This document shows, piece by piece, positions 1-64,000 of a DNA stretch of 64,000 nt. The DNA is taken from assembly GCA_963920635.1 (NCBI GenBank), contig OY987298.1, forward strand, positions 82,407,454 to 82,471,453, written 5' to 3'. The notes below the pieces were generated by a model. That model ran no database searches. It was not told the origin of the DNA and saw nothing but the letters and a program-made list of their open reading frames with translations. Origin of the DNA: Pseudeuparius sepicola. Taxonomy: Eukaryota > Arthropoda > Insecta > Coleoptera > Anthribidae. The position numbers and the translations under genes are program-made. How positions within the stretch are numbered: position 1 is the stretch's first letter; each line of letters starts with the position of its first letter.

Positions 1-93
1 GTAAAACAGCAGTGATTCAGAATAAAGCGATTAAAATTCAATTTTAGTTTATAGATTTTAGGTTGGTTCTATAGTTTCAGACTTATTCAAATC

Positions 94-171
94 ATGCCGT
101 GGACATGTTCCGTTCCCAACTGCAAGGGAAACGGGGAACCAACTTGGCAGAAAACTTATCACTTGCACTAG
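94..171 (+). pseudogene. Possible THAP-type zinc finger N-terminus, truncated
   Basis: A 25-codon reading frame starts at the ATG at 94 and begins MPWTCSVPNCKGN. This resembles the first C-x4-C half of a THAP zinc finger, a DNA-binding domain of host proteins and P-element-like transposases. The frame meets a stop at 169-171, and I could not follow the rest of the domain in any frame up to about 400. The overlapping 97-codon frame at 99-392 has no recognisable domain. The rest of 1-516 shows nothing else I can name. The call rests on one short motif and may be chance. Confidence 0.25.
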
Positions 172-1058
172 AAAGAATTTTGTTTCGCCTCCATACTTTT
201 TCTACTACACTAAAGGAAACATCATGCCGACACAGATTGTACTTGCCTCCCATTGCGATTATTGGCAGCGCTAATACGACTCCGTACTCAGAGAAAACGG
301 AGCGAAAGTCCGATAAGTTACTGGCATACGACTCTCGGTCACCAGGAAGAATTTCAATATCGTCATGGGGAGATATGCAGCGCCGGTTTTAGGGAGGTCC
401 TAGGGTGCTAATAGCACCAGGCGGTTAATTTTAGGAGGCGGTATAAGCTGGTTAATTTTTATTTTTGGTGTGAGTCTAAGGATTAAAGGAAACAAAGGGG
501 AATTTTAATGCATATACAGGGTATCCCATAATTCTCTATACATGGCTTAATGGCAGATTCCTCTCGAGAAATTATGAAGATTTAGCGCATTGAAAGTGTT
601 TCTATTGCGGAGCTACAGGTCCTCGAAGGGGGCCCCACGAAAGCACTTTTTCTCAAATAACCTTAGAACCGTTTAACCGATCGCCCTCAAATTTTGTACA
701 CACTATACACTCAATAATACCCACCAACTGCCTTTAAATGGGGCCCCCTGGTATACAGAGTGTTTGTTTTTTAGGTGACTCATGTTGGTTTTTGTGCCAA
801 AACTTTTTTATTGGTACGGTAAGCCCAAACTTTTTAGACACCCTGTAGATCTCCGAACATTTTAGAACATTTTACCTCTCTTGTACTTTTCCCACAAAAT
901 GCACCGTTCTCACTAAAAATCGCAAAATTCAAATCTTGTCACTTTGCTTCTATTAAACACAACTAGGTCGAGTAGGCCCTGCCTACTGTTTTGATGCATA
1001 AGCATCATCTGTCAAGCTGTTAATTTTAATAGTGATTATAACGTGTACATAGTTTAAC

Positions 1059-2010
1059 GTGGCTTTGGTATACACCTCAGAACAAGTCGATATGTTGCTA
1101 GTGTTGGGATTTTGCAAATGCAATTATCGCCAGTCTGTGCATGTTTATCAGCAACGTTTTCCAAATCGAAGGACACCTTCTCACTGCACTTTTAGGGATG
1201 TCGAGGCAAGAGCTCGTGAAACGGGTATGTTCTTTTCGCGAAAAACAGATCGTGGGCGTCATATCACTGAAAGGATAGAAGCTGCAGATGAACGCATTTT
1301 GGAGATATAGACGAAGAACCTACTACAAGTATACGTAAAATATCACGTCACCTAGGTATAACAAAAAGTGTTACTCATCGAATAGTAAAAGAAAACCTCT
1401 TTCATCCGTACCATATTCAACTTGTCCAAGAGCTGACTCAGCCAGATTTTAAAAAAAGGTTACGTTTTTACAGGCATTTGCAAAATAAAAGGAATAGAGT
1501 TCCCAACTTTTGTAAAAACATTCTTTTTACTGACGAATGTAGTTTTACGCGTCGCGGAGTTAACAATCTCCATAACGAACATGTATACACGTTAGAAAAT
1601 CCTCATGCAGTTAAAAGATTGTTCATTTTCAAAGAGAATTTTCTATAAACGTATGGATGGGAATCATAGCTAATTATTAGTAGGGCCGGTGATTCTGCCT
1701 GTCAGATTAAATGGTGAAGATTTTCTAGAGTTCTTACAAGAATATTTACATGATACTTTGGATGCTATACCACTTGCTCTTAGAAGAGACATATGGTTTA
1801 TGCTATATAGTGCCCCACCACATTTTTCTCTTAATGTTAGACGTTATTTAAATAGAAAATTCGCAAATAAATGGATTGGAATTGCTCCTATACAATGGCC
1901 ACCAAGATCCCCGGATTTAAATCCTTGCGACTTTTATTTATGGGGCACTTTAAAATCTAAAGTGTATAGTACTCCAGCGTTGGGTGAAGATTTAAAAAGA
2001 GAATCTATGC
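1059..2010 (+). pseudogene. Broken mariner-like transposase
   Basis: Three frames together make a transposase of the DDE/D family, which cuts and pastes its own element at TA. 1059-1307 encodes an N-terminal helix-turn-helix region containing YQQRFPNRRTPSH, as in the DUF4817-type leader of insect mariner relatives. After a frameshift near 1310, a second frame to about 1647 contains LFTDECSF, with the first catalytic Asp. A further break near 1650-1690 leads to the last frame, with APPHFS and WPPRSPDLNPCDF, the latter carrying the third catalytic acid. The second catalytic Asp, normally just before GAPPH, is not present (the frame reads YSAPPH). With two frame breaks and a lost catalytic residue, the protein cannot be active. 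Beyond about 2010 the frame runs into unrelated sequence, so the C-terminus is lost. Confidence 0.8.
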
Positions 2011-2817
2011 CCATGGAACAGCGTGCCGATTTAAAAACATCTCCGGAGCCCGCTGGCACCCTCTACATTCCGGACCAGAAATTAAAGCGGATCGATATCG
2101 AAAATCTTCTGGCATCTTCTCCGGAGCCATCTTGCGGCTAGCAGAAGTAACAATTATTCACAGTCGGTGTCGCTGACTCGAAAGCAAACTGTTTTCTGGG
2201 GTATACTGGGATAGCTCGGTGGGAATTACAGATGGGACATTTCGAGTCTGGCAATATCTTGATTTTGACTTTTGACAGGGTTTTACTTGACATTAAGCCC
2301 TGAGAATTGGGCCTGGAGAAAGTGAAAGGTTAGAAAGCGATTTTGTGCGAATTTTGGAGCTGAAAGAATATTGTTCGGCAGTGACAGTAATCTGACAAGT
2401 TTATTTGTGATTTTTGAAGGCTAAACAATAAAGGTGGTAACCAAGGTAACGAGTTTGGACTGTGATTTTTGAGATTCATTACAATATTATTTGCCCCTTT
2501 CGCTGCTCCCTTTCGCGACCAGAAATTTACTTGGGGACCCGCCCAAATACACTTATTAAACAGGGGTATCATTCCATCCTTTTCCCTTCAATAGAAATCG
2601 TATATTACATCAACCACACACGAGCAGAAAATACAGACACAAAATTTTATATTTCCAGCTCCATAGATGGTATTTATTTTCAACGGGTACGTTGGGATCT
2701 AAAACCCTAGAGCTGCGGGCGAGACTTCGAATTTTTTTTAGCCTAGAAACTATTTTTACATATTGTGAAACTATTGACTAGTGGGGGGCTATTATTATTG
2801 CCAAAACAAATAACATA

Positions 2818-4026
2818 CAGTGTGTCCAACTTTAAAACTGTACAAATCCGTAAAATCTTCATTTTTGGAGACAATCGCCCAAACTTTTTTTTGTTTGAAA
2901 GGCCTTCAAAAACCGCTTCTTGTGACCTTCCTGTCATTTTCAAAATGCAAATCCAGGGCCGGCTGCGACTTTTTTATACCCTCGATTTTCACCAAAACCA
3001 TTTAGCGATTTTTTTATTTAAAATCTGACCCCACAGCATTAATCAGAACACCCAAATTTGAATAAAAAATATACAGGGAGTTCCAATCTGCAGGGTGTCA
3101 AAGTTGAGCAAAATAGGACTTTTAAAGGCATCTGCCAAGTCAAGATTGCCATGGAATCCCCTCAAAACAGTTAAATAGTCAATAAGACCACTCAAGGTGT
3201 TGGTGTGCAAAGATCCAATACAAAATATACAGAGTGTTCTTATCTGTGCCATCTCAAATTACTGAATTTTTTCTACTTTATACGGGTCAAAAATCGAGTA
3301 TATCAAAACACACTATAAACAAACTAAATCTAAAAATACAGATGTCTGCCAGTCCGTAAGTCCATATCAGTTAAGGTGGCTGGTGTGCCACAACAGGAAA
3401 CACACAGAAAATGTATCATCGTAGACAGTGACTTTGTTGAGTAAGGTCCAATAATTTAAATTGTTAGTTGGCATTTTGTAAAGAAATACATTACTTTTGT
3501 GTTTATCAATATTTTTTCAATGATTCCACAGCACTCATGACCCATATAAAGTTTCATAAAAATTCAGCATTTTGAGATGGCACAGATAAGAATACTCTGT
3601 ATATTTTGTATTGGACCTTTGCACACCAATACCTTGAGTGGTCCTATTGACCATTGAACTGTTTTGAGGGGATTCCCTGGCACACTTGACTTGGCAGATG
3701 CCTTTAAAATTCCTATTTTGCTCAAATTTGACACCCTGCAGAATAGAACTCCCTGTATATTTTTTATTCAAATTTGGTATATAGGGGTTTTGGGGTGTTC
3801 TGATTAACGCTGTGGGTCAGATTTTAAATAAAAAAATCGCTAAATGGTTTTCGAGAAAATTGGGGGTATAAAAAAATGGTAGCCGGCCCTGGATTTGCAT
3901 TTTGAAAATAGCAGGAAGGTCAAAAGAAGCGGTTTTTGAAGGCCTTTCAAACAAAAAAAAGTTTAGGCGATTATCTCCAAAATGAAGCTTTTACGGATTT
4001 GTACAGTTTTAAAGTTGGACACCCTG
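2818..4026. mobile_element. Foldback (palindromic) element, 1.2 kb
   Basis: The sequence starts CAGTGTGTCCAACTTTAAA after TA (2816-2817) and ends TTTAAAGTTGGACACCCTG before TA (4027-4028). The left arm runs to about 3262 and reappears inverted from about 3560 to the end. The arms differ at many single bases and by small indels. The centre, about 3263-3560, is not palindromic. There is no transposase; small frames in the arms are mirror shadows. It sits inside the 517-7832 element and is probably a non-autonomous Tc1/mariner-type element mobilised in trans. Confidence 0.75.
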
Positions 4027-4028
4027 TA

Positions 4029-6059
4029 TAATAATTGTATATGCGTTAAAATGTTCTTACTTATATAATTTATTTATGTTGACAATATTTCTGGATTTGG
4101 TATTTAGGTATTTTTTTAATAGATGTGTTTTCTCATTTAATTATTTTATTTTATTCCTCTCTGTCAAAAAATGTTCAAAGGTAATTCTGAATGAAAATGG
4201 GTAATTAATTTCTGGCGTGTTCAGTCAATACCTACTTAAAAAATCTCAATTCCTACATGTAGGTACATACATAGTCAACAGTTTAAAAAATCCTTATTTA
4301 CCTACTTTTACTATTTTTGTTTATATCACTAATAAAAGTAGCATTTCATAAAACAGTGTTAGTTTTTTTATTAAGAAATACATTTTCGTCAATGTAATTT
4401 GAGCAAAAACTGCAAATTAAACAGTTATAGAGGGCAGGCCGTTACCTGATTTAACTATAGAGAAAATCAAACGGCAGAACATAAAAAACGCGATCACGTA
4501 AATTCAACAAAAGTGTCTACTTAAAACTGAACTTAGCACTTAGCAGCCAATTCTCTAGGAGCCAAAAGTTTCAACGTTTATTTTTTGATGAATATTTTTC
4601 TTCATTCTCCAGTTTAATCTGCTTAGAAGGTTTAATAATAGTTACCCTTTCTACTTTATTTTTATCAAAATAAATTTGTGGAAATAAGGGCGAGGAAAAT
4701 TTTTTGCTGCCAGAAAATCGGCTACTAACTTTACACCGGTTTAGTTAGGCACATTGATTTTTAAATGTCTTCCGATATTTGGCCCCGCCTGTTTAAGTTT
4801 AAATAGTTACGAGCCGCCACTGATTAAGTGGTGTGGTATCATAGTTTGGCAGATATAAGCAATAATATCGTTTTAACAATGGCAGGCATTGTCCTAGCTA
4901 GCTAGCTTTTAAAATTGAGGGTACAGTTTACTCCGGCCTTTTTTTTTTCGACAAAAATACATCCTGTATACACTGTGTACTGATAGCAAAGTCTAGTATT
5001 CTCTAGACTTTGCTGATAGGTTCGGCCAATTATTGGGGCAACACCAAACAGAATGTCAACTTACAATTAGATTTTTTTTATCGTTTACACCCCTTGGGCA
5101 CTGAATTGCCGGACACACAGTATATATTTTTATTAGTTACTTAAGCTTAAAAAAATTAAAATAAATAATGACCTCTTTCTGTATTCAACATTTTTCCAGA
5201 AAAACGCCTAGGTACATCAAAAAATACTCCCTAATAGAGGGAAGGCAATCAGTTTTGTCACTTTTCTCAAAGTTTTCATTTTGGACATATGTTTCGTTTT
5301 TCAAATCAACGTAAGAAATTGAAGCAACATAATGTAGATCACTATATCCTAAAAAAGAATTTTAAAAATCTGCCAATCCGTTAAAATCGTCAAATATCAA
5401 TCTGAAATACGCCCAACCCTGAATCTATTCCTAATTTTATAATAGCCAAATTGTAGAATTATTTCACTGGCCCCTTCTCCCCCCCTGGTCTATTTTTAGA
5501 CTTGTTTGCCCCGCCCCGAACACAAACGAGTCTTGGAATACGAAATTGTTGAGTACGAAATCTACCACTAGGTGGCGTTGAAGTCTAATTATCGATTTTG
5601 TTAGAGTCATTGTAATTATCGAAAATAGATGGTGCTAAACAGTAGTACTGGATGAGAGCTAAATAGAAATAATAATACCGACTACGATCATTGGAAAAAG
5701 TTTTAAATACAATCGAATATCCATAGTCCTTCGCCTCCAAAAGCGCTCGGCATTTTATCTGGATCCGTGAGAGGTCTTTTTAAACCTTCAGTCAACGACT
5801 CCAGTCAATACAATAGAAGATCTTTGTCAACGTGTTGAAACGGCAGCTAATGAAATAAAAAATAATCCCGAAGTATTAGGAAGACTTAATTTAAATTTTT
5901 TGAGGCAAATCCGCTTATGTGAAGAACAAAATATTTGAGAATTTGCTTTAATTCTATAGTAGTCCTCATCGTCTGTTTTATATTGCCATACTTTTCTTAA
6001 TAAATCTTGTGAATACATTTCACGAATTTTCTTTTACTTTTAGGGAAATTGTAATACTT
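4029..6059. other. Gene-free interior of the mariner-like element
   Basis: No reading frame or domain recognised. The stretch is AT-rich, with short TAGGTAC-type repeats. A 12-bp inverted repeat (AGCAAAGTCTAG / CTAGACTTTGCT) separated by 6 bases lies near 4986-5015. Nothing else is supported. Confidence 0.4.
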
Positions 6060-6349
6060 AGACGCTTATGCACCACACTAGTAGGCACAGCCTACTCAAC
6101 TAAATAATGGTAGGGTGCAAAGTGACAAGATTTGAATTTTGCTATTTTTAGTGAGAACGGTGCATTTTGTGGGAAAAGTGGAAGAAAGGTAAAATGTTTT
6201 AAAACGTTTGGGGATCTACAGGGTGTCTAAAAAATTTGGGCCTACCGTACCGATAAAAAAGTTTTGACGCAAAAACCAACATGAGTCACCTAAAAAACAA
6301 ACACTCTGTATACCAGGGGGGTCCATTTAAAGGTGGTTGGTGGGTATTA

Positions 6350-7624
6350 GATAAATCTTTATTTGTTCCTATACAAGACCCAAAGGGCATAGAACATGTC
6401 AATATAAGATAAAAATGTAAAAAATAGAATAGAGTACCTAGATCACCTAATTAGTTATACAATAATAAAAAAGAAAAAAATACACTTAACATTTTACCGG
6501 AGATTCGAAAAGAACATGCATCTAAACTGTCATATTTGAATTGTATCCTCAAAGTATTCCTTTAGATTATAATAAGCCTTGTCAAGAAGGAAAACCCTCA
6601 ACCTATGTCTCATGCTAGAGAGGGGGAGACCTTGCAGAGTTGGTAATTTGTTCCAGATTTGTTTTATGGAATATTCAACATTCTTTTGAATGTATGTAAG
6701 GTTTGTGAAAACAGGCCTGAGATTCTGCCTATTTCTAGTATGATAATGGTGATTTTCCACTACCATAAACACATCAGGGTTTTTTTCTAATAAAAAGAGC
6801 AGCCTCCAGGATATATGAACAGGCAACCGTCAAAATCCTGTTAACAACAAAGACCTCTCTACAGCTATCCCTTTGCTTCAGATTAAAAATACGCCTCAGA
6901 CAATTCTTCTGGTTAATCATCACCCTTTCCACATTTACAGAATTCCTCCAGAAAATGATTCCAAAGGTAATTCTCGAGTGTACATATGCATGGTAAGCAG
7001 ACAATGCCGTCGCGACATAAATACTTGTAGCCAGGATATTCAGTGCATATCCATATTTTGCTATATTTTTTGACAAATTATCAATGTGTGCCCTCCAATC
7101 AAGTCTCCCGTCCACTACAACTCCCAAGAAAGAAACACTGTTAGTTGCAATTATATCTACATTTTTGTAGGTGACCTTTAGATCTGCATTTAAGTTTCTA
7201 CTAAAATTCAGAAGCTGTGTTTTGTTCACATTCAAAATGAGATTGTTCGTTGTAAACCACTGGTCGAGCGTTGTTAGTGCTGACTCTATGCTCCTTTTGC
7301 TTGACTCCAAAGTTAGTTCACTGAAAACAGTGGTGTTGTCATCAGCATACAAGATCATAAGCTCATTAATAATCCTAGGTGCCTCGTTAGTATAAGGAAT
7401 ATAAAGTAATGGTCCCAATATGGACCCCTGTGGCACCCCCCTTATGACAGTCATAGGTTCAGATATTATCCTTTCACCACTCTGATCATATTCGACAACA
7501 CACTGCCTCCTGCCTTCCAAGTATGATGCCATCACAGCAAGAGGCACACCCCTAACTCCACAATACTCCAGTTTCTTGAGGAGTATTGGAATATGGACGC
7601 TATCAAACGTGTAGTGTATAAACG
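6350..7624 (-). mobile_element. 5'-truncated non-LTR retrotransposon fragment
   Basis: This block interrupts the right arm of the 517-7832 element. The arm reads up to about 6349 and resumes at about 7625, where the left arm is continuous. The fragment runs on the minus strand and holds the 3' part of a reverse transcriptase gene, with its 3' end near 6350. The 5' part of the element is absent, as is usual for target-primed insertions that stop early. I could not define a target-site duplication. Confidence 0.75.
6530..7547 (-). pseudogene. Reverse transcriptase fragment, jockey/CR1-like
   Basis: The frame 7547-6774 (257 codons) contains GVPQGSILGPLLY at about residues 37-49 and the catalytic YADD box at 67-70. 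Then follow the FLGVVVDGRLDWRAHI segment and a typical non-LTR C-terminal thumb region. A second frame, 6826-6530, overlaps its end by about 50 bases and carries the usual tail of such proteins (HYHTRNRQNLRPVFTN...WNKLP), so one frameshift separates them. The endonuclease and the first half of the RT are missing. The family is inferred from motif style only. Confidence 0.8.
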
Positions 7625-7834
7625 TTGAGTGTATAGTGTGTACAAAATTTGAGGGCGATCGGTTAAACGGTTCTAAAGTTATTTGAAAAAAAGTACTGTC
7701 GTGGGGCCCCCTTTGAGGACCCGTAGCTCCGCAGGGGGACCCAATAGAAACACTTTCAATGCCCTAAATCTTCATAATTTTTCGAGAGGAATCTACTATT
7801 TAGCCATGTATAGAGAATTACGGGACACCCTGTA

Positions 7835-9974
7835 TTGAAAAAATTAAATGGTACGCCTATGGAATATACAATATAAAAGTTACGAATTACCGTAAAATAA
7901 TATTAGAATGCACACAAATGATCAAATTGTATTATTAAAATATTATTAAATATCTCTAACAGAAAAGAATCGACAATAAAAGTTTTAGCGCAAAAGAATT
8001 ATCTATAAATTTACTAACTGGTTCCAAAATTGTGTGGCGAACAATACTAGCTTATAGCTTAAAATGATAACAGAACCTGCAGAAAATAGTAAGTGCATGT
8101 AGCTCAAAATATTCCAAGAATAATATCAAAATTATTGACACACAAATTAGTTAGCCTGAATACACAAATGATAATAAAAGTATGTAAATGAGTCTGAATT
8201 GGCACAAAATCGCATTTAAAAATACCCAAAATTTAGCATAAAATATTCAGAACTGTAACGACACTGTTTTAAAATATGACAAAATATAACGATCCTTTAC
8301 GACACCCCAAGCAAACACTAATAGCATTCAAAATAATATAAATTAAACTAAATGAATCAACTGGAAAAAGAAAGGCAACTCAGTCAACAAAACCAAACAA
8401 AACAAAATTCAATCGCTTACTTTTTGGTCAGTTCAACGGACAGTATACTGTACTGAGGATAGTTCTGGGTGTTGATTCTATGGCAGGCAAGGCATCGAAC
8501 TCTTGATGATGTCTCGGGCAGTACTTCGCCCTGCAACTGGTGATCTGCGACCACTCCCTCATGGCTGGAACTGCATCGGACGCTCGCTGGTTTCTCGGGC
8601 AGAAGTTCGCCCTGCAAGTGGTGATCTGTGACGACTGCGCCTCGTTTGGGAGTAACCCCCTTTTGTATCAGATTGGGACATTGTTTTCGCCTTGATTCTT
8701 GGATCTGCAGGTGTCCGCGAGATGCTCTCGTGTTTATAGAATATATAAACAAATATGGTTTTGGAGCATGTTTTTTGGAGAACCTTAATAACCGTGGCAG
8801 ACTCTTCCTGGTGTTTCGGTACTTTCACAATGTAAACATGTTTTTTCAATTAACTTTATTATTCGGCAGCTTGAGTCATAACCCGATAAGTTTTTAAAAG
8901 AAATATTTCAAGGAAGTAGCTAACATTGTATCGAGATATTTGATAAAATAAAATGAGAAAAATTGGTTGATATCTACGGGTAACCTCACTTTATATTTCT
9001 AAAAAATTTTCCCCCACGGCGCATTTTAATAGTAACCAAACACTTTTGCTTCTTTTGTATAGCTTTAAAAAGCAATGTTTTTTATGGGCTCACACTAAAA
9101 CAAATTTCTATTGGTCACAGTTGTTCCATAAAAGAAGACTGAGTAGGACTTCTTGGCTACAAATGTTATGAGTCATAGTGAACAAAAAAATACCACCAGT
9201 TAACAAGAATATGTTTTGCTTGGAATTTCTTTTCGTTAATTTAAACTGTTTGACCTTGAATATTTGAAAAATTTTCGCCTGCGGCTGAATTTTGTACCAC
9301 AAAGATTCAACTTTTTTTTTTAAATTTCTGACTTCCTCCCAACTAAAAAGTTTAGCTTTTTGGGCAAAAGTAAAAAATTGAGAGGAAAGATAACGTGTTT
9401 TTTAAACTTAGCATCCGGCAGTAGTCAAACTAAAACTGGCGCTGGAGATATGTCAGAAAAGTGACTCCACGTCATGGTCACTCACATAACAACGCATAGC
9501 AGTGCCCACAGTCTTGTTAACAAGCGTCTACTGGCCATGCCGGACCAATAGCCCTTGTTATGTCGTGCACTTCTGTGTAGTAATAGGTGTACCTACTTTA
9601 TCATCTGCAGGTTGCAGTTTTCGATTTTTCGAGCCCAAATTTGGCATACGGTCGACTGAGCTCATGGGCAAGAAGACTTTTGATGGGCGTGGGAATCGGA
9701 AGAGCCGTTCGGTCCCCAGAATGTTTTTTTTTTTCGGAAAAAATGGCTAGGGATTCGTACGGCGAACGCCGGTCGAGTTCAATTTTCGCGTGGGGCTGCT
9801 GAGGGATATGGGCCTCTCGCCTGCGTTTGGGCCCCTTTTCCAATTTTTTTCGCGATTTGGTGGTGTAATCGGTTTTAGTTTTGTTTTGGTACGGAGGATT
9901 TCCAAATATCGTAGCGATTTTGGACTTTAGGGGCTCAGAAGTCCATCTGTTATTCCGTGGGGGACTTTTCCAGG
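7835..9974. other. Unannotated interval with one in-frame repeat
   Basis: Between the two mariner-like elements I see no recognisable gene. 7835-8410 is AT-rich. 8417-8752 holds the repeat listed separately. A block near 9250-9300 (GACCTTGAATATTTGAAAAA and onward) recurs in diverged form near 14594-14650, so both belong to a dispersed repeat. 9610-9970 is less AT-rich and carries overlapping long frames on both strands without any domain I know. Confidence 0.4.
8417..8752 (-). repeat. Two 81-bp repeats within a 111-codon frame
   Basis: The minus-strand frame contains VVTDHHLQGELLPEKPASVR... followed directly by VVADHQLQGEVLPETSSRVR..., i.e. two 27-residue units in frame. The DNA copies lie around 8470-8640 and share CTCGGGCAG, TTCGCCCTGCAA and GTGGTGATCTG-like blocks. 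The frame is not a known protein. Most differences between the two units change amino acids conservatively, but two copies are too few to claim selection. Confidence 0.45.
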
Positions 9975-9976
9975 TA

Positions 9977-12337
9977 CAGGGTGGCCCATCCAAGCAGAAA
10001 AAGTGTGCTACGTGGAGACACGTTAACATAAAATCGTCATTCAAAAAATGAGATTGTAGTAAAAATTAAGGGGAATTCGAGGGTGTACACTAATTTTGTA
10101 TACGGGGGTCGGTAAAAAAGTTATCGCGAAAAAACATTTTTTTGCAAAATAAAAAAATATATTTTTTTACCTACACATCCATTAGAGAACCTTTAAGTAG
10201 TATTCCCGAATATTCAGTTTTTTAATATAACTTCCGGTTACAGCGGAAATGAAAGTGGTTTTCTCTATTTTACAACTTACACATTTCTCTTAACCATCAC
10301 AGGATTCCTTTTTTAATTCTGAATCCAACGATATATAATTTGACCTATTTATCTCCAACTGTTTCCTAGATATTTATCAGAGAAGCTCCATCAAACTAGA
10401 TACATGGTCTCATGGTCGGTGTCTGATGTTCGATCTGAGTAGGCCAAACAATAAAACCAAATTTATGACAAATCAAGTCAGCCATGATAATAAAACTGAC
10501 AATCGAGTAGGCTGTCAATTCAATATTTCTATTTACGGGTCAGATTAGTCTAAAATTTTGTTGCTGAAGCTGTTAGTAGTTGCAGTTTAAAAAATGTTTT
10601 TGAAAGAAGAATGCTGTGATATTTTAGAGATCTTCATCAAAAATGATAAAAGATACGTAGAAACTTTGAGGGAGTATTCTTGTAAATATCCAAATAGAAA
10701 TGTTCCGAGTGCTTCATTTATATGTAAGCTGTATCGAAGATTCAGATCGACAGGAAGTGTGATTAGCAAGAGAAAAAAGGGTTTAGAATTAGTGAGGACG
10801 AGAGAGAACGAATTTTAAATTATTTCAGAAGAAATAACGAAAAATCTCAGAGAGATGCAGCGAGAGACTTACAAATTCCCCGGTCTACAATACAAAGGGT
10901 AATGAAATTAAGTAAATTTAAAGCCTTCAAAATATTACCTGTTCAAAGGCTATTCCCTGGAGATGCTGCAAGAAGACTGGAATATTGTCATACAATGTTA
11001 AACTATTATTTTGCGAGGTGGAGCTGGATTTTTTAAACAAATTATTTGGTCCGATGAAGCTACATTTAGAACGGCGGGAATATACAACCGGAAAAATAGT
11101 ATATTTTGTTCTGTTGACAATCCACGGGCATTTCGTGAAGTTGTGAAATCCGGCAGAAATTCCGTGGGTGTTTGGTGCGGAATTGTGGGAAATTTTATAA
11201 TGGGCCCTCTATTTTATTCAGGAAGTATGACAGGTAGGAAATACCTACATTTAATCCAGAACGAATTGGAACAATACTTTGACCAGTTGCCATTAATTTT
11301 TCTTAACCAACTAGAAAGAAAGACAATTAATATGGCAGCAAGAGGGCGCTTCCTTCCATAACTGTGGGCCCATAACGGAATTTTTGAACAATTCCTTTGA
11401 AAATTGGATTGGTAAACATGGAACGATAAGGTGGTCGCCACGTAGTCCATATTTTACCCCCTTGGATTTTTTCTTGTGGGGGCATTTAAAAAATAAAGTT
11501 TATAAGAACCGCCCCGAAAATGTTGAGGAGATTAAAAGACGAGTAAAATTAGAAATTGATAGTTTAAACAATCGTCCCTTAATCTTTGAAAATGTCCGAA
11601 AAAATTTCTTAAAAAGACTTAGGTTATGTGTAAATAATAATGGAAACCACTTTGAACATTTAATGTAAATGAACTTCTAACTAATTTTTGTTGTTGTTAT
11701 AATAAATATGACAGTAGTAAAAATAATAAATGTTTCATAATTTCCACGAGATTTTTAATTAAGTTGAATGCAGTTGAATGGCTATAGCCACTTTAACATT
11801 CAGCCTACTTGCTTGTCAGTTTTATTATCATGGCTGACTTGATTTGTCATAAATTTGGTTTTATTGTTTGGCCTACTCAGATCGAACATCAGACACCGAC
11901 CATGAGACCATGTATCTAGTTTGATGGAGCTTCTCTGATAAATATCTCGGAAACGGTTGGAGATAAATAGGTCAAATTATATATCGTTGGGTTCAGAATT
12001 AAAAAAGGAATCCTGTGATGGTTAAGAGAAATGTGTAAGTTGTAAAATAGAGAAAACCACTTTCATTTCCGCTATAACCGGAAGTTATATTAAAAAACTG
12101 AATATTCGGGAATACTACTTAAAGGTTCTCTAATGGATGTGTAGGTCAAAAAATATATTTTTTTATTTTGCAAAAAATGTTTTTTCGCGATAACTTTTTT
12201 ACCGACCCCCGTATACAAAATTAGGGTACACCCTCGAATTCCCCTTAATTTTTACTACAACCTCATTTTTTGAATGACGATTTTATGTTAACCTGTCTCC
12301 ACGTAGCACACTTTTTCCGCTTGGATGGGCCACCCTG
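9977..12337 (+). mobile_element. Mariner-like element with ~0.55 kb inverted ends
   Basis: The element starts CAGGGTGGCCCATCCAAGC and ends GCTTGGATGGGCCACCCTG, flanked by TA at 9975-9976 and 12338-12339. The arms (about 9977-10520 and 11800-12337) are near-identical inverted copies, including the region around GGTCTCATGGTCGGTGTCTG. The middle holds a broken transposase. At about 2.36 kb the element is complete in structure and less diverged between arms than the 517-7832 element, so it is probably younger. Confidence 0.85.
10594..11668 (+). pseudogene. Broken mariner-like transposase
   Basis: The frame at 10594-10818 gives a helix-turn-helix start (MFLKEECCDILEIFIKNDKR...). It passes by frameshift near 10790 into a frame with the second DNA-binding helix (RDAARDLQIPRSTIQRVMKL), then by another break near 11000 into 11011-11361. 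That frame contains IIWSDEATFR with the first catalytic Asp, then NSVGVWCGIVGNFIMGPLF. The frame is lost again around 11340-11384. The last part, 11384-11668, has RWSPRSPYFTPLDFFLWGHL. In this family the motif is normally SPDL; the Asp is replaced by Tyr here, so a catalytic acid is missing as well. The protein is inactive. Confidence 0.8.
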
Positions 12338-12339
12338 TA

Positions 12340-12979
12340 CAGCCCGCGCTGTAGGTTATGTCTAGGTTTTTATGTACAATCTCGTAGAATATCTTAGAAA
12401 ACGCCACAGGAGACCCACTATTTGCACATTGCCTGTGGAAAATCAAGCTGGAGAAACTCGAAAACCCAGGTTAGAAGGAACTTATTGGCGCGCCCTTGCC
12501 CTATAGTGATATGCCCTGTTCCGGCTTAATAGGAAGAACGGAAAACTGGTATTAGACCGTAGTGACAGATTTAGGTGCCCCATTTTCGCATACTAGCCTC
12601 TAAGAGGGTTGAAAAGTACATCGATGCTGAGTAGAATGAAGTGAAATTTACGAGTGGCCCCTGGGGATAACATATGGAAAATTCGATTTTCCTGAACAGA
12701 AATAAAAGGTGTCTGTTGCCCATATTTCCACGCTAGCCATGTTCACTAAATTATTAATTAATAGAGCCTGGCTTCAGAAAACCAAAGGCTTGAGTGTTGC
12801 AGGTGGCTAAAGGGTTGAAATAAGGGCGTAGTCTTGTAAGGAAAAATCGAAATTTTGACCGATTTTTCCAAACAGGCCCATCGAAAGTATGAAAACGTAC
12901 ATCGTCACTAGCCCGAAAATCATATGGACTTGAGTGGCGGGAATGGATAAGTACATTTTGGGGTCGGAAAATTTAACGG
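12340..12979. other. Intergenic, no gene seen
   Basis: No frame or domain recognised. Loosely repeated phrases (AAAAGTACATCGATGC / AAAACGTACATCGTCA; GGCTTGAGTG) link this stretch to the palindrome that follows, so it is probably its decayed outer flank. Confidence 0.4.
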
Positions 12980-14577
12980 ATTTTTTTTTCGATTTTTCAG
13001 TTATTTTTCCATGAACGCAATTAATTGCAATAAAAAGTTATGAATTTCAGAGTATTTAAAAAAATTATGGCTTGAGTGTAGAGCGTGGCCTTCATATTTT
13101 CAGAACATAGGAAAGTTGCAGGAAAATTTATGAAAATTGCCACCATTTTCTCACGCAAGCCGTTTGACATATGCTTAGAAAAAGTGATTCTAAGACTATT
13201 TAACAAAAGGCTTGCGTGTCGGACAAGGTCATCACATTAATAATTATATATAATTTAAAAAATCTAAAAATTTCCACCATTTTATTATACAAGCCGTTTA
13301 GCATATGCTTAGAAAAAGTTATTATAAGACTATTGTAACAAAAGGCTTGAGTGAAATTGAAAAAAGTTGAAATTGGCAAAATGTGTCCCAAAACCCTTGT
13401 TGACTCCAAAGTTCGAAAAATAAAATTATCGCCTACCTCATTTAAATGTTACAGATGTTGTACGTTCAAAACTAAGAAAAAAATGCCTAATAGGCATTGA
13501 CTAAAACATCACTGCTTTTCTTGAAATAGGGTGTCAAAATTTCGGAGAGCTCAATCCGTTGCATTTTGAAAGCCAGCAATTTTTGGTATATTGTTCATAG
13601 AGAATTTTTTTGTCACTTTAAATTGTTCAATTATTCTGTAAAATTTGAAACCGCATTTTTTAATATAATCCAGTTTGTAAAATTATTCAAGAAAGTAACT
13701 CATTTCATTATCAATATTTTTAAAATAAATTGTAGATATATTTTTTATACGAAGGCAATATCGACCGCACTATTTTCATAATATAAAATATTATACATAA
13801 GCAAGGAAATGTATGCTAAATTATACATTCAAAATAATAACTCTGCCTAAACATTTCTAGATTTTTGTCAGCTCTTTGCACATATAATAATATGCTCCAT
13901 GTCCGGCAGTCAAGCCTTTTATTGCAATAGTCTTACAATCACTTTTTCTAATCATAATAATATGTCAAACGGCTTGTGCGGGAAAATGGTGGAAATTTCT
14001 AGATTTTTTTGTAAGCTCTTTGTTAAATAAATTATGTATAATTAATATGATGACCAGTGATGTTTTAGTCAATGCCTATTAGGCATTTTTAGTTTTGAAC
14101 GTACAACATCTGTAACATTTAAATGAGGTAGGCGATAATTTTATTTTTCGAACTTTGGTGTCAACAGGGGTTTTGGGACACATTTTGCCAATTTCAACTT
14201 TTTTCAATTTCACTCAAGCCTTTTGTTACAATAGTCCTTTAATCACTTTTTCTAAGCATATGCTAAACGGTTTGAATGAGAAAATGGTGGAAATTTCTAG
14301 ATTTTTTAAATTATATATAATTATTAATGTGATGACCACGTCCGACACGCAAGCCTTTTGTTATATAGTCTTAGAATCACTTTTTCTAAGCATATGTCAA
14401 ACGGCTTGCGTGAGAAAATGATGGCAATTTTCATAAATTTTCCTGCAACTTTGCGACGCAAGTCTTCGTTCCGTCCACATCCGATAATTATGCCAATTTC
14501 ATTATAATGTCTAACACATCAACAACTTTCTATAGTTTCAAAAGCTTGCATGGAAAAATAACTGAATTTTTTTTTAG
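12980..14577. repeat. Large modular palindrome built of CAAGCC...GGCTTG units
   Basis: The block from about 13100 to 13515 reappears inverted at about 14051-14450, and the outer bases (TTCAGTTATTTTTCCATG near 12998 / CATGGAAAAATAACTGAA near 14550) also pair. Inside are several units of about 70-80 bp, each bounded by CAAGCC and GGCTTG and sharing CATATGCTTAGAAAAAGT (near 13138-13218, 13287-13353, 13900-13980, 14210-14285, 14350-14415). No protein domain is encoded; frames in the arms are mirror images. It is likely a non-autonomous foldback element, but I could not fix its ends or a target duplication. Confidence 0.6.
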
Positions 14578-14579
14578 TT

Positions 14580-16369
14580 CATTAAAAATGTTCGACCTTG
14601 AAAATTTGAAAATTTTCGCCTGTAGCGCAATTCTTAACAATGAAAAATGAACTTTGTCAACCAGCCCCCCTGACAATAATTTCTGGTTGCGCCACTGCTC
14701 TGGGATCTTTGTTGCCCTCTAATATCCTGCGAAGCGAAGAAAATTTACCGTTAAAACAGTATATGCGGGAGGCAGAGGAGTAATTTGCCGTTTAAAATTG
14801 ATCGATATTTTTGCCGAGGAAAGGGTTTCTTAGACAATGCACTTTTACAATTGCATTAATTTTCGGCAAGTCTAACACAATGGAAAACTTTGTCGTACGT
14901 AGGTATTTCTAGATACATGGTTTTGCCGCTTAAAAGCACATTATATCTCGAACCTGTTTCTGTCCATGTAGGTTATCTACATTTCGGTGTACATTATTAT
15001 AAAATAAATTTAAAAAGGAACATTAAGAGCTGAGAGTCCCAACCCCAGCTTGTGGAAAACCATTAGAAAACTTAGACGTAAAAAGGTATGTTACATTTTT
15101 AATAAGTGGTGGCGACGTTCGTAGTGTTGCAAACTATTTGGACTGCATGTTTTTCTGTCATCCATCGACCTTGGTTCGAATCAGCGGCGGAGCACATGCA
15201 CATTCATGTCTTTATAGAAAAAACACCGCTTATGGTCAAGAGCTATGAGCTCTGGGCAAAATGTATATTCACGTTATTGCTCCTTGCTAGCTTTATTTGT
15301 GTGGTTTACTAATTGTCCTACACTCACAGGGATTACTAGGGTTTTCCATAGTACTTGAGTGAGTTGAGCAAATGCTATCCTAGTTCTATCGGGAAAAGTC
15401 GGTCCTAGCCGCAGCTGGCAACGAAGACAAAATAATAATAATTACCACCCAAAGGCAGTCTAAATCTTCGTTAAAATAATTTGTTATTCTTTGTCTACTT
15501 CATCTTCATCCCTATATATGGAAATAATGGTCACGGGAGATCAACTAGAAGGAAGGTTTTTGGCAAGTCTAATACGATGAAAAACTTTGTTGTCATTGGT
15601 ATTTCGAGTCGAAGTTGGGGGCTGGGGCCATAGAGAGGTATCTCTACCAGCCACATGTGCAATGTAGTCGCAGCACTGCGGACAGCAGAACTTTTATGTG
15701 CAGGCTGATGTCACACCCTGCATGTGAGCATATCTTTATAGCTTATAGTATCATGATTCGGATCTACAACTTTTATACACTGTATAAAACACGGATGTGC
15801 CAAGCTAGAAGTTTCAATGTCACGAAATTCTAAAGTATCCCCATGAGGCCCCGCATTCCAGATATAAGAATTAAAACTTTCCTGGATCCACGGAGAGGCC
15901 CACTTAGGGAACGCACATTGAAATTGCTAAAAATCTATCAAGGTTATAGCTTACTGTGCAGAACGTAGGCAGCCATTCTGTGACGTAGCCAATATTAGAG
16001 AGTTAAAGCAACATCCAATACGTAGACGTAAACGCAGAAAATGACAGCTACGCAGGCGCGTTGAAGAGTTTTGGAACGTACGTTCCTTGTGTGGACTTAC
16101 GGTTGACGTAAACTTGCGTGTACGTACGTTCACCCGAAACGCAGCGCTACCGAGCCGAAATCTTGGTGCGAAAACACCCGACTTGAGCCGAGTGATCAAA
16201 AATAACCTAACAGCCTAACATTTTATCTTTTATCCTTTTACATTTTGTGAAGTCAGAAGCATTGATTGAGGAACGGCTAACCTCAATTTTGTCTTTTTGT
16301 TGCAATTATTTGGTGTTGTGACTGTTTACATGATAAAAACTTATTGCAATAGTTTAACCATTCAATAAA
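14580..16369. other. Upstream intergenic region
   Basis: No gene recognised. A block near 14861-14935 (GGCAAGTCTAACACAATGG...) recurs directly near 15556-15610 (GGCAAGTCTAATACGATGA...), about 695 bases apart. 16020-16190 is richer in CG dinucleotides, with ACGTAC repeats, and could be promoter-proximal to the gene starting at 16370, but no core promoter motif is convincing. Confidence 0.35.
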
Positions 16370-17578
16370 ATGGAATCTCATCTAAGTCCAAATAAGCGAA
16401 TCCATTTTTCTATAGAAGATGATTTACTCTTAGCTCGAGAAGTTATTGTAGGCCAAAATCCTTATGAAGATTCAAGGAGATGGAACCAAATACAAATAAA
16501 TACGTTACAGATAACAGGGAAATCAATTTCAGTCAGAACATTAAAAGATCGAGTAAAAAAACTGGTAACGAAATTCCTAGCTAAGGACAAAATTGAGCAA
16601 TTTAAGTATGTATAATCGTTGAGTAGTAACCATAGTGAAGAGGTGCTACTCTGCCAAATCTTGCCCTTGCCACTAACAAGCAAGGTTAGTCCAACAACAA
16701 TCTTAACTATTTTCGGTTGTATCGCCGATTTTTTATTTTCTGTAGGAAAAGTGTCTTTTATTGAAGATATCGTTAATATGTTTTTGGACTAGCTTACATT
16801 GTTGGTGTTGACAAGGTTTGACAACAACTGTGGCACCTCTTTATCAGTATACCTAAGAGTTGTTATAATGGAATTTTCTTTATAGGTTATAGCATAGTCG
16901 AACAATACTCCGTTCGACTATGGTATAGGTAAGAATTAAATTATGAGTCATCTTTATGTACCTATTTATTTAATATCTAAATTTATTTGTACTTTTATAC
17001 CTATGGTTTCCAATTTTACAGATCTGGAACAGAAGAAGAGATAAATGAACTTGACGATTTACTGAGGCACATCTCTGGCTTAATGAATGAATTTAACAAA
17101 GTAAAGAAAAGTACTGCAACAGAAAGTATTGGAAGTTCATACCAAAAAGGTTTTCTACAAAGGGAAAGTGCAATAGAAAGACAATTTATGAATATTGTTG
17201 ATGATACAGATGATGGCAGATTAGTAGATGAGAGTACCAATGAAATTACTGGCTGTAGCGGAGAGCATAGTACCTAAGTGATTACTGCTAAAAAAAGGTG
17301 GGAAGTAGGTCATGTCTTACCAGAGGTCGGAAACTCTTCGAAGTTCAAACTAGTCCGTTAATTTTTTTTGTTTAAGTTAAATCTTTGAAAACATTGATAA
17401 ATGTTTTTATTTACAGTTCAGATGCGTTCGATTGAGATCGAGATAGGTGATGGTGTTGATGGTGATAGAATATCGGAAGTTGAAGATTTTCATTCTGATG
17501 CAGCAGAAAAAGAAAATCAATGCAATGATCCTAAGAAAATGGCAAATAAAAGAACATACTCACAAAGAAATATTCAAA
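16370..17578 (+). CDS. Myb/SANT-like DNA-binding protein, exons 1-3
   Basis: Exon 1 (16370-16605) starts MESHLSPNKRIHFSIEDDLLLAREV and continues NPYEDSRRWNQIQINTLQITGKSISVRTLKDRVKKL. This is the helix pattern of the Myb/SANT-like domain of Harbinger-associated and related insect proteins. Donor GTATGT at 16606 joins the acceptor at 17020-17021, giving FKSGTEEEINELDDLL in frame. Exon 2 ends at GTACCT (17270, or the in-phase alternative at 17234). Exon 3 runs 17417-17578 and ends at GTAAGT with one base of a codon left. In this family a coiled-coil tail normally follows. No such exon lies nearby, but the exon at 36685 fits the phase. No internal stop is seen if these splices are used. Function is probably DNA binding in the nucleus. 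The family is recognised by pattern, not by search. Confidence 0.6.
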
Positions 17579-18108
17579 GTAAGTTTCTTACACGTTATTA
17601 GTTTCCGTGACATCGTTCAAACTGAAGCAAGTGTTGAAATGTCATCCTTTACATAACTATCCACTAAACATGAAACATAACATTAACATTGAGTAACGTT
17701 GAATTCAATTAAACATTGTAATGTTTTTTCAGTATATTACTTGTATCATTGATGTAAGATTTTAAATAACAATACTTTCAAAATATTACATAATTATGGT
17801 ACATTGCATACTAATTACCAATCTGATACAAATATAATATTACTTGAAGTAACCCATTATATTACATGTTAGTTAAAACAGACAAATAACGTTTATATAA
17901 CAACTAAAGGTTTTTTTTAAAGCGCATGCGTTATTGGCTGGCGGGCGAGCTTGGCGCGGGGCCCATGTCTGTGGCTTCTGCGCCCGGCACTCGGTCTCGG
18001 CACTGCGTCGCGTCGGTTGAGAGCGTAAAATGGTAAAATAGTTAGTGCTTGTTCTCTAGTTGTTCTAGTTATGGTTCATAATTTCTAATGCTCCCGCAGT
18101 GTGTCCCG
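17579..18108. promoter_or_regulatory. Intron/intergenic stretch with a GC-rich block before the DUF4806 gene
   Basis: 17640-17900 is AT-rich with many TGTAAC/ATTACA-like words and an edge ACTATCCACTAAACAT that recurs inverted near 36134. 17925-18040 is abruptly GC-rich (GGCGGGCGAGCTTGGCGCGG...) and directly precedes the likely start codon at 18109. This fits a TATA-less promoter and first-exon region. No defined motif was established. Confidence 0.35.
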
Positions 18109-20313
18109 ATGTCTGAACCCCAGAAAAAGGTAAGTGAAGTACATTATTCTAATATATATTGCGCTTGAAAGAAAACTTTGCCTGCCGCAATCACACAGCA
18201 GTGGATGAAAGTAGCGTCTGTTTTTATACCCGCCATCGCCATAATGGCCGCCCTTCTGGAATTTTAAGATGAACGACTGCCACTGCGGTTTTCGTTTGTG
18301 TAATAATAAGCGAGTTTTTCAAGTTAGCGAACTTTTTGACAGTAAGTTACTACATTCCGCTTCTCAAGATATTTTTGTCAATTTATGATAATTGTTGGAA
18401 CTTCCACTATGGGTACAAACCAATGAGTTGTTTCCCAAATTTGTTATAGAATTTTTAGGTTTAGGTAGAACTGTTTTATTGTTGTTGAAAGTGCCCGAAA
18501 CTGTTTTTGTAGAAAATTTTACTGGGTAAAATTTACAGAAAGTTCTGATATCAAATTATGTGATTTTATTTGAGGTTGATAAAACATTGAAATCAGTAAA
18601 ATCGAACAACAAAAATTGTTATTTAAACTTTCTTTGCAAGACTATAAAATATCTAACCTAATTTGTGTAGGTACATTATTTCATAAACTGATAGATCTTA
18701 TAAACTGCCCTCGCATATTATATCCTTCGGCGCTACGCGCCTCACGATATAAAAATGCTCGGTAAATAATGGCTCACTTCTCAACCTAAGTGTATAATAT
18801 ACTATTTACATTAGCATATACAGTGTGCCTATTTTTAAGTGTATAGAAATCAATAAAAAAAAATCCGAGAATATTTCCAAAAACCCTTTTTTGTTTGAAA
18901 AGTCTTCACCCAGTAAGCAGTCGTTCTGAAGTGTCAATCAACGATATTAGGATAGACTACTGCTGTTAATTTGTCTTTTTTACCCACGATATATTTTCAC
19001 CAGAAAAGAAGTAGGTTCATTCCAAAACATATTGCTAATTTGATCTATCATATTTTATTTGTTTAGCCAAGGGTCTTACTTAACTTGGAATTAAAATTAG
19101 ATTTTCTAAGAGTTGTTTGTTCTTGAGAGAATAAAATAGACAATATATATTGTGTTTATCATGGTTGTTGGTACTTGTTGCTTGTATTTGCAAAAAAATA
19201 TATCGATGAAAAATATTTTTAGTATTGTTTTTGAGCATGTTTGTTCCTATTTTAGTATGCTGTTGTCAGAATCCGGTGAAAGTGCAATATCGGTTGTACC
19301 AACCAATTGGATTGAAAAAGATATTATTTGTTACTGGCCGACTCATACAAAAAAACTGCAGAACTATGATTATTAAACGTATAGATCCAGGTTAAAACTG
19401 GGAAAAATATACCTTTGAAATTATCCAAACTTTTGGTGAGATATTTGTAGAAAATTATGGAGAGGCCTTAAAAGCAGAAAAACAAGTTGTTTTAACAGAA
19501 TCGGAGGAATGTTGTAATGAAACCGCTAGAATTGGAAAAAAGAAGTTTCCTGCGTCATTTATAGTTCCTCTTTTAGTATGCCCCGAGAATGATACAAGCC
19601 ACGAAGGTGATTGATTAGTTCTTGTTTATTATAGGTATTTTTTGTTTTTATGAATTATCTTACATGAAATAGATATTCTTGGTAACGGGGTATTTATATT
19701 TATTATATTGTAGATGAAGCTAATAAAGCTGCAGCCAATTTTGCACAAGACATTCATTCATTCATCACATACCGAGGCCAATACCAAATCAATTGGTAGT
19801 TCTGTTAGTAGAAACAGCATGGAAATTGTAGTCAGTAATATTAGTCAACCAATTGATATAAAGGATAAAACTCAAGGTATAATATAGTTTATTCTTTTTT
19901 ACATAATTTAATTATATTGTGTTTTACGCTGGGTGCGTCTAAGAATACCAATCATTTCAAGCGATTGAGATTGAAAATAAATCGACGTTTAGTTTTACCT
20001 ACCTATGTATCGTACTTTGCAAATTGTGTTAATTTTTTTTCATTATTACAGAGCTACAATCATCAGAAAATAGAGATGAAGATACGGTTTCTGCTCGTAC
20101 TCCTAATTCAGGTAATTGTTAATGACTTTAAAGTTTTAAATTTATTTGATTTTTTCAACAACTGACTTAAAATAATTGTTTTTCTAGTGCAGTCTACACA
20201 ATCTGGATCTAGGTACTTCAAATGATCAAATTGTTGAACTGTTATTGGAAATGAAAAGCATGTTAGAAATTTTAATGAGTGCAATTATTAATAATGGCCA
20301 CAGTCAAAAAAAG

Positions 20314-20427
20314 TTATAGGAGAAGATAAAATTAACCAGTATAAGTTACCTTTAGAAACCATTGGTGAACTTATAGGAGAAGATAAAATTAACCAGTATA
20401 AGTTACCTTTAGAAACCATTGGTGAAC
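20314..20427 (+). repeat. 57-bp exact tandem duplication in the DUF4806 exon
   Basis: Units 20314-20370 and 20371-20427 appear identical. At 57 bases they add 19 codons without changing frame (IGEDKINQYKLPLETIGEL twice). Identity of the units suggests a recent event in an already decaying exon. Confidence 0.85.
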
Positions 20428-20606
20428 TCTTAAAGTTAGAAGAAGCATTAAAAGATGATCAAGAACTTGGGAAACAGCTAGTAAGATATTTTTTTTCCAT
20501 TTTATATTTTTGTTACGATCTAGTGTTATAAACTTACCCAGCGAGTATGTACCTTACAGATGGGTGTAGGGTAACCATTCATAGATAAAAAAATATTAAG
20601 TTCATA

Positions 20607-21513
20607 CAGTGTCTGCCAGAAAGTTGGATACAAATGGGAATTTTCTTTACTTGAAGTTTCTCAAAAAAAAAAAATTCTTGATAAAAGTTGGTGTTTGTGC
20701 TTAAACTCAAAATCCACCCGCAAAAATTTTGAAATTTCTATTCGTATACAGGGTAGGTTAAAAAATATGAAAATTCCTCAAGAGTAAAGTACCCTTATTT
20801 TTAGAACTACATCAGAGTGACACTAAGAAAAGTTGTTTGGAATCTCAAGAAAATGTCAAATATGAATTCACAGCCTCAAAAGAAAAAAAAAGTCACACTT
20901 TCGCATTTCTTACTCATCACGCTGTATAATACATAATGTTAGATATGTATTTTGAGGCACATCTTCGAGCATGACAGTAAGATACCAATGATTTTTATTA
21001 ACGTTCAACTAGCATCTTAAAAACACTTAATAACTGAAAGTTCTGCAAAGTTTGTCGTTTTTTTTTATCCAGGTAAAATACTCCTACAATTTCAAACATA
21101 ACATAGCATCTAATCTGTGGAACATAAAAATATTTTAATACAGCAACAATTTAAGAGTTATTTAATAAATGAGAATTCAACAATAAAAATTATACAGCGT
21201 GATGTAAAAAATATGCGAAAAATGTTAATTTTTTTTTGAGTAGGTGGCTGTGAATTCATATTTGACATTGTCTTGAGATTCCAAACATCTTTTCTTAGTG
21301 CCACTCTGATGTAGTTCTAAAAATAGGGGTACTTTACTCTTGAGGAATTTTCATTATTTTCAACCTACCCTGTATACGAATCGAAATTTCAAAATTTTTG
21401 CGGGTGGATTTTGAGTTTAAGTACAAGCACCAACTTTTATCAAGAATATTTTTTTCTGAGAAACTTCAAATAAAGAAAATTCCCCTTTGTACTTAACTTT
21501 CTAGCAGACACTG
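20607..21513. mobile_element. Foldback element, 907 bp, longest of three related copies
   Basis: It begins CAGTGTCTGCCAGAAAGTTG and ends with the near-inverse (CAACTTTCT-like, then AGCAGACACTG), flanked by TA at 20605-20606 and 21514-21515. Two long arms mirror each other around a centre near 21000-21170. It sits in the intron between 20480 and 21916 of the DUF4806 pseudogene. Related copies: 46083-46572 and 51850-52304. No protein coded; probably a Tc1/mariner-type non-autonomous element. Confidence 0.75.
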
Positions 21514-22064
21514 TATAACCAACAATAATAAATGGTTACCCTCCACCCTCTAACCCCTTCATCTAGTAGTTGTAGAAGACGCCGAAGTCTTCTACATCTC
21601 ACCGCTACTAACTTATACTCAGTTGAATAAAATACGCCTAGCCGATGAATCCCATATTATATCCTTTACCTGCTATAATGCCACAAAACGTCTTCTTTAT
21701 TATTTATAATTACGGGTACAAAAATCCAACTTTGATAAAGAATCAAATAGAAATTTAAAATTTTTAAATTTTTTCAAATATCTCGAATGCATTATAATTA
21801 TGCTCCCAAAAGCGCCACTTTGCTTTAATTTAATCAACCCCGATTGTTATAATATTACTAGGAAAGATCCCTGTGCTCAATTTTTGTACATGTTTTTTTT
21901 TTTTTTTTTCATTAGGTGCTGTAATGCAAATTTTTTCCAATGCAACAGAAATAAATTTTGACGAAAGCGTAGCGGAATGGTTAAGGTTATATCGTCAGAG
22001 GAGTACACGTGGGAAAAAAATTGATAGTATACTTACTGTAATAATAATTATTATTATTATAGTT

Positions 22065-23367
22065 TAAAAGTTGCCCAATTAAATGCAAGAAAAATAATTT
22101 TATGTTGTGTATATTTAACACCTGTCCTCATCCACTAAAAGCAATGCAGACATATTATTTCATGCATACCTATGCATGACTACTATCATCTACTTTTTAT
22201 TTTTCATTCTAAAAACATACAAGGTTTGAATAAAACTTGGGAATTTTTCAGTGAATTTGAGTAACATACTGCCAGGGCCATATTTACCATGTACACGCGC
22301 GGCCCTTGAAATCGTTCCAATACGTGCGGACGCAAAGGCGTTCAACTGACAACGTTGCAATTACCCCTCCCCTATCTCCCGGTAGTGACGGCAAATTTTA
22401 CATCTTATTACGCGACATTACCTTACGTGACATTGCCAGTTACAGTGCAAAAAACAGTAAATTCGGCGCTGTTAGGTTGGTCTTAGATTGCCTGAATAAT
22501 AGCGGAAAATCTTATAACTCTGCCCACAGACATTGGTGGCTTTTTTCGCAAAAGTCTTTCGACAACCTCGAATATAGAGCCGTTCTAAAAATCGAAGAAG
22601 GTGGTAAATCTCTTAATTAGGTGTCGTACTTTCCTCCGGTACCAAAAAGAACCTCGAAAATCCGATATAAAAGAGAAATTCCCGATTCACGATTAACCAC
22701 TTTCGAGAAACGGGACGGCTGTAGAATCAACGAAACCGTCGGAAAATCCTCTGAAACCACTATTGGAAATTGCTTGTTTTTCTCATTTCTCGATTTTTCG
22801 GGGGCCCGGGAAGCATCAGAACCTCACCCGAGGACTCCAGGGAAGGTTTAAAAATTGAAATAATCCAAAGATTTGGTTCGCGGTTAAGATAAATAAATGT
22901 AATAAACCAATGTAAAAAAACCACTACGAGATTCTTCTGTAATAACACAATTATACTTAGATATTATACTTTATTTAACTAATACCACTTTGACAATCAA
23001 AGAAATCCGCGTAATTTCACGTTACGTGAATCTCAAAACACCAAGAAACTGTGTAAAACTTTAAATCCACTTCATTATAATGATAATGCAGCGATTTATT
23101 AACCTATTTTCGTTGACTGACGTATCGCAATTTTTATTTTCTACGGGGAGGAGCGGGTCGGTACGAGGGAATGTAGGGGAAGTTGTTGATTTGTGAAGCC
23201 GTGGAATTCGCGCAACGTTGCCGCACTTACCCGAAATTCTTGATTTCTTGCTTATTTCTCATGCCTAGTGGAACGTTTTCTGAGGCCGCGCGTGTGTATT
23301 TTAATACTTTTTTTAGAGTGAAAAACAAGAAAGTTATATACCAGAAGATACTGACCGATTTTTGGAC
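22065..23367. other. Unannotated interval
   Basis: 22306-22851 is less AT-rich and carries two adjacent open frames in different phases (from 22306 and 22621) with no recognisable domain. It contains a short ACGCGACATTACCTTACGTG-like self-similarity. An ATT microsatellite lies near 22040-22060. Nothing further is supported. Confidence 0.3.
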
Positions 23368-23547
23368 GTGATTTTACTCAGTATGCCTTTCAAAGGGCAT
23401 TATGTTGCGTATATTCTCACAATAATAAGGTATGAATCAGAGAATCATCCTGGGTTCTTCATATGCAAAAGTGAGTTTTCATTTATTCGAAAAATATTCG
23501 TTTTGATATGATTTTAGTCAGGCTGCCATGTGTTTATAATGAGGTTC
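23368..23547. repeat. Inverted copy of the sequence flanking the gypsy element on its other side
   Basis: This stretch (TGCCTTTCAAAGGGCATTAT, ...TTAGTCAGGCTGCCATG) is the reverse complement, with a few differences, of about 35553-35745. That is the DNA immediately beyond the right LTR. The two copies thus bracket the gypsy element in opposite orientation. Confidence 0.75.
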
Positions 23548-23963
23548 TAAAATTCCTCTGAGAACCATAGGCATACCGTTAACGTAGACCCAAAGGGCTA
23601 CTATTTGTCACGTGAACTTGTATTTTAATACTCAATTTTTCCACGTTTCTGAACAGGCTGCCAATGAGAGGTATGCAAGTTCTTGTCATAAAACTGCTGA
23701 AGAAAAGATGGTTTACCGTTTGCGCATATCCAAGTACACTTTACATAAAATAAATCTTTTAAATGATTTAAACTGTACTTGGACATGCGCAAACGGTATG
23801 CCATCCTTTTTTTGGCAGTTTTGTAACAATAACTTGCATACTTCTCATTGGCAGCCTGTTCAGAAACGTGGAAAAATTAATTATTTAAATACAAGTTCAC
23901 GTGATAATAATAGCCCTTTGGGCCCACGATAAAGATATGCCTATGGTTTTCCGAGGAATTTTC
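23548..23963. mobile_element. Short foldback element
   Basis: About 416 bp whose two halves are near-perfect inverted copies: AAATTCCTCTGAGAACCATA at the left, with its near-inverse ending GAGGAATTT at the right. Shared inner blocks include CCCAAAGGGCTA, CACGTGAAC and GCAAACGG. The loop, near 23748-23766, is very short. It lies directly against the left LTR. No coding capacity. Confidence 0.7.
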
Positions 23964-24538
23964 TATTTTATAACCAAAATGGTTATGTTTGAGCGCCAGA
24001 AGCTTGAACTATTTAGTGGTTAAATACAAAGCACATTTTTCTAATTACAATATATTCACAATTTGGAATTGTACATTTAGTGGTTCACACAAAGTACAGT
24101 AGGTCAACTGAGTAGTTAAACTTGATACTTACAATTTATCATTTGTTAAAAAAACTTGGAAAAGGTTAAAGGTTACAATATAACATTGGAGATGTTCGTG
24201 AGCTTAAAAGCAAAACACAAGTAGCACGAAAGGTTCACGTGAGCATTTAAAGTCTTGTTTACGAGCACTTCGAAAATTTGGACGACAGTTCTACAGAGTA
24301 CCTTAAAGCCTTCTCAGATTAAAGCTACGTAGAGGCCACCTTCGCTTCAAACTCCTTGTTCGTGGATTAGGACCTCGGCTAGGCCTCGAGACTCGAGCGG
24401 GTCGTGGGATGTCCGAGCTGGTGCCGGAAGGTGTGCTCCCTACTCTAAGCCGGTTATAACGTTGGTGTGCTGGTACTCAGTCCGTCCCTGTCTCGGTTAC
24501 GTGCTTCGCTCATGTACCGGAGTGCATGTAACAGAAAA

Positions 24539-25243
24539 TCAAATCAAATCAAATCAAATATGCTTTATTGCCATAAGTAAGGACTTGTTGACAAAGCTGT
24601 GTTAATAGTAATAAAAATGTAAATATATATAAATATGCAAAATGCAAAAAAAAAAAAATGCAAAAAAAGGAGAAAAAAAAAAAAATATTAAAAGTAAAAA
24701 CACATATTTAAAAAAAAAGGAAAACAAAAAAATAGAAAAAAAAAACACAAAAACAAAGAAACAAGCAACAAGCAAAACAAACAGCAAATAAGAGTATGTC
24801 AATATAAAACTACAATGAATCCAGGAAAAACTCTTCTAATGTATAGAAGGCTTTTTCCAATAGCAACTCCTTCACTGACCTCTTAAATACTGTCTTAGAG
24901 CTCAGGGATTTAATGGAATTCGGCAAGTGATTGAAAATCTTCTTAGAACCGTAAAAAATCGACCTCCTGACCAGAGCGGACACAGGAATCGGAAGATCGA
25001 CATTTAGCGCCTGCCTTGTGCTACGACTGCAGCGTCTCGAAAAGCCAGGCTTATGTTTCTCAAAGATTAAACACACAGTCTCCAGAATGAAGAGGCAAGT
25101 GAGAGTCAGAATTTTATGAGTCCTAAATAATGGACGACAGGACTCACGGGGCATAGCACCACAAATGAAGCGTAGGGCTCTTTTTTGTAACACAAATAAC
25201 GATCTCCAAAGAACCAGACCACATGCTCCCCAGAAGCAGATAC
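24539..25243 (-). mobile_element. Non-LTR retrotransposon 3' fragment inserted in the LTR
   Basis: Absent from the other LTR copies, which read continuously across this point. The 3' end on the minus strand is a (TTTGA)n tail at 24539-24560. Next inward comes a very A-rich (plus strand) 3' untranslated part, about 24600-24790. The upstream end is truncated within the coding region. The insertion postdates the gypsy element. Confidence 0.85.
24810..25193 (-). pseudogene. C-terminal end of a non-LTR reverse transcriptase
   Basis: 127 codons starting LQKRALRFICGAMPRESCRP and ending with KSVKELLLEKAFYTLEEF-like sequence. This is the thumb/tail region of jockey- or CR1-like RT proteins and is the same kind of region as 6530-6826, which ends LRVFLLDKAYYNLKEYFED. 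No catalytic motif is included. The two fragments are related but not the same element, judging by protein divergence. Confidence 0.75.
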
Positions 25244-26741
25244 CACAACATACAGTCTCCGAAAACCAGCAGTCGATGTTTCGACGCTTTTACAATTACT
25301 AGTTAAATTTATTACGTAAAAAAGGGTTAAAAAAAATTGAATCTACATATTTTGCAATTACATGTGGCAAACCTTAATTAACAACCCCAAGATAAATTAA
25401 AGCATGTAACCTTGAATTATAGAACCCTGAAATTGGCTGTGAAATAGATTAAAAATGACTATACAAAACGATCAATTATCTCGACTACACTCGACTCATA
25501 AATTTACTATACAATATTTACAAAATAAAAGGTAACATTAATAAAATACAAAAGTTCGTTTGGCGACTTCCCCAGTCGATATCAAAACACCAGACGAAAA
25601 ATATTACAGCTACAAAAGCAAGATAACCAAAAAAAGGAACCGATGTAAAGTTTACGTGCCTTGGTCAACTTAAGGGTTCGTTTTCCTAAATCTGTGCTAA
25701 TAAACAAAATTTATGACCAAAATATGTGGCCACAGCTCACTGCGTGCAGCCCACAGAGAAAAGGGGGAACAGGCCTAGGTGAGAGTAGCTCAGGAGTTAT
25801 CAAAATGACGTTATTAATAAAAGTTATTAAAAATTGAGCATATACTCACCCAGACTGTGTTCCCAGGGGTCCTCTCTGTAGTTGCACCTGCAGCGGGTCG
25901 CTGTTGAAATGTTGAAACTCGATAAATGTGTGAAAATCGTGCACTTCCACAGCCTAATGCCACGTGCTCGCAAACACATGTAAAAAAACAGAAAACCTCA
26001 ATTAGCACAGCGAAGATAAAGGCACACGCTACACAAAACCACTTAAGTCGACCAAATTAGGCCTGAACAGAGACTTTCACAAGGAAATTTCGATACAGAA
26101 AATTCAAGGCCGGATTTCACCCACGCGACTCTTTACCACGAATGTTCGAAAGGGAAGTCGGGCGATTCTTGTCGCCGCTTCTTTTTATAACCTCGCCTGC
26201 CAAAATGATGACGATTTCCGTTTCCAGAACGAATTGGAAGGTTTGGGGAGTCAAATCCATAAAAAAAAAACAATCGGAAGTCGCCATTTAGGACGACGAT
26301 GGCAGGCCAGGGTGTCAACTGTCAATTCTGTGAATTCTGTCAAACTTTCATCACTGATATTAGACTAGTAGAAACGTCGGAAACAAAGAGTGACGTTAGT
26401 ACACGGAACAACCGTGGCGAGCGAGTCAATCGTAAACTGAATAAAGTGAATATTATCTCTATAATTAAAGTCAGAGAGTGATTACAACAATGTAACTGTT
26501 CTAGTAATACATACCTTCAATCGATGAATAAAATTTAAACATTTTTGCAACCGCACATACCCTTTAATAAACAATTTGTTTGGTAACAACAAGGTAGGCA
26601 ACTTATTAGGCATCCGCTTGTATAGGTGGTTGCAGATAGCAGGGCAACATTTTTTAAAATCGGTAGGTGTATACGGGGGGTGACGAATTAATAAGAATTA
26701 AATAATGCATTTAAACGCTGTAACGGAAATTAGATAAAATT

Positions 26742-28659
26742 ACAAAAAAAGTTAAATCCCAAAGCTTAAATAAATCCCCAAGTCAAATCCCAAACTTAAC
26801 CTAACTTACAAACTAAATGGAGGGGGCAAGAATGAGAAAGAAACCTCCAGAAGCATGGAAGCCACATGACAGTCTGAGACGCACCTGCCAAGAGCTACAG
26901 ATCACCTAGTGCTGGGCACAAATGAGTTCCGACGTCGCAGATAAACAAGCATGCACCATCCCAACAACCAAGGATACAACAGATCCTGACAAACACCTCC
27001 CAGAAAAATCACACGATCATTCCATGGGCCGTTAGAACAGAAGAGATACTGCAGTTTGACCAAAGCTACCCGCCACCTATACAGGTAGGCTCACCGGTTA
27101 TCCAACTGGAAAATCACCTGAATTAGCGGAAAAGAAACAAACAAGAAGGAAACCTGATAATATAACCTATTGCGAAAATAGAAAAGAGAAAAAAAATGAT
27201 TACCAGAAATAGTTCAACTCTTAGTCCTATGATTTAACATTGTCAAAATTAACCTATTTTAAGGTAAAAGTACAAACTTGGATAGAGTATTTACTTGCAA
27301 AAAATGAAAAAAACCACGAAACATTTTGAAATATACAAGATAACATGTGAATAACCGTAGGTCAGTCATAAATAACTGCACTTCATAGGCCTACGCGAAA
27401 TTCGTTAGGTTACTTATTTCGGACACTCTAGAGTCTAGGTGCTATCTAAACCAAATCAAAATATTCTCTGTATATTCCAAATAAGATAATGTCATTTTGA
27501 CAACGTTAACCCAAAAAATTTAACCTATCAAAGGTTATACTGAAAAATCTACTAAATGACCTAGGAACTCAGAGAGACTCATGTGAGAAAAAAATATATG
27601 AAGAGAAGTACTATATACTACGATACTATGATTAACTAAAAATGAATGTAAGAGGGTTTCATCCTGTCACATACGTCAGATGTGTAGAGAGTGGGTCTGG
27701 ATCCACGAAGAAATGGAACTCCAGAAGGGATTTTACGAACACTATGAAAATTAAACTGAGACTTATTGTTTCCATTTTAACCGATTTTAAGGACGGGAAT
27801 AAAAGGGAAAAAGGAAGTTATAACCCCACTAACCAGAAAGAATTCCTTGTCTGGGCTACGGCCGATCACCCGGAGGCTCGTGTGTTCTATTATCATCTCC
27901 CAGAGATACAAAGATCAATCAAAAAACCGTTCAGATTAGCTTCGAAATCAAAGATAAACAACTAAAAAATATTTGGGATTAACAGGATAACCTGCGCCAA
28001 TTTCGCAAAAGCCTCAGGAGGAAAAAAAATAAATCACAAGCTATAATTGACTAATATTTAACGTTAAGTTCAAAAATCGAAAATTTACTGACATAAAAAA
28101 ATTCAAAGGTAATTAATTATTATTGACCAAAAAAATTAATTGAGATACAACCAAATGGTAATCTGACAAGAGATCAAGCTATTGACCAAACATCTCTACA
28201 ATAATTTTAACAAAACCTGATAGCAAAATTTACAGACCCAAAAAGATACAAATATCTAATACAAAAACCCAAAGATACGATAAAGATAATACGATAACTT
28301 TGTATTAGATAACCAAAAAACAAAAACGTTATGTCTGCAAAATTACTAGATATTCAATATATGGTACACACCAAAACAGTAAAAATTATACTTAAGAGAA
28401 AAGGTAAAAATACAAGATCTTAATTTGCTTGAGATGTGTAATCAAAGCTTGAACTCAAAAATATAGCTTGTTTTTGTTAGACCCGATGTTCGACTAACCT
28501 CACTCGATAGACAATTGGCTAAAGTGCATATGCCAAAAATCTAGAGCGGAATAAAAAAATAGAACCCGCCACTTCCCTTGATGCCGTAATCTGAATAGAT
28601 GAAAAGTCCAGCATTACGTCACCACCAAAAAAATTTTTTTTTAATAGCTACATTTTTTT
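26742..28659. other. Gypsy internal region between integrase and 3' LTR, no gene
   Basis: About 1.9 kb, AT-rich, without a domain on either strand. A 107-codon frame on the plus strand (27642-27965) runs against the element's direction and has no recognisable domain. This position would carry env in an errantivirus, but no signal peptide, membrane segment or fusion motif is visible. Confidence 0.5.
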
Positions 28660-29892
28660 TTACAAAGCGATATTGTCAGATTCCGGTTTCGACAGATCGT
28701 CCGAATCTAGATCAGAATGGTAGTCGTCCACAAAATTTGGCTTTAAATCCTTAATATGAAAATTACCAAGGTTGTTTCCCTGCGAATCTTTTAAACGATA
28801 AACTAATGGAGATAAAACCTTATCGACAACACAGGGGATGTATTTTGGACTTAGTTTAGCTGAAAAGTAGTTAGGAGCACTAGAAAGACTGAAATTTCGA
28901 CGCCATACCTTATCACCAACATGAAACTGTAATGGACGTTTTCGCAAGTTGTAATACTTGGCATTTTTCTGATAAGCTAATTTTAAATTTTTCCTGATAT
29001 TTTCATGTAATTTTGGTAATTGTTGTAAATCATCGATAAGCTGATTTTTCTCTGAAATAGCTGTAATATTGTTTTCGTTGTCAGAAATCTTGCCATAATA
29101 ATCTCCAGTGAGTGGTATATTGCGTCCAAACATTAAAAATGCAGGCGAGTAGCCTGTGACATCGTGCTTCGCTAACCTAATAGCTTGTGCTATTTTAAAG
29201 ATATCCACATCCCATGTTTTGTGATTTTCGTGAATAAAATAACGAATTGCAGTTACAATAACTCTATTAACTCTTTCAGTGTGGTTGATCTGAGCGTGAT
29301 ATCTAGCATTGTACCATATTTTCTGTACGCGATAATTTTCCATTAGTTTTTTAAAATCGTTGCTGGTAAATTGACTACCATTATCGCATCAAAAGATTTG
29401 GGGAACACCATAAACTAAAAAGACCTGATTTTCAATAAATTTGGTAATTGCCTTGGTAGTTGCTTTAGATAACGGATGAATCAAAACAAATTTAGTAAAC
29501 CAATCTACGATAACTAGAAGGTACTGATTACCATTCTTAGACCTAGGATAAGGACCTAATAAATCTGCCGAAATCATTTGAAACGGAAAATTTATATTTT
29601 TATATGAACCAATCAAACCAGCGCGCGGAAGATTTGAACTTTTACTCGCGGCACAAATAGAGCACTTTTTTACATATCTAACGACATCTTGTCGCACCTT
29701 AGGCCAATAATATAATTCGGTAATTCTAGATAATGTCTTAGAAACTCCAAAGTGACCGCCAGTAGGATGGTCGTGATACATAGCTAAAACTTCCTTGCGA
29801 TTTGCTGTAGGTACAACAATTTTCCATTCGGAACAATTACTAATAAGAGGTATTTTTGAAAAGATATGTTTATATAAAATATTTTCCTTCAC
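28660..29892 (-). pseudogene. Gypsy integrase, broken by a stop
   Basis: 29892-29389 carries the zinc-binding HHCC domain (HDHPTGGHFG...KKCSICAASK) and the start of the catalytic core with SADLLGPYP, giving the first Asp. A stop codon just after GVPQIF precedes the segment with the CDNGSQF-type second Asp. Reading resumes and 29343-28660 contains HTERVNRV with the catalytic Glu, then a C-terminal region with FHVGDKVW. A frameshift near 29890-29980 separates this from the upstream RT frame. The protein would normally insert the element's DNA into the chromosome; as it stands it is interrupted. Confidence 0.85.
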
Positions 29893-29977
29893 TTGAAACG
29901 TAGGATACCTGTCAGGATTTTCTTGAACTTTTTGGATAAGAGATTGATACCATTTACAAGGCTTAAAATTTGAAACA

Positions 29978-31408
29978 TTAAAGAACAGCTATTTCTGAAT
30001 TAGATCGAGATAATGCGTCAGCAACAACCATGGTTGAACCTTTTCGGTGGATGATAGTAAAATCAAACTGTGAAATTTTGACTGCCCATCGAGCTAGTCT
30101 TCCTGCTGGATTGGATAAATTTTTGAGCCAAATTAACGAAGCGTGATCACTTTCCACAGTAAAGTTAGTTCCTTCAACATAATGACGAAAACGTTCTATG
30201 CCAAATATCACACCCAAACATTCCTTCTCTGTTACTGTGTACTTTCGTTCACATTTGTTCAAAGTGCGGCTAGCATAAGCTACAGGATGTTCGATTCCAT
30301 CAGTTCTTTGATATAAAACTGCACCTAATCCGGTGTCACTTGCATCAGTTTGAATAATAAAAGGTTCTTTAAAATTAGGGGCTGCTAAAACTGGACTTGT
30401 GGTAAGACGATTCTTTATTTCAAGAAAAGCTTTTTCTGCCTTGTCATTCCACTGGATGGGTTGACCCTTTTTCCGACCATGTAATAAATCAGTTATTGCT
30501 GAAGTTATACTACTAAAATCTTTTACAAATCTGCGATAATAGCTGACTAAACCGATAAATCTCTTAATTTGTGTGGTTGTTTTTGGTGTAGGATAATTTA
30601 CTATAGCCTCGATTTTTTCTGGACTCGTTCGCAAGCCATCTTTATCAACCACAAAACCCAGATAGGTAAGAGAAGAACGACAAAATTCACATTTTTCTAA
30701 ATTAACGGTTAAATTTGCATTTTTTAACCGATGATAAATTTTATTTAAAACTTCAAGATGGGTATAAAAATCAGGAGTAGCAACAATTATGTCGTCAAGA
30801 TAAACAAAAGCAAATGGTTCAAGACTTGGATCGATAATTTGATTCATTAACCTCATCATTGTTTGTGGTGAATTTGACAAACCGAATGGCATGACCTTAA
30901 ATTGAAAAACGCCTCGTCCATGAACTATGAAAGCTGTTTTAGGTCGAGAACTTTCCTCCAATGGTATCTGATAAAAAGCCTTTCGCAAGTCTATTGAAGT
31001 CAAGTATTTAGCATCCCTAAGTTTACTTAAAATACCGACTATTAATGGTAACGGATAGGAATCCTTTACTGTAACTTCGTTCAGCTTGCGCCCGTCAAAA
31101 CATACATGGTACTCTCCAGACTTTTTAGTAACGAGCCATAAAGGACTCGACCATGGTGACTGCGAGGGTTCGATAATACCTAGCTTCAGCATTTCATCAA
31201 TCTCTGTTTCAAGATGTTCTTGCATGGCGGGAGATAAAGGATATTGCCTTTGACGAAATGGTTTGGCATTGCCAGTGTCAATTTGATGTGAAATTAAATT
31301 CGTTAAACCAAGTTTGTTCGTAGGAGATATACTTTCGAAAAGATTAATGACATTTTTTAAAGATTTTTGTTCCACCGTTGTTAAAATCAGAAAAAGAAGT
31401 AATGGCAT
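29978..31408 (-). pseudogene. Gypsy reverse transcriptase and RNase H
   Basis: A 476-codon open frame, the longest of the window. RT core: SIDLRKAFYQIPL near 138-150, MPFGLSNSP near 173-181 and catalytic YLDD at 203-206. RNase H: IQTDASDTGLGAVLY near 350, then TEKECLGVIFGIERFRHY and the C-terminal VADALSR. All visible catalytic motifs are intact, but the frame is cut off from protease and integrase by frameshifts, so the polyprotein cannot be made. Protein length and motif order are those of Ty3/gypsy pol. Confidence 0.9.
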
Positions 31409-32042
31409 TTATTGCACAAATATCCTGACGTTTTTGTTCAAGCAAGGAATATGACGACCTAACGTAATCAATAGTAAATCCAAATAATTTTAAGGTATCC
31501 ATACCAAGAATTAATTCATGTAATAAAGAAGGTATCACTAAAACTTTTACTTCTCTGGTTTGATTGTTCAAAGTTAAGGGTAAATAAACCCAACCGATCA
31601 TGTCGGAAGGATGTCCGTCGGCCAAAGAAACACTTATTGAACTGTTAGTATATAGCTTGAGATTATATTTTTCGATAATGGAAAAAGCACCGGAACCTAA
31701 CGCAGAACTATTAGCTCCATCGTCAATCAAAGCAAAGAACATATGATCGTACATAGAAATAGGAAGGTAGTTGCGATTATCTTGAGCCTTCTTTGCAAAT
31801 AATGGACTTAAGTTTTTACGAGGCTTTAATGTGACGACAGGAGTTCGATAAAATTTGCGAACTGCTTCCAACCATTTCTTCCACTCGTGAGGAGGTAATC
31901 TTACAGTCTTTGCTGATTGTTGGGATTTTTGGGAGTTCGTGAAGTAACGGGAGTTGAATTTAGTTTTTCTTTTGAATTTTGTTTTCCACCAGTGGGTGTC
32001 TCGCGACTTCCACTGGTGCTTGCCACGTTTTTTGGCTTGCAC
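31344..32042 (-). pseudogene. Gypsy protease region
   Basis: The frame contains FALIDDGANSSALGSG, an aspartic-protease active site with Asp-Asp-Gly in place of the usual Asp-Thr-Gly, followed by the ELILGMDTL motif typical of retropepsins. It overlaps the gag frame (to 31901) and the RT frame (from 31408) in different phases. Part of this may be ancestral frameshifting and part decay; the sequence alone does not tell. Whether the DDG site was active is unclear. Confidence 0.75.
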
Positions 32043-33233
32043 TTAGGGCAATTTAATTTAGTTTTATTTTTAAAACCGCAAGAAAAACAAAATATTGTTC
32101 TTGGACTTCTACAATCCGTAAAAGAATGTCCTATCCGATCACAATTCCAACAGCAAACAGTATTTGATATGACATTGACATTTCTATGGTAACGAACATC
32201 ACCCTCATGAGTAGATAGACAACTTAAGTCCGGCTCCAATAATCCTGAATTCCGAGTAGGCGGAGGCTTGTATCGATCAGACCAAGATAATGATTCTTCC
32301 AAGCGTTTACAAAGTGTAGAGAGTTCAGAAATAGTCTTGATATCATGTAACGCTAATTGAGACACATAATGTGGTACAAGATTTCTTCTAATTTGATTTA
32401 CTATAGCTATTTCATCGGGAGGGTTACTCAATCGCTTGAATAAGCCTTCCATGGTAGCAATATAGAGCGAAACTCTCTTTCGAGCCTTGAGTTCGATTTC
32501 TAATTTCCTCAAGTAAATCATGGTCGTACTGGTAAGGAAGAAAATCTTCTTTTAATTTCTGAACTAACTCGTCCCAACTATGAACTCTACTTTTATTATT
32601 GACAAACCAGGTCCATGCTTGACCTTTAAATAAATCACAAGCTGATGAAAATAAGTCTGTTTTCGATACACCTCAAGCCTCTCGTAAAAGTTCAACTTTT
32701 TCCAGAAAAGAGACTAATGACTCTTTACTTGAGCCAGAAAAATAAACATTCCATTTATATGGAGCGACAGACTTTGAAACAGTAGGCAAAGTCATTTGAA
32801 TTTGTTCCGTAGGTGTCGACGTTACAGGTAATGGATCGGAAAATTTAGAAGCAAACTCGCCTTCTAACTCAATTAAATTTAACTTTATTGTTTGAGCCTG
32901 TGACTCATCATCTTCAGACACAATATTAAAACGAGAGATACGATTCGATAAATGGTTAAGTCTCGACTCTATTCTACGACAAGCTGCATCGCCCTTAATA
33001 CCAACAAATTTATTAATGACACTTGTGACGTCATTAAATGACTCTAAAAATTGCTTAACATCGTCAGCAAAAATAATTGGGTTAGCAATCGTAATAAAAC
33101 TTCGGTTAGAAGCTTCCTGACTTAATGCACCTCTCAATCGTTTACGTTTTGCCTCTACATTACCAGACACGTCTAAACCGCGAACCTTAAGTTCATACGA
33201 TAACTCATGTTCCTTCAAGCTGTTAGGATCCAT
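31901..33233 (-). pseudogene. Gypsy gag, broken
   Basis: The first frame, 33233-32673, starts MDPNSLKEHELSYELKVRG, a SAP-like or helical N-terminus. It ends at a stop, after which the same phase continues with a capsid-like segment (KGQAWTWFVNNKSRVHSWDEL). A frameshift near 32460 leads to 32521-31901. That frame ends with zinc-knuckle Cys/His clusters: CWNCDRIGHSFTDC is C-x2-C-x4-H-x4-C, followed by CFSCGFKNKTKLNC. Gag would form the particle shell and bind RNA. One stop and one frameshift prevent that. Confidence 0.8.
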
Positions 33234-33443
33234 ATTAAAAAATTACCAAATCTCCAAAAAAATTAAACGACAAAAATTGGGCAGAATTGACGACAACAAA
33301 TATTCGAGCAAATATTTTAGGCAAGATAATTGAATCAACAAAAAAATAAAATAGTCCAAATTTTCAAAGTTCAAAAAGTCAAAGCTACTTTAATTTTATT
33401 TAACCACAATAGAGCAAGCTTCGACAAAAAATTAACCTCAAGG

Positions 33444-33463
33444 CCCCAAGTTGGGTCACGCCA
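33444..33463 (-). other. Primer-binding site of the gypsy element
   Basis: Directly beside the LTR on the minus strand lies TGGCGTGACCCAACTTGGGG. The position and the TGGCG start are typical of a tRNA 3'-end primer site in gypsy elements. The matching tRNA was not determined. The same site recurs in both further tandem units. Confidence 0.65.
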
Positions 33464-33469
33464 AAAATG

Positions 33470-35540
33470 TATAACCAAAATGGTTATGTTTGGGCGCCAG
33501 AAGCTTGAACTATTTAGTGGTTAAATAAAAAGCACATTTTTCTAATTACAATATATTCACAATTTGGAATTGTACATTTAGTGGTTCACACAAAGTACAG
33601 TAGGTCAACTGAGTAGTTAAACTTGATACTTACAATTTATCATTTGTTAAAAAAACTTGGAAAAGGTTAAAGGTTACAATATAACATTGGAGATGTTCGT
33701 GAGCTTAAAAGCAAAACACAAGTAGCACGAAAGGTTCACGTGAGCATTTAAAGTCTTGTTTACGAGCACTTCGAAAATTTGGACGACAGTTCTACAGACT
33801 ACCTTAAAGCCTTCTCAGATTAAAGCTACGTAGAGGCCACCTTCGCTCCAAACTCCTTGTTCGTGGATTAGGACCTCGGCTAGGCCTCGAGACTCGAGCG
33901 GGTCGTGGGATGTCCGAGCTGGTGCCGGAAGGTGTGCTCCCTACTCTAAGCCGGTTGTAACGTTGGTGTGCTGGTACTCAGTCCGTCCCTGTCTCGGTTA
34001 CGTGCTTCGCTCACGTACCGGAGTGCATGTAACAGAAAACACAACAAACAGTCTCCGAAAACCAGCAGTCGATGTTTCGACGCTTTTACAATTACTAGTT
34101 AAATTTATTACGTAAAAAGGGGTTAAAAAAAAATTGAATCTGTACAGATTTTGCAATTACATGTGGCAAACCTTAATTAACAACCCCAAGATAAATTAAA
34201 GCATGTAACCTTGAATTATAGAACCCTGAAATTGGCTGTGAAATAGATTAAAAATGACTATAAAAAACGATCAATTATCTCGACTACACTCGACTCATAA
34301 ATTTACTATACAATATTTACAAAATAAAAGGTAACATTAATAAAATACAAAAGTTCGTTTGGCGACTTCCCCAGTCGATATCAAAACACCAGACGAAAAA
34401 TATTACAGCTACAAAAGCTAGATAACCAAAAAAAGGAACCGATGTAAAGTTTACGTGCCTTGGTCAACTTAAGGGTTCGTTTTCCTAAATCTGTGCTAAT
34501 AAACAAAATTTACGACCAAAATATGTGGCCACAGCTCACTGCGTGCAGCCCACAGAGAAAAGGGGGAACAGGCCTAGGTGAGAGTAGCTCAGGAGTTATC
34601 AAAATGACGTTATTAATAAAAGTTATTAAAAATTGAGCATATACTCACCCAGACTGTGTTCCCAGGGGTCCTCTCTGTAGTTGCACCTGCAGCGGGTCGC
34701 TGTTGAAACGTTGAAACTCGATAAATGTGTGAAAATCGTGCACTTCCACAGCCTAATGCCACGTGCTCGCAAACACATGTAAAAAAACAGAAAACCTCAA
34801 TTAGCACAGCGAAGATAAAGGCACACGCTACACAAAACCACTTAAGTCGACCAAATTAGGCCTGAACAGAGACTTTCACAAGGAAATTTCCATACAGAAA
34901 ATTCAAGGCCGGATTTCACCCACGCGACTCTTTACCACGAATGTTCGAAAGGGAAGTCGGGCGATTCTTGTCGCCGCTTCTTTTTATAACCTCGCCTGCC
35001 AAAATGATGACGATTTCCGTTTCCAGAACGAATTGGAAGGTTTGGGGAGTCAAATCCATAAAAAAAAAACAATCGGAAGTCGCCATTTAGGACGACGATG
35101 GCAGGCCAGGGTGTCAACTGTCAATTCTGTGAATTCTGTCAAACTTTCATCACTGATATTAGACTAGTAGAAACGTCGGAAACAAAGAGTGACGTTAGTA
35201 CACGGAACAACCGTGGCGAGCGAGTCAATCGTAAACTGAATAAAGTGAATATTATCTCTATAATTAAAGTCAGAGAGTGATTACAACAATGTAACTGTTC
35301 TAGTAATACATACCTTCAATCGATGAATAAAATTTAAACATTTTTGCAACCGCACATACCCTTTAATAAACAATTTGTTTGGTAACAACAAGGTAGGCAA
35401 CTTATTAGGCATCCGCTTGTATAGGTGGTTGCAGATAGCAGGGCAACATTTTTTAACATCGGTAAGTGTATACGGGGGGTGACGAATTAATATGAATTAA
35501 ATAATGCATTTAAACGCTGTAACGGAAATTAGATAAAATT
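33470..35540 (-). repeat. 5' LTR of the gypsy element
   Basis: Runs from TATAACCAAAATGG to TTAGATAAAATT on the plus strand; copies also at 37316-39386 and 41162-43232 within the tandem units. The minus strand is the transcribed strand. No clear TATA box/initiator pair was identified. A length near 2.07 kb is long for gypsy LTRs. If TG..CA ends apply, the LTR would extend to 33468 on one side, and on the other the possible start TGTAACG lies about 8 bases beyond 35540. Confidence 0.85.
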
Positions 35541-35836
35541 TTCGTTACAATTTTGAACTTCATTATAAAACAGATGGCAGCCTGACTAAAATCATATCAA
35601 AACGCATATTTTTCGAATAAATGAAAAAAAAATTTTTCCACATGAAGAACCCAGGATGACTCTCTGATTCATACCTTATTATTGTGAGAATATACGCAAC
35701 ATAATGCCCTTTGAAAGGCATATTGAGTAAAATCACATCCAAACATCTGCCACTATCTCCCGGTCTATTAGATGGAGCACATTTATTAAAACATCCTGTA
35801 CTATAAAGGCAACATAACAAACAATATAAAATAATA

Positions 35837-36140
35837 ATGTTGCATCAATATTACAGGAGTATATGCCTTCAATATTTCAAAGTATATAACCTGCAATAAA
35901 ATTTATTATATAGTATCAACGTTATACTGTTACATGTATGAAATGTCACATTGTAATATTTCTACATGTAACGTCAATGTTGCATGTTACATTCAACCTA
36001 ACAGTGTTACATTAATGCAAAACAGATAATCTATAACATAGCTGTAACATATATATTATTGGAACTAGTTAAGTAATGTAACAGTATAAAATTGCTATAT
36101 AACTGTTTTGTTACTGTAATGATTCAATGTTTAGTGGGTA
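35837..36140. repeat. TGTAACA-rich degenerate block
   Basis: Dense in TGTAAC / GTTACA words on both strands (for example TTACATGTATGAAATG, ATGTTACATTCAACC, AGTGTTACATTAATGC). It ends near 36134-36150 with ATGTTTAGTGGGTAGTTTA, which recurs inverted near 17656. Present in all three tandem units. It may be a decayed small transposon or satellite-like block; no coding. Confidence 0.5.
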
Positions 36141-36684
36141 GTTTATATAAAATTTATTACCTAACTAGTTACGTAAAGTTCATTACGTCAGTTCACTACA
36201 GTCAGTAGGTATATCAGAATATCAATACAAACAATTTCTTTTTTTATCAATATTGAATATCGATTCTTGAAAATTGTTCGATATTATCGAAATTACTGCC
36301 CGGATGGTTATTTTTCTTTAAAATTCAATATTGCCCGGCCCTAGTCAGTATTGCTATTTAAATTAAACTTTTGTCATCTTTAATTTCAATATTTCTTCAA
36401 AATTAGGAAATATTATTTTGCATAACTCGCTTGAAGTTGCGTAAACCTGCTTCGTTTATATCTCAAATATACCACTCGTTACGTAAAATCACATTTTTCC
36501 TAACTGCTTACGTAAATAGCTAGTTCATAAACTTTTAACTGTTTATAGTACCTATATTAAGAAAACATTGAAACAAAACTAGAGCAATGTCACCATGTTT
36601 GCATATTTCCCCAAAAAAGTTTTGTTATCTCCAAAAAAGGCGTGTTATCCTGCATCTTTTAGACTTAATTCTTATATTTTTCAG

Positions 36685-36932
36685 ATCCAACAAGAAAAAG
36701 AGCTACGATGGGGCTTAAGCAAACAACGTTGAATTATTTACTTAAAAAAAATGAAAGAGCCCATGAAATCCTTATCAGAGAGTTGGAGATACAAGAAAAG
36801 AAATTCGAATTAGATAATTGGGAAAGGAAAAAAAGGGTAGAAATTGAGGAGAAAAAAATAAGTGTCGAACTAGAAATGTTCAAAAACCAACAAAAATTAA
36901 TGGAAGCTTTAATTAAAAAAATCGAGTCATAG
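36685..36932 (+). CDS. Coiled-coil last exon, Myb/SANT-like gene (present three times)
   Basis: After the acceptor TTTTTCAG at 36684 the exon reads PTRKRATMGLKQTTLNYLL, then a strongly charged helix (ELEIQEKKFELDNWERKKR... to KKIES and stop). This is the coiled-coil tail common in Myb/SANT-like proteins of Harbinger type. The first two bases complete a codon, so the upstream exon must end with one base left over, and the exon ending at 17578 does exactly that. Identical copies lie at 40531-40778 and 44377-44624. An internal ATG (36708) allows a shorter frame, but the splice acceptor argues for an exon. Whether any copy is spliced to 17578 is inference. Confidence 0.55.
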
Positions 36933-36972
36933 AATGGTGTCACTTGTTATATAGTATATTTGCTAACAAGTG

Positions 36973-37127
36973 CGGAAAGTGCCACTTTTCCGCTTGCGAT
37001 TGCAGTTGGCTGAACGACGCATAGCGGAGTTCAGCCAAGCAATCGAGTGTGGAAAAGACACTTTCGGCAAGAGTTTTTTCTACAAGCGTGCGGAAAAGTA
37101 TACTTTTCCGCACGCTTGTAGAAAAAA
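36973..37127. repeat. Hairpin cluster including a perfect 54-bp palindrome
   Basis: 37074-37127 is a perfect palindrome without spacer (27-bp arms, centre GGAAAAGTATACTTTTCC). Just before it, TTGGCTGAAC (37006-37015) pairs with GTTCAGCCAA (37029-37038), extended outward by CGATTGC/GCAATCG. AGTGCGGAAAGTGCCACTTTTCCGC-type blocks begin the cluster. The same cluster follows each coiled-coil exon (palindromes also at 40920-40973 and 44766-44819). On RNA it would form very stable hairpins downstream of the stop codon. Confidence 0.9.
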
Positions 37128-40100
37128 TACGTTTTATTTTTGTTTAAGTTCCTAATAAGGGAGTCTAGTAGCATCTTAGTTGGATTTCGTTTTTAAATAG
37201 TCCAAATTTTCAAAGTTCAAAAAGTCAAAGCTACTTTAATTTTATTTAACCACAATAGAGCAAGCTTCGACAAAAAATTAACCTCAAGGCCCCAAGTTGG
37301 GTCACGCCAAAAATGTATAACCAAAATGGTTATGTTTGGGCGCCAGAAGCTTGAACTATTTAGTGGTTAAATAAAAAGCACATTTTTCTAATTACAATAT
37401 ATTCACAATTTGGAATTGTACATTTAGTGGTTCACACAAAGTACAGTAGGTCAACTGAGTAGTTAAACTTGATACTTACAATTTATCATTTGTTAAAAAA
37501 ACTTGGAAAAGGTTAAAGGTTACAATATAACATTGGAGATGTTCGTGAGCTTAAAAGCAAAACACAAGTAGCACGAAAGGTTCACGTGAGCATTTAAAGT
37601 CTTGTTTACGAGCACTTCGAAAATTTGGACGACAGTTCTACAGACTACCTTAAAGCCTTCTCAGATTAAAGCTACGTAGAGGCCACCTTCGCTCCAAACT
37701 CCTTGTTCGTGGATTAGGACCTCGGCTAGGCCTCGAGACTCGAGCGGGTCGTGGGATGTCCGAGCTGGTGCCGGAAGGTGTGCTCCCTACTCTAAGCCGG
37801 TTGTAACGTTGGTGTGCTGGTACTCAGTCCGTCCCTGTCTTGGTTACGTGCTTCGCTCACGTACCGGAGTGCATGTAACAGAAAACACAACAAACAGTCT
37901 CCGAAAACCAGCAGTCGATGTTTCGACGCTTTTACAATTACTAGTTAAATTTATTACGTAAAAAGGGGTTAAAAAAAAATTGAATCTGTACAGATTTTGC
38001 AATTACATGTGGCAAACCTTAATTAACAACCCCAAGATAAATTAAAGCATGTAACCTTGAATTATAGAACCCTGAAATTGGCTGTGAAATAGATTAAAAA
38101 TGACTATAAAAAACGATCAATTATCTCGACTACACTCGACTCATAAATTTACTATACAATATTTACAAAATAAAAGGTAACATTAATAAAATACAAAAGT
38201 TCGTTTGGCGACTTCCCCAGTCGATATCAAAACACCAGACGAAAAATATTACAGCTACAAAAGCTAGATAACCAAAAAAAGGAACCGATGTAAAGTTTAC
38301 GTGCCTTGGTCAACTTAAGGGTTCGTTTTCCTAAATCTGTGCTAATAAACAAAATTTACGACCAAAATATGTGGCCACAGCTCACTGCGTGCAGCCCACA
38401 GAGAAAAGGGGGAACAGGCCTAGGTGAGAGTAGCTCAGGAGTTATCAAAATGACGTTATTAATAAAAGTTATTAAAAATTGAGCATATACTCACCCAGAC
38501 TGTGTTCCCAGGGGTCCTCTCTGTAGTTGCACCTGCAGCGGGTCGCTGTTGAAACGTTGAAACTCGATAAATGTGTGAAAATCGTGCACTTCCACAGCCT
38601 AATGCCACGTGCTCGCAAACACATGTAAAAAAACAGAAAACCTCAATTAGCACAGCGAAGATAAAGGCACACGCTACACAAAACCACTTAAGTCGACCAA
38701 ATTAGGCCTGAACAGAGACTTTCACAAGGAAATTTCCATACAGAAAATTCAAGGCCGGATTTCACCCACGCGACTCTTTACCACGAATGTTCGAAAGGGA
38801 AGTCGGGCGATTCTTGTCGCCGCTTCTTTTTATAACCTCGCCTGCCAAAATGATGACGATTTCCGTTTCCAGAACGAATTGGAAGGTTTGGGGAGTCAAA
38901 TCCATAAAAAAAAAACAATCGGAAGTCGCCATTTAGGACGACGATGGCAGGCCAGGGTGTCAACTGTCAATTCTGTGAATTCTGTCAAACTTTCATCACT
39001 GATATTAGACTAGTAGAAACGTCGGAAACAAAGAGTGACGTTAGTACACGGAACAACCGTGGCGAGCGAGTCAATCGTAAACTGAATAAAGTGAATATTA
39101 TCTCTATAATTAAAGTCAGAGAGTGATTACAACAATGTAACTGTTCTAGTAATACATACCTTCAATCGATGAATAAAATTTAAACATTTTTGCAACCGCA
39201 CATACCCTTTAATAAACAATTTGTTTGGTAACAACAAGGTAGGCAACTTATTAGGCATCCGCTTGTATAGGTGGTTGCAGATAGCAGGGCAACATTTTTT
39301 AAAATCGGTAAGTGTATACGGGGGGTGACGAATTAATATGAATTAAATAATGCATTTAAACGCTGTAACGGAAATTAGATAAAATTTTCGTTACAATTTT
39401 GAACTTCATTATAAAACAGATGGCAGCCTGACTAAAATCATATCAAAACGCATATTTTTCGAATAAATGAAAAAAAAATTTTTCCACATGAAGAACCCAG
39501 GATGACTCTCTGATTCATACCTTATTATTGTGAGAATATACGCAACATAATGCCCTTTGAAAGGCATATTGAGTAAAATCACATCCAAACATCTGCCACT
39601 ATCTCCCGGTCTATTAGATGGAGCACATTTATTAAAACATCCTGTACTATAAAGGCAACATAACAAACAATATAAAATAATAATGTTGCATCAATATTAC
39701 AGGAGTATATGCCTTCAATATTTCAAAGTATATAACCTGCAATAAAATTTATTATATAGTATCAACGTTATACTGTTACATGTATGAAATGTCACATTGT
39801 AATATTTCTACATGTAACGTCAATGTTGCATGTTACATTCAACCTAACAGTGTTACATTAATGCAAAACAGATAATCTATAACATAGCTGTAACATATAT
39901 ATTATTGGAACTAGTTAAGTAATGTAACAGTATAAAATTGCTATATAACTGTTTTGTTACTGTAATGATTCAATGTTTAGTGGGTAGTTTATATAAAATT
40001 TATTACCTAACTAGTTACGTAAAGTTCATTACGTCAGTTCACTACAGTCAGTAGGTATATCAGAATATCAATACAAACAATTTCTTTTTTTATCAATATT

Positions 40101-43100
40101 GAATATCGATTCTTGAAAATTGTTCGATATTATCGAAATTACTGCCCGGATGGTTATTTTTCTTTAAAATTCAATATTGCCCGGCCCTAGTCAGTATTGC
40201 TATTTAAATTAAACTTTTGTCATCTTTAATTTCAATATTTCTTCAAAATTAGGAAATATTATTTTGCATAACTCGCTTGAAGTTGCGTAAACCTGCTTCG
40301 TTTATATCTCAAATATACCACTCGTTACGTAAAATCACATTTTTCCTAACTGCTTACGTAAATAGCTAGTTCATAAACTTTTAACTGTTTATAGTACCTA
40401 TATTAAGAAAACATTGAAACAAAACTAGAGCAATGTCACCATGTTTGCATATTTCCCCAAAAAAGTTTTGTTATCTCCAAAAAAGGCGTGTTATCCTGCA
40501 TCTTTTAGACTTAATTCTTATATTTTTCAGATCCAACAAGAAAAAGAGCTACGATGGGGCTTAAGCAAACAACGTTGAATTATTTACTTAAAAAAAATGA
40601 AAGAGCCCATGAAATCCTTATCAGAGAGTTGGAGATACAAGAAAAGAAATTCGAATTAGATAATTGGGAAAGGAAAAAAAGGGTAGAAATTGAGGAGAAA
40701 AAAATAAGTGTCGAACTAGAAATGTTCAAAAACCAACAAAAATTAATGGAAGCTTTAATTAAAAAAATCGAGTCATAGAATGGTGTCACTTGTTATATAG
40801 TATATTTGCTAACAAGTGCGGAAAGTGCCACTTTTCCGCTTGCGATTGCAGTTGGCTGAACGACGCATAGCGGAGTTCAGCCAAGCAATCGAGTGTGGAA
40901 AAGACACTTTCGGCAAGAGTTTTTTCTACAAGCGTGCGGAAAAGTATACTTTTCCGCACGCTTGTAGAAAAAATACGTTTTATTTTTGTTTAAGTTCCTA
41001 ATAAGGGAGTCTAGTAGCATCTTAGTTGGATTTCGTTTTTAAATAGTCCAAATTTTCAAAGTTCAAAAAGTCAAAGCTACTTTAATTTTATTTAACCACA
41101 ATAGAGCAAGCTTCGACAAAAAATTAACCTCAAGGCCCCAAGTTGGGTCACGCCAAAAATGTATAACCAAAATGGTTATGTTTGGGCGCCAGAAGCTTGA
41201 ACTATTTAGTGGTTAAATAAAAAGCACATTTTTCTAATTACAATATATTCACAATTTGGAATTGTACATTTAGTGGTTCACACAAAGTACAGTAGGTCAA
41301 CTGAGTAGTTAAACTTGATACTTACAATTTATCATTTGTTAAAAAAACTTGGAAAAGGTTAAAGGTTACAATATAACATTGGAGATGTTCGTGAGCTTAA
41401 AAGCAAAACACAAGTAGCACGAAAGGTTCACGTGAGCATTTAAAGTCTTGTTTACGAGCACTTCGAAAATTTGGACGACAGTTCTACAGACTACCTTAAA
41501 GCCTTCTCAGATTAAAGCTACGTAGAGGCCACCTTCGCTCCAAACTCCTTGTTCGTGGATTAGGACCTCGGCTAGGCCTCGAGACTCGAGCGGGTCGTGG
41601 GATGTCCGAGCTGGTGCCGGAAGGTGTGCTCCCTACTCTAAGCCGGTTGTAACGTTGGTGTGCTGGTACTCAGTCCGTCCCTGTCTCGGTTACGTGCTTC
41701 GCTCACGTACCGGAGTGCATGTAACAGAAAACACAACAAACAGTCTCCGAAAACCAGCAGTCGATGTTTCGACGCTTTTACAATTACTAGTTAAATTTAT
41801 TACGTAAAAAGGGGTTAAAAAAAAATTGAATCTGTACAGATTTTGCAATTACATGTGGCAAACCTTAATTAACAACCCCAAGATAAATTAAAGCATGTAA
41901 CCTTGAATTATAGAACCCTGAAATTGGCTGTGAAATAGATTAAAAATGACTATAAAAAACGATCAATTATCTCGACTACACTCGACTCATAAATTTACTA
42001 TACAATATTTACAAAATAAAAGGTAACATTAATAAAATACAAAAGTTCGTTTGGCGACTTCCCCAGTCGATATCAAAACACCAGACGAAAAATATTACAG
42101 CTACAAAAGCTAGATAACCAAAAAAAGGAACCGATGTAAAGTTTACGTGCCTTGGTCAACTTAAGGGTTCGTTTTCCTAAATCTGTGCTAATAAACAAAA
42201 TTTACGACCAAAATATGTGGCCACAGCTCACTGCGTGCAGCCCACAGAGAAAAGGGGGAACAGGCCTAGGTGAGAGTAGCTCAGGAGTTATCAAAATGAC
42301 GTTATTAATAAAAGTTATTAAAAATTGAGCATATACTCACCCAGACTGTGTTCCCAGGGGTCCTCTCTGTAGTTGCACCTGCAGCGGGTCGCTGTTGAAA
42401 CGTTGAAACTCGATAAATGTGTGAAAATCGTGCACTTCCACAGCCTAATGCCACGTGCTCGCAAACACATGTAAAAAAACAGAAAACCTCAATTAGCACA
42501 GCGAAGATAAAGGCACACGCTACACAAAACCACTTAAGTCGACCAAATTAGGCCTGAACAGAGACTTTCACAAGGAAATTTCCATACAGAAAATTCAAGG
42601 CCGGATTTCACCCACGCGACTCTTTACCACGAATGTTCGAAAGGGAAGTCGGGCGATTCTTGTCGCCGCTTCTTTTTATAACCTCGCCTGCCAAAATGAT
42701 GACGATTTCCGTTTCCAGAACGAATTGGAAGGTTTGGGGAGTCAAATCCATAAAAAAAAAACAATCGGAAGTCGCCATTTAGGACGACGATGGCAGGCCA
42801 GGGTGTCAACTGTCAATTCTGTGAATTCTGTCAAACTTTCATCACTGATATTAGACTAGTAGAAACGTCGGAAACAAAGAGTGACGTTAGTACACGGAAC
42901 AACCGTGGCGAGCGAGTCAATCGTAAACTGAATAAAGTGAATATTATCTCTATAATTAAAGTCAGAGAGTGATTACAACAATGTAACTGTTCTAGTAATA
43001 CATACCTTCAATCGATGAATAAAATTTAAACATTTTTGCAACCGCACATACCCTTTAATAAACAATTTGTTTGGTAACAACAAGGTAGGCAACTTATTAG

Positions 43101-44886
43101 GCATCCGCTTGTATAGGTGGTTGCAGATAGCAGGGCAACATTTTTTAAAATCGGTAAGTGTATACGGGGGGTGACGAATTAATATGAATTAAATAATGCA
43201 TTTAAACGCTGTAACGGAAATTAGATAAAATTTTCGTTACAATTTTGAACTTCATTATAAAACAGATGGAAGCCTGACTAAAATCATATCAAAACGCATA
43301 TTTTTCGAATAAATGAAAAAAAAATTTTTCCACATGAAGAACCCAGGACGACTCTCTGATTCATACCTTATTATTGTGAGAATATACGCAACATAATGCC
43401 CTTTGAAAGGCATATTGAGTAAAATCACATCCAAACATCTGCCACTATCTCCCGGTCTATTAGATGGAGCACATTTATTAAAACATCCTGTACTATAAAG
43501 GCAACATAACAAACAATATAAAATAATAATGTTGCATCAATATTACAGGAGTATATGCCTTCAATATTTCAAAGTATATAACCTGCAATAAAATTTATTA
43601 TATAGTATCAACGTTATACTGTTACATGTATGAAATGTCACATTGTAATATTTCTACATGTAACGTCAATGTTGCATGTTACATTCAACCTAACAGTGTT
43701 ACATTAATGCAAAACAGATAATCTATAACATAGCTGTAACATATATATTATTGGAACTAGTTAAGTAATGTAACAGTATAAAATTGCTATATAACTGTTT
43801 TGTTACTGTAATGATTCAATGTTTAGTGGGTAGTTTATATAAAATTTATTACCTAACTAGTTACGTAAAGTTCATTACGTCAGTTCACTACAGTCAGTAG
43901 GTATATCAGAATATCAATACAAACAATTTCTTTTTTTATCAATATTGAATATCGATTCTTGAAAATTGTTCGATATTATCGAAATTACTGCCCGGATGGT
44001 TATTTTTCTTTAAAATTCAATATTGCCCGGCCCTAGTCAGTATTGCTATTTAAATTAAACTTTTGTCATCTTTAATTTCAATATTTCTTCAAAATTAGGA
44101 AATATTATTTTGCATAACTCGCTTGAAGTTGCGTAAACCTGCTTCGTTTATATCTCAAATATACCACTCGTTACGTAAAATCACATTTTTCCTAACTGCT
44201 TACGTAAATAGCTAGTTCATAAACTTTTAACTGTTTATAGTACCTATATTAAGAAAACATTGAAACAAAACTAGAGCAATGTCACCATGTTTGCATATTT
44301 CCCCAAAAAAGTTTTGTTATCTCCAAAAAAGGCGTGTTATCCTGCATCTTTTAGACTTAATTCTTATATTTTTCAGATCCAACAAGAAAAAGAGCTACGA
44401 TGGGGCTTAAGCAAACAACGTTGAATTATTTACTTAAAAAAAATGAAAGAGCCCATGAAATCCTTATCAGAGAGTTGGAGATACAAGAAAAGAAATTCGA
44501 ATTAGATAATTGGGAAAGGAAAAAAAGGGTAGAAATTGAGGAGAAAAAAATAAGTGTCGAACTAGAAATGTTCAAAAACCAACAAAAATTAATGGAAGCT
44601 TTAATTAAAAAAATCGAGTCATAGAATGGTGTCACTTGTTATATAGTATATTTGCTAACAAGTGCGGAAAGTGCCACTTTTCCGCTTGCGATTGCAGTTG
44701 GCTGAACGACGCATAGCGGAGTTCAGCCAAGCAATCGAGTGTGGAAAAGACACTTTCGGCAAGAGTTTTTTCTACAAGCGTGCGGAAAAGTATACTTTTC
44801 CGCACGCTTGTAGAAAAAATACGTTTTATTTTTGTTTAAGTTCCTAATAAGGGAGTCTAGTAGCATCTTAGTTGGATTTCGTTTTT

Positions 44887-46082
44887 TTGCAATTTTATTT
44901 CGATACTATATTCTTAATTTTGAAAAAAAAAACTACCTCCCAAATTAATGTTGAGGTTAATATTATAAAAGAAAGCCGATCTTTATTTGTATACAAGAGT
45001 CGGAGGCAAAATTTAGTATTAAAGAGGTAAGATTCCAGATTCTTTAAAGATTCTTGCAAAGCGGCAATGACATGGAAGGAAATCTAACATGAAGGTTACT
45101 AGACTTCCTTAAGGCAATAATAATATTCTTCCTACCTTACAAATTTAAGGGTGTACCTGTTGTTTTTAGTTATTTTTTAAACCAATAATGTACTGATGTT
45201 TTTGTGATTTAGCTGTCAAAGCTTTTGCGATTCATAAGAAAATATTTTTTCTTGAAATCGGCATTAAAATGTCCCAAAATCGTCATTAAAAGCACAGAAA
45301 TCGTACAATAATGTAGCCCATTATTGTACGATTTTTTCAATAAGTAGGCCTTGGCGAGATGTAAACATCAAACGTCAGACGCGGAGAAATCGCCCGTCAA
45401 AAGTGACCAAATATTCAAAATCCGGCCGATAAAGGCTCATTTAACTTTTCGTACACATTGCGAAATTGTTTCCTATAGAAGCGCAATCGTTCAGTATACA
45501 TATTTTAGTAAATTTGAAAATCAATAGATTTGTTGTGTAGGCTGCACAAGAAGCAGCAGTTTGGTTTTTCTGTCAGAAGGTGCCGTACATCATTATACTT
45601 GTCCTAGGTAGAGCGATCGTCAAAGTCAAGCAACGCCGCGCGTAGTCGGTTCGTGGACGGGTGATCCCTTATTATTTTCTTGCCTAATAAAACTTTTTTC
45701 TTCCGATTTCAAAAAAATATATAATATGTACCTTGGCACAGAAGTTCTTTTTATGACTCATGTGGTTTATTTGCCTCGGCCAGAGGGCTCAGCAACTAAA
45801 CTCCACATGAGTCATAAAAAGTTGAACTTCAGTGCCTTGGTACATAAATAACTATTATTTTTTGTTGTACATCTTATATGTACTTTTTGATAAATACAAT
45901 ATGTATTTTTTGTTTTGTACTATTGCATAGTTTTAAAATATATTTTTTATTAAACATTAAAGGGATATAATAAATAAAACAGCATTATTATTTTATTAAT
46001 AAACTTATTTCTATTTATTCTTATTGATCATCTCAGGATCAGGTGTATGTAAATATTATGAACCATAGACAAGAGATTTATA
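44887..46082. other. Intergenic with two clean hairpins
   Basis: No gene recognised. A ~16-bp perfect inverted repeat (AATCGTACAATAATG / CATTATTGTACGATT) with a tiny loop lies near 45299-45334. A larger hairpin at 45726-45845 is listed separately. Otherwise AT-rich and featureless. Confidence 0.45.
45726..45845. repeat. 120-nt long hairpin
   Basis: Arms ATGTACCTTGGCACAGAAGT... and ...ACTTCAGTGCCTTGGTACAT pair almost fully over ~40 bases, including TTTTTATGACTCATGTGG / CCACATGAGTCATAAAAA. The loop of ~38 bases is richer in G and C. Size and shape resemble a microRNA precursor or a tiny palindromic transposon; nothing in the sequence decides between these. Confidence 0.6.
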
Positions 46083-46572
46083 CAGTGTCTGCCAGAAAGT
46101 TGGACACAAATGGAAATTTACTTTATTTGAAGTTTCTAAAAAAAATTTTGATAAAAGTTGGTGCTTGTACTTAAACTCAAAATCCACCCGTAAAAATTTT
46201 GAAATTTCTAATCGTATACAGGGAAGGTTGACAAATATGAGAATTCCTCGAGAGTAAAGTACCTTTATTTTTAGAACTACAGCAGAATGGCACTAAGAAA
46301 AGTTGTTTGGAATCCCAAGACAATGTCAAATATGAATTCACAGCCACCTACTCAAAAGAAGAAAAATCACTTTTGCAATTTTTATTCATCACGCTGTATA
46401 ATACATAATGTTAGATATATGTATTTTGAGGCACGTCTTCGAGCATGACAGTACGATACGGGTGGATTTTGAGTTTAAGCACAAGCACCAACTTTTATCA
46501 ACAATATTTTTTTTTTGAGAAACTTCAAATAAAGAAAATTCCCATTTGTGTCCAACTTTCTGGCAGACACTG
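46083..46572. mobile_element. Foldback element, internally deleted relative of 20607-21513
   Basis: Begins CAGTGTCTGCCAGAAAGTTG and ends with the inverse, flanked by TA (46081-46082, 46573-46574). The left arm matches the 20607 copy closely, but much of the centre and right arm is missing, leaving 490 bp. Non-coding. Confidence 0.8.
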
Positions 46573-46671
46573 TATACATATAGGGAAATATGAACATTCA
46601 TCTTGACATTGAAAGTAAATATCTGACTATCAAATAACATTAACACCTAAATATTCTTCTGCTATATAAAC

Positions 46672-47790
46672 ACGTGTGACAGTTTGTTAAGATTGTGCCT
46701 ACGTTGTACATTTTTCCTACATCCTGGAGTAAAGATTAAAATTTTGTCTGGGTTGTTACCGATTTCGTGTTGTGTATATGGCCTTAATAAAAGATGTCTT
46801 AATCCATAAGCCAAATCTCCATACAATACAAAATGCCTGTTCTCATTGGGGAATACTGTATGCCTCTCTAATTCCGCGTAAAGCCCAGATTATCTAAAGA
46901 TTCCTGCATCATGACGTCTACCTTCAAAAGCACCTTTTAGATTAATTACAATGCCGTCAGGACAAATAACCGATTGAAATTTTATACAATGTGTTTTTTT
47001 ATGTCCCGAGTAATAATTCTCTTGGTTTATTGATGGCCTACAAATGGCTCTTGCAGTCCCATCAATGAAGCCCCAGCAGTTATCAATTGGGCAACCCTTT
47101 TCTGCAATAGCCTACAATACAGAATTAAATTAATGTAGAAAAATATATTATAATGAAAAATGTCACTATTAATCTATTTTGTTATGCTTATACTTTGTTA
47201 TGCATATACCTACCTCATTTGAATAAAAACAAAATGGTCTTACTTGTGAATACTGGATCAATTTTTCAAAATTAAGGAATGGGACGTTTTCGATATTTTC
47301 AAGCAAGCCGCTTTTATTATCAGAGATTATACTTAGTACACAGTTGAATACACTTGAAATTGCAAATGACGACAAGCCAAATATAGGCTCCAAGTCAACT
47401 AATCTATTAGGGTATGCCAATCTTCGTAGTAAAATGCAGAGACCTTCCAGTCCTACAACAGGAAAAAAGTAAAGTTTATTTATGTATAATATGGTCAATA
47501 GCTTGTGTACAAATAAATACTTAGTAGTTTCACATACCAGAAACACAGATTCTATCGTCTGTTATAATTTCATTTGGTATTTCAAGAGCTCTGCAAAGTC
47601 TGGGTAAGTCATTTTTGTTAAAACGGAATGATTTTTTGCACTCGACATCCAATAATGCATCAAAATTGAATCGTCCATACAGAACACCCCTATTTCCTAT
47701 ATTGTTCCCATTATGAAGAATGTTTAGTATGACCACTTCCTCCATATCATCATCACTTTCATCGTCAAGGAATACCAACATTTCTTGCAT
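46672..47790 (-). pseudogene. PIF/Harbinger-type DDE nuclease gene, broken and truncated
   Basis: Three exons on the minus strand: 47790-47538, 47452-47244 and 47111 onward, all with GT..AG introns and consistent phase. Exon 1 ends with RVLYGRF-like and NDLPRLCRALEIP sequence. Exon 2 reads EGLCILLRRLAYPNRLVDLEPIFG. Exon 3 has GFIDGTARAICRP (first Asp), FEGRRHDAGIFR and LYGDLAYGLRHLLLRPY (second Asp), all hallmarks of DDE_Tnp_4 / Harbinger nucleases. A stop at 46890-46892 follows HDAGIFR, and after RPY the family C-terminus is replaced by unrelated sequence. It may be a transposase or a domesticated copy. A Myb/SANT-like partner, as encoded by Harbinger elements, lies convergent to it at 44377-44624. 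Confidence 0.75.
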
Positions 47791-49200
47791 ATTTCACTGG
47801 GGTAATTTGCAATAATAAAAATGTAGGTATTTTAAAAATTTGTCAAGTTTTATTAATGATTTCGAGAGGTTACGTTATGGGTACCACAAAATATAATAGG
47901 TTAGGAAAGGGGCACAAAAAGCAACAAAACATCTAAGTTAGGTTATGAATAACCTTCATGTCACCTTCAGGATCTTACGTTTTAAACCATGCTTTAACTG
48001 TACTTTTTACATTTTACGTATCCCATCTTTGCACGCTAACGTCAAGGTGTTACGGCTACGTAATGGATACGTATTGGACTTTGCTTTAACTCTCTATTGT
48101 AAAAACTTTCCGCGCCGCAAATATCAAGGTTATAGCCTCGCCAGCAGGTCCGGCAGGCTGGAATTCCTGGGGATCACGTCGCAGATCTAGTCTCCAATTT
48201 AGAATATAAAAAGGGCGTGAAACGGAGAGTCGGTAACCAGTCAGTAGTCAGTCGTCGACCAAGCAGTTGCCAGGGATACCTCTGCCCGAGGCAGCCGCCG
48301 CTGCGGCTAGCCAGCCGCAGGCCATCGCCCAGTTGCTGTAGAAATCCCCGATGGTCAAAACCAAGAAAGAAGTATTCTCCTAAGCACCTAAGTAAGTTTG
48401 GACTGGCCAAAGAGTAAGATATTTTTGTTTTGATTCCTTTGTGTTTGAATTGCCGTTATTTTGAATTTTTAAATTTTATTTAATTAGAAATAATTTCATA
48501 ACTTGTATTGGAAAATGGAAAGAAATTAGGAAACTATTCAGAGTAAAATTATTTTGTCTTTAAATTCAGAATTTTGTTTTTAATTGAACTATTTTATGCC
48601 AGAAATTTCGGGTAATTTTGAATTACATTCTTATACCAAGTTGAATTGGGTAATTAAGCAAAGTTATACAGAGTAATCAATTTTATTCTATTTGGGAATC
48701 TTTTGCAATTTTTGTACTTTTAATCTGAAGGTTTGTCATTTTATGCCATAGTTTATGTATTTGTGCCATTTTGATATAGGTATTGTTTTGTGTCCTATTT
48801 TAAATTCTATTGTTTAACAGTGTACCTTTGAAACGTTTGGATTGTGTTACATGAAAAGTGTTCATATTTCGGATATCTTGAGTGTAGCGTTGTGCGAAGT
48901 CAGAGATTTTTAAAATCATTTATTATTTCATTATTGCACAGGTTTTTGAACTTCCTCTTAAACTGTAGATTATTAACTGAATGTACTATTTCGTATTTAA
49001 TCTTAATACACATATCAAACTATCCATGTGTTTCCGTTATACACCCTTAGGCCCACACTAACAGTAAGTAACTTGTGGCTCACGGCTCACCCCGTACAAT
49101 ACCGCTCGCCAACTACCATTATACAAGGGCTGAGTACCACAACTCACTTTGCTTGTCAAATGATACAAATAATATTAAAAAGCTTAGTAAAATGTGTTGT
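47791..49200. other. Interval with an isolated GC-rich promoter-like block
   Basis: 47945-48187 is an 81-codon frame without a known domain. 48130-48400 is GC-richer and contains the promoter-like site below, then a possible splice donor CACCTAA-GTAAGT near 48390. It could be a solo LTR or the first exon of an unrecognised gene. 48420-49200 is AT-rich with no gene seen. Confidence 0.35.
48205..48246 (+). promoter_or_regulatory. Candidate core promoter: TATA box plus initiator
   Basis: TATAAAAAGG at 48205-48214 is followed 36-38 bases later by TCAGTAGTCAGTCG, matching the arthropod initiator TCAGT. Spacing is slightly long for TATA-directed starts. The block sits before a GC-rich transcribed-looking stretch and a possible donor site. 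LTR promoters of insect retroelements look similar. Confidence 0.4.
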
Positions 49201-49202
49201 TT

Positions 49203-49470
49203 TATTATAATCCGGATGAATTTTTACTGTATGCTGCTCAAACTGATCACCACCCTATTTTGCTCCGTGATGTTTTGATGTTGCAAAATAGGGTGGTGAT
49301 CAGTTTGAGCTAAATTCATTTCGATTATAACCACAAATATCGCCTTGAAAAGTGGGGTTTCAAAAGGAAATTTGAAAATTCATTTTCTCGGAAACTACGT
49401 CCGAGCACCACAAACTGAGGTCAGATTCGTGTTCAGGGACCTCGAAAATAGGGGGGAGCCAAACGAAACA
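49203..49470. repeat. Partial copy of the 51262 foldback element
   Basis: Contains the central hairpin (GCTCAAACTGATCACCACC ... GGTGGTGATCAGTTTGAGC) and the right arm (CATTTTCTCGGAAACTACGT ... GGACCTCGAAAATAGG), but no left arm. Frames here and at 51576 look alike only because the DNA is shared. Confidence 0.7.
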
Positions 49471-50071
49471 GATACTCTTATTGTAACAAAACCAAAATTA
49501 AAATTCTACCTAATAAGGCACCTGCTCTAGCATACCTATAAAATATAAATAACAAATTTAGACATTAAAGTTTACATTAAATTTAAAATCTAATCTTCTA
49601 TTATTGAGACTGGAGAGTGACCCGACAATGTCTTTCCCTCGAAGCAACTCGCAAGGCCGACTTTTCGCGAAACCGAAATCCCAGGACCTAGACTTTCCAC
49701 AAAGTCGTCGTCTCGCGAGGCAGACTTCTGATATGACAACGTTGCATTGCATGGGTGACCTTAGGCTCTCCAATCTCAAGGATACTCAATGGATCCGGAA
49801 TCCCACGAGTTAGACTTTTCGCCAGGCCGACTCTAGGGACATTTCGAAATCTCTGGCAACATCGCATATGCCACGTACATTCAGAGGAATCGGTCTGTTC
49901 GTTGATTGAAGAAGGGGAAGATATCCTCCCTTAGGGTGGCATGCGAATATGATCCTTATGGTCTGTCTGTCACATTCCCACTTGTTACTAAATGTTTCTG
50001 TCTCGTTCTCTTACATTTCACCGACACGCGTCCGTACGGTGGCGCCAAATTCCGAAACCACCATTCGAGTC

Positions 50072-50102
50072 GGTCGATGGAGAAAGGAATCTTCAATCAA
50101 CG
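50072..50102 (+). repeat. Diverged copy of the short insertion motif
   Basis: GGTCGATGGAG...CAATCAACGG with flanks TTCGAGT / TTCGGGC that match at five of seven positions. A nearby CCATCGACG (50122-50130) is the inverse of the left end. A further weak copy, CCGATGGAGGAAGG...CAACG, lies at 52649-52673 without a clear flanking repeat. Confidence 0.45.
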
Positions 50103-50644
50103 GTTCGGGCAAAAGGTCACTCCATCGACGACGGAAGAGCGCAGGAAACTACGCGGTCAGCGCACCGCCACCTATGGACAAGGCCATACAACTGTCGTAT
50201 CGACCCCAGCGCTTAGGCATCAGGCATCGTCCGACGCGACGACGTCCAGCTGTTTTTGTTTTTGATCTGTATCTGTTCCTCGTTTTCCTCGTTTACTTAT
50301 TTCCACTTATATTATTGTTACTGGGTAATCTGTGATTGTTATTACGTGTATTTGGTGGATACAGTAGTGTGCAGAGGACCAGTGGTGTTCTAGTCCGATA
50401 ATTAGTGTGTGCCTATCAAAAACACATAGACAAACCCAAAGAGAGGTTTGGCTATGCAAAAACATTTCATGTTTTGAGCCATCAGATAAAGGATACCTAA
50501 ATACGGAGGTTAGGAAGTGAAAGTGTGTTTTGTTGTATACAGAGACTTGCCATCAAGGCAAGTCTCTGGTTGTATGTATAATATCAAAATGGGTGTTTTC
50601 TTGTGTTTTCTAAGCCATGCCCGAGAAGTGTTGTGTCCCAAATT

Positions 50645-50672
50645 CGTCGATGAAGGAACGAATTAATCGACG
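50645..50672 (+). mobile_element. 28-bp insertion with inverted ends, 8-bp duplication CCCAAATT
   Basis: Begins CGTCGATG and ends AATCGACG, so the terminal CGTCGAT/ATCGACG are perfect inverts. It lies between CCCAAATT (50637-50644) and CCCAAATT (50673-50680). Taking out the insert and one repeat joins the first THAP cysteines as CCVPNC. Insert plus repeat is 36 bases, so the frame is kept. Confidence 0.75.
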
Positions 50673-50909
50673 CCCAAATTGCCTAACCTAACCGAGCCAA
50701 AGCCAAAAGTGTCCGTTTTTGCCTTTCCTAAGGATCCAGTTTTGAGGGCAAAATGGGTGCAGGCCATAAAAAGGGCTGACTTTGTAGTCAAGAAACATTC
50801 TAAGGTAAGTTATATGTTACATTTTTATATATTTTTCATAAAGCTTCGGGTCATTGTAGGTCTGTGAACACTTTCAACACAAGACATTGAAAGGGAGACT
50901 ACGTGTGTT

Positions 50910-50931
50910 CGTCGATGGTCCTCAATCAACG
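50910..50931 (+). mobile_element. 22-bp insertion of the same type, 7-bp duplication GTGTGTT
   Basis: CGTCGATGG...AATCAACG between GTGTGTT (50903-50909) and GTGTGTT (50932-50938), inside THAP exon 2. Ends differ from perfect inversion by one base. Confidence 0.7.
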
Positions 50932-51261
50932 GTGTGTTGTAGAATCGACTGGTGAAACTTTACGTGCACCTTTAAAAATTCCACGTTTAGCTAAAGGTTT
51001 AAAATTTTCATGGCTAGTTAATTTCATTATATTTTTACAAAATATACTTACTTTTTAGGTGCAATACCTTGTAAGTTACCAGGTTGCCCAAGTTATTTGT
51101 CCAAATCGAGCACGAGTAGTCGTAGGGAAGGTCCCCAATAAAAATAAACAAAAAATTGAACTTGGACAGGTTGAAAAAGCCGCAGCCGAAAGCGTTGTGA
51201 GTTGTGAAGCTTAGAAGTCTGCAAAATCGTATTCAAACATTGAGGAAGCGTATTCAAAAAT

Positions 51262-51741
51262 GGTAATTATGGAGCATAGTGTATGCACCGCCCGATTTTC
51301 TTGAAATTTTGGCTACCCCCCTATTTTCGAGGTCCCTGAACACGAATCTGACCTCAGTGTTTTGAGGTCGGACATAGTTTCCGAGAAAATGAATTTTCAA
51401 ATTTCCTTTTAACGCCCCACTTTTTCACGGTAATATTTGGTTATAATCGAGATGAATTTAGCTCAAATTGATCACCACCTTATTTTGCGCCTTCTGCAGC
51501 ATAGGGTGGTGATCAGTTTAAGCTGCGTACACTAAAAATTTATCTGGATTATAACCACAAATGTCGCCGTGAAAAATGGGGTGTCGGGTGTCAAAAGGAA
51601 ATTTGAAAATTCATTTTCTCGGAAACTACGTCCGGCCTCAAAAAACTGAGGTTAGATTCTTGGTCAGGGACCTCGAAAATAGGTGGGTAGCGAAAATTTC
51701 AAGAAAATCGGGCGGTGCATACACTACGTTCAATAATTACC
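51262..51741. mobile_element. Complete foldback element, 480 bp
   Basis: Left arm GGTAATTAT...GTGTATGCACCGCCCGAT and right arm ATCGGGCGGTGCATACAC...AATAATTACC mirror each other over ~200 bases. The inner hairpin near 51463-51525 pairs GATCACCACC with GGTGGTGATC. It lies 120 bp beyond the THAP gene's last readable codon. Non-coding; the 65-codon frame at 51576 is a by-product. Confidence 0.75.
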
Positions 51742-51849
51742 TAAAAAATTTGTTATATTGCCTAGTGGGATAGTCGCTGGTTGAAGGCGAAAGGAAGCGA
51801 AGGAAGGGTCACATGTAGAGTAGTCACTGAAATGTTTATTCTCGTAATA

Positions 51850-52304
51850 ATTTTTTTGTTGTGATATTTTTATTGTTGAATTATCATTTATTAAATAACT
51901 TAAATTGTTGCTCTATTAAAATATTTTTGTGTTCCACAAATTAGTTGCTAAGTTATGTTTGAAATTGTAGTGGTGTTTTACCTGGACACAAAAAAACGAC
52001 AAACTTTGCAGAAGTTTCAGTTATTAAGTGTTTTTAAGATGCTAGTTGAACGTAAATAAAAATCGTTGGTATCGTACTGTCATGCTTGAAGATGTGCCTC
52101 AACATGCATAGCTAATATTAATATTATCTATTATACAGTGAATAAAAAATGCGAAAGTGTGATTTTTCTTCTTCTTTTGAGTAGGTGGCTGTGAATTCAT
52201 ATTTGACATTTTCACAAGCACCAACTTTTATCAAGAATAATTTGTTTTGAGAAACTTCAAATAAAGAAAATTCCCATTTGTGTCCAACTTTCTGTCAGAC
52301 ACTG
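51850..52304. mobile_element. Half copy of the 20607 foldback family
   Basis: Matches one arm of 20607-21513 (for example GATGCTAGTTGAACGT, GTGCCTCAACATGC-like, and the end CAACTTTCTGTCAGACACTG before TA at 52305-52306). The other arm is missing, so it is a truncated relic. Confidence 0.7.
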
Positions 52305-52305
52305 T

Positions 52306-53338
52306 ATACATGGTGTAACTGAACTGATGGTCAAAAATGAAACCAAGTATTCTTGGAGTCAAAATAAGGACACTTCTTCATATATTTTTTTCTTCTACGG
52401 GCCTTAATTTTTTTATACAAAGCATAGAAGTTTAGAGAAAAATACACGTATTTTTTAGTATCTCTAGAATTATACGAGATAGTTTCTTCAAACTTGGCGT
52501 GTCACATGATCGGATGAGCCGTCAAACTTAAGGTTGAAATGAAGCTTCTGAGGATCACAGTTGCGGAGATACAGGGTGTTATTAGAATTTATTACTTCAG
52601 AAAAATGTTTAACAAAAAGTATCTCTTAGTATTTTTTCATATTCGCAGCCGATGGAGGAAGGGAACAACGACGTATCTGTTCTCCAAAGTTCTACATCAA
52701 CGCTTTGATACCTTTAATCCTTGTTTATAATAGGTATATAAACAAAGTTTATATCGTCGATTCTCAAACAACGGAATATACCTATAATATTATCTTCATG
52801 TTTTGTTATTCGATTATCTATGTGATATAGGTACTGAAGTAGCATACCTAGTAAAGCATATAGTTTATTATACACAATATTTCATAAGCATAAGTATTAA
52901 CACTGACATACCTAAGCATAAAAAATATGATGTCTAGCTAAATTTATATAGTTGTCATTCATACAGAAAATTTGGTTTAGACGTCGATGGAAGATTCAAT
53001 CAACGGTTTACAGCATAAATAATATAACAAAACTTTAACGAAAAAATTAAAACCGACTTAAAAAATTTGCCCGTATGCACATTTCAACTAAAATTTTAGA
53101 AATATTTTTCTCTTTCTAAATTGAGTTACCTTTGGATTTGGTGACAGTCAAGGCAAAGAATTTACATCTATTTAGATATGAATACATCATATCCTACATA
53201 CATCATAACCAGGGCCCCCATGGGTTGGTCCACCCTGTACTTAAAACTTATAGTTTTTTTTAAATGTTTGTTTCATACTTTACTTTTTGTAATATTTTTT
53301 ATAAATTTTATATAACTGATCAACTTATTTTTTATATA
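52306..53338. other. AT-rich interval, no gene
   Basis: Contains the 24-bp insertion at 52982 and a CACCCTGTA end at 53230-53238, probably the surviving edge of another TA-flanked element. No frame recognised. Confidence 0.4.
52982..53005 (+). mobile_element. 24-bp insertion of the same type
   Basis: CGTCGATGG...CAATCAACG between GTTTAGA (left) and GTTTACA (right), a 7-bp repeat with one mismatch. Surroundings are unrelated to the other copies. Confidence 0.6.
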
Positions 53339-54413
53339 CAGGATGATTATTTTAGAACTATACCACCGCGATTTTCTCACTTATTTTGCGCCCTACAATA
53401 AAAAATCGTGAAGAAACAAAAATGTGGCAATTTTGGACAGCTAAGTGGTGCTGCAAAAGAAATCGGCAGCCATAGCCAACTTGACGCGCAATATAAAAAA
53501 TACCTCAAATTGAGCAAAACAATTTAATAGCCCTAGCATATTTATTTTAAGAGATAGAGGAAAACTATCATATTGAAAATTGATGACACTAAGAAGCTTT
53601 ATGCAACTGGGTACTCAGATAGTTTCAGAAAATTACACAGGGTGTTCGGCTCTCTTGAGGCTATGCATTTTTTGTTTATTTCTTATTAAGCAATTTTCTC
53701 GGTTATTTTAGGCCGCACAGAAAATAGATAAGAAAATAAAATATGGCAATTTTGGCCAGCCAGGTAACGTTAAAAAAGAAATGGGCCTCCATGCCTAATT
53801 TTTCGCGCTGTGCTAAAAAAACTTCAAATCGACAAAAATGTTCATGCCCTCAAGAGAGCCGAAGACCCTATGTAATTTGTTAAAACCCAATTAAAAGTTA
53901 TCACCTGGTACCAAATTTTGGAAAGATGGGCCTACCTACTTTGTTTTTCTCACTCTTTCCTTTTTCTAACGCGCTGAAGTGGCTTCTAAATACAAGGTAT
54001 CGAAAAATTTTATGAGAAAAAGTTGTTTAGAATTAAAACTTATTGCCCTGTACCAAATTTTGAGACAATCAGCCTACTTATTTTTTTCATTTTTTCTTTA
54101 GCGCCTTAGAAAAAAAAGTGGGAAAACAAAGTAGGCCGATCTTCCCAAAATTTGGTACCCTGGGGTAATTTTAATTGGCAACAACTTTTCTTAATGAAAT
54201 TTTTTGTTATCTTTAAAGGAAAAGGCACTTCACCTACAATGAAAATAAATAAATGGTCGCTGTCGACGCCATCTTGATTTTTCAAAAACGAAAATATGCT
54301 AAAAATTAGTTTCCAGTCATTAGTCAAGCAAATCAGAACCACAAACAATCAAATTTAAATGCGATTTTTTTTTTCTTTTACACATATTGGCTCACTTATC
54401 CTGGGCCACCCTG
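53339..54413. repeat. Mosaic of direct and inverted repeats bounded by TACAGG and CACCCTGTA
   Basis: Two direct copies of a ~110-bp block lie near 53425-53535 and 53740-53850 (TGGCAATTTTGG.CAGC...). GGCTCTCTTGAGG near 53649 is inverted at CCTCAAGAGAGCC near 53848. TACCAAATTTTGG appears directly near 53917 and 54052 and inverted near 54145. It is likely a rearranged foldback element. An 80-codon frame on the minus strand has no domain. Confidence 0.5.
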
Positions 54414-54637
54414 TATATTGTAAACAGCCAGTATTTGTTTTTTTTTTAATTTATGTTCCTGTGGCTTTGTGTTAAATTTTATTTTTGTTATATTACTTGA
54501 TCACAAATTCTTTTTTGTTTCACTTGGGTGGTATTTATTGGTTAAAAGCATGAACTAGATCAATTCTAACAAAATCATAAGTTGATTAAACTACAAAACT
54601 TGACAGTTGCATATTATAGGTAAAAAATAGCTAGGTA

Positions 54638-55504
54638 CAGGGGCGGATGGGCTTTACCTAACCAGCCCGGGCATTTGTCTCCCAAGCGGCCCCTAAACAT
54701 CTCATTTGGCTTTAGATTTTTCTTTTCTTAATTATTATTATAATAACAATTTAAAAAAAACAATGTAGATAATGTAATTTTTTAATAAAACAAAATATAC
54801 ATGTTTTATGAAAACATAAATAAAATCATAACTCTCGTAAAACAAATAAAACTTTTTTCTCTAAATATAAAGATATAAAAATAACAAAACATTCAGAAGC
54901 CTAGAAGGACCACACCGTTATTTTATTTTTATTGAATTCGAAATTCCAACTTTTAAAGTCTAAGGCCAACTTTGAAGTCAAAATTCCGACTTTATAAAGT
55001 CGAAATTCCGACTTTTAACTCGAAATTTCGACTTTAAAATTCGAAATCCGACTTTGAACTCGAAATTCCGACATTGAACTCGAAGTTTCGACTTTATGAA
55101 CTTCCAACTTTCAAAGCCGAAGTTCAAAGTCAAAATTTTGAGTTCAAAATCGGCATTTCGACTTCAAAGTCGGACTGCGACTTTAAAAGTCGAAATTTCG
55201 AGTTCAGTAAAAATAAAATAATGGTGTGGCCCTTCTACGTTTCCGTAAAATACGTAGAACAAAAAATAACAAAACAAAAATAATTAATTATGGCCAGTTG
55301 CACCGTCCTATCCTAAATTAACTACCTACTTACAACAATTATTGTAACAATGATTGCCTTTTGTTTTGTCAAGTAGTTAAGACTGTCTTACAATTTAAGA
55401 TGCGATGGACGATGAGCCTTCGAGCCTGCGGCCCTCCGGGGCCCTTCGAATGACCGGCCCACCGGACATTTGACATTTTGTCCCGGTGGTCCCATCCGCC
55501 CCTG
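54638..55504. mobile_element. Non-autonomous hAT-like element
   Basis: Ends CAGGGGCGGATGGG and CCCATCCGCCCCTG are inverted, and the element lies between two GCTAGGTA copies (54630-54637, 55505-55512). An 8-bp duplication and CAGGGG-type ends are hAT hallmarks. No transposase; 867 bp long. Its middle is the minisatellite below. Confidence 0.85.
54935..55210. repeat. Minisatellite of CGAAATTCCGACTTT-like units inside the hAT-like element
   Basis: About fifteen variants of a 17-20 bp unit (AACTCGAAATTCCGACTTT) run in one direction to about 55095. They then give way to the inverse orientation (AAAGTCGAAATTTCGAGTT), so the tract is partly palindromic. Confidence 0.8.
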
Positions 55505-55578
55505 GCTAGGTACCTAACTACTGTCCCGGTTTTCGTCAGCCAGGAGTTGGTCACCTTGTTGTATATGAATATTATAAC

Positions 55579-55606
55579 CGTCGATGGAGGAAGGAATCAA
55601 TCAACG
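55579..55606 (+). mobile_element. 28-bp insertion of the same type, 7-bp duplication TTATAAC
   Basis: CGTCGATGGAGG...CAATCAACG between TTATAAC (55572-55578) and TTATAAC (55607-55613). Confidence 0.7.
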
Positions 55607-55849
55607 TTATAACTCCATTATAAAAAGATTATTTTAAAAAGACTCGAGAAATTTGTCATTAACAATTAATAACGTTACTCGCTACTTAAAAAAAACCGCC
55701 TCCATAGGCAAAGAGGGGGGCGGGGCCGCGGCCGGGCGACTCGAATCGAACGCTGGAATACAAAATCTAAAATATACTTCCAGCCGTCGATCGATGGCGA
55801 TGACTCATTCGTACCAGCACAAAAAACGCAAACAACCAAGGTCAAATCA

Positions 55850-56095
55850 ACAGATTTGGCAAGCCGCGAAGCGCGCCATCTGCCGAACAAAAGTTCGTCT
55901 TGGGAAGCCGCATTACAAGTGCGCAGTGTGCCATCTACCGGACAGAAGCCTCGTTTCCACCTCAACGCCGAGACGTAATCCGAGGATGGTGCAAGTCCGC
56001 CATCTACCGAACAACCGTGTCGGACTGGGAAGCCTCGTTTCCCCCACCGCGCCGAGAAGTATTCGACGGTGGCTCCATTTTCTTCCGAAGAGTAT
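55850..56095. repeat. GC-rich direct repeats with CGCCATCT cores
   Basis: A block containing GCCATCTACCG, AGCCTCGTTTC and CGCCGAGA occurs twice (about 55930-55990 and 56000-56075), with a shorter third copy near 55878-55912. It is followed by a CCTTCCTCCATCGA motif at 56136-56149. Overlapping frames on both strands have no domain. GCCAT cores can be bound by Pho/YY1-type proteins, but this is speculative. Confidence 0.5.
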
Positions 56096-56159
56096 TGAAT
56101 CAGTCGGTATTTCGCATTAGGAAACTAATCTTTACCTTCCTCCATCGAAGGTCTGTTCA

Positions 56160-57244
56160 AGGACGGTTTGCGGTGTTGCCAAATCAAAATAGAATGTAGT
56201 TTTGATACATTTTATCTGTTATAGAGTAATAAATAATGCAAAATCACAAATTGACAACAATTCATCTCGATACTCCATTGAGGTAGCGATACTGCGATCG
56301 ATAATATAACTTTATATTTTGTGACTTGATACTTTGTAAATAGATATTACCAGAGCATATTTATGCTCTGATATTACTGCCGAGGTATTTTGTGTGCCGA
56401 GGATCGAGGGGGAGCAAAATAATAATTATAGCTTTATTGTGAAGATCGAGCTTAAAAACCTGCATTTATTGCAATTGAATTGGGGCATTTTTGTTGTCAA
56501 GTGGGAAAATAGGAGGAACGTGCGGTTTTCACCATTTCGGTTGATTACTGCGAAAAATGGGGTCTATTATGATCTTTGTTACTGTCGGGGTGATATTGTG
56601 TAAATTTCCACAGTTCTCTGCTCTCTACTACGCAGTTTGGAAATTCTGACGGTTTTGTGCCAGAAAAATCAAGTTGTGGTAGGTATGATACAAGTCAGAT
56701 GAGCTTTGTATGATTAAATAGGGTAACCACCTCTACGGGTTTTTCCTGGAGTCTCCGGTTTTGGATTTGTGAGTTTTAATGTCTTGTTATACTATTAATA
56801 TTGAAACATATACAGGGTGTCCCGAAAAACATTCCCCTCTGTCCTTATTTTACATTTTTCCATAGCTGACTTTCGATTTATTTTTGGTCACTGGACTCCC
56901 GTGTATAGGAATGTTCTTTTGTTCAGTAATAATACAATAATTCCCTCTTTTCCTAGTCGTGTCATATCATTGTATCATAACATAACAACCCCAACCCCTC
57001 CCCAAAACATCTCCGGGTCGGCCTCTACCGAAAGGTGGTCACCCTAGATTTAAGGGGCAAGTATGGATAATGGTCTTAGTTGCTGAATCCAATAAGACGA
57101 ATACAGAAGAACAAATTTGGGGCCAATTATTGTTTACATTTACTACTTATCTCCGATTTTTTGTATAGCTGTGAATTTTGTGTCACTATAGCCACGAATC
57201 TGCAAAAATTTTTGGGAAATATGTAGTTTTCAAGTTACACCTTT
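56160..57244. other. Intergenic, no gene recognised
   Basis: A TACAGGGTGTCCCGAAAAAC end at 56812-56831 looks like one end of a TA-flanked mariner-type element; no matching opposite end was found. A 69-codon frame at 56394 has no domain. Confidence 0.4.
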
Positions 57245-57671
57245 GTGCACCATCGGCAACTGCCACCAGGCATATGCCTCTCCTTTTTTTCATATGGCAG
57301 TGCCCATCATTGCCGATTGCCATTATAAGGGCCCCTTCTTTTCTCATATGGCAGCGCCCATCGTTGTCGACTGTCACCATAAGAGGCACATGGCACATGC
57401 CCCCTTCTTTTTTCATACGGCAGTGACCATCTTTGCCGACTGCCTCGATAAGGGCCTTCTTCTTTTTCATATGGCAGCACCCTTTGTTGGCGACTGCCAC
57501 TATATACCTATGTCCCTTATGGTATCAGTCGACAGCAATGGGCCCTATTGTATGAAAAAAGTAGGGGGCAAATGCCCCTTGTGGTGGTAGTCGGCAATGA
57601 GCGCTGTCGTGTGATAAGAGAAGGGGCATAAGCCCCTTATGGTGGTATCAATCAGCAATGACGAATACTTA
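57245..57671. repeat. Minisatellite, ~62-bp units, reversing orientation
   Basis: Four units of CATATGGCAG(T/C)GCCCATC.TTG.CGACTGCC.. with AAGGGCCCCTTCTTTT spacers run to about 57500. They are followed by inverted units (AGTCGGCAATGAGCGC..., GGGGCATAAGCCCCTTATGG). Looser units resume at 59510-59710 on the far side of the element inserted at 57680. Long frames on both strands reflect the 62-bp periodicity, not a gene. Confidence 0.75.
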
Positions 57672-57710
57672 CTTATGAATAAAGGGCGGAATATATGCAA
57701 ATTGCATATA

Positions 57711-58808
57711 CAGGGTGGAACTGAATCATGGTACACCCCACTTTTTTCCCTTGTTTTTTTAAATACAATTTTGAAATTTGGCATGTCGATGTTACTTTAT
57801 AGATGTCACTTTTTGACATGTAAATTCATTTATTTCCGCTTCCGGTTTTACCGGAAGTGACATTCACTTTTGTTTTTTAAATTGAACACCCTGTATATTA
57901 TTTAAGTTTCGGATTCTCCTCGATGTACTGAAACCAACGATGCCTCACAAGTGACATTTTGGCTGACAGAAAGTGGCTTTTCTTTAACTTATTTCGATTT
58001 GTAATAATAAACTAAAGGTGGCTATGAAACAAATGAACTTCGACAAACTGAACATCTTTAATGAACTGTCAAACCGTCTGTCTACAGAAAAGTACTTCTC
58101 TTATAAACTACGGTATCAATGTGTTGTCGACTAAAACAATTGCAAAAATAGTGCTTGCAAAATGTCTCAAAGTTAGAAAAGATCGGAAAAAGTGGATATG
58201 TTGATGATTTATGGAGAGTGCCAAAAAATGCCGTTGTTGCTAAAAACTTGTAGGCCAAACGATATCCTTATCCTGAAAGACAATGCCCTGCAAGAAATAA
58301 TTATTTCCACCGCCTGAAAACGTAACTTAGAATAGAGCCAAAATTAATCTTGTGTAAGTTTGCGGCATTTTGCAAACACTATTTTTGCAATTGTTTTAGT
58401 TGAAAACACATTGATACCGTAGTTTATTATAAGAGAAGTACTTTTCATTAAAGTTCATTAAAGATGTTCAGTTTGTTGAAGTTCATTTGTTTCATAGCCA
58501 CCTTTAGTTTATTATTGCAAATCCAAATAAGTTAAAGAAAAACCACTTTCTGTCAGCCAAAATGTCACTTGTGACGCATCGTTGGTTTCAGTACATGGAG
58601 GAGAATCCGAAACTTAAATAATATACAGGGTGTTCCATTTAAAAAACAAAAGTGATTGTCACTTCCGGTAAAACCGGAAGCGGAAATAAATGAATTTACA
58701 CGTCAAAAAGTGACATTTATAAAGTAACATCAACGTGCCAAATTTCAAAATTGTATCTCAAAAAACAAGGGAAAAAAGTGGGGTGTACCATGATTCAGTT
58801 CCACCCTG
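57711..58808. mobile_element. Foldback element nested in the hAT-like element
   Basis: CAGGGTGGAACTGAATCATG at the left and CATGATTCAGTTCCACCCTG at the right, flanked by TA (57709-57710, 58809-58810). Arms of ~445 bp mirror each other, and the centre (about 58156-58365) is unpaired. Includes an internal pair of AACACCCTGTATA / TATACAGGGTGTT. No coding capacity. Confidence 0.85.
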
Positions 58809-58936
58809 TATATGCATTATTTGCATATTTTATTCAATTTCGCAAAACATTGCATATTTCTGGAAAAACTATATTTTTGTGCATATTTGCTTGTTTTTCC
58901 TATACTTATTTATAGATATAAGATATAACCAAGATT

Positions 58937-59125
58937 ATGAGAGCCCAGAGACAACTCGCAGTGTGTAGTGCATTGTCAAGAAATCCTGAAAAATGCGGAT
59001 GTATAGCTAACCAACTTGTTTTTATTAAAGTTAATTTTAGTTTTATACCAGATATAATTCTTTCATTAGAAAGTAGAAATTTAGGTTTAAGCGAATCTGT
59101 TGATTTTGTTCAAACATTTTCCTAA
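58937..59125 (+). pseudogene. Remnant of a hAT-type transposase
   Basis: 62 codons including NPEKCGCIANQLVFIKVNFS and IPDIILSLESRNLGLSESVD. This recalls the segment before the catalytic domain in short BED/hAT proteins (CGGBP-like) of insects. It ends at a stop, and no catalytic residues are present. It lies in the hAT-like element outside the foldback, which supports the assignment, but the similarity is weak. Confidence 0.4.
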
Positions 59126-59710
59126 ATGTAGAAAGGTTCCCGGTGATTAAAGTTAGAAAAAAATTAGATGCTCTACTGTAGAAACAATTGAAGGGTTCAA
59201 ATCTTTAATGGCAGTAAAGAGTATTTTGACCTACAGAAGGCAAAGATTTTTATTGGAAAACTTTGAAATAAATAGGTATTTTATGTATTTGTTTTCCTTT
59301 CATTTTTCTTCAAATAAACCCTTTCTCTAATATCAGTTTTGGCGTTTTTTAAGGTATTTATACATGTAATATAAATGCATATTATTGCATATTTTAAATA
59401 AAAATGATGCATATATATGCGCATATTTCGATTGAAATTAAATACATATATTCCGCCCTTTACTTATGAACAAAAAAAAAAGGATTATTTGTTTATTGGG
59501 GCATTCAGCAGCATAGTGGGAAAAGGAAATATGCCATTATCGTGGCGGACTTGGGCTAATGGGCATCACCTTATGGCGGAAAAAGGTGCACCCTTGCCCT
59601 TGGCTGCACATAGGTGCCCTTGTTGTAGCCTACTCGGGACAATGGGCACTACCGACAGTACCAAACCAAGAAATGTAACCGACTTGAAGATGATGGGCAC
59701 TGTCCTATAG

Positions 59711-61025
59711 AAAATAATGCACACCAAATTTTCGTGTGCAGCCAAAAAGAACACAATAGAAATCTTCAGTTTGTCAGAAATTCTTTCCTAAAAACATATT
59801 TAAATAAAAACCAAAATATAACCTGATTTTTGATGACAATTGTGGGGTAGATGTGTTTTGTGTGAACATTAGCATACATCACAAATCATAAAACAGTTGA
59901 AAATAACACAAGGCAGTTGTAATACAAGTTCCCTGAAAACAGCGATTCTACAAAGGTGTAACTCGAAAACATGTTTCCGCCAAAAAATCCTTACAGATTT
60001 GTGGTCACGAAATCACAAAAATCGGGGAGAAGTAGTGAAAGTAAATAATAACCGATACTTAATTCTTACCTACAGGATACTGGATGGCCCATTCACAGTT
60101 GACTTGAGCCACATTTTGCCTTTAAACGGAGAAAGGTTATGTGTAGGTACATCGTTTCAAACCCCAAGTAGAAAGATTTGCATCAAGAGTTAGGAAAAAT
60201 TTCTTCAACCGTATCTTTCATCACTGGAAAGCCCTACTGGATGACCTAGTCTCCGCACCTTCAATAAACTGTTTTAAAAACAGATGCGATGCTTGGTTTT
60301 CTGAACGCCTGGAGTCTGGAGGTGTTGCTTATCTGTTGCGTTTGGTTTGTTGCATGGTATATGGCCATTTCTGTGGTAGTGAGTGCTCTTTCATTTTCTA
60401 TTTTTTTTATATGTGCCATTTTTGTTTCATTTTTATGTATTTTGTGATCATTATGTAAAAGAACCTAGGCTGCAAGACCTAAACTTTTTTTATTTTTGGG
60501 CATACCTAATAGGCTTTTAACCTGTCTTAGTTTTGTATAATAATAATGATAATAATAATAATAAACTGATAATTTCTATTCAGTGTGTGCTTCTTATAAT
60601 AATATTATATAGTGCAATATTGTAAAACACCATTTCAATCCTGTATATGATGAAGTTTTTCTTTTATTAAAAAGCAAATTTATTACATATGTATATTTTT
60701 TATTTCAATACAAGTATATACCTAATGTGTTACTAATTAAGCACAAGAACCATGGTGGAATCATGTATGTATTTAGTCTGTAACTGAATTAGTTACTAGT
60801 GTTTTAGCTCTGGCATGATTCTAAAGGAAAACAGTTTCCGGTAATAGCTTACAAAATACCTACTGCAAAAATCAAATTGTGGATTCAAAAAAATCTATGA
60901 TAATATAGGTACAGCTCTTTGACCTTCATGATTAGCCCTCATTGAATAATTCCTGTTTTGTTATATTAATAATAATATTGGTTTCAAGGCTTTTAACATT
61001 TTTAGCCTTAGTATTAAATAACTAT
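59711..61025. other. Intergenic, AT-rich
   Basis: A 98-codon frame (59897-60193) has no recognised domain. An AAT microsatellite lies near 60537-60564. Nothing else supported. Confidence 0.35.
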
Positions 61026-61403
61026 AGTCTATCCAAGTTACAGCGGCAGTAAATATAAACAAAGTCACATGACCGCATTGCGATCGATTACCAGGGTCTG
61101 ACTAATATGAGATTCCCAGTGGCTTGTAATTCTGAACTAATTCTTTTATAAGTTCTAAAAATTATGTTTTTACCTTTCGTGGATCTTTATAAATTTCCTT
61201 AAATTAAGTAGCAAAATAAATTTACAGAATATACTGCTCGCGATGCGATCTAAAATATCAGAAAACTCGGTTGAGGGAAGAGCCGGCCCTGCATTCTGCT
61301 CGCCGCGAAAACACTTGACATTTTATGACGGCCAGACCAATAAGAGAATAGGTCACGTGGTGGCCAATGTTTTGATCCACTGCCTCTGTAACTTGGATAG
61401 ACT
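61026..61403. mobile_element. MITE-like element with 18-bp perfect inverted ends
   Basis: AGTCTATCCAAGTTACAG (61026-61043) is exactly inverted at 61386-61403, and the pairing extends to 25 bases with one mismatch. Length 378 bp. The target duplication is unclear. The right end abuts a minus-strand open frame. Confidence 0.7.
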
Positions 61404-61632
61404 TTAGATCTATTACTGACAATTGGCACAACATGGCGTAAGTTGGTTGACGTATAAGCTTCATCTGCAGTGCGTATGGATCTTGGCCTTTTTGTCTACA
61501 ATCTCGTCCAGTAATCTTGGTTTTTAGATCATGCCATCTCCTCTTCAAGCCATTTTCAAAATTATCATACCTGGAACACTTTATTTTCATTCTTTGCGAA
61601 AAATTACTAACAAAATTCAAAACATAGCTCAT
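61404..61632 (-). other. Possible exon of an unrecognised protein
   Basis: The frame reads MSYVLNFVSNFSQRMKIKCS..., then YDNFENGLKRRWHDLKTKI and DPYALQMKLIRQPTYAM. It enters the MITE-like element at 61403, which supplies its last ~48 codons. The composition looks protein-like (mixed charge, Trp), but I do not recognise a domain. It could be a real exon disrupted by the MITE or chance. Confidence 0.25.
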
Positions 61633-61700
61633 AACCTATCAGCAAATATTTATTTACGTACCAAGGCATGTAGGAATGATTTACTTTGAATGTTTATTTT

Positions 61701-61882
61701 TGTAGTTATTACCCTGTAGAATTAAAGGGACAATGGGACCTGTAGGTTTGATGTAAAAAAAGGAACTTCTGACACGATCAATTTTGATGATTGTACTTTT
61801 GAATTCTTTATCCTACAATAAAACTATTTGAAATGTATTCGGGATCTCTATGAACTAACCCATAGACAAGTAAAAACCTACA
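61701..61882 (+). repeat. Putative 182-bp 5' LTR
   Basis: Defined only by the TGTAG/CTACA ends, a polyadenylation signal inside, and the adjoining primer site. The second LTR is outside the window, so the left border is unproven. Confidence 0.5.
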
Positions 61883-62522
61883 TTTTTGGGGGCCTGTCCG
61901 GGATAAGAAGAACAAAGTGCATTTTGACGATTACGACGGCTGTAGAAGCAGACTATCTTTGAAGAAAGCAACGATTTATAGAAGTGTATGTCCATCTAGT
62001 AAGACGATTAGAGTGAAGAAGACGGCGATCACCTAGTAAATTTGAACGAGGACATCAGCATCTGGAAGACTTCTTCAGAGAGGAAGTTAGGACCACGACG
62101 AGAGGAAGTTAGGACGACGGCAATCCATTAGAGCTACCACCAAGAAAACGAGTACCTACTAGCAGTATTAAAGAAGAGATTTTGACGTACCTATTTGACG
62201 ATGTATTTGACGTGGAGGACGGCGAAGCTGAGTAAGAGTTTTTGTTAGAGCTTAGAACTGTAACAGTAGAAGTAGGAAGAGCAAAAACAGATCACGTAGA
62301 GAGCAGAGGCCAAGCAGTTTTCCTCAAGATTTAAACAAATTATTAACAGAATTGTAAATTTATTTTTATTTACCTAGTTGTAAACAAACTTACAGGGTTT
62401 CATACTTTTTGATATACTTACTAATTTTTGGTAAGTTTCAGGAACATTTTGCCATCCTACTAGCATCTTTATCCTTCTCAAATTTTATTTAAACTTTATA
62501 TTTGGGTAGAGTTTATTCTAAA

Positions 62523-63716
62523 ATGGTTACGTTGGGAGAAATAGAAAAGATAGAAACTAATATTAAAAATATTAAGTTAAAAGCAGTCAAGGCTTTGCAT
62601 GTCGTTGCCTATGGGCATGAAGGAAAAGCAAGAAAAATTAGAAAAGCATTGCGAAATTTTTCGGGTTTTCATTTTAGAAAAAACTCATCCGAATATATAC
62701 AAAAAGTTAACGATGTTAAGGAAAAATTAGAATTAGCGGATTTAATTGCTATTTGTCAAATACTAGATTTGGATTATTCAGGCACAGAAGACGTGATGAT
62801 AAATCGTATTTCTTCCTTCATGAATGATTTAATTTTAAAAAGTGATGATAACCCTAATGAGGAAGAAGAAGATGAAGAAGATCAACTAAATGAAGACGAA
62901 AGAGGAGAAAATATAGAGGACGAAGAAGAAGATTATGCATATTTCGAAGATGATAGAAGTGTTAAGCAGAGGGTAGTAAAACCAAGTTCTTTTGCTTTGA
63001 CATTTAGAGATGTAGACAGTATTCGACTATTTGACGGAAAAGATAATTATCCTGTAAATAAATGGGTTGATGATTTCGAAGAAATTGCAGAAGTTACAGG
63101 GTGGAACGATCTACAAAAATTGATATTTGCAAAAAAATCACTTAAAGGTCTAGCTAAACTGTTTATCCAATCAGAAAAAGGGATAAAGACATGGCGTACT
63201 TTTAAAAGAAAGTTAATAGAAGAGTTTAAGATAAAAGTTAGTGGTGCTCAGATTCACAAATTGTTAATGACAAGAAAGAAAAGTAGCAACAAATCTGTAC
63301 AAGAATACGTTTTAACTATGCGAGAAATAGGAAGTCGTGCAAGCATAGATGTTGAGGTTGTAATGCAATATATTATAGATGATATTCAAGACAATTCGCC
63401 TAATAAATTTATTTTATATGGAGCTAAAAGTTTTTCGGAGTTTAAGGAGAAGATAAAAATATATGAACAAATGACGAAGGAAAAACAAATGATGCACGAG
63501 AGGAAGACGAATACTAATAGGAGAAATGAAAGTATCAATCGTAATAAAGGGAAGCCAGAGTGTTGCTATAATTGTGGAAACAAGGGGCATAAATCTAATG
63601 AGTGTCCTGATAAAAGTAAGGGGACCAAATGTTTCAACTGCAATAGCTATGGTCATCTTTCATTAAGAAGATGGAGCGTAAAAACTCTACTACACCAGGT
63701 CGATCAACAAGTCTAG
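62523..63716 (+). CDS. Gag of the second gypsy-type element
   Basis: I take the ATG at 62523 (MVTLGEIEKIETN). The protein has a basic N-terminal part and a SAP/DEK-like helical segment (DLIAICQILDLDYSGTEDVM). A very acidic linker follows (EEEEDEEDQLNEDERGEN). Then comes a capsid-like region (FDGKDNYPVNKWVDDFEEIA...KTWRTFKRKLIEEF), as in retrotransposon gag. The first zinc knuckle, CYNCGNKGHKSNEC, is intact. The second, CFNCNSYGHLS, loses its last cysteine because the frame leaves it. The overlap with the protease frame starts here, so there is either a programmed shift or a small indel. Particle formation and RNA binding are the expected roles. Confidence 0.75.
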   Translation: MVTLGEIEKIETNIKNIKLKAVKALHVVAYGHEGKARKIRKALRNFSGFHFRKNSSEYIQKVNDVKEKLELADLIAICQILDLDYSGTEDVMINRISSFMNDLILKSDDNPNEEEEDEEDQLNEDERGENIEDEEEDYAYFEDDRSVKQRVVKPSSFALTFRDVDSIRLFDGKDNYPVNKWVDDFEEIAEVTGWNDLQKLIFAKKSLKGLAKLFIQSEKGIKTWRTFKRKLIEEFKIKVSGAQIHKLLMTRKKSSNKSVQEYVLTMREIGSRASIDVEVVMQYIIDDIQDNSPNKFILYGAKSFSEFKEKIKIYEQMTKEKQMMHERKTNTNRRNESINRNKGKPECCYNCGNKGHKSNECPDKSKGTKCFNCNSYGHLSLRRWSVKTLLHQVDQQV

Positions 63717-63988
63717 ATATCATTGATCTGATTCCAAAAAAATATGTCACTTTGAATATTGAGGGTCAAACAATACCAGCACTATTAGATACTGGGAGTG
63801 ACATAAGTGGAATAAGAAGTGATGTATATGAGAATTTTTTCAACCATATTCCACTAAATCAAAAACAAGTATTTTTGGAAGGTCTTGGAACAGGTAACGC
63901 AGTTACGTTAGGCTCGTTTTGTGATAATGTGTTAGTGAATGATGAAGAAGTGTATCTAATGTTACATATAGTTTTTTCTTTTTGTTAA
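63671..63988 (+). pseudogene. Protease start of the second gypsy-type element
   Basis: The frame contains ALLDTGSDISGIR, the Asp-Thr-Gly active site of retropepsins, then LEGLGTGNAVTLGSF. It overlaps the end of gag by 46 bases in another phase. A stop at 63986-63988 ends it well before the expected length, so the pol region is probably broken, unless the frame changes again beyond the window. Confidence 0.65.
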
Positions 63989-64000
63989 CTTTGAGTGTTT

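What the first reader, a model, noticed from the sequence alone, without database searches (positions are those of the whole stretch)
50637..55613. Ultra-short (22-28 bp) transposon-like insertions with inverted ends and 7-8 bp target duplications
Four sites (50645-50672, 50910-50931, 52982-53005, 55579-55606) carry CGTCGATG(G) at one end and AATC(A/G)ACG at the other, with only 5-12 variable bases between. Each is flanked by a different 7-8 bp direct repeat (CCCAAATT, GTGTGTT, GTTTA(G/C)A, TTATAAC), and outside the repeats the sites share nothing. That is the signature of insertion with target duplication. The inserts are smaller than any miniature element I know of, and two diverged copies (50072, 52649) suggest repeated activity over time. 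They may be extreme deletion derivatives of a DNA transposon making 7-8 bp duplications (hAT-, P- or Merlin-like), stuck terminal-only products of transposition, or a new kind of micro-insertion. I saw no convincing copies elsewhere in the window.
Basis: partly seen in the sequence, partly recalled or inferred. Interest (0 to 1): 0.88.

Follow-up and report, generated by a model that had tools for sequence, protein, structure and literature searches.

The report
Excision scars of a P-like transposon
The tiny 22-28 base inserts are most likely not miniature jumping genes but scars left where copies of a larger P-element-like transposon jumped in and later cut themselves out; this genome holds over two thousand such marks, which makes it a natural record of how such elements leave.

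Summary
All four inserts are at the stated coordinates with 7-8 bp flanking duplications (three exact, one 6 of 7). The window lies in a 769-Mb assembly in which CGTCGATG-N(0-14)-AATCRACG occurs 2,445 times against 3 for the reversed control. Sixty fetched sites fall into 39 events: 31 have exact 7- or 8-bp duplications, 5 have one mismatch, 3 have none. Where sister copies were on hand, empty sites lack insert plus one duplication.

The inserts do not look like mobile micro-elements. In 31 of 39 events they are a prefix of one end of a larger transposon joined to a suffix of its other end with no extra base. At most 18 nt (one ambiguous 19) come from either end, rarely more than 31 in all. 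The parent family is in the window: 49900-56150, related terminal repeats, 7-bp duplication GTCTGTT, THAP exon inside. All four inserts sit inside it. P-type transposase pieces lie in related copies. A private insert of another copy is an empty site in the window.

Verdict: excision footprints of a P-superfamily transposon that inserted into its own copies. The mechanism is known; the size of the natural archive is unusual.

The parts
49893..49899 (.). left target duplication of the host element, GTCTGTT
   Evidence: same 7 bases at 56151-56157
49900..56150 (+). copy of a P-superfamily-like transposon (about 6.25 kb, non-autonomous, with other transposons nested in it) that contains all the reported inserts
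   Evidence: left end CGTTGATTGAAGAAGGGGAAGAT and right end (minus strand) CTTCGATGGAGGAAGGTAAAGAT; 496 such ends in the genome, control 0; 12 of 12 true end pairs tested elsewhere carry an exact 7-bp duplication
49900..49922 (+). left terminal repeat of the host element
56128..56150 (-). right terminal repeat of the host element (one base differs from the family: CTT for CGT)
56151..56157 (.). right target duplication of the host element, GTCTGTT
50072..50102 (+). footprint-like join E (31 bp), no recognisable duplication
50617..50806 (+). broken THAP exon 1 of the transposase (splice end read by eye); footprint A adds 36 bp between the codons for CCVPN and C; a further frame shift follows
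   Evidence: PF05485 E 1.3e-5 on 50682-50804; frames
50637..50680 (+). footprint A: insert 50645-50672 with 8-bp duplication CCCAAATT on each side
   Evidence: same site with a less decayed insert in L100 and L113
50860..51214 (+). broken exons 2 and 3 of the transposase N-terminus (VCEHFQ..., AIPCKLPGCPSYLSK...), limits approximate and read by eye
   Evidence: comparable pieces in relative L127
50903..50938 (+). footprint B: insert 50910-50931 with 7-bp duplication GTGTGTT
   Evidence: 9+13 nt of the two ends; also filled in L100
52647..52673 (+). doubtful decayed footprint F
   Evidence: 14/17 to the left part; no clear duplication
52975..53012 (+). footprint C: insert 52982-53005 with duplication GTTTAGA/GTTTACA
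   Evidence: 13+11 nt
55572..55613 (+). footprint D: insert 55579-55606 with 7-bp duplication TTATAAC
   Evidence: 18+10 nt (same letters as its 28-bp rows)
55734..55780 (+). empty site corresponding to a private footprint found in another copy of the same element (L071, G000:C1:13634621)

Best explanation
The inserts are excision footprints. A P-superfamily cut-and-paste transposon (ends CGTCGATGGAGGAAGGA... and CGTTGATTGARGAAGGGG..., 7-bp target duplication, target motif about GTWWWAC) inserted at each site. Its transposase later removed it with a long staggered cut that left up to 17-18 nt of each end on the flanking DNA. End-joining then trimmed and ligated these tails, leaving [duplication][left-end prefix][right-end suffix][duplication]. 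Shown on the samples examined: insertion with duplication, composition from the two ends, the length limit, and the duplication length and target motif shared with full-length copies. Inferred: that transposase excision followed by end-joining made the joins, and that the stagger is 17-18 nt as in the fly P element. In this window the targets were inside an older copy of the same family, so several footprints cluster in 6 kb and are inherited by its descendants.
For: Genome-wide pattern count 2,445 against a control of 3. 31 of 39 distinct events have exact 7-8 bp duplications and 5 more have one mismatch (best-kept member of each repeat group); swapped flanks give 0 exact and 27 one-mismatch in 1,560. 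Empty paralogous sites for five events lack insert plus one duplication: L038 vs L047 20+7, L053 vs L050 26+7, L067 vs several 23+8, L069 vs L031 18+7, the repeat of L035 vs L067 28+7. Full-length parents exist: 496 ends (control 0), and 12 of 12 true pairs tested have the exact 7-bp duplication. Of the 39 events, 24 are prefix + suffix with 0 nt between, 7 share 1-2 nt and 8 have extra bases. Left part: 18 nt in 8 events, 19 in one (ambiguous), none longer. Right part: 18 nt in one, none longer. With gaps of 15-44 there are 328 matches (control 7); 89 of the 100 listed are exactly 31 bp. Target motif in typed lists: T at position 2 in 23/26 footprints and 13/13 full-length copies, A at position 6 in 20/26 and 11/13. 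A footprint private to one copy (L071, duplication CTGGAAT) has 17 nt of that subfamily's own right end (GGAAGGT); the site is empty in the window and in 13 other loci at 12 distinct places. P-type transposase: THAP in the window, PF12017 in sister copy L100, PF21787 and PF21788 in a related open copy. Published fly P{wa} junctions have the same anatomy (PMC2895639 tables).
Against: Three of 39 events show no duplication (L039, L052, L063), and E has none. 8 of 39 have bases matching neither end, in part perhaps old mutations. The two retained parts together rarely exceed 31 nt, whereas two full 17-18 nt tails would allow 34-36; unexplained. The same 28-bp join (18+10) recurs at sites with different duplications (window D, L035 group, L100 688), which also fits a mobile unit. 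All sampled short events come from the first 23 Mb of one contig. No intact transposase with exactly these ends was found: only 150 of 508 candidates were scored, and the one related open copy whose ends I looked for (L127) shows none of this family's ends in 9.9 kb.
Confidence: 0.92

Rival explanations
1. Ultra-short elements of 17-31 bp that are themselves moved by the transposase.
For: Identical 28-bp and 31-bp sequences occur many times, and the 28-bp one lies at sites with different duplications (window D, L035 group, L100 688).
Against: Sequences differ from site to site in the way that two trimmed ends would. Part of the identical ones are inherited copies in repeats (L035 group of 15 sites plus L037). 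P transposase also binds internal sites beyond the terminal repeats (PMC7776569, passages), which inserts this short cannot hold.
Confidence: 0.04
2. Extreme internal deletion derivatives made by interrupted gap repair copying a sister element, rather than simple joining of the cut tails.
For: The fly P{wa} assay shows that repair often starts by copying and ends by joining (PMC2895639, passages).
Against: Copying would often leave more than 18 nt of an end. Here 18 is the limit on either side in 38 of 39 events (one ambiguous 19). Among the longer-gap matches only 11 of 100 listed exceed 31 bp, several of them double footprints or likely chance matches.
Confidence: 0.06
3. Footprints or ends of another transposon superfamily with 7-8 bp duplications (hAT, Merlin, MULE).
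For: Duplication length alone would allow it.
Against: P-type transposase and THAP pieces lie between the ends. The ends lack the hAT CAG start, and long end remnants are not expected from hAT-type cuts (both recalled).
Confidence: 0.03
4. Internal repeats or pieces of one larger repeat, with flanking repeats by chance.
For: A-D travel together in many host copies.
Against: Empty sites at six events and unrelated flanks with duplications in 36 of 39 events.
Confidence: 0.01

Closest known systems
Drosophila melanogaster P element excision junctions (P{wa}, PMC2895639; passages and Tables 1-3 seen)
   Same: Target duplication on both sides, at most 17 nt of each end, often joined with few extra bases or short templated inserts.
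   Different: 8-bp duplication and CATGATG ends; laboratory-induced events, not a natural genomic archive.
Galileo (P superfamily; PMC4168063 and PMC2775673, passages seen)
   Same: THAP transposase, mostly 7-bp duplications with a few of 8, target consensus GTATTAC/GTAGTAC much like GTWWWAC here.
   Different: Galileo has very long terminal repeats; here the two ends of the window copy are alike for only about 23 bp (17 of 23 identical).
BuT5 27-bp footprint at a D. mojavensis inversion breakpoint (PMC3355041, passages seen)
   Same: 12 bp of one end plus 15 bp of the other, likened by its authors to an excision footprint.
   Different: 9-bp duplications, single case. That BuT5 is P-derived is recalled (the paper looked for is not held).
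Anopheles P elements and P-MITEs (PMC1562414, passages seen)
   Same: P family with THAP transposase and short derivatives that keep both ends.
   Different: 8-bp duplications, 27-31 bp terminal repeats; the derivatives have a central region and are true MITEs.

Membership tests
P superfamily of DNA transposons (parent element) | P-type transposase (THAP, HTH, RNase H with GTP-binding insertion) | tested here: met
   Family level only: THAP in the window copy (PF05485, 26.4 bits, cut-off 23.9), HTH in sister copy L100 (PF12017 E 3.8e-5, 24.4 bits, cut-off 23), PF21787 E 2.1e-15 and PF21788 E 7.3e-7 in a related open copy with other ends (PF12017 there 19.9 bits, below its cut-off). No catalytic part was recognised by eye in the window copy's open frames.
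P superfamily of DNA transposons (parent element) | 7-8 bp target duplication | tested here: met
   12 of 12 true end pairs exact 7 bp; footprints 27 of 39 exact 7 and 4 of 39 exact 8
P superfamily of DNA transposons (parent element) | Terminal inverted repeats | tested here: met
   Ends 17 of 23 identical in the window copy; 496 ends in the genome, control 0
P superfamily of DNA transposons (parent element) | 17-nt staggered cut at the transposon ends | tested here: inconclusive
   Footprint parts stop at 17-18 nt, as expected, but no cleavage was measured
P superfamily of DNA transposons (parent element) | Placement of the transposase in a P-family tree | not tested
   no tree was built
Galileo | 7-bp duplication with palindromic GTANTAC-like target | tested here: met
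   against PMC4168063
Galileo | Long terminal inverted repeats (hundreds of bp) | tested here: not met
   end similarity fades after about 23 bp in the window copy
P-type excision footprint (the inserts) | Duplication + at most 17-18 nt of each end + few or no extra bases, at a site that is empty in relatives | tested here: met
   empty sites shown for six events
MITE | Short mobile element with its own internal sequence, moved as a unit | tested here: not met
   no internal sequence of its own in 31 of 39 events; movement as a unit was not testable
hAT | Strict 8-bp duplication, CAG-type ends, hAT transposase | tested here: not met
   7-bp duplications and CGT ends; the definition is recalled

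The most novel reading that the evidence does not exclude
The family targets itself. In this lineage at least four independent insertions with duplications (A-D), plus join E, struck a roughly 4-kb own sequence and then left. Every one is in reverse orientation to its host copy, and A sits in the THAP exon between the first two zinc-ligand cysteines. Excision scars inside the transposon's own transposase gene would then be a built-in way to make non-autonomous copies and damp the family.
Probability: 0.25. Interest if true: 0.65.

Novelty: new member of a known kind. Interest (0 to 1): 0.45.

Why it matters
P-element excision scars are known mostly from laboratory flies (recalled). Here one genome carries 2,445 + 328 pattern matches, by rough, upward-biased extrapolation from the first 100 listed perhaps up to about a thousand separate events. 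From these, cut position, duplication length, target motif and repair outcome of a P-type transposase can be read without an experiment. It also warns that 20-30 bp 'micro-transposons' in genome scans may be footprints, and it offers a natural test of self-targeting.

Tried and rejected
Searching public collections for the motif gave nothing that looked related. The flanks of 13 viral-contig hits and 16 genome-contig hits were printed and read by eye: none showed a flanking duplication, and I took them for chance matches without further tests. Plasmids gave no match for 49800-50800. Rfam had no match in the window at gathering thresholds.

I first thought of a small element at 49900-50130 because CTCCATCGACG ends at 50130; its flanks do not match, and the better partner end is 56150. 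A blind scan for end pairs with 7-bp duplications gave 11 pairs against 0-4 in 10 shuffles. It missed the window's own element, whose ends match at 12 of 17 against a threshold of 13, so it is not used as evidence.

I expected the open P transposase copy at G000:C1:71774379 to be the autonomous partner. Its ends could not be matched to this family within 9.9 kb, so it is only a relative. One end pair (78/79) failed because it paired the wrong neighbour; 78/80 is the true pair. The counts typed were estimates and are replaced by the exact count. One search prints 40 events; L037 is visibly the same repeat as L035, so I count 39, as. The 48 rows are not all independent; one search repeats the count on the 39 events. 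No structure prediction, structure search, protein-homologue search or tree was run.
Full report
OBSERVATION. The four inserts are present exactly as described, with flanking duplications of 8/8 (A, 50645-50672), 7/7 (B, 50910-50931), 6/7 (C, 52982-53005) and 7/7 (D, 55579-55606). Random placements in this window give 7/7 abutting flanks at 2.0e-4 and at least 6/7 at 3.2e-3, so four in four is far beyond chance. All four lie on the + strand. A fifth relative, E at 50072-50102, has no duplication; F at 52647 is doubtful.

THE SETTING. The window looks eukaryotic and rich in transposons (gypsy-like open frames on the minus strand at 28.66-33.24 kb, read by eye). It lies in a 769,049,646-base assembly of 16 contigs at C1:82407454-82471453. 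It looks like an arthropod to me, which is a guess.

THE HOST ELEMENT. A scan with the two ends of the inserts found CGTTGATTGAAGAAGGGGAAGAT at 49900 and, on the minus strand, CTTCGATGGAGGAAGGTAAAGAT at 56150, each abutted by GTCTGTT. In the whole genome CGTYGATKGARGAAGGNNAAGAT occurs 496 times, reversed control 0. In the 100 places listed, left and right ends pair up at about 3-24 kb, mostly 5-8 kb. All 12 true pairs among the fetched loci carry an exact 7-bp duplication (a thirteenth pairing, 78/79, was a wrong neighbour). So 49900-56150 is one copy of a multi-copy family, and every reported insert lies inside it. In the 30 end loci a relaxed pattern found no footprint in the 1.5 kb outside the ends, against 42 inside; 40 of the 42 are inherited copies of B, D and E. 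The pattern does not match the window form of A.

TRANSPOSASE. Inside the element a broken THAP exon starts at 50617 (PF05485, E 1.3e-5). Footprint A adds 36 bp between the codons of CCVPN and C. The matching exon of a related copy reads CSVPNC with no insert. A sister copy with slightly different ends (L100, C1:89980858-89989479) keeps a 182-residue piece with the P-element HTH domain (PF12017, E 3.8e-5). Searching that piece in the own genome gave 56 matches, with 150 of 508 candidates scored. Six related places, 69-71% identical over the matched part, have open frames of 477-698 residues. The one scanned carries TNP-like RNase H and GTP-binding domains (PF21787, PF21788), but none of this family's ends was found in the 9.9 kb around it. 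The parent family is therefore placed in the P superfamily; no tree was built and no intact copy with exactly these ends was seen.

GENOME-WIDE INSERTS. CGTCGATGN(0-14)AATCRACG matches 2,445 times (1,288 + 1,157), reversed control 3. The tool lists the first 100 places, all in the first 23 Mb of contig 1. Of these, 24 lie in copies of the host element (judged by their letters and spacing), 16 in one 149-bp tandem array, and I fetched the other 60. They fall into 39 distinct events: 27 exact 7-bp duplications, 4 exact 8-bp (one is site A in another copy), 5 with one mismatch, 3 with none. For repeat groups the best-kept member was taken. Pairing the left flank of one event with the right flank of another gave 0 exact and 27 one-mismatch matches in 1,560. 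At about 0.4 events per listed place, an upward-biased extrapolation is about a thousand separate events.

EMPTY SITES. Where a paralogous flank was on hand, the copy without the insert lacks insert plus one duplication: L038 against L047 20+7, L053 against L050 26+7, L067 against several 23+8, L069 against L031 18+7, and the repeat of L035 against L067 28+7 (some alignments are of 65-80% identity, a few gaps differ by some bases, and a second copy in L038 has a longer gap). The other events had no empty relative among the loci held. The clearest case is a 29-bp footprint private to one copy of the host element (L071, C1:13634621, duplication CTGGAAT). The site is empty in the window at 55734-55780 and in 13 other loci at 12 distinct places, since L079 and L080 overlap.

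WHAT THE INSERTS ARE. Against the two transposon ends, 24 of the 39 events are a prefix of the right end followed directly by a suffix of the left end with 0 nt between, 7 share 1-2 nt, and 8 have extra or changed bases. The longest prefix is 18 nt (8 events; one ambiguous 19 that shares 2 nt with the suffix) and the longest suffix 18 nt (one event) (48 partly dependent rows gave the same picture). The gap limit of 14 could have hidden longer ones, so I searched gaps of 15-44: 328 matches, control 7. Of the 100 listed, 89 are exactly 31 bp, many of them the same sequence (42 identical), and 11 are longer, several of these being two footprints side by side or likely chance. Thus each side stops at about 18 nt and the sum at about 31. 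P transposase is known to cut 17 nt inside its ends on one strand (PMC7776569, passages), and fly P{wa} excision junctions look the same: duplication, up to 17 nt of each end, few or no extra bases (PMC2895639, passages and tables). A natural 27-bp footprint of 12 + 15 nt has been reported for BuT5 in Drosophila mojavensis (PMC3355041, passages).

TARGET. In typed lists, duplications of footprints and of full-length copies share T at position 2 (23/26 and 13/13) and A at position 6 (20/26 and 11/13), roughly GTWWWAC. This resembles Galileo, a P-superfamily member with mostly 7-bp and a few 8-bp duplications and a GTATTAC consensus (PMC4168063, passages). The long terminal repeats of Galileo are not present.

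WHY THEY CLUSTER. Among the fetched loci A and E are filled in 16 of 16 left-end loci, B in 13 of 16 (in at least two of the other three the alignment stops before the site), D in 13 of 14 right-end loci; A, B and E are filled in L100 too. They are therefore ancestral to the family. C could be seen only in the window and, by its letters, at some places listed. Four duplications in about 4 kb of own sequence against roughly 3.6 matches per Mb genome-wide (2,773 in 769 Mb, copies included) points to self-targeting, perhaps by local hopping, which P elements show (PMC7776569, passages). All inserts seen inside the host element, and the three strict matches in L100 (two of which carry an exact duplication), are in reverse orientation to it. 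I have no tested explanation for that, nor for the 31-nt limit of the sum.

NOVELTY. The mechanism is known. What is unusual is the scale of the archive and the nesting in own copies. Search listings of the held open-licence library showed no genome-wide catalogue of P-superfamily footprints. A genome-wide study of rice DNA transposons that mentions excision footprints (PMC4423477, listing only) is the nearest in kind. The library lacks most subscription papers, and I read passages, not whole papers.

The composition count is now given for the 39 events, and confidence was lowered from 0.93 to 0.92 because 8 of 39 joins carry bases that match neither end.

Noticed in passing
window 54638-55504: hAT-like element nested in the P-like element: CAGGGGCGGATGGG...CCCATCCGCCCCTG ends with 8-bp duplication GCTAGGTA at 54630-54637 and 55505-55512.
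   Followed up: partly
window 33349-44886: Three tandem copies of a 3,846-bp unit, about 99.9% identical; pieces of the same unit lie at 23.9-26.7 kb.
   Followed up: no
L061 1454-1531 and L064 1501-1568: Two footprints side by side at one target: L061 has GTACAAG four times around two footprints in opposite orientation; L064 has CTTAGAC reused around a second, different join. Suggests repeated hits of the same spot.
   Followed up: partly
G000:C1:15767034-15769290: A tandem array with a 149-bp period in which each of 16 listed units carries the same 22-bp join, so a scar seems to have been amplified with its surroundings.
   Followed up: no
L100 600-740: Extra footprints just upstream of the transposase start codon in the sister copy, with GTTGTAG repeated three times.
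   Followed up: partly
L127 2989-3210 and 3371-3592: The THAP exon of a related, open P-type element is duplicated in tandem (same peptide twice).
   Followed up: no
genome-wide, lengths up to 31: Retained parts rarely sum to more than about 31 nt, with 18+13 and 13+18 both seen, although each side can reach 18. Unexplained.
   Followed up: partly
window 51262-51741: Inverted-repeat element (159-bp arms, 91% complementary) nested in the host element, with a relative at 49.2-49.5 kb.
   Followed up: no
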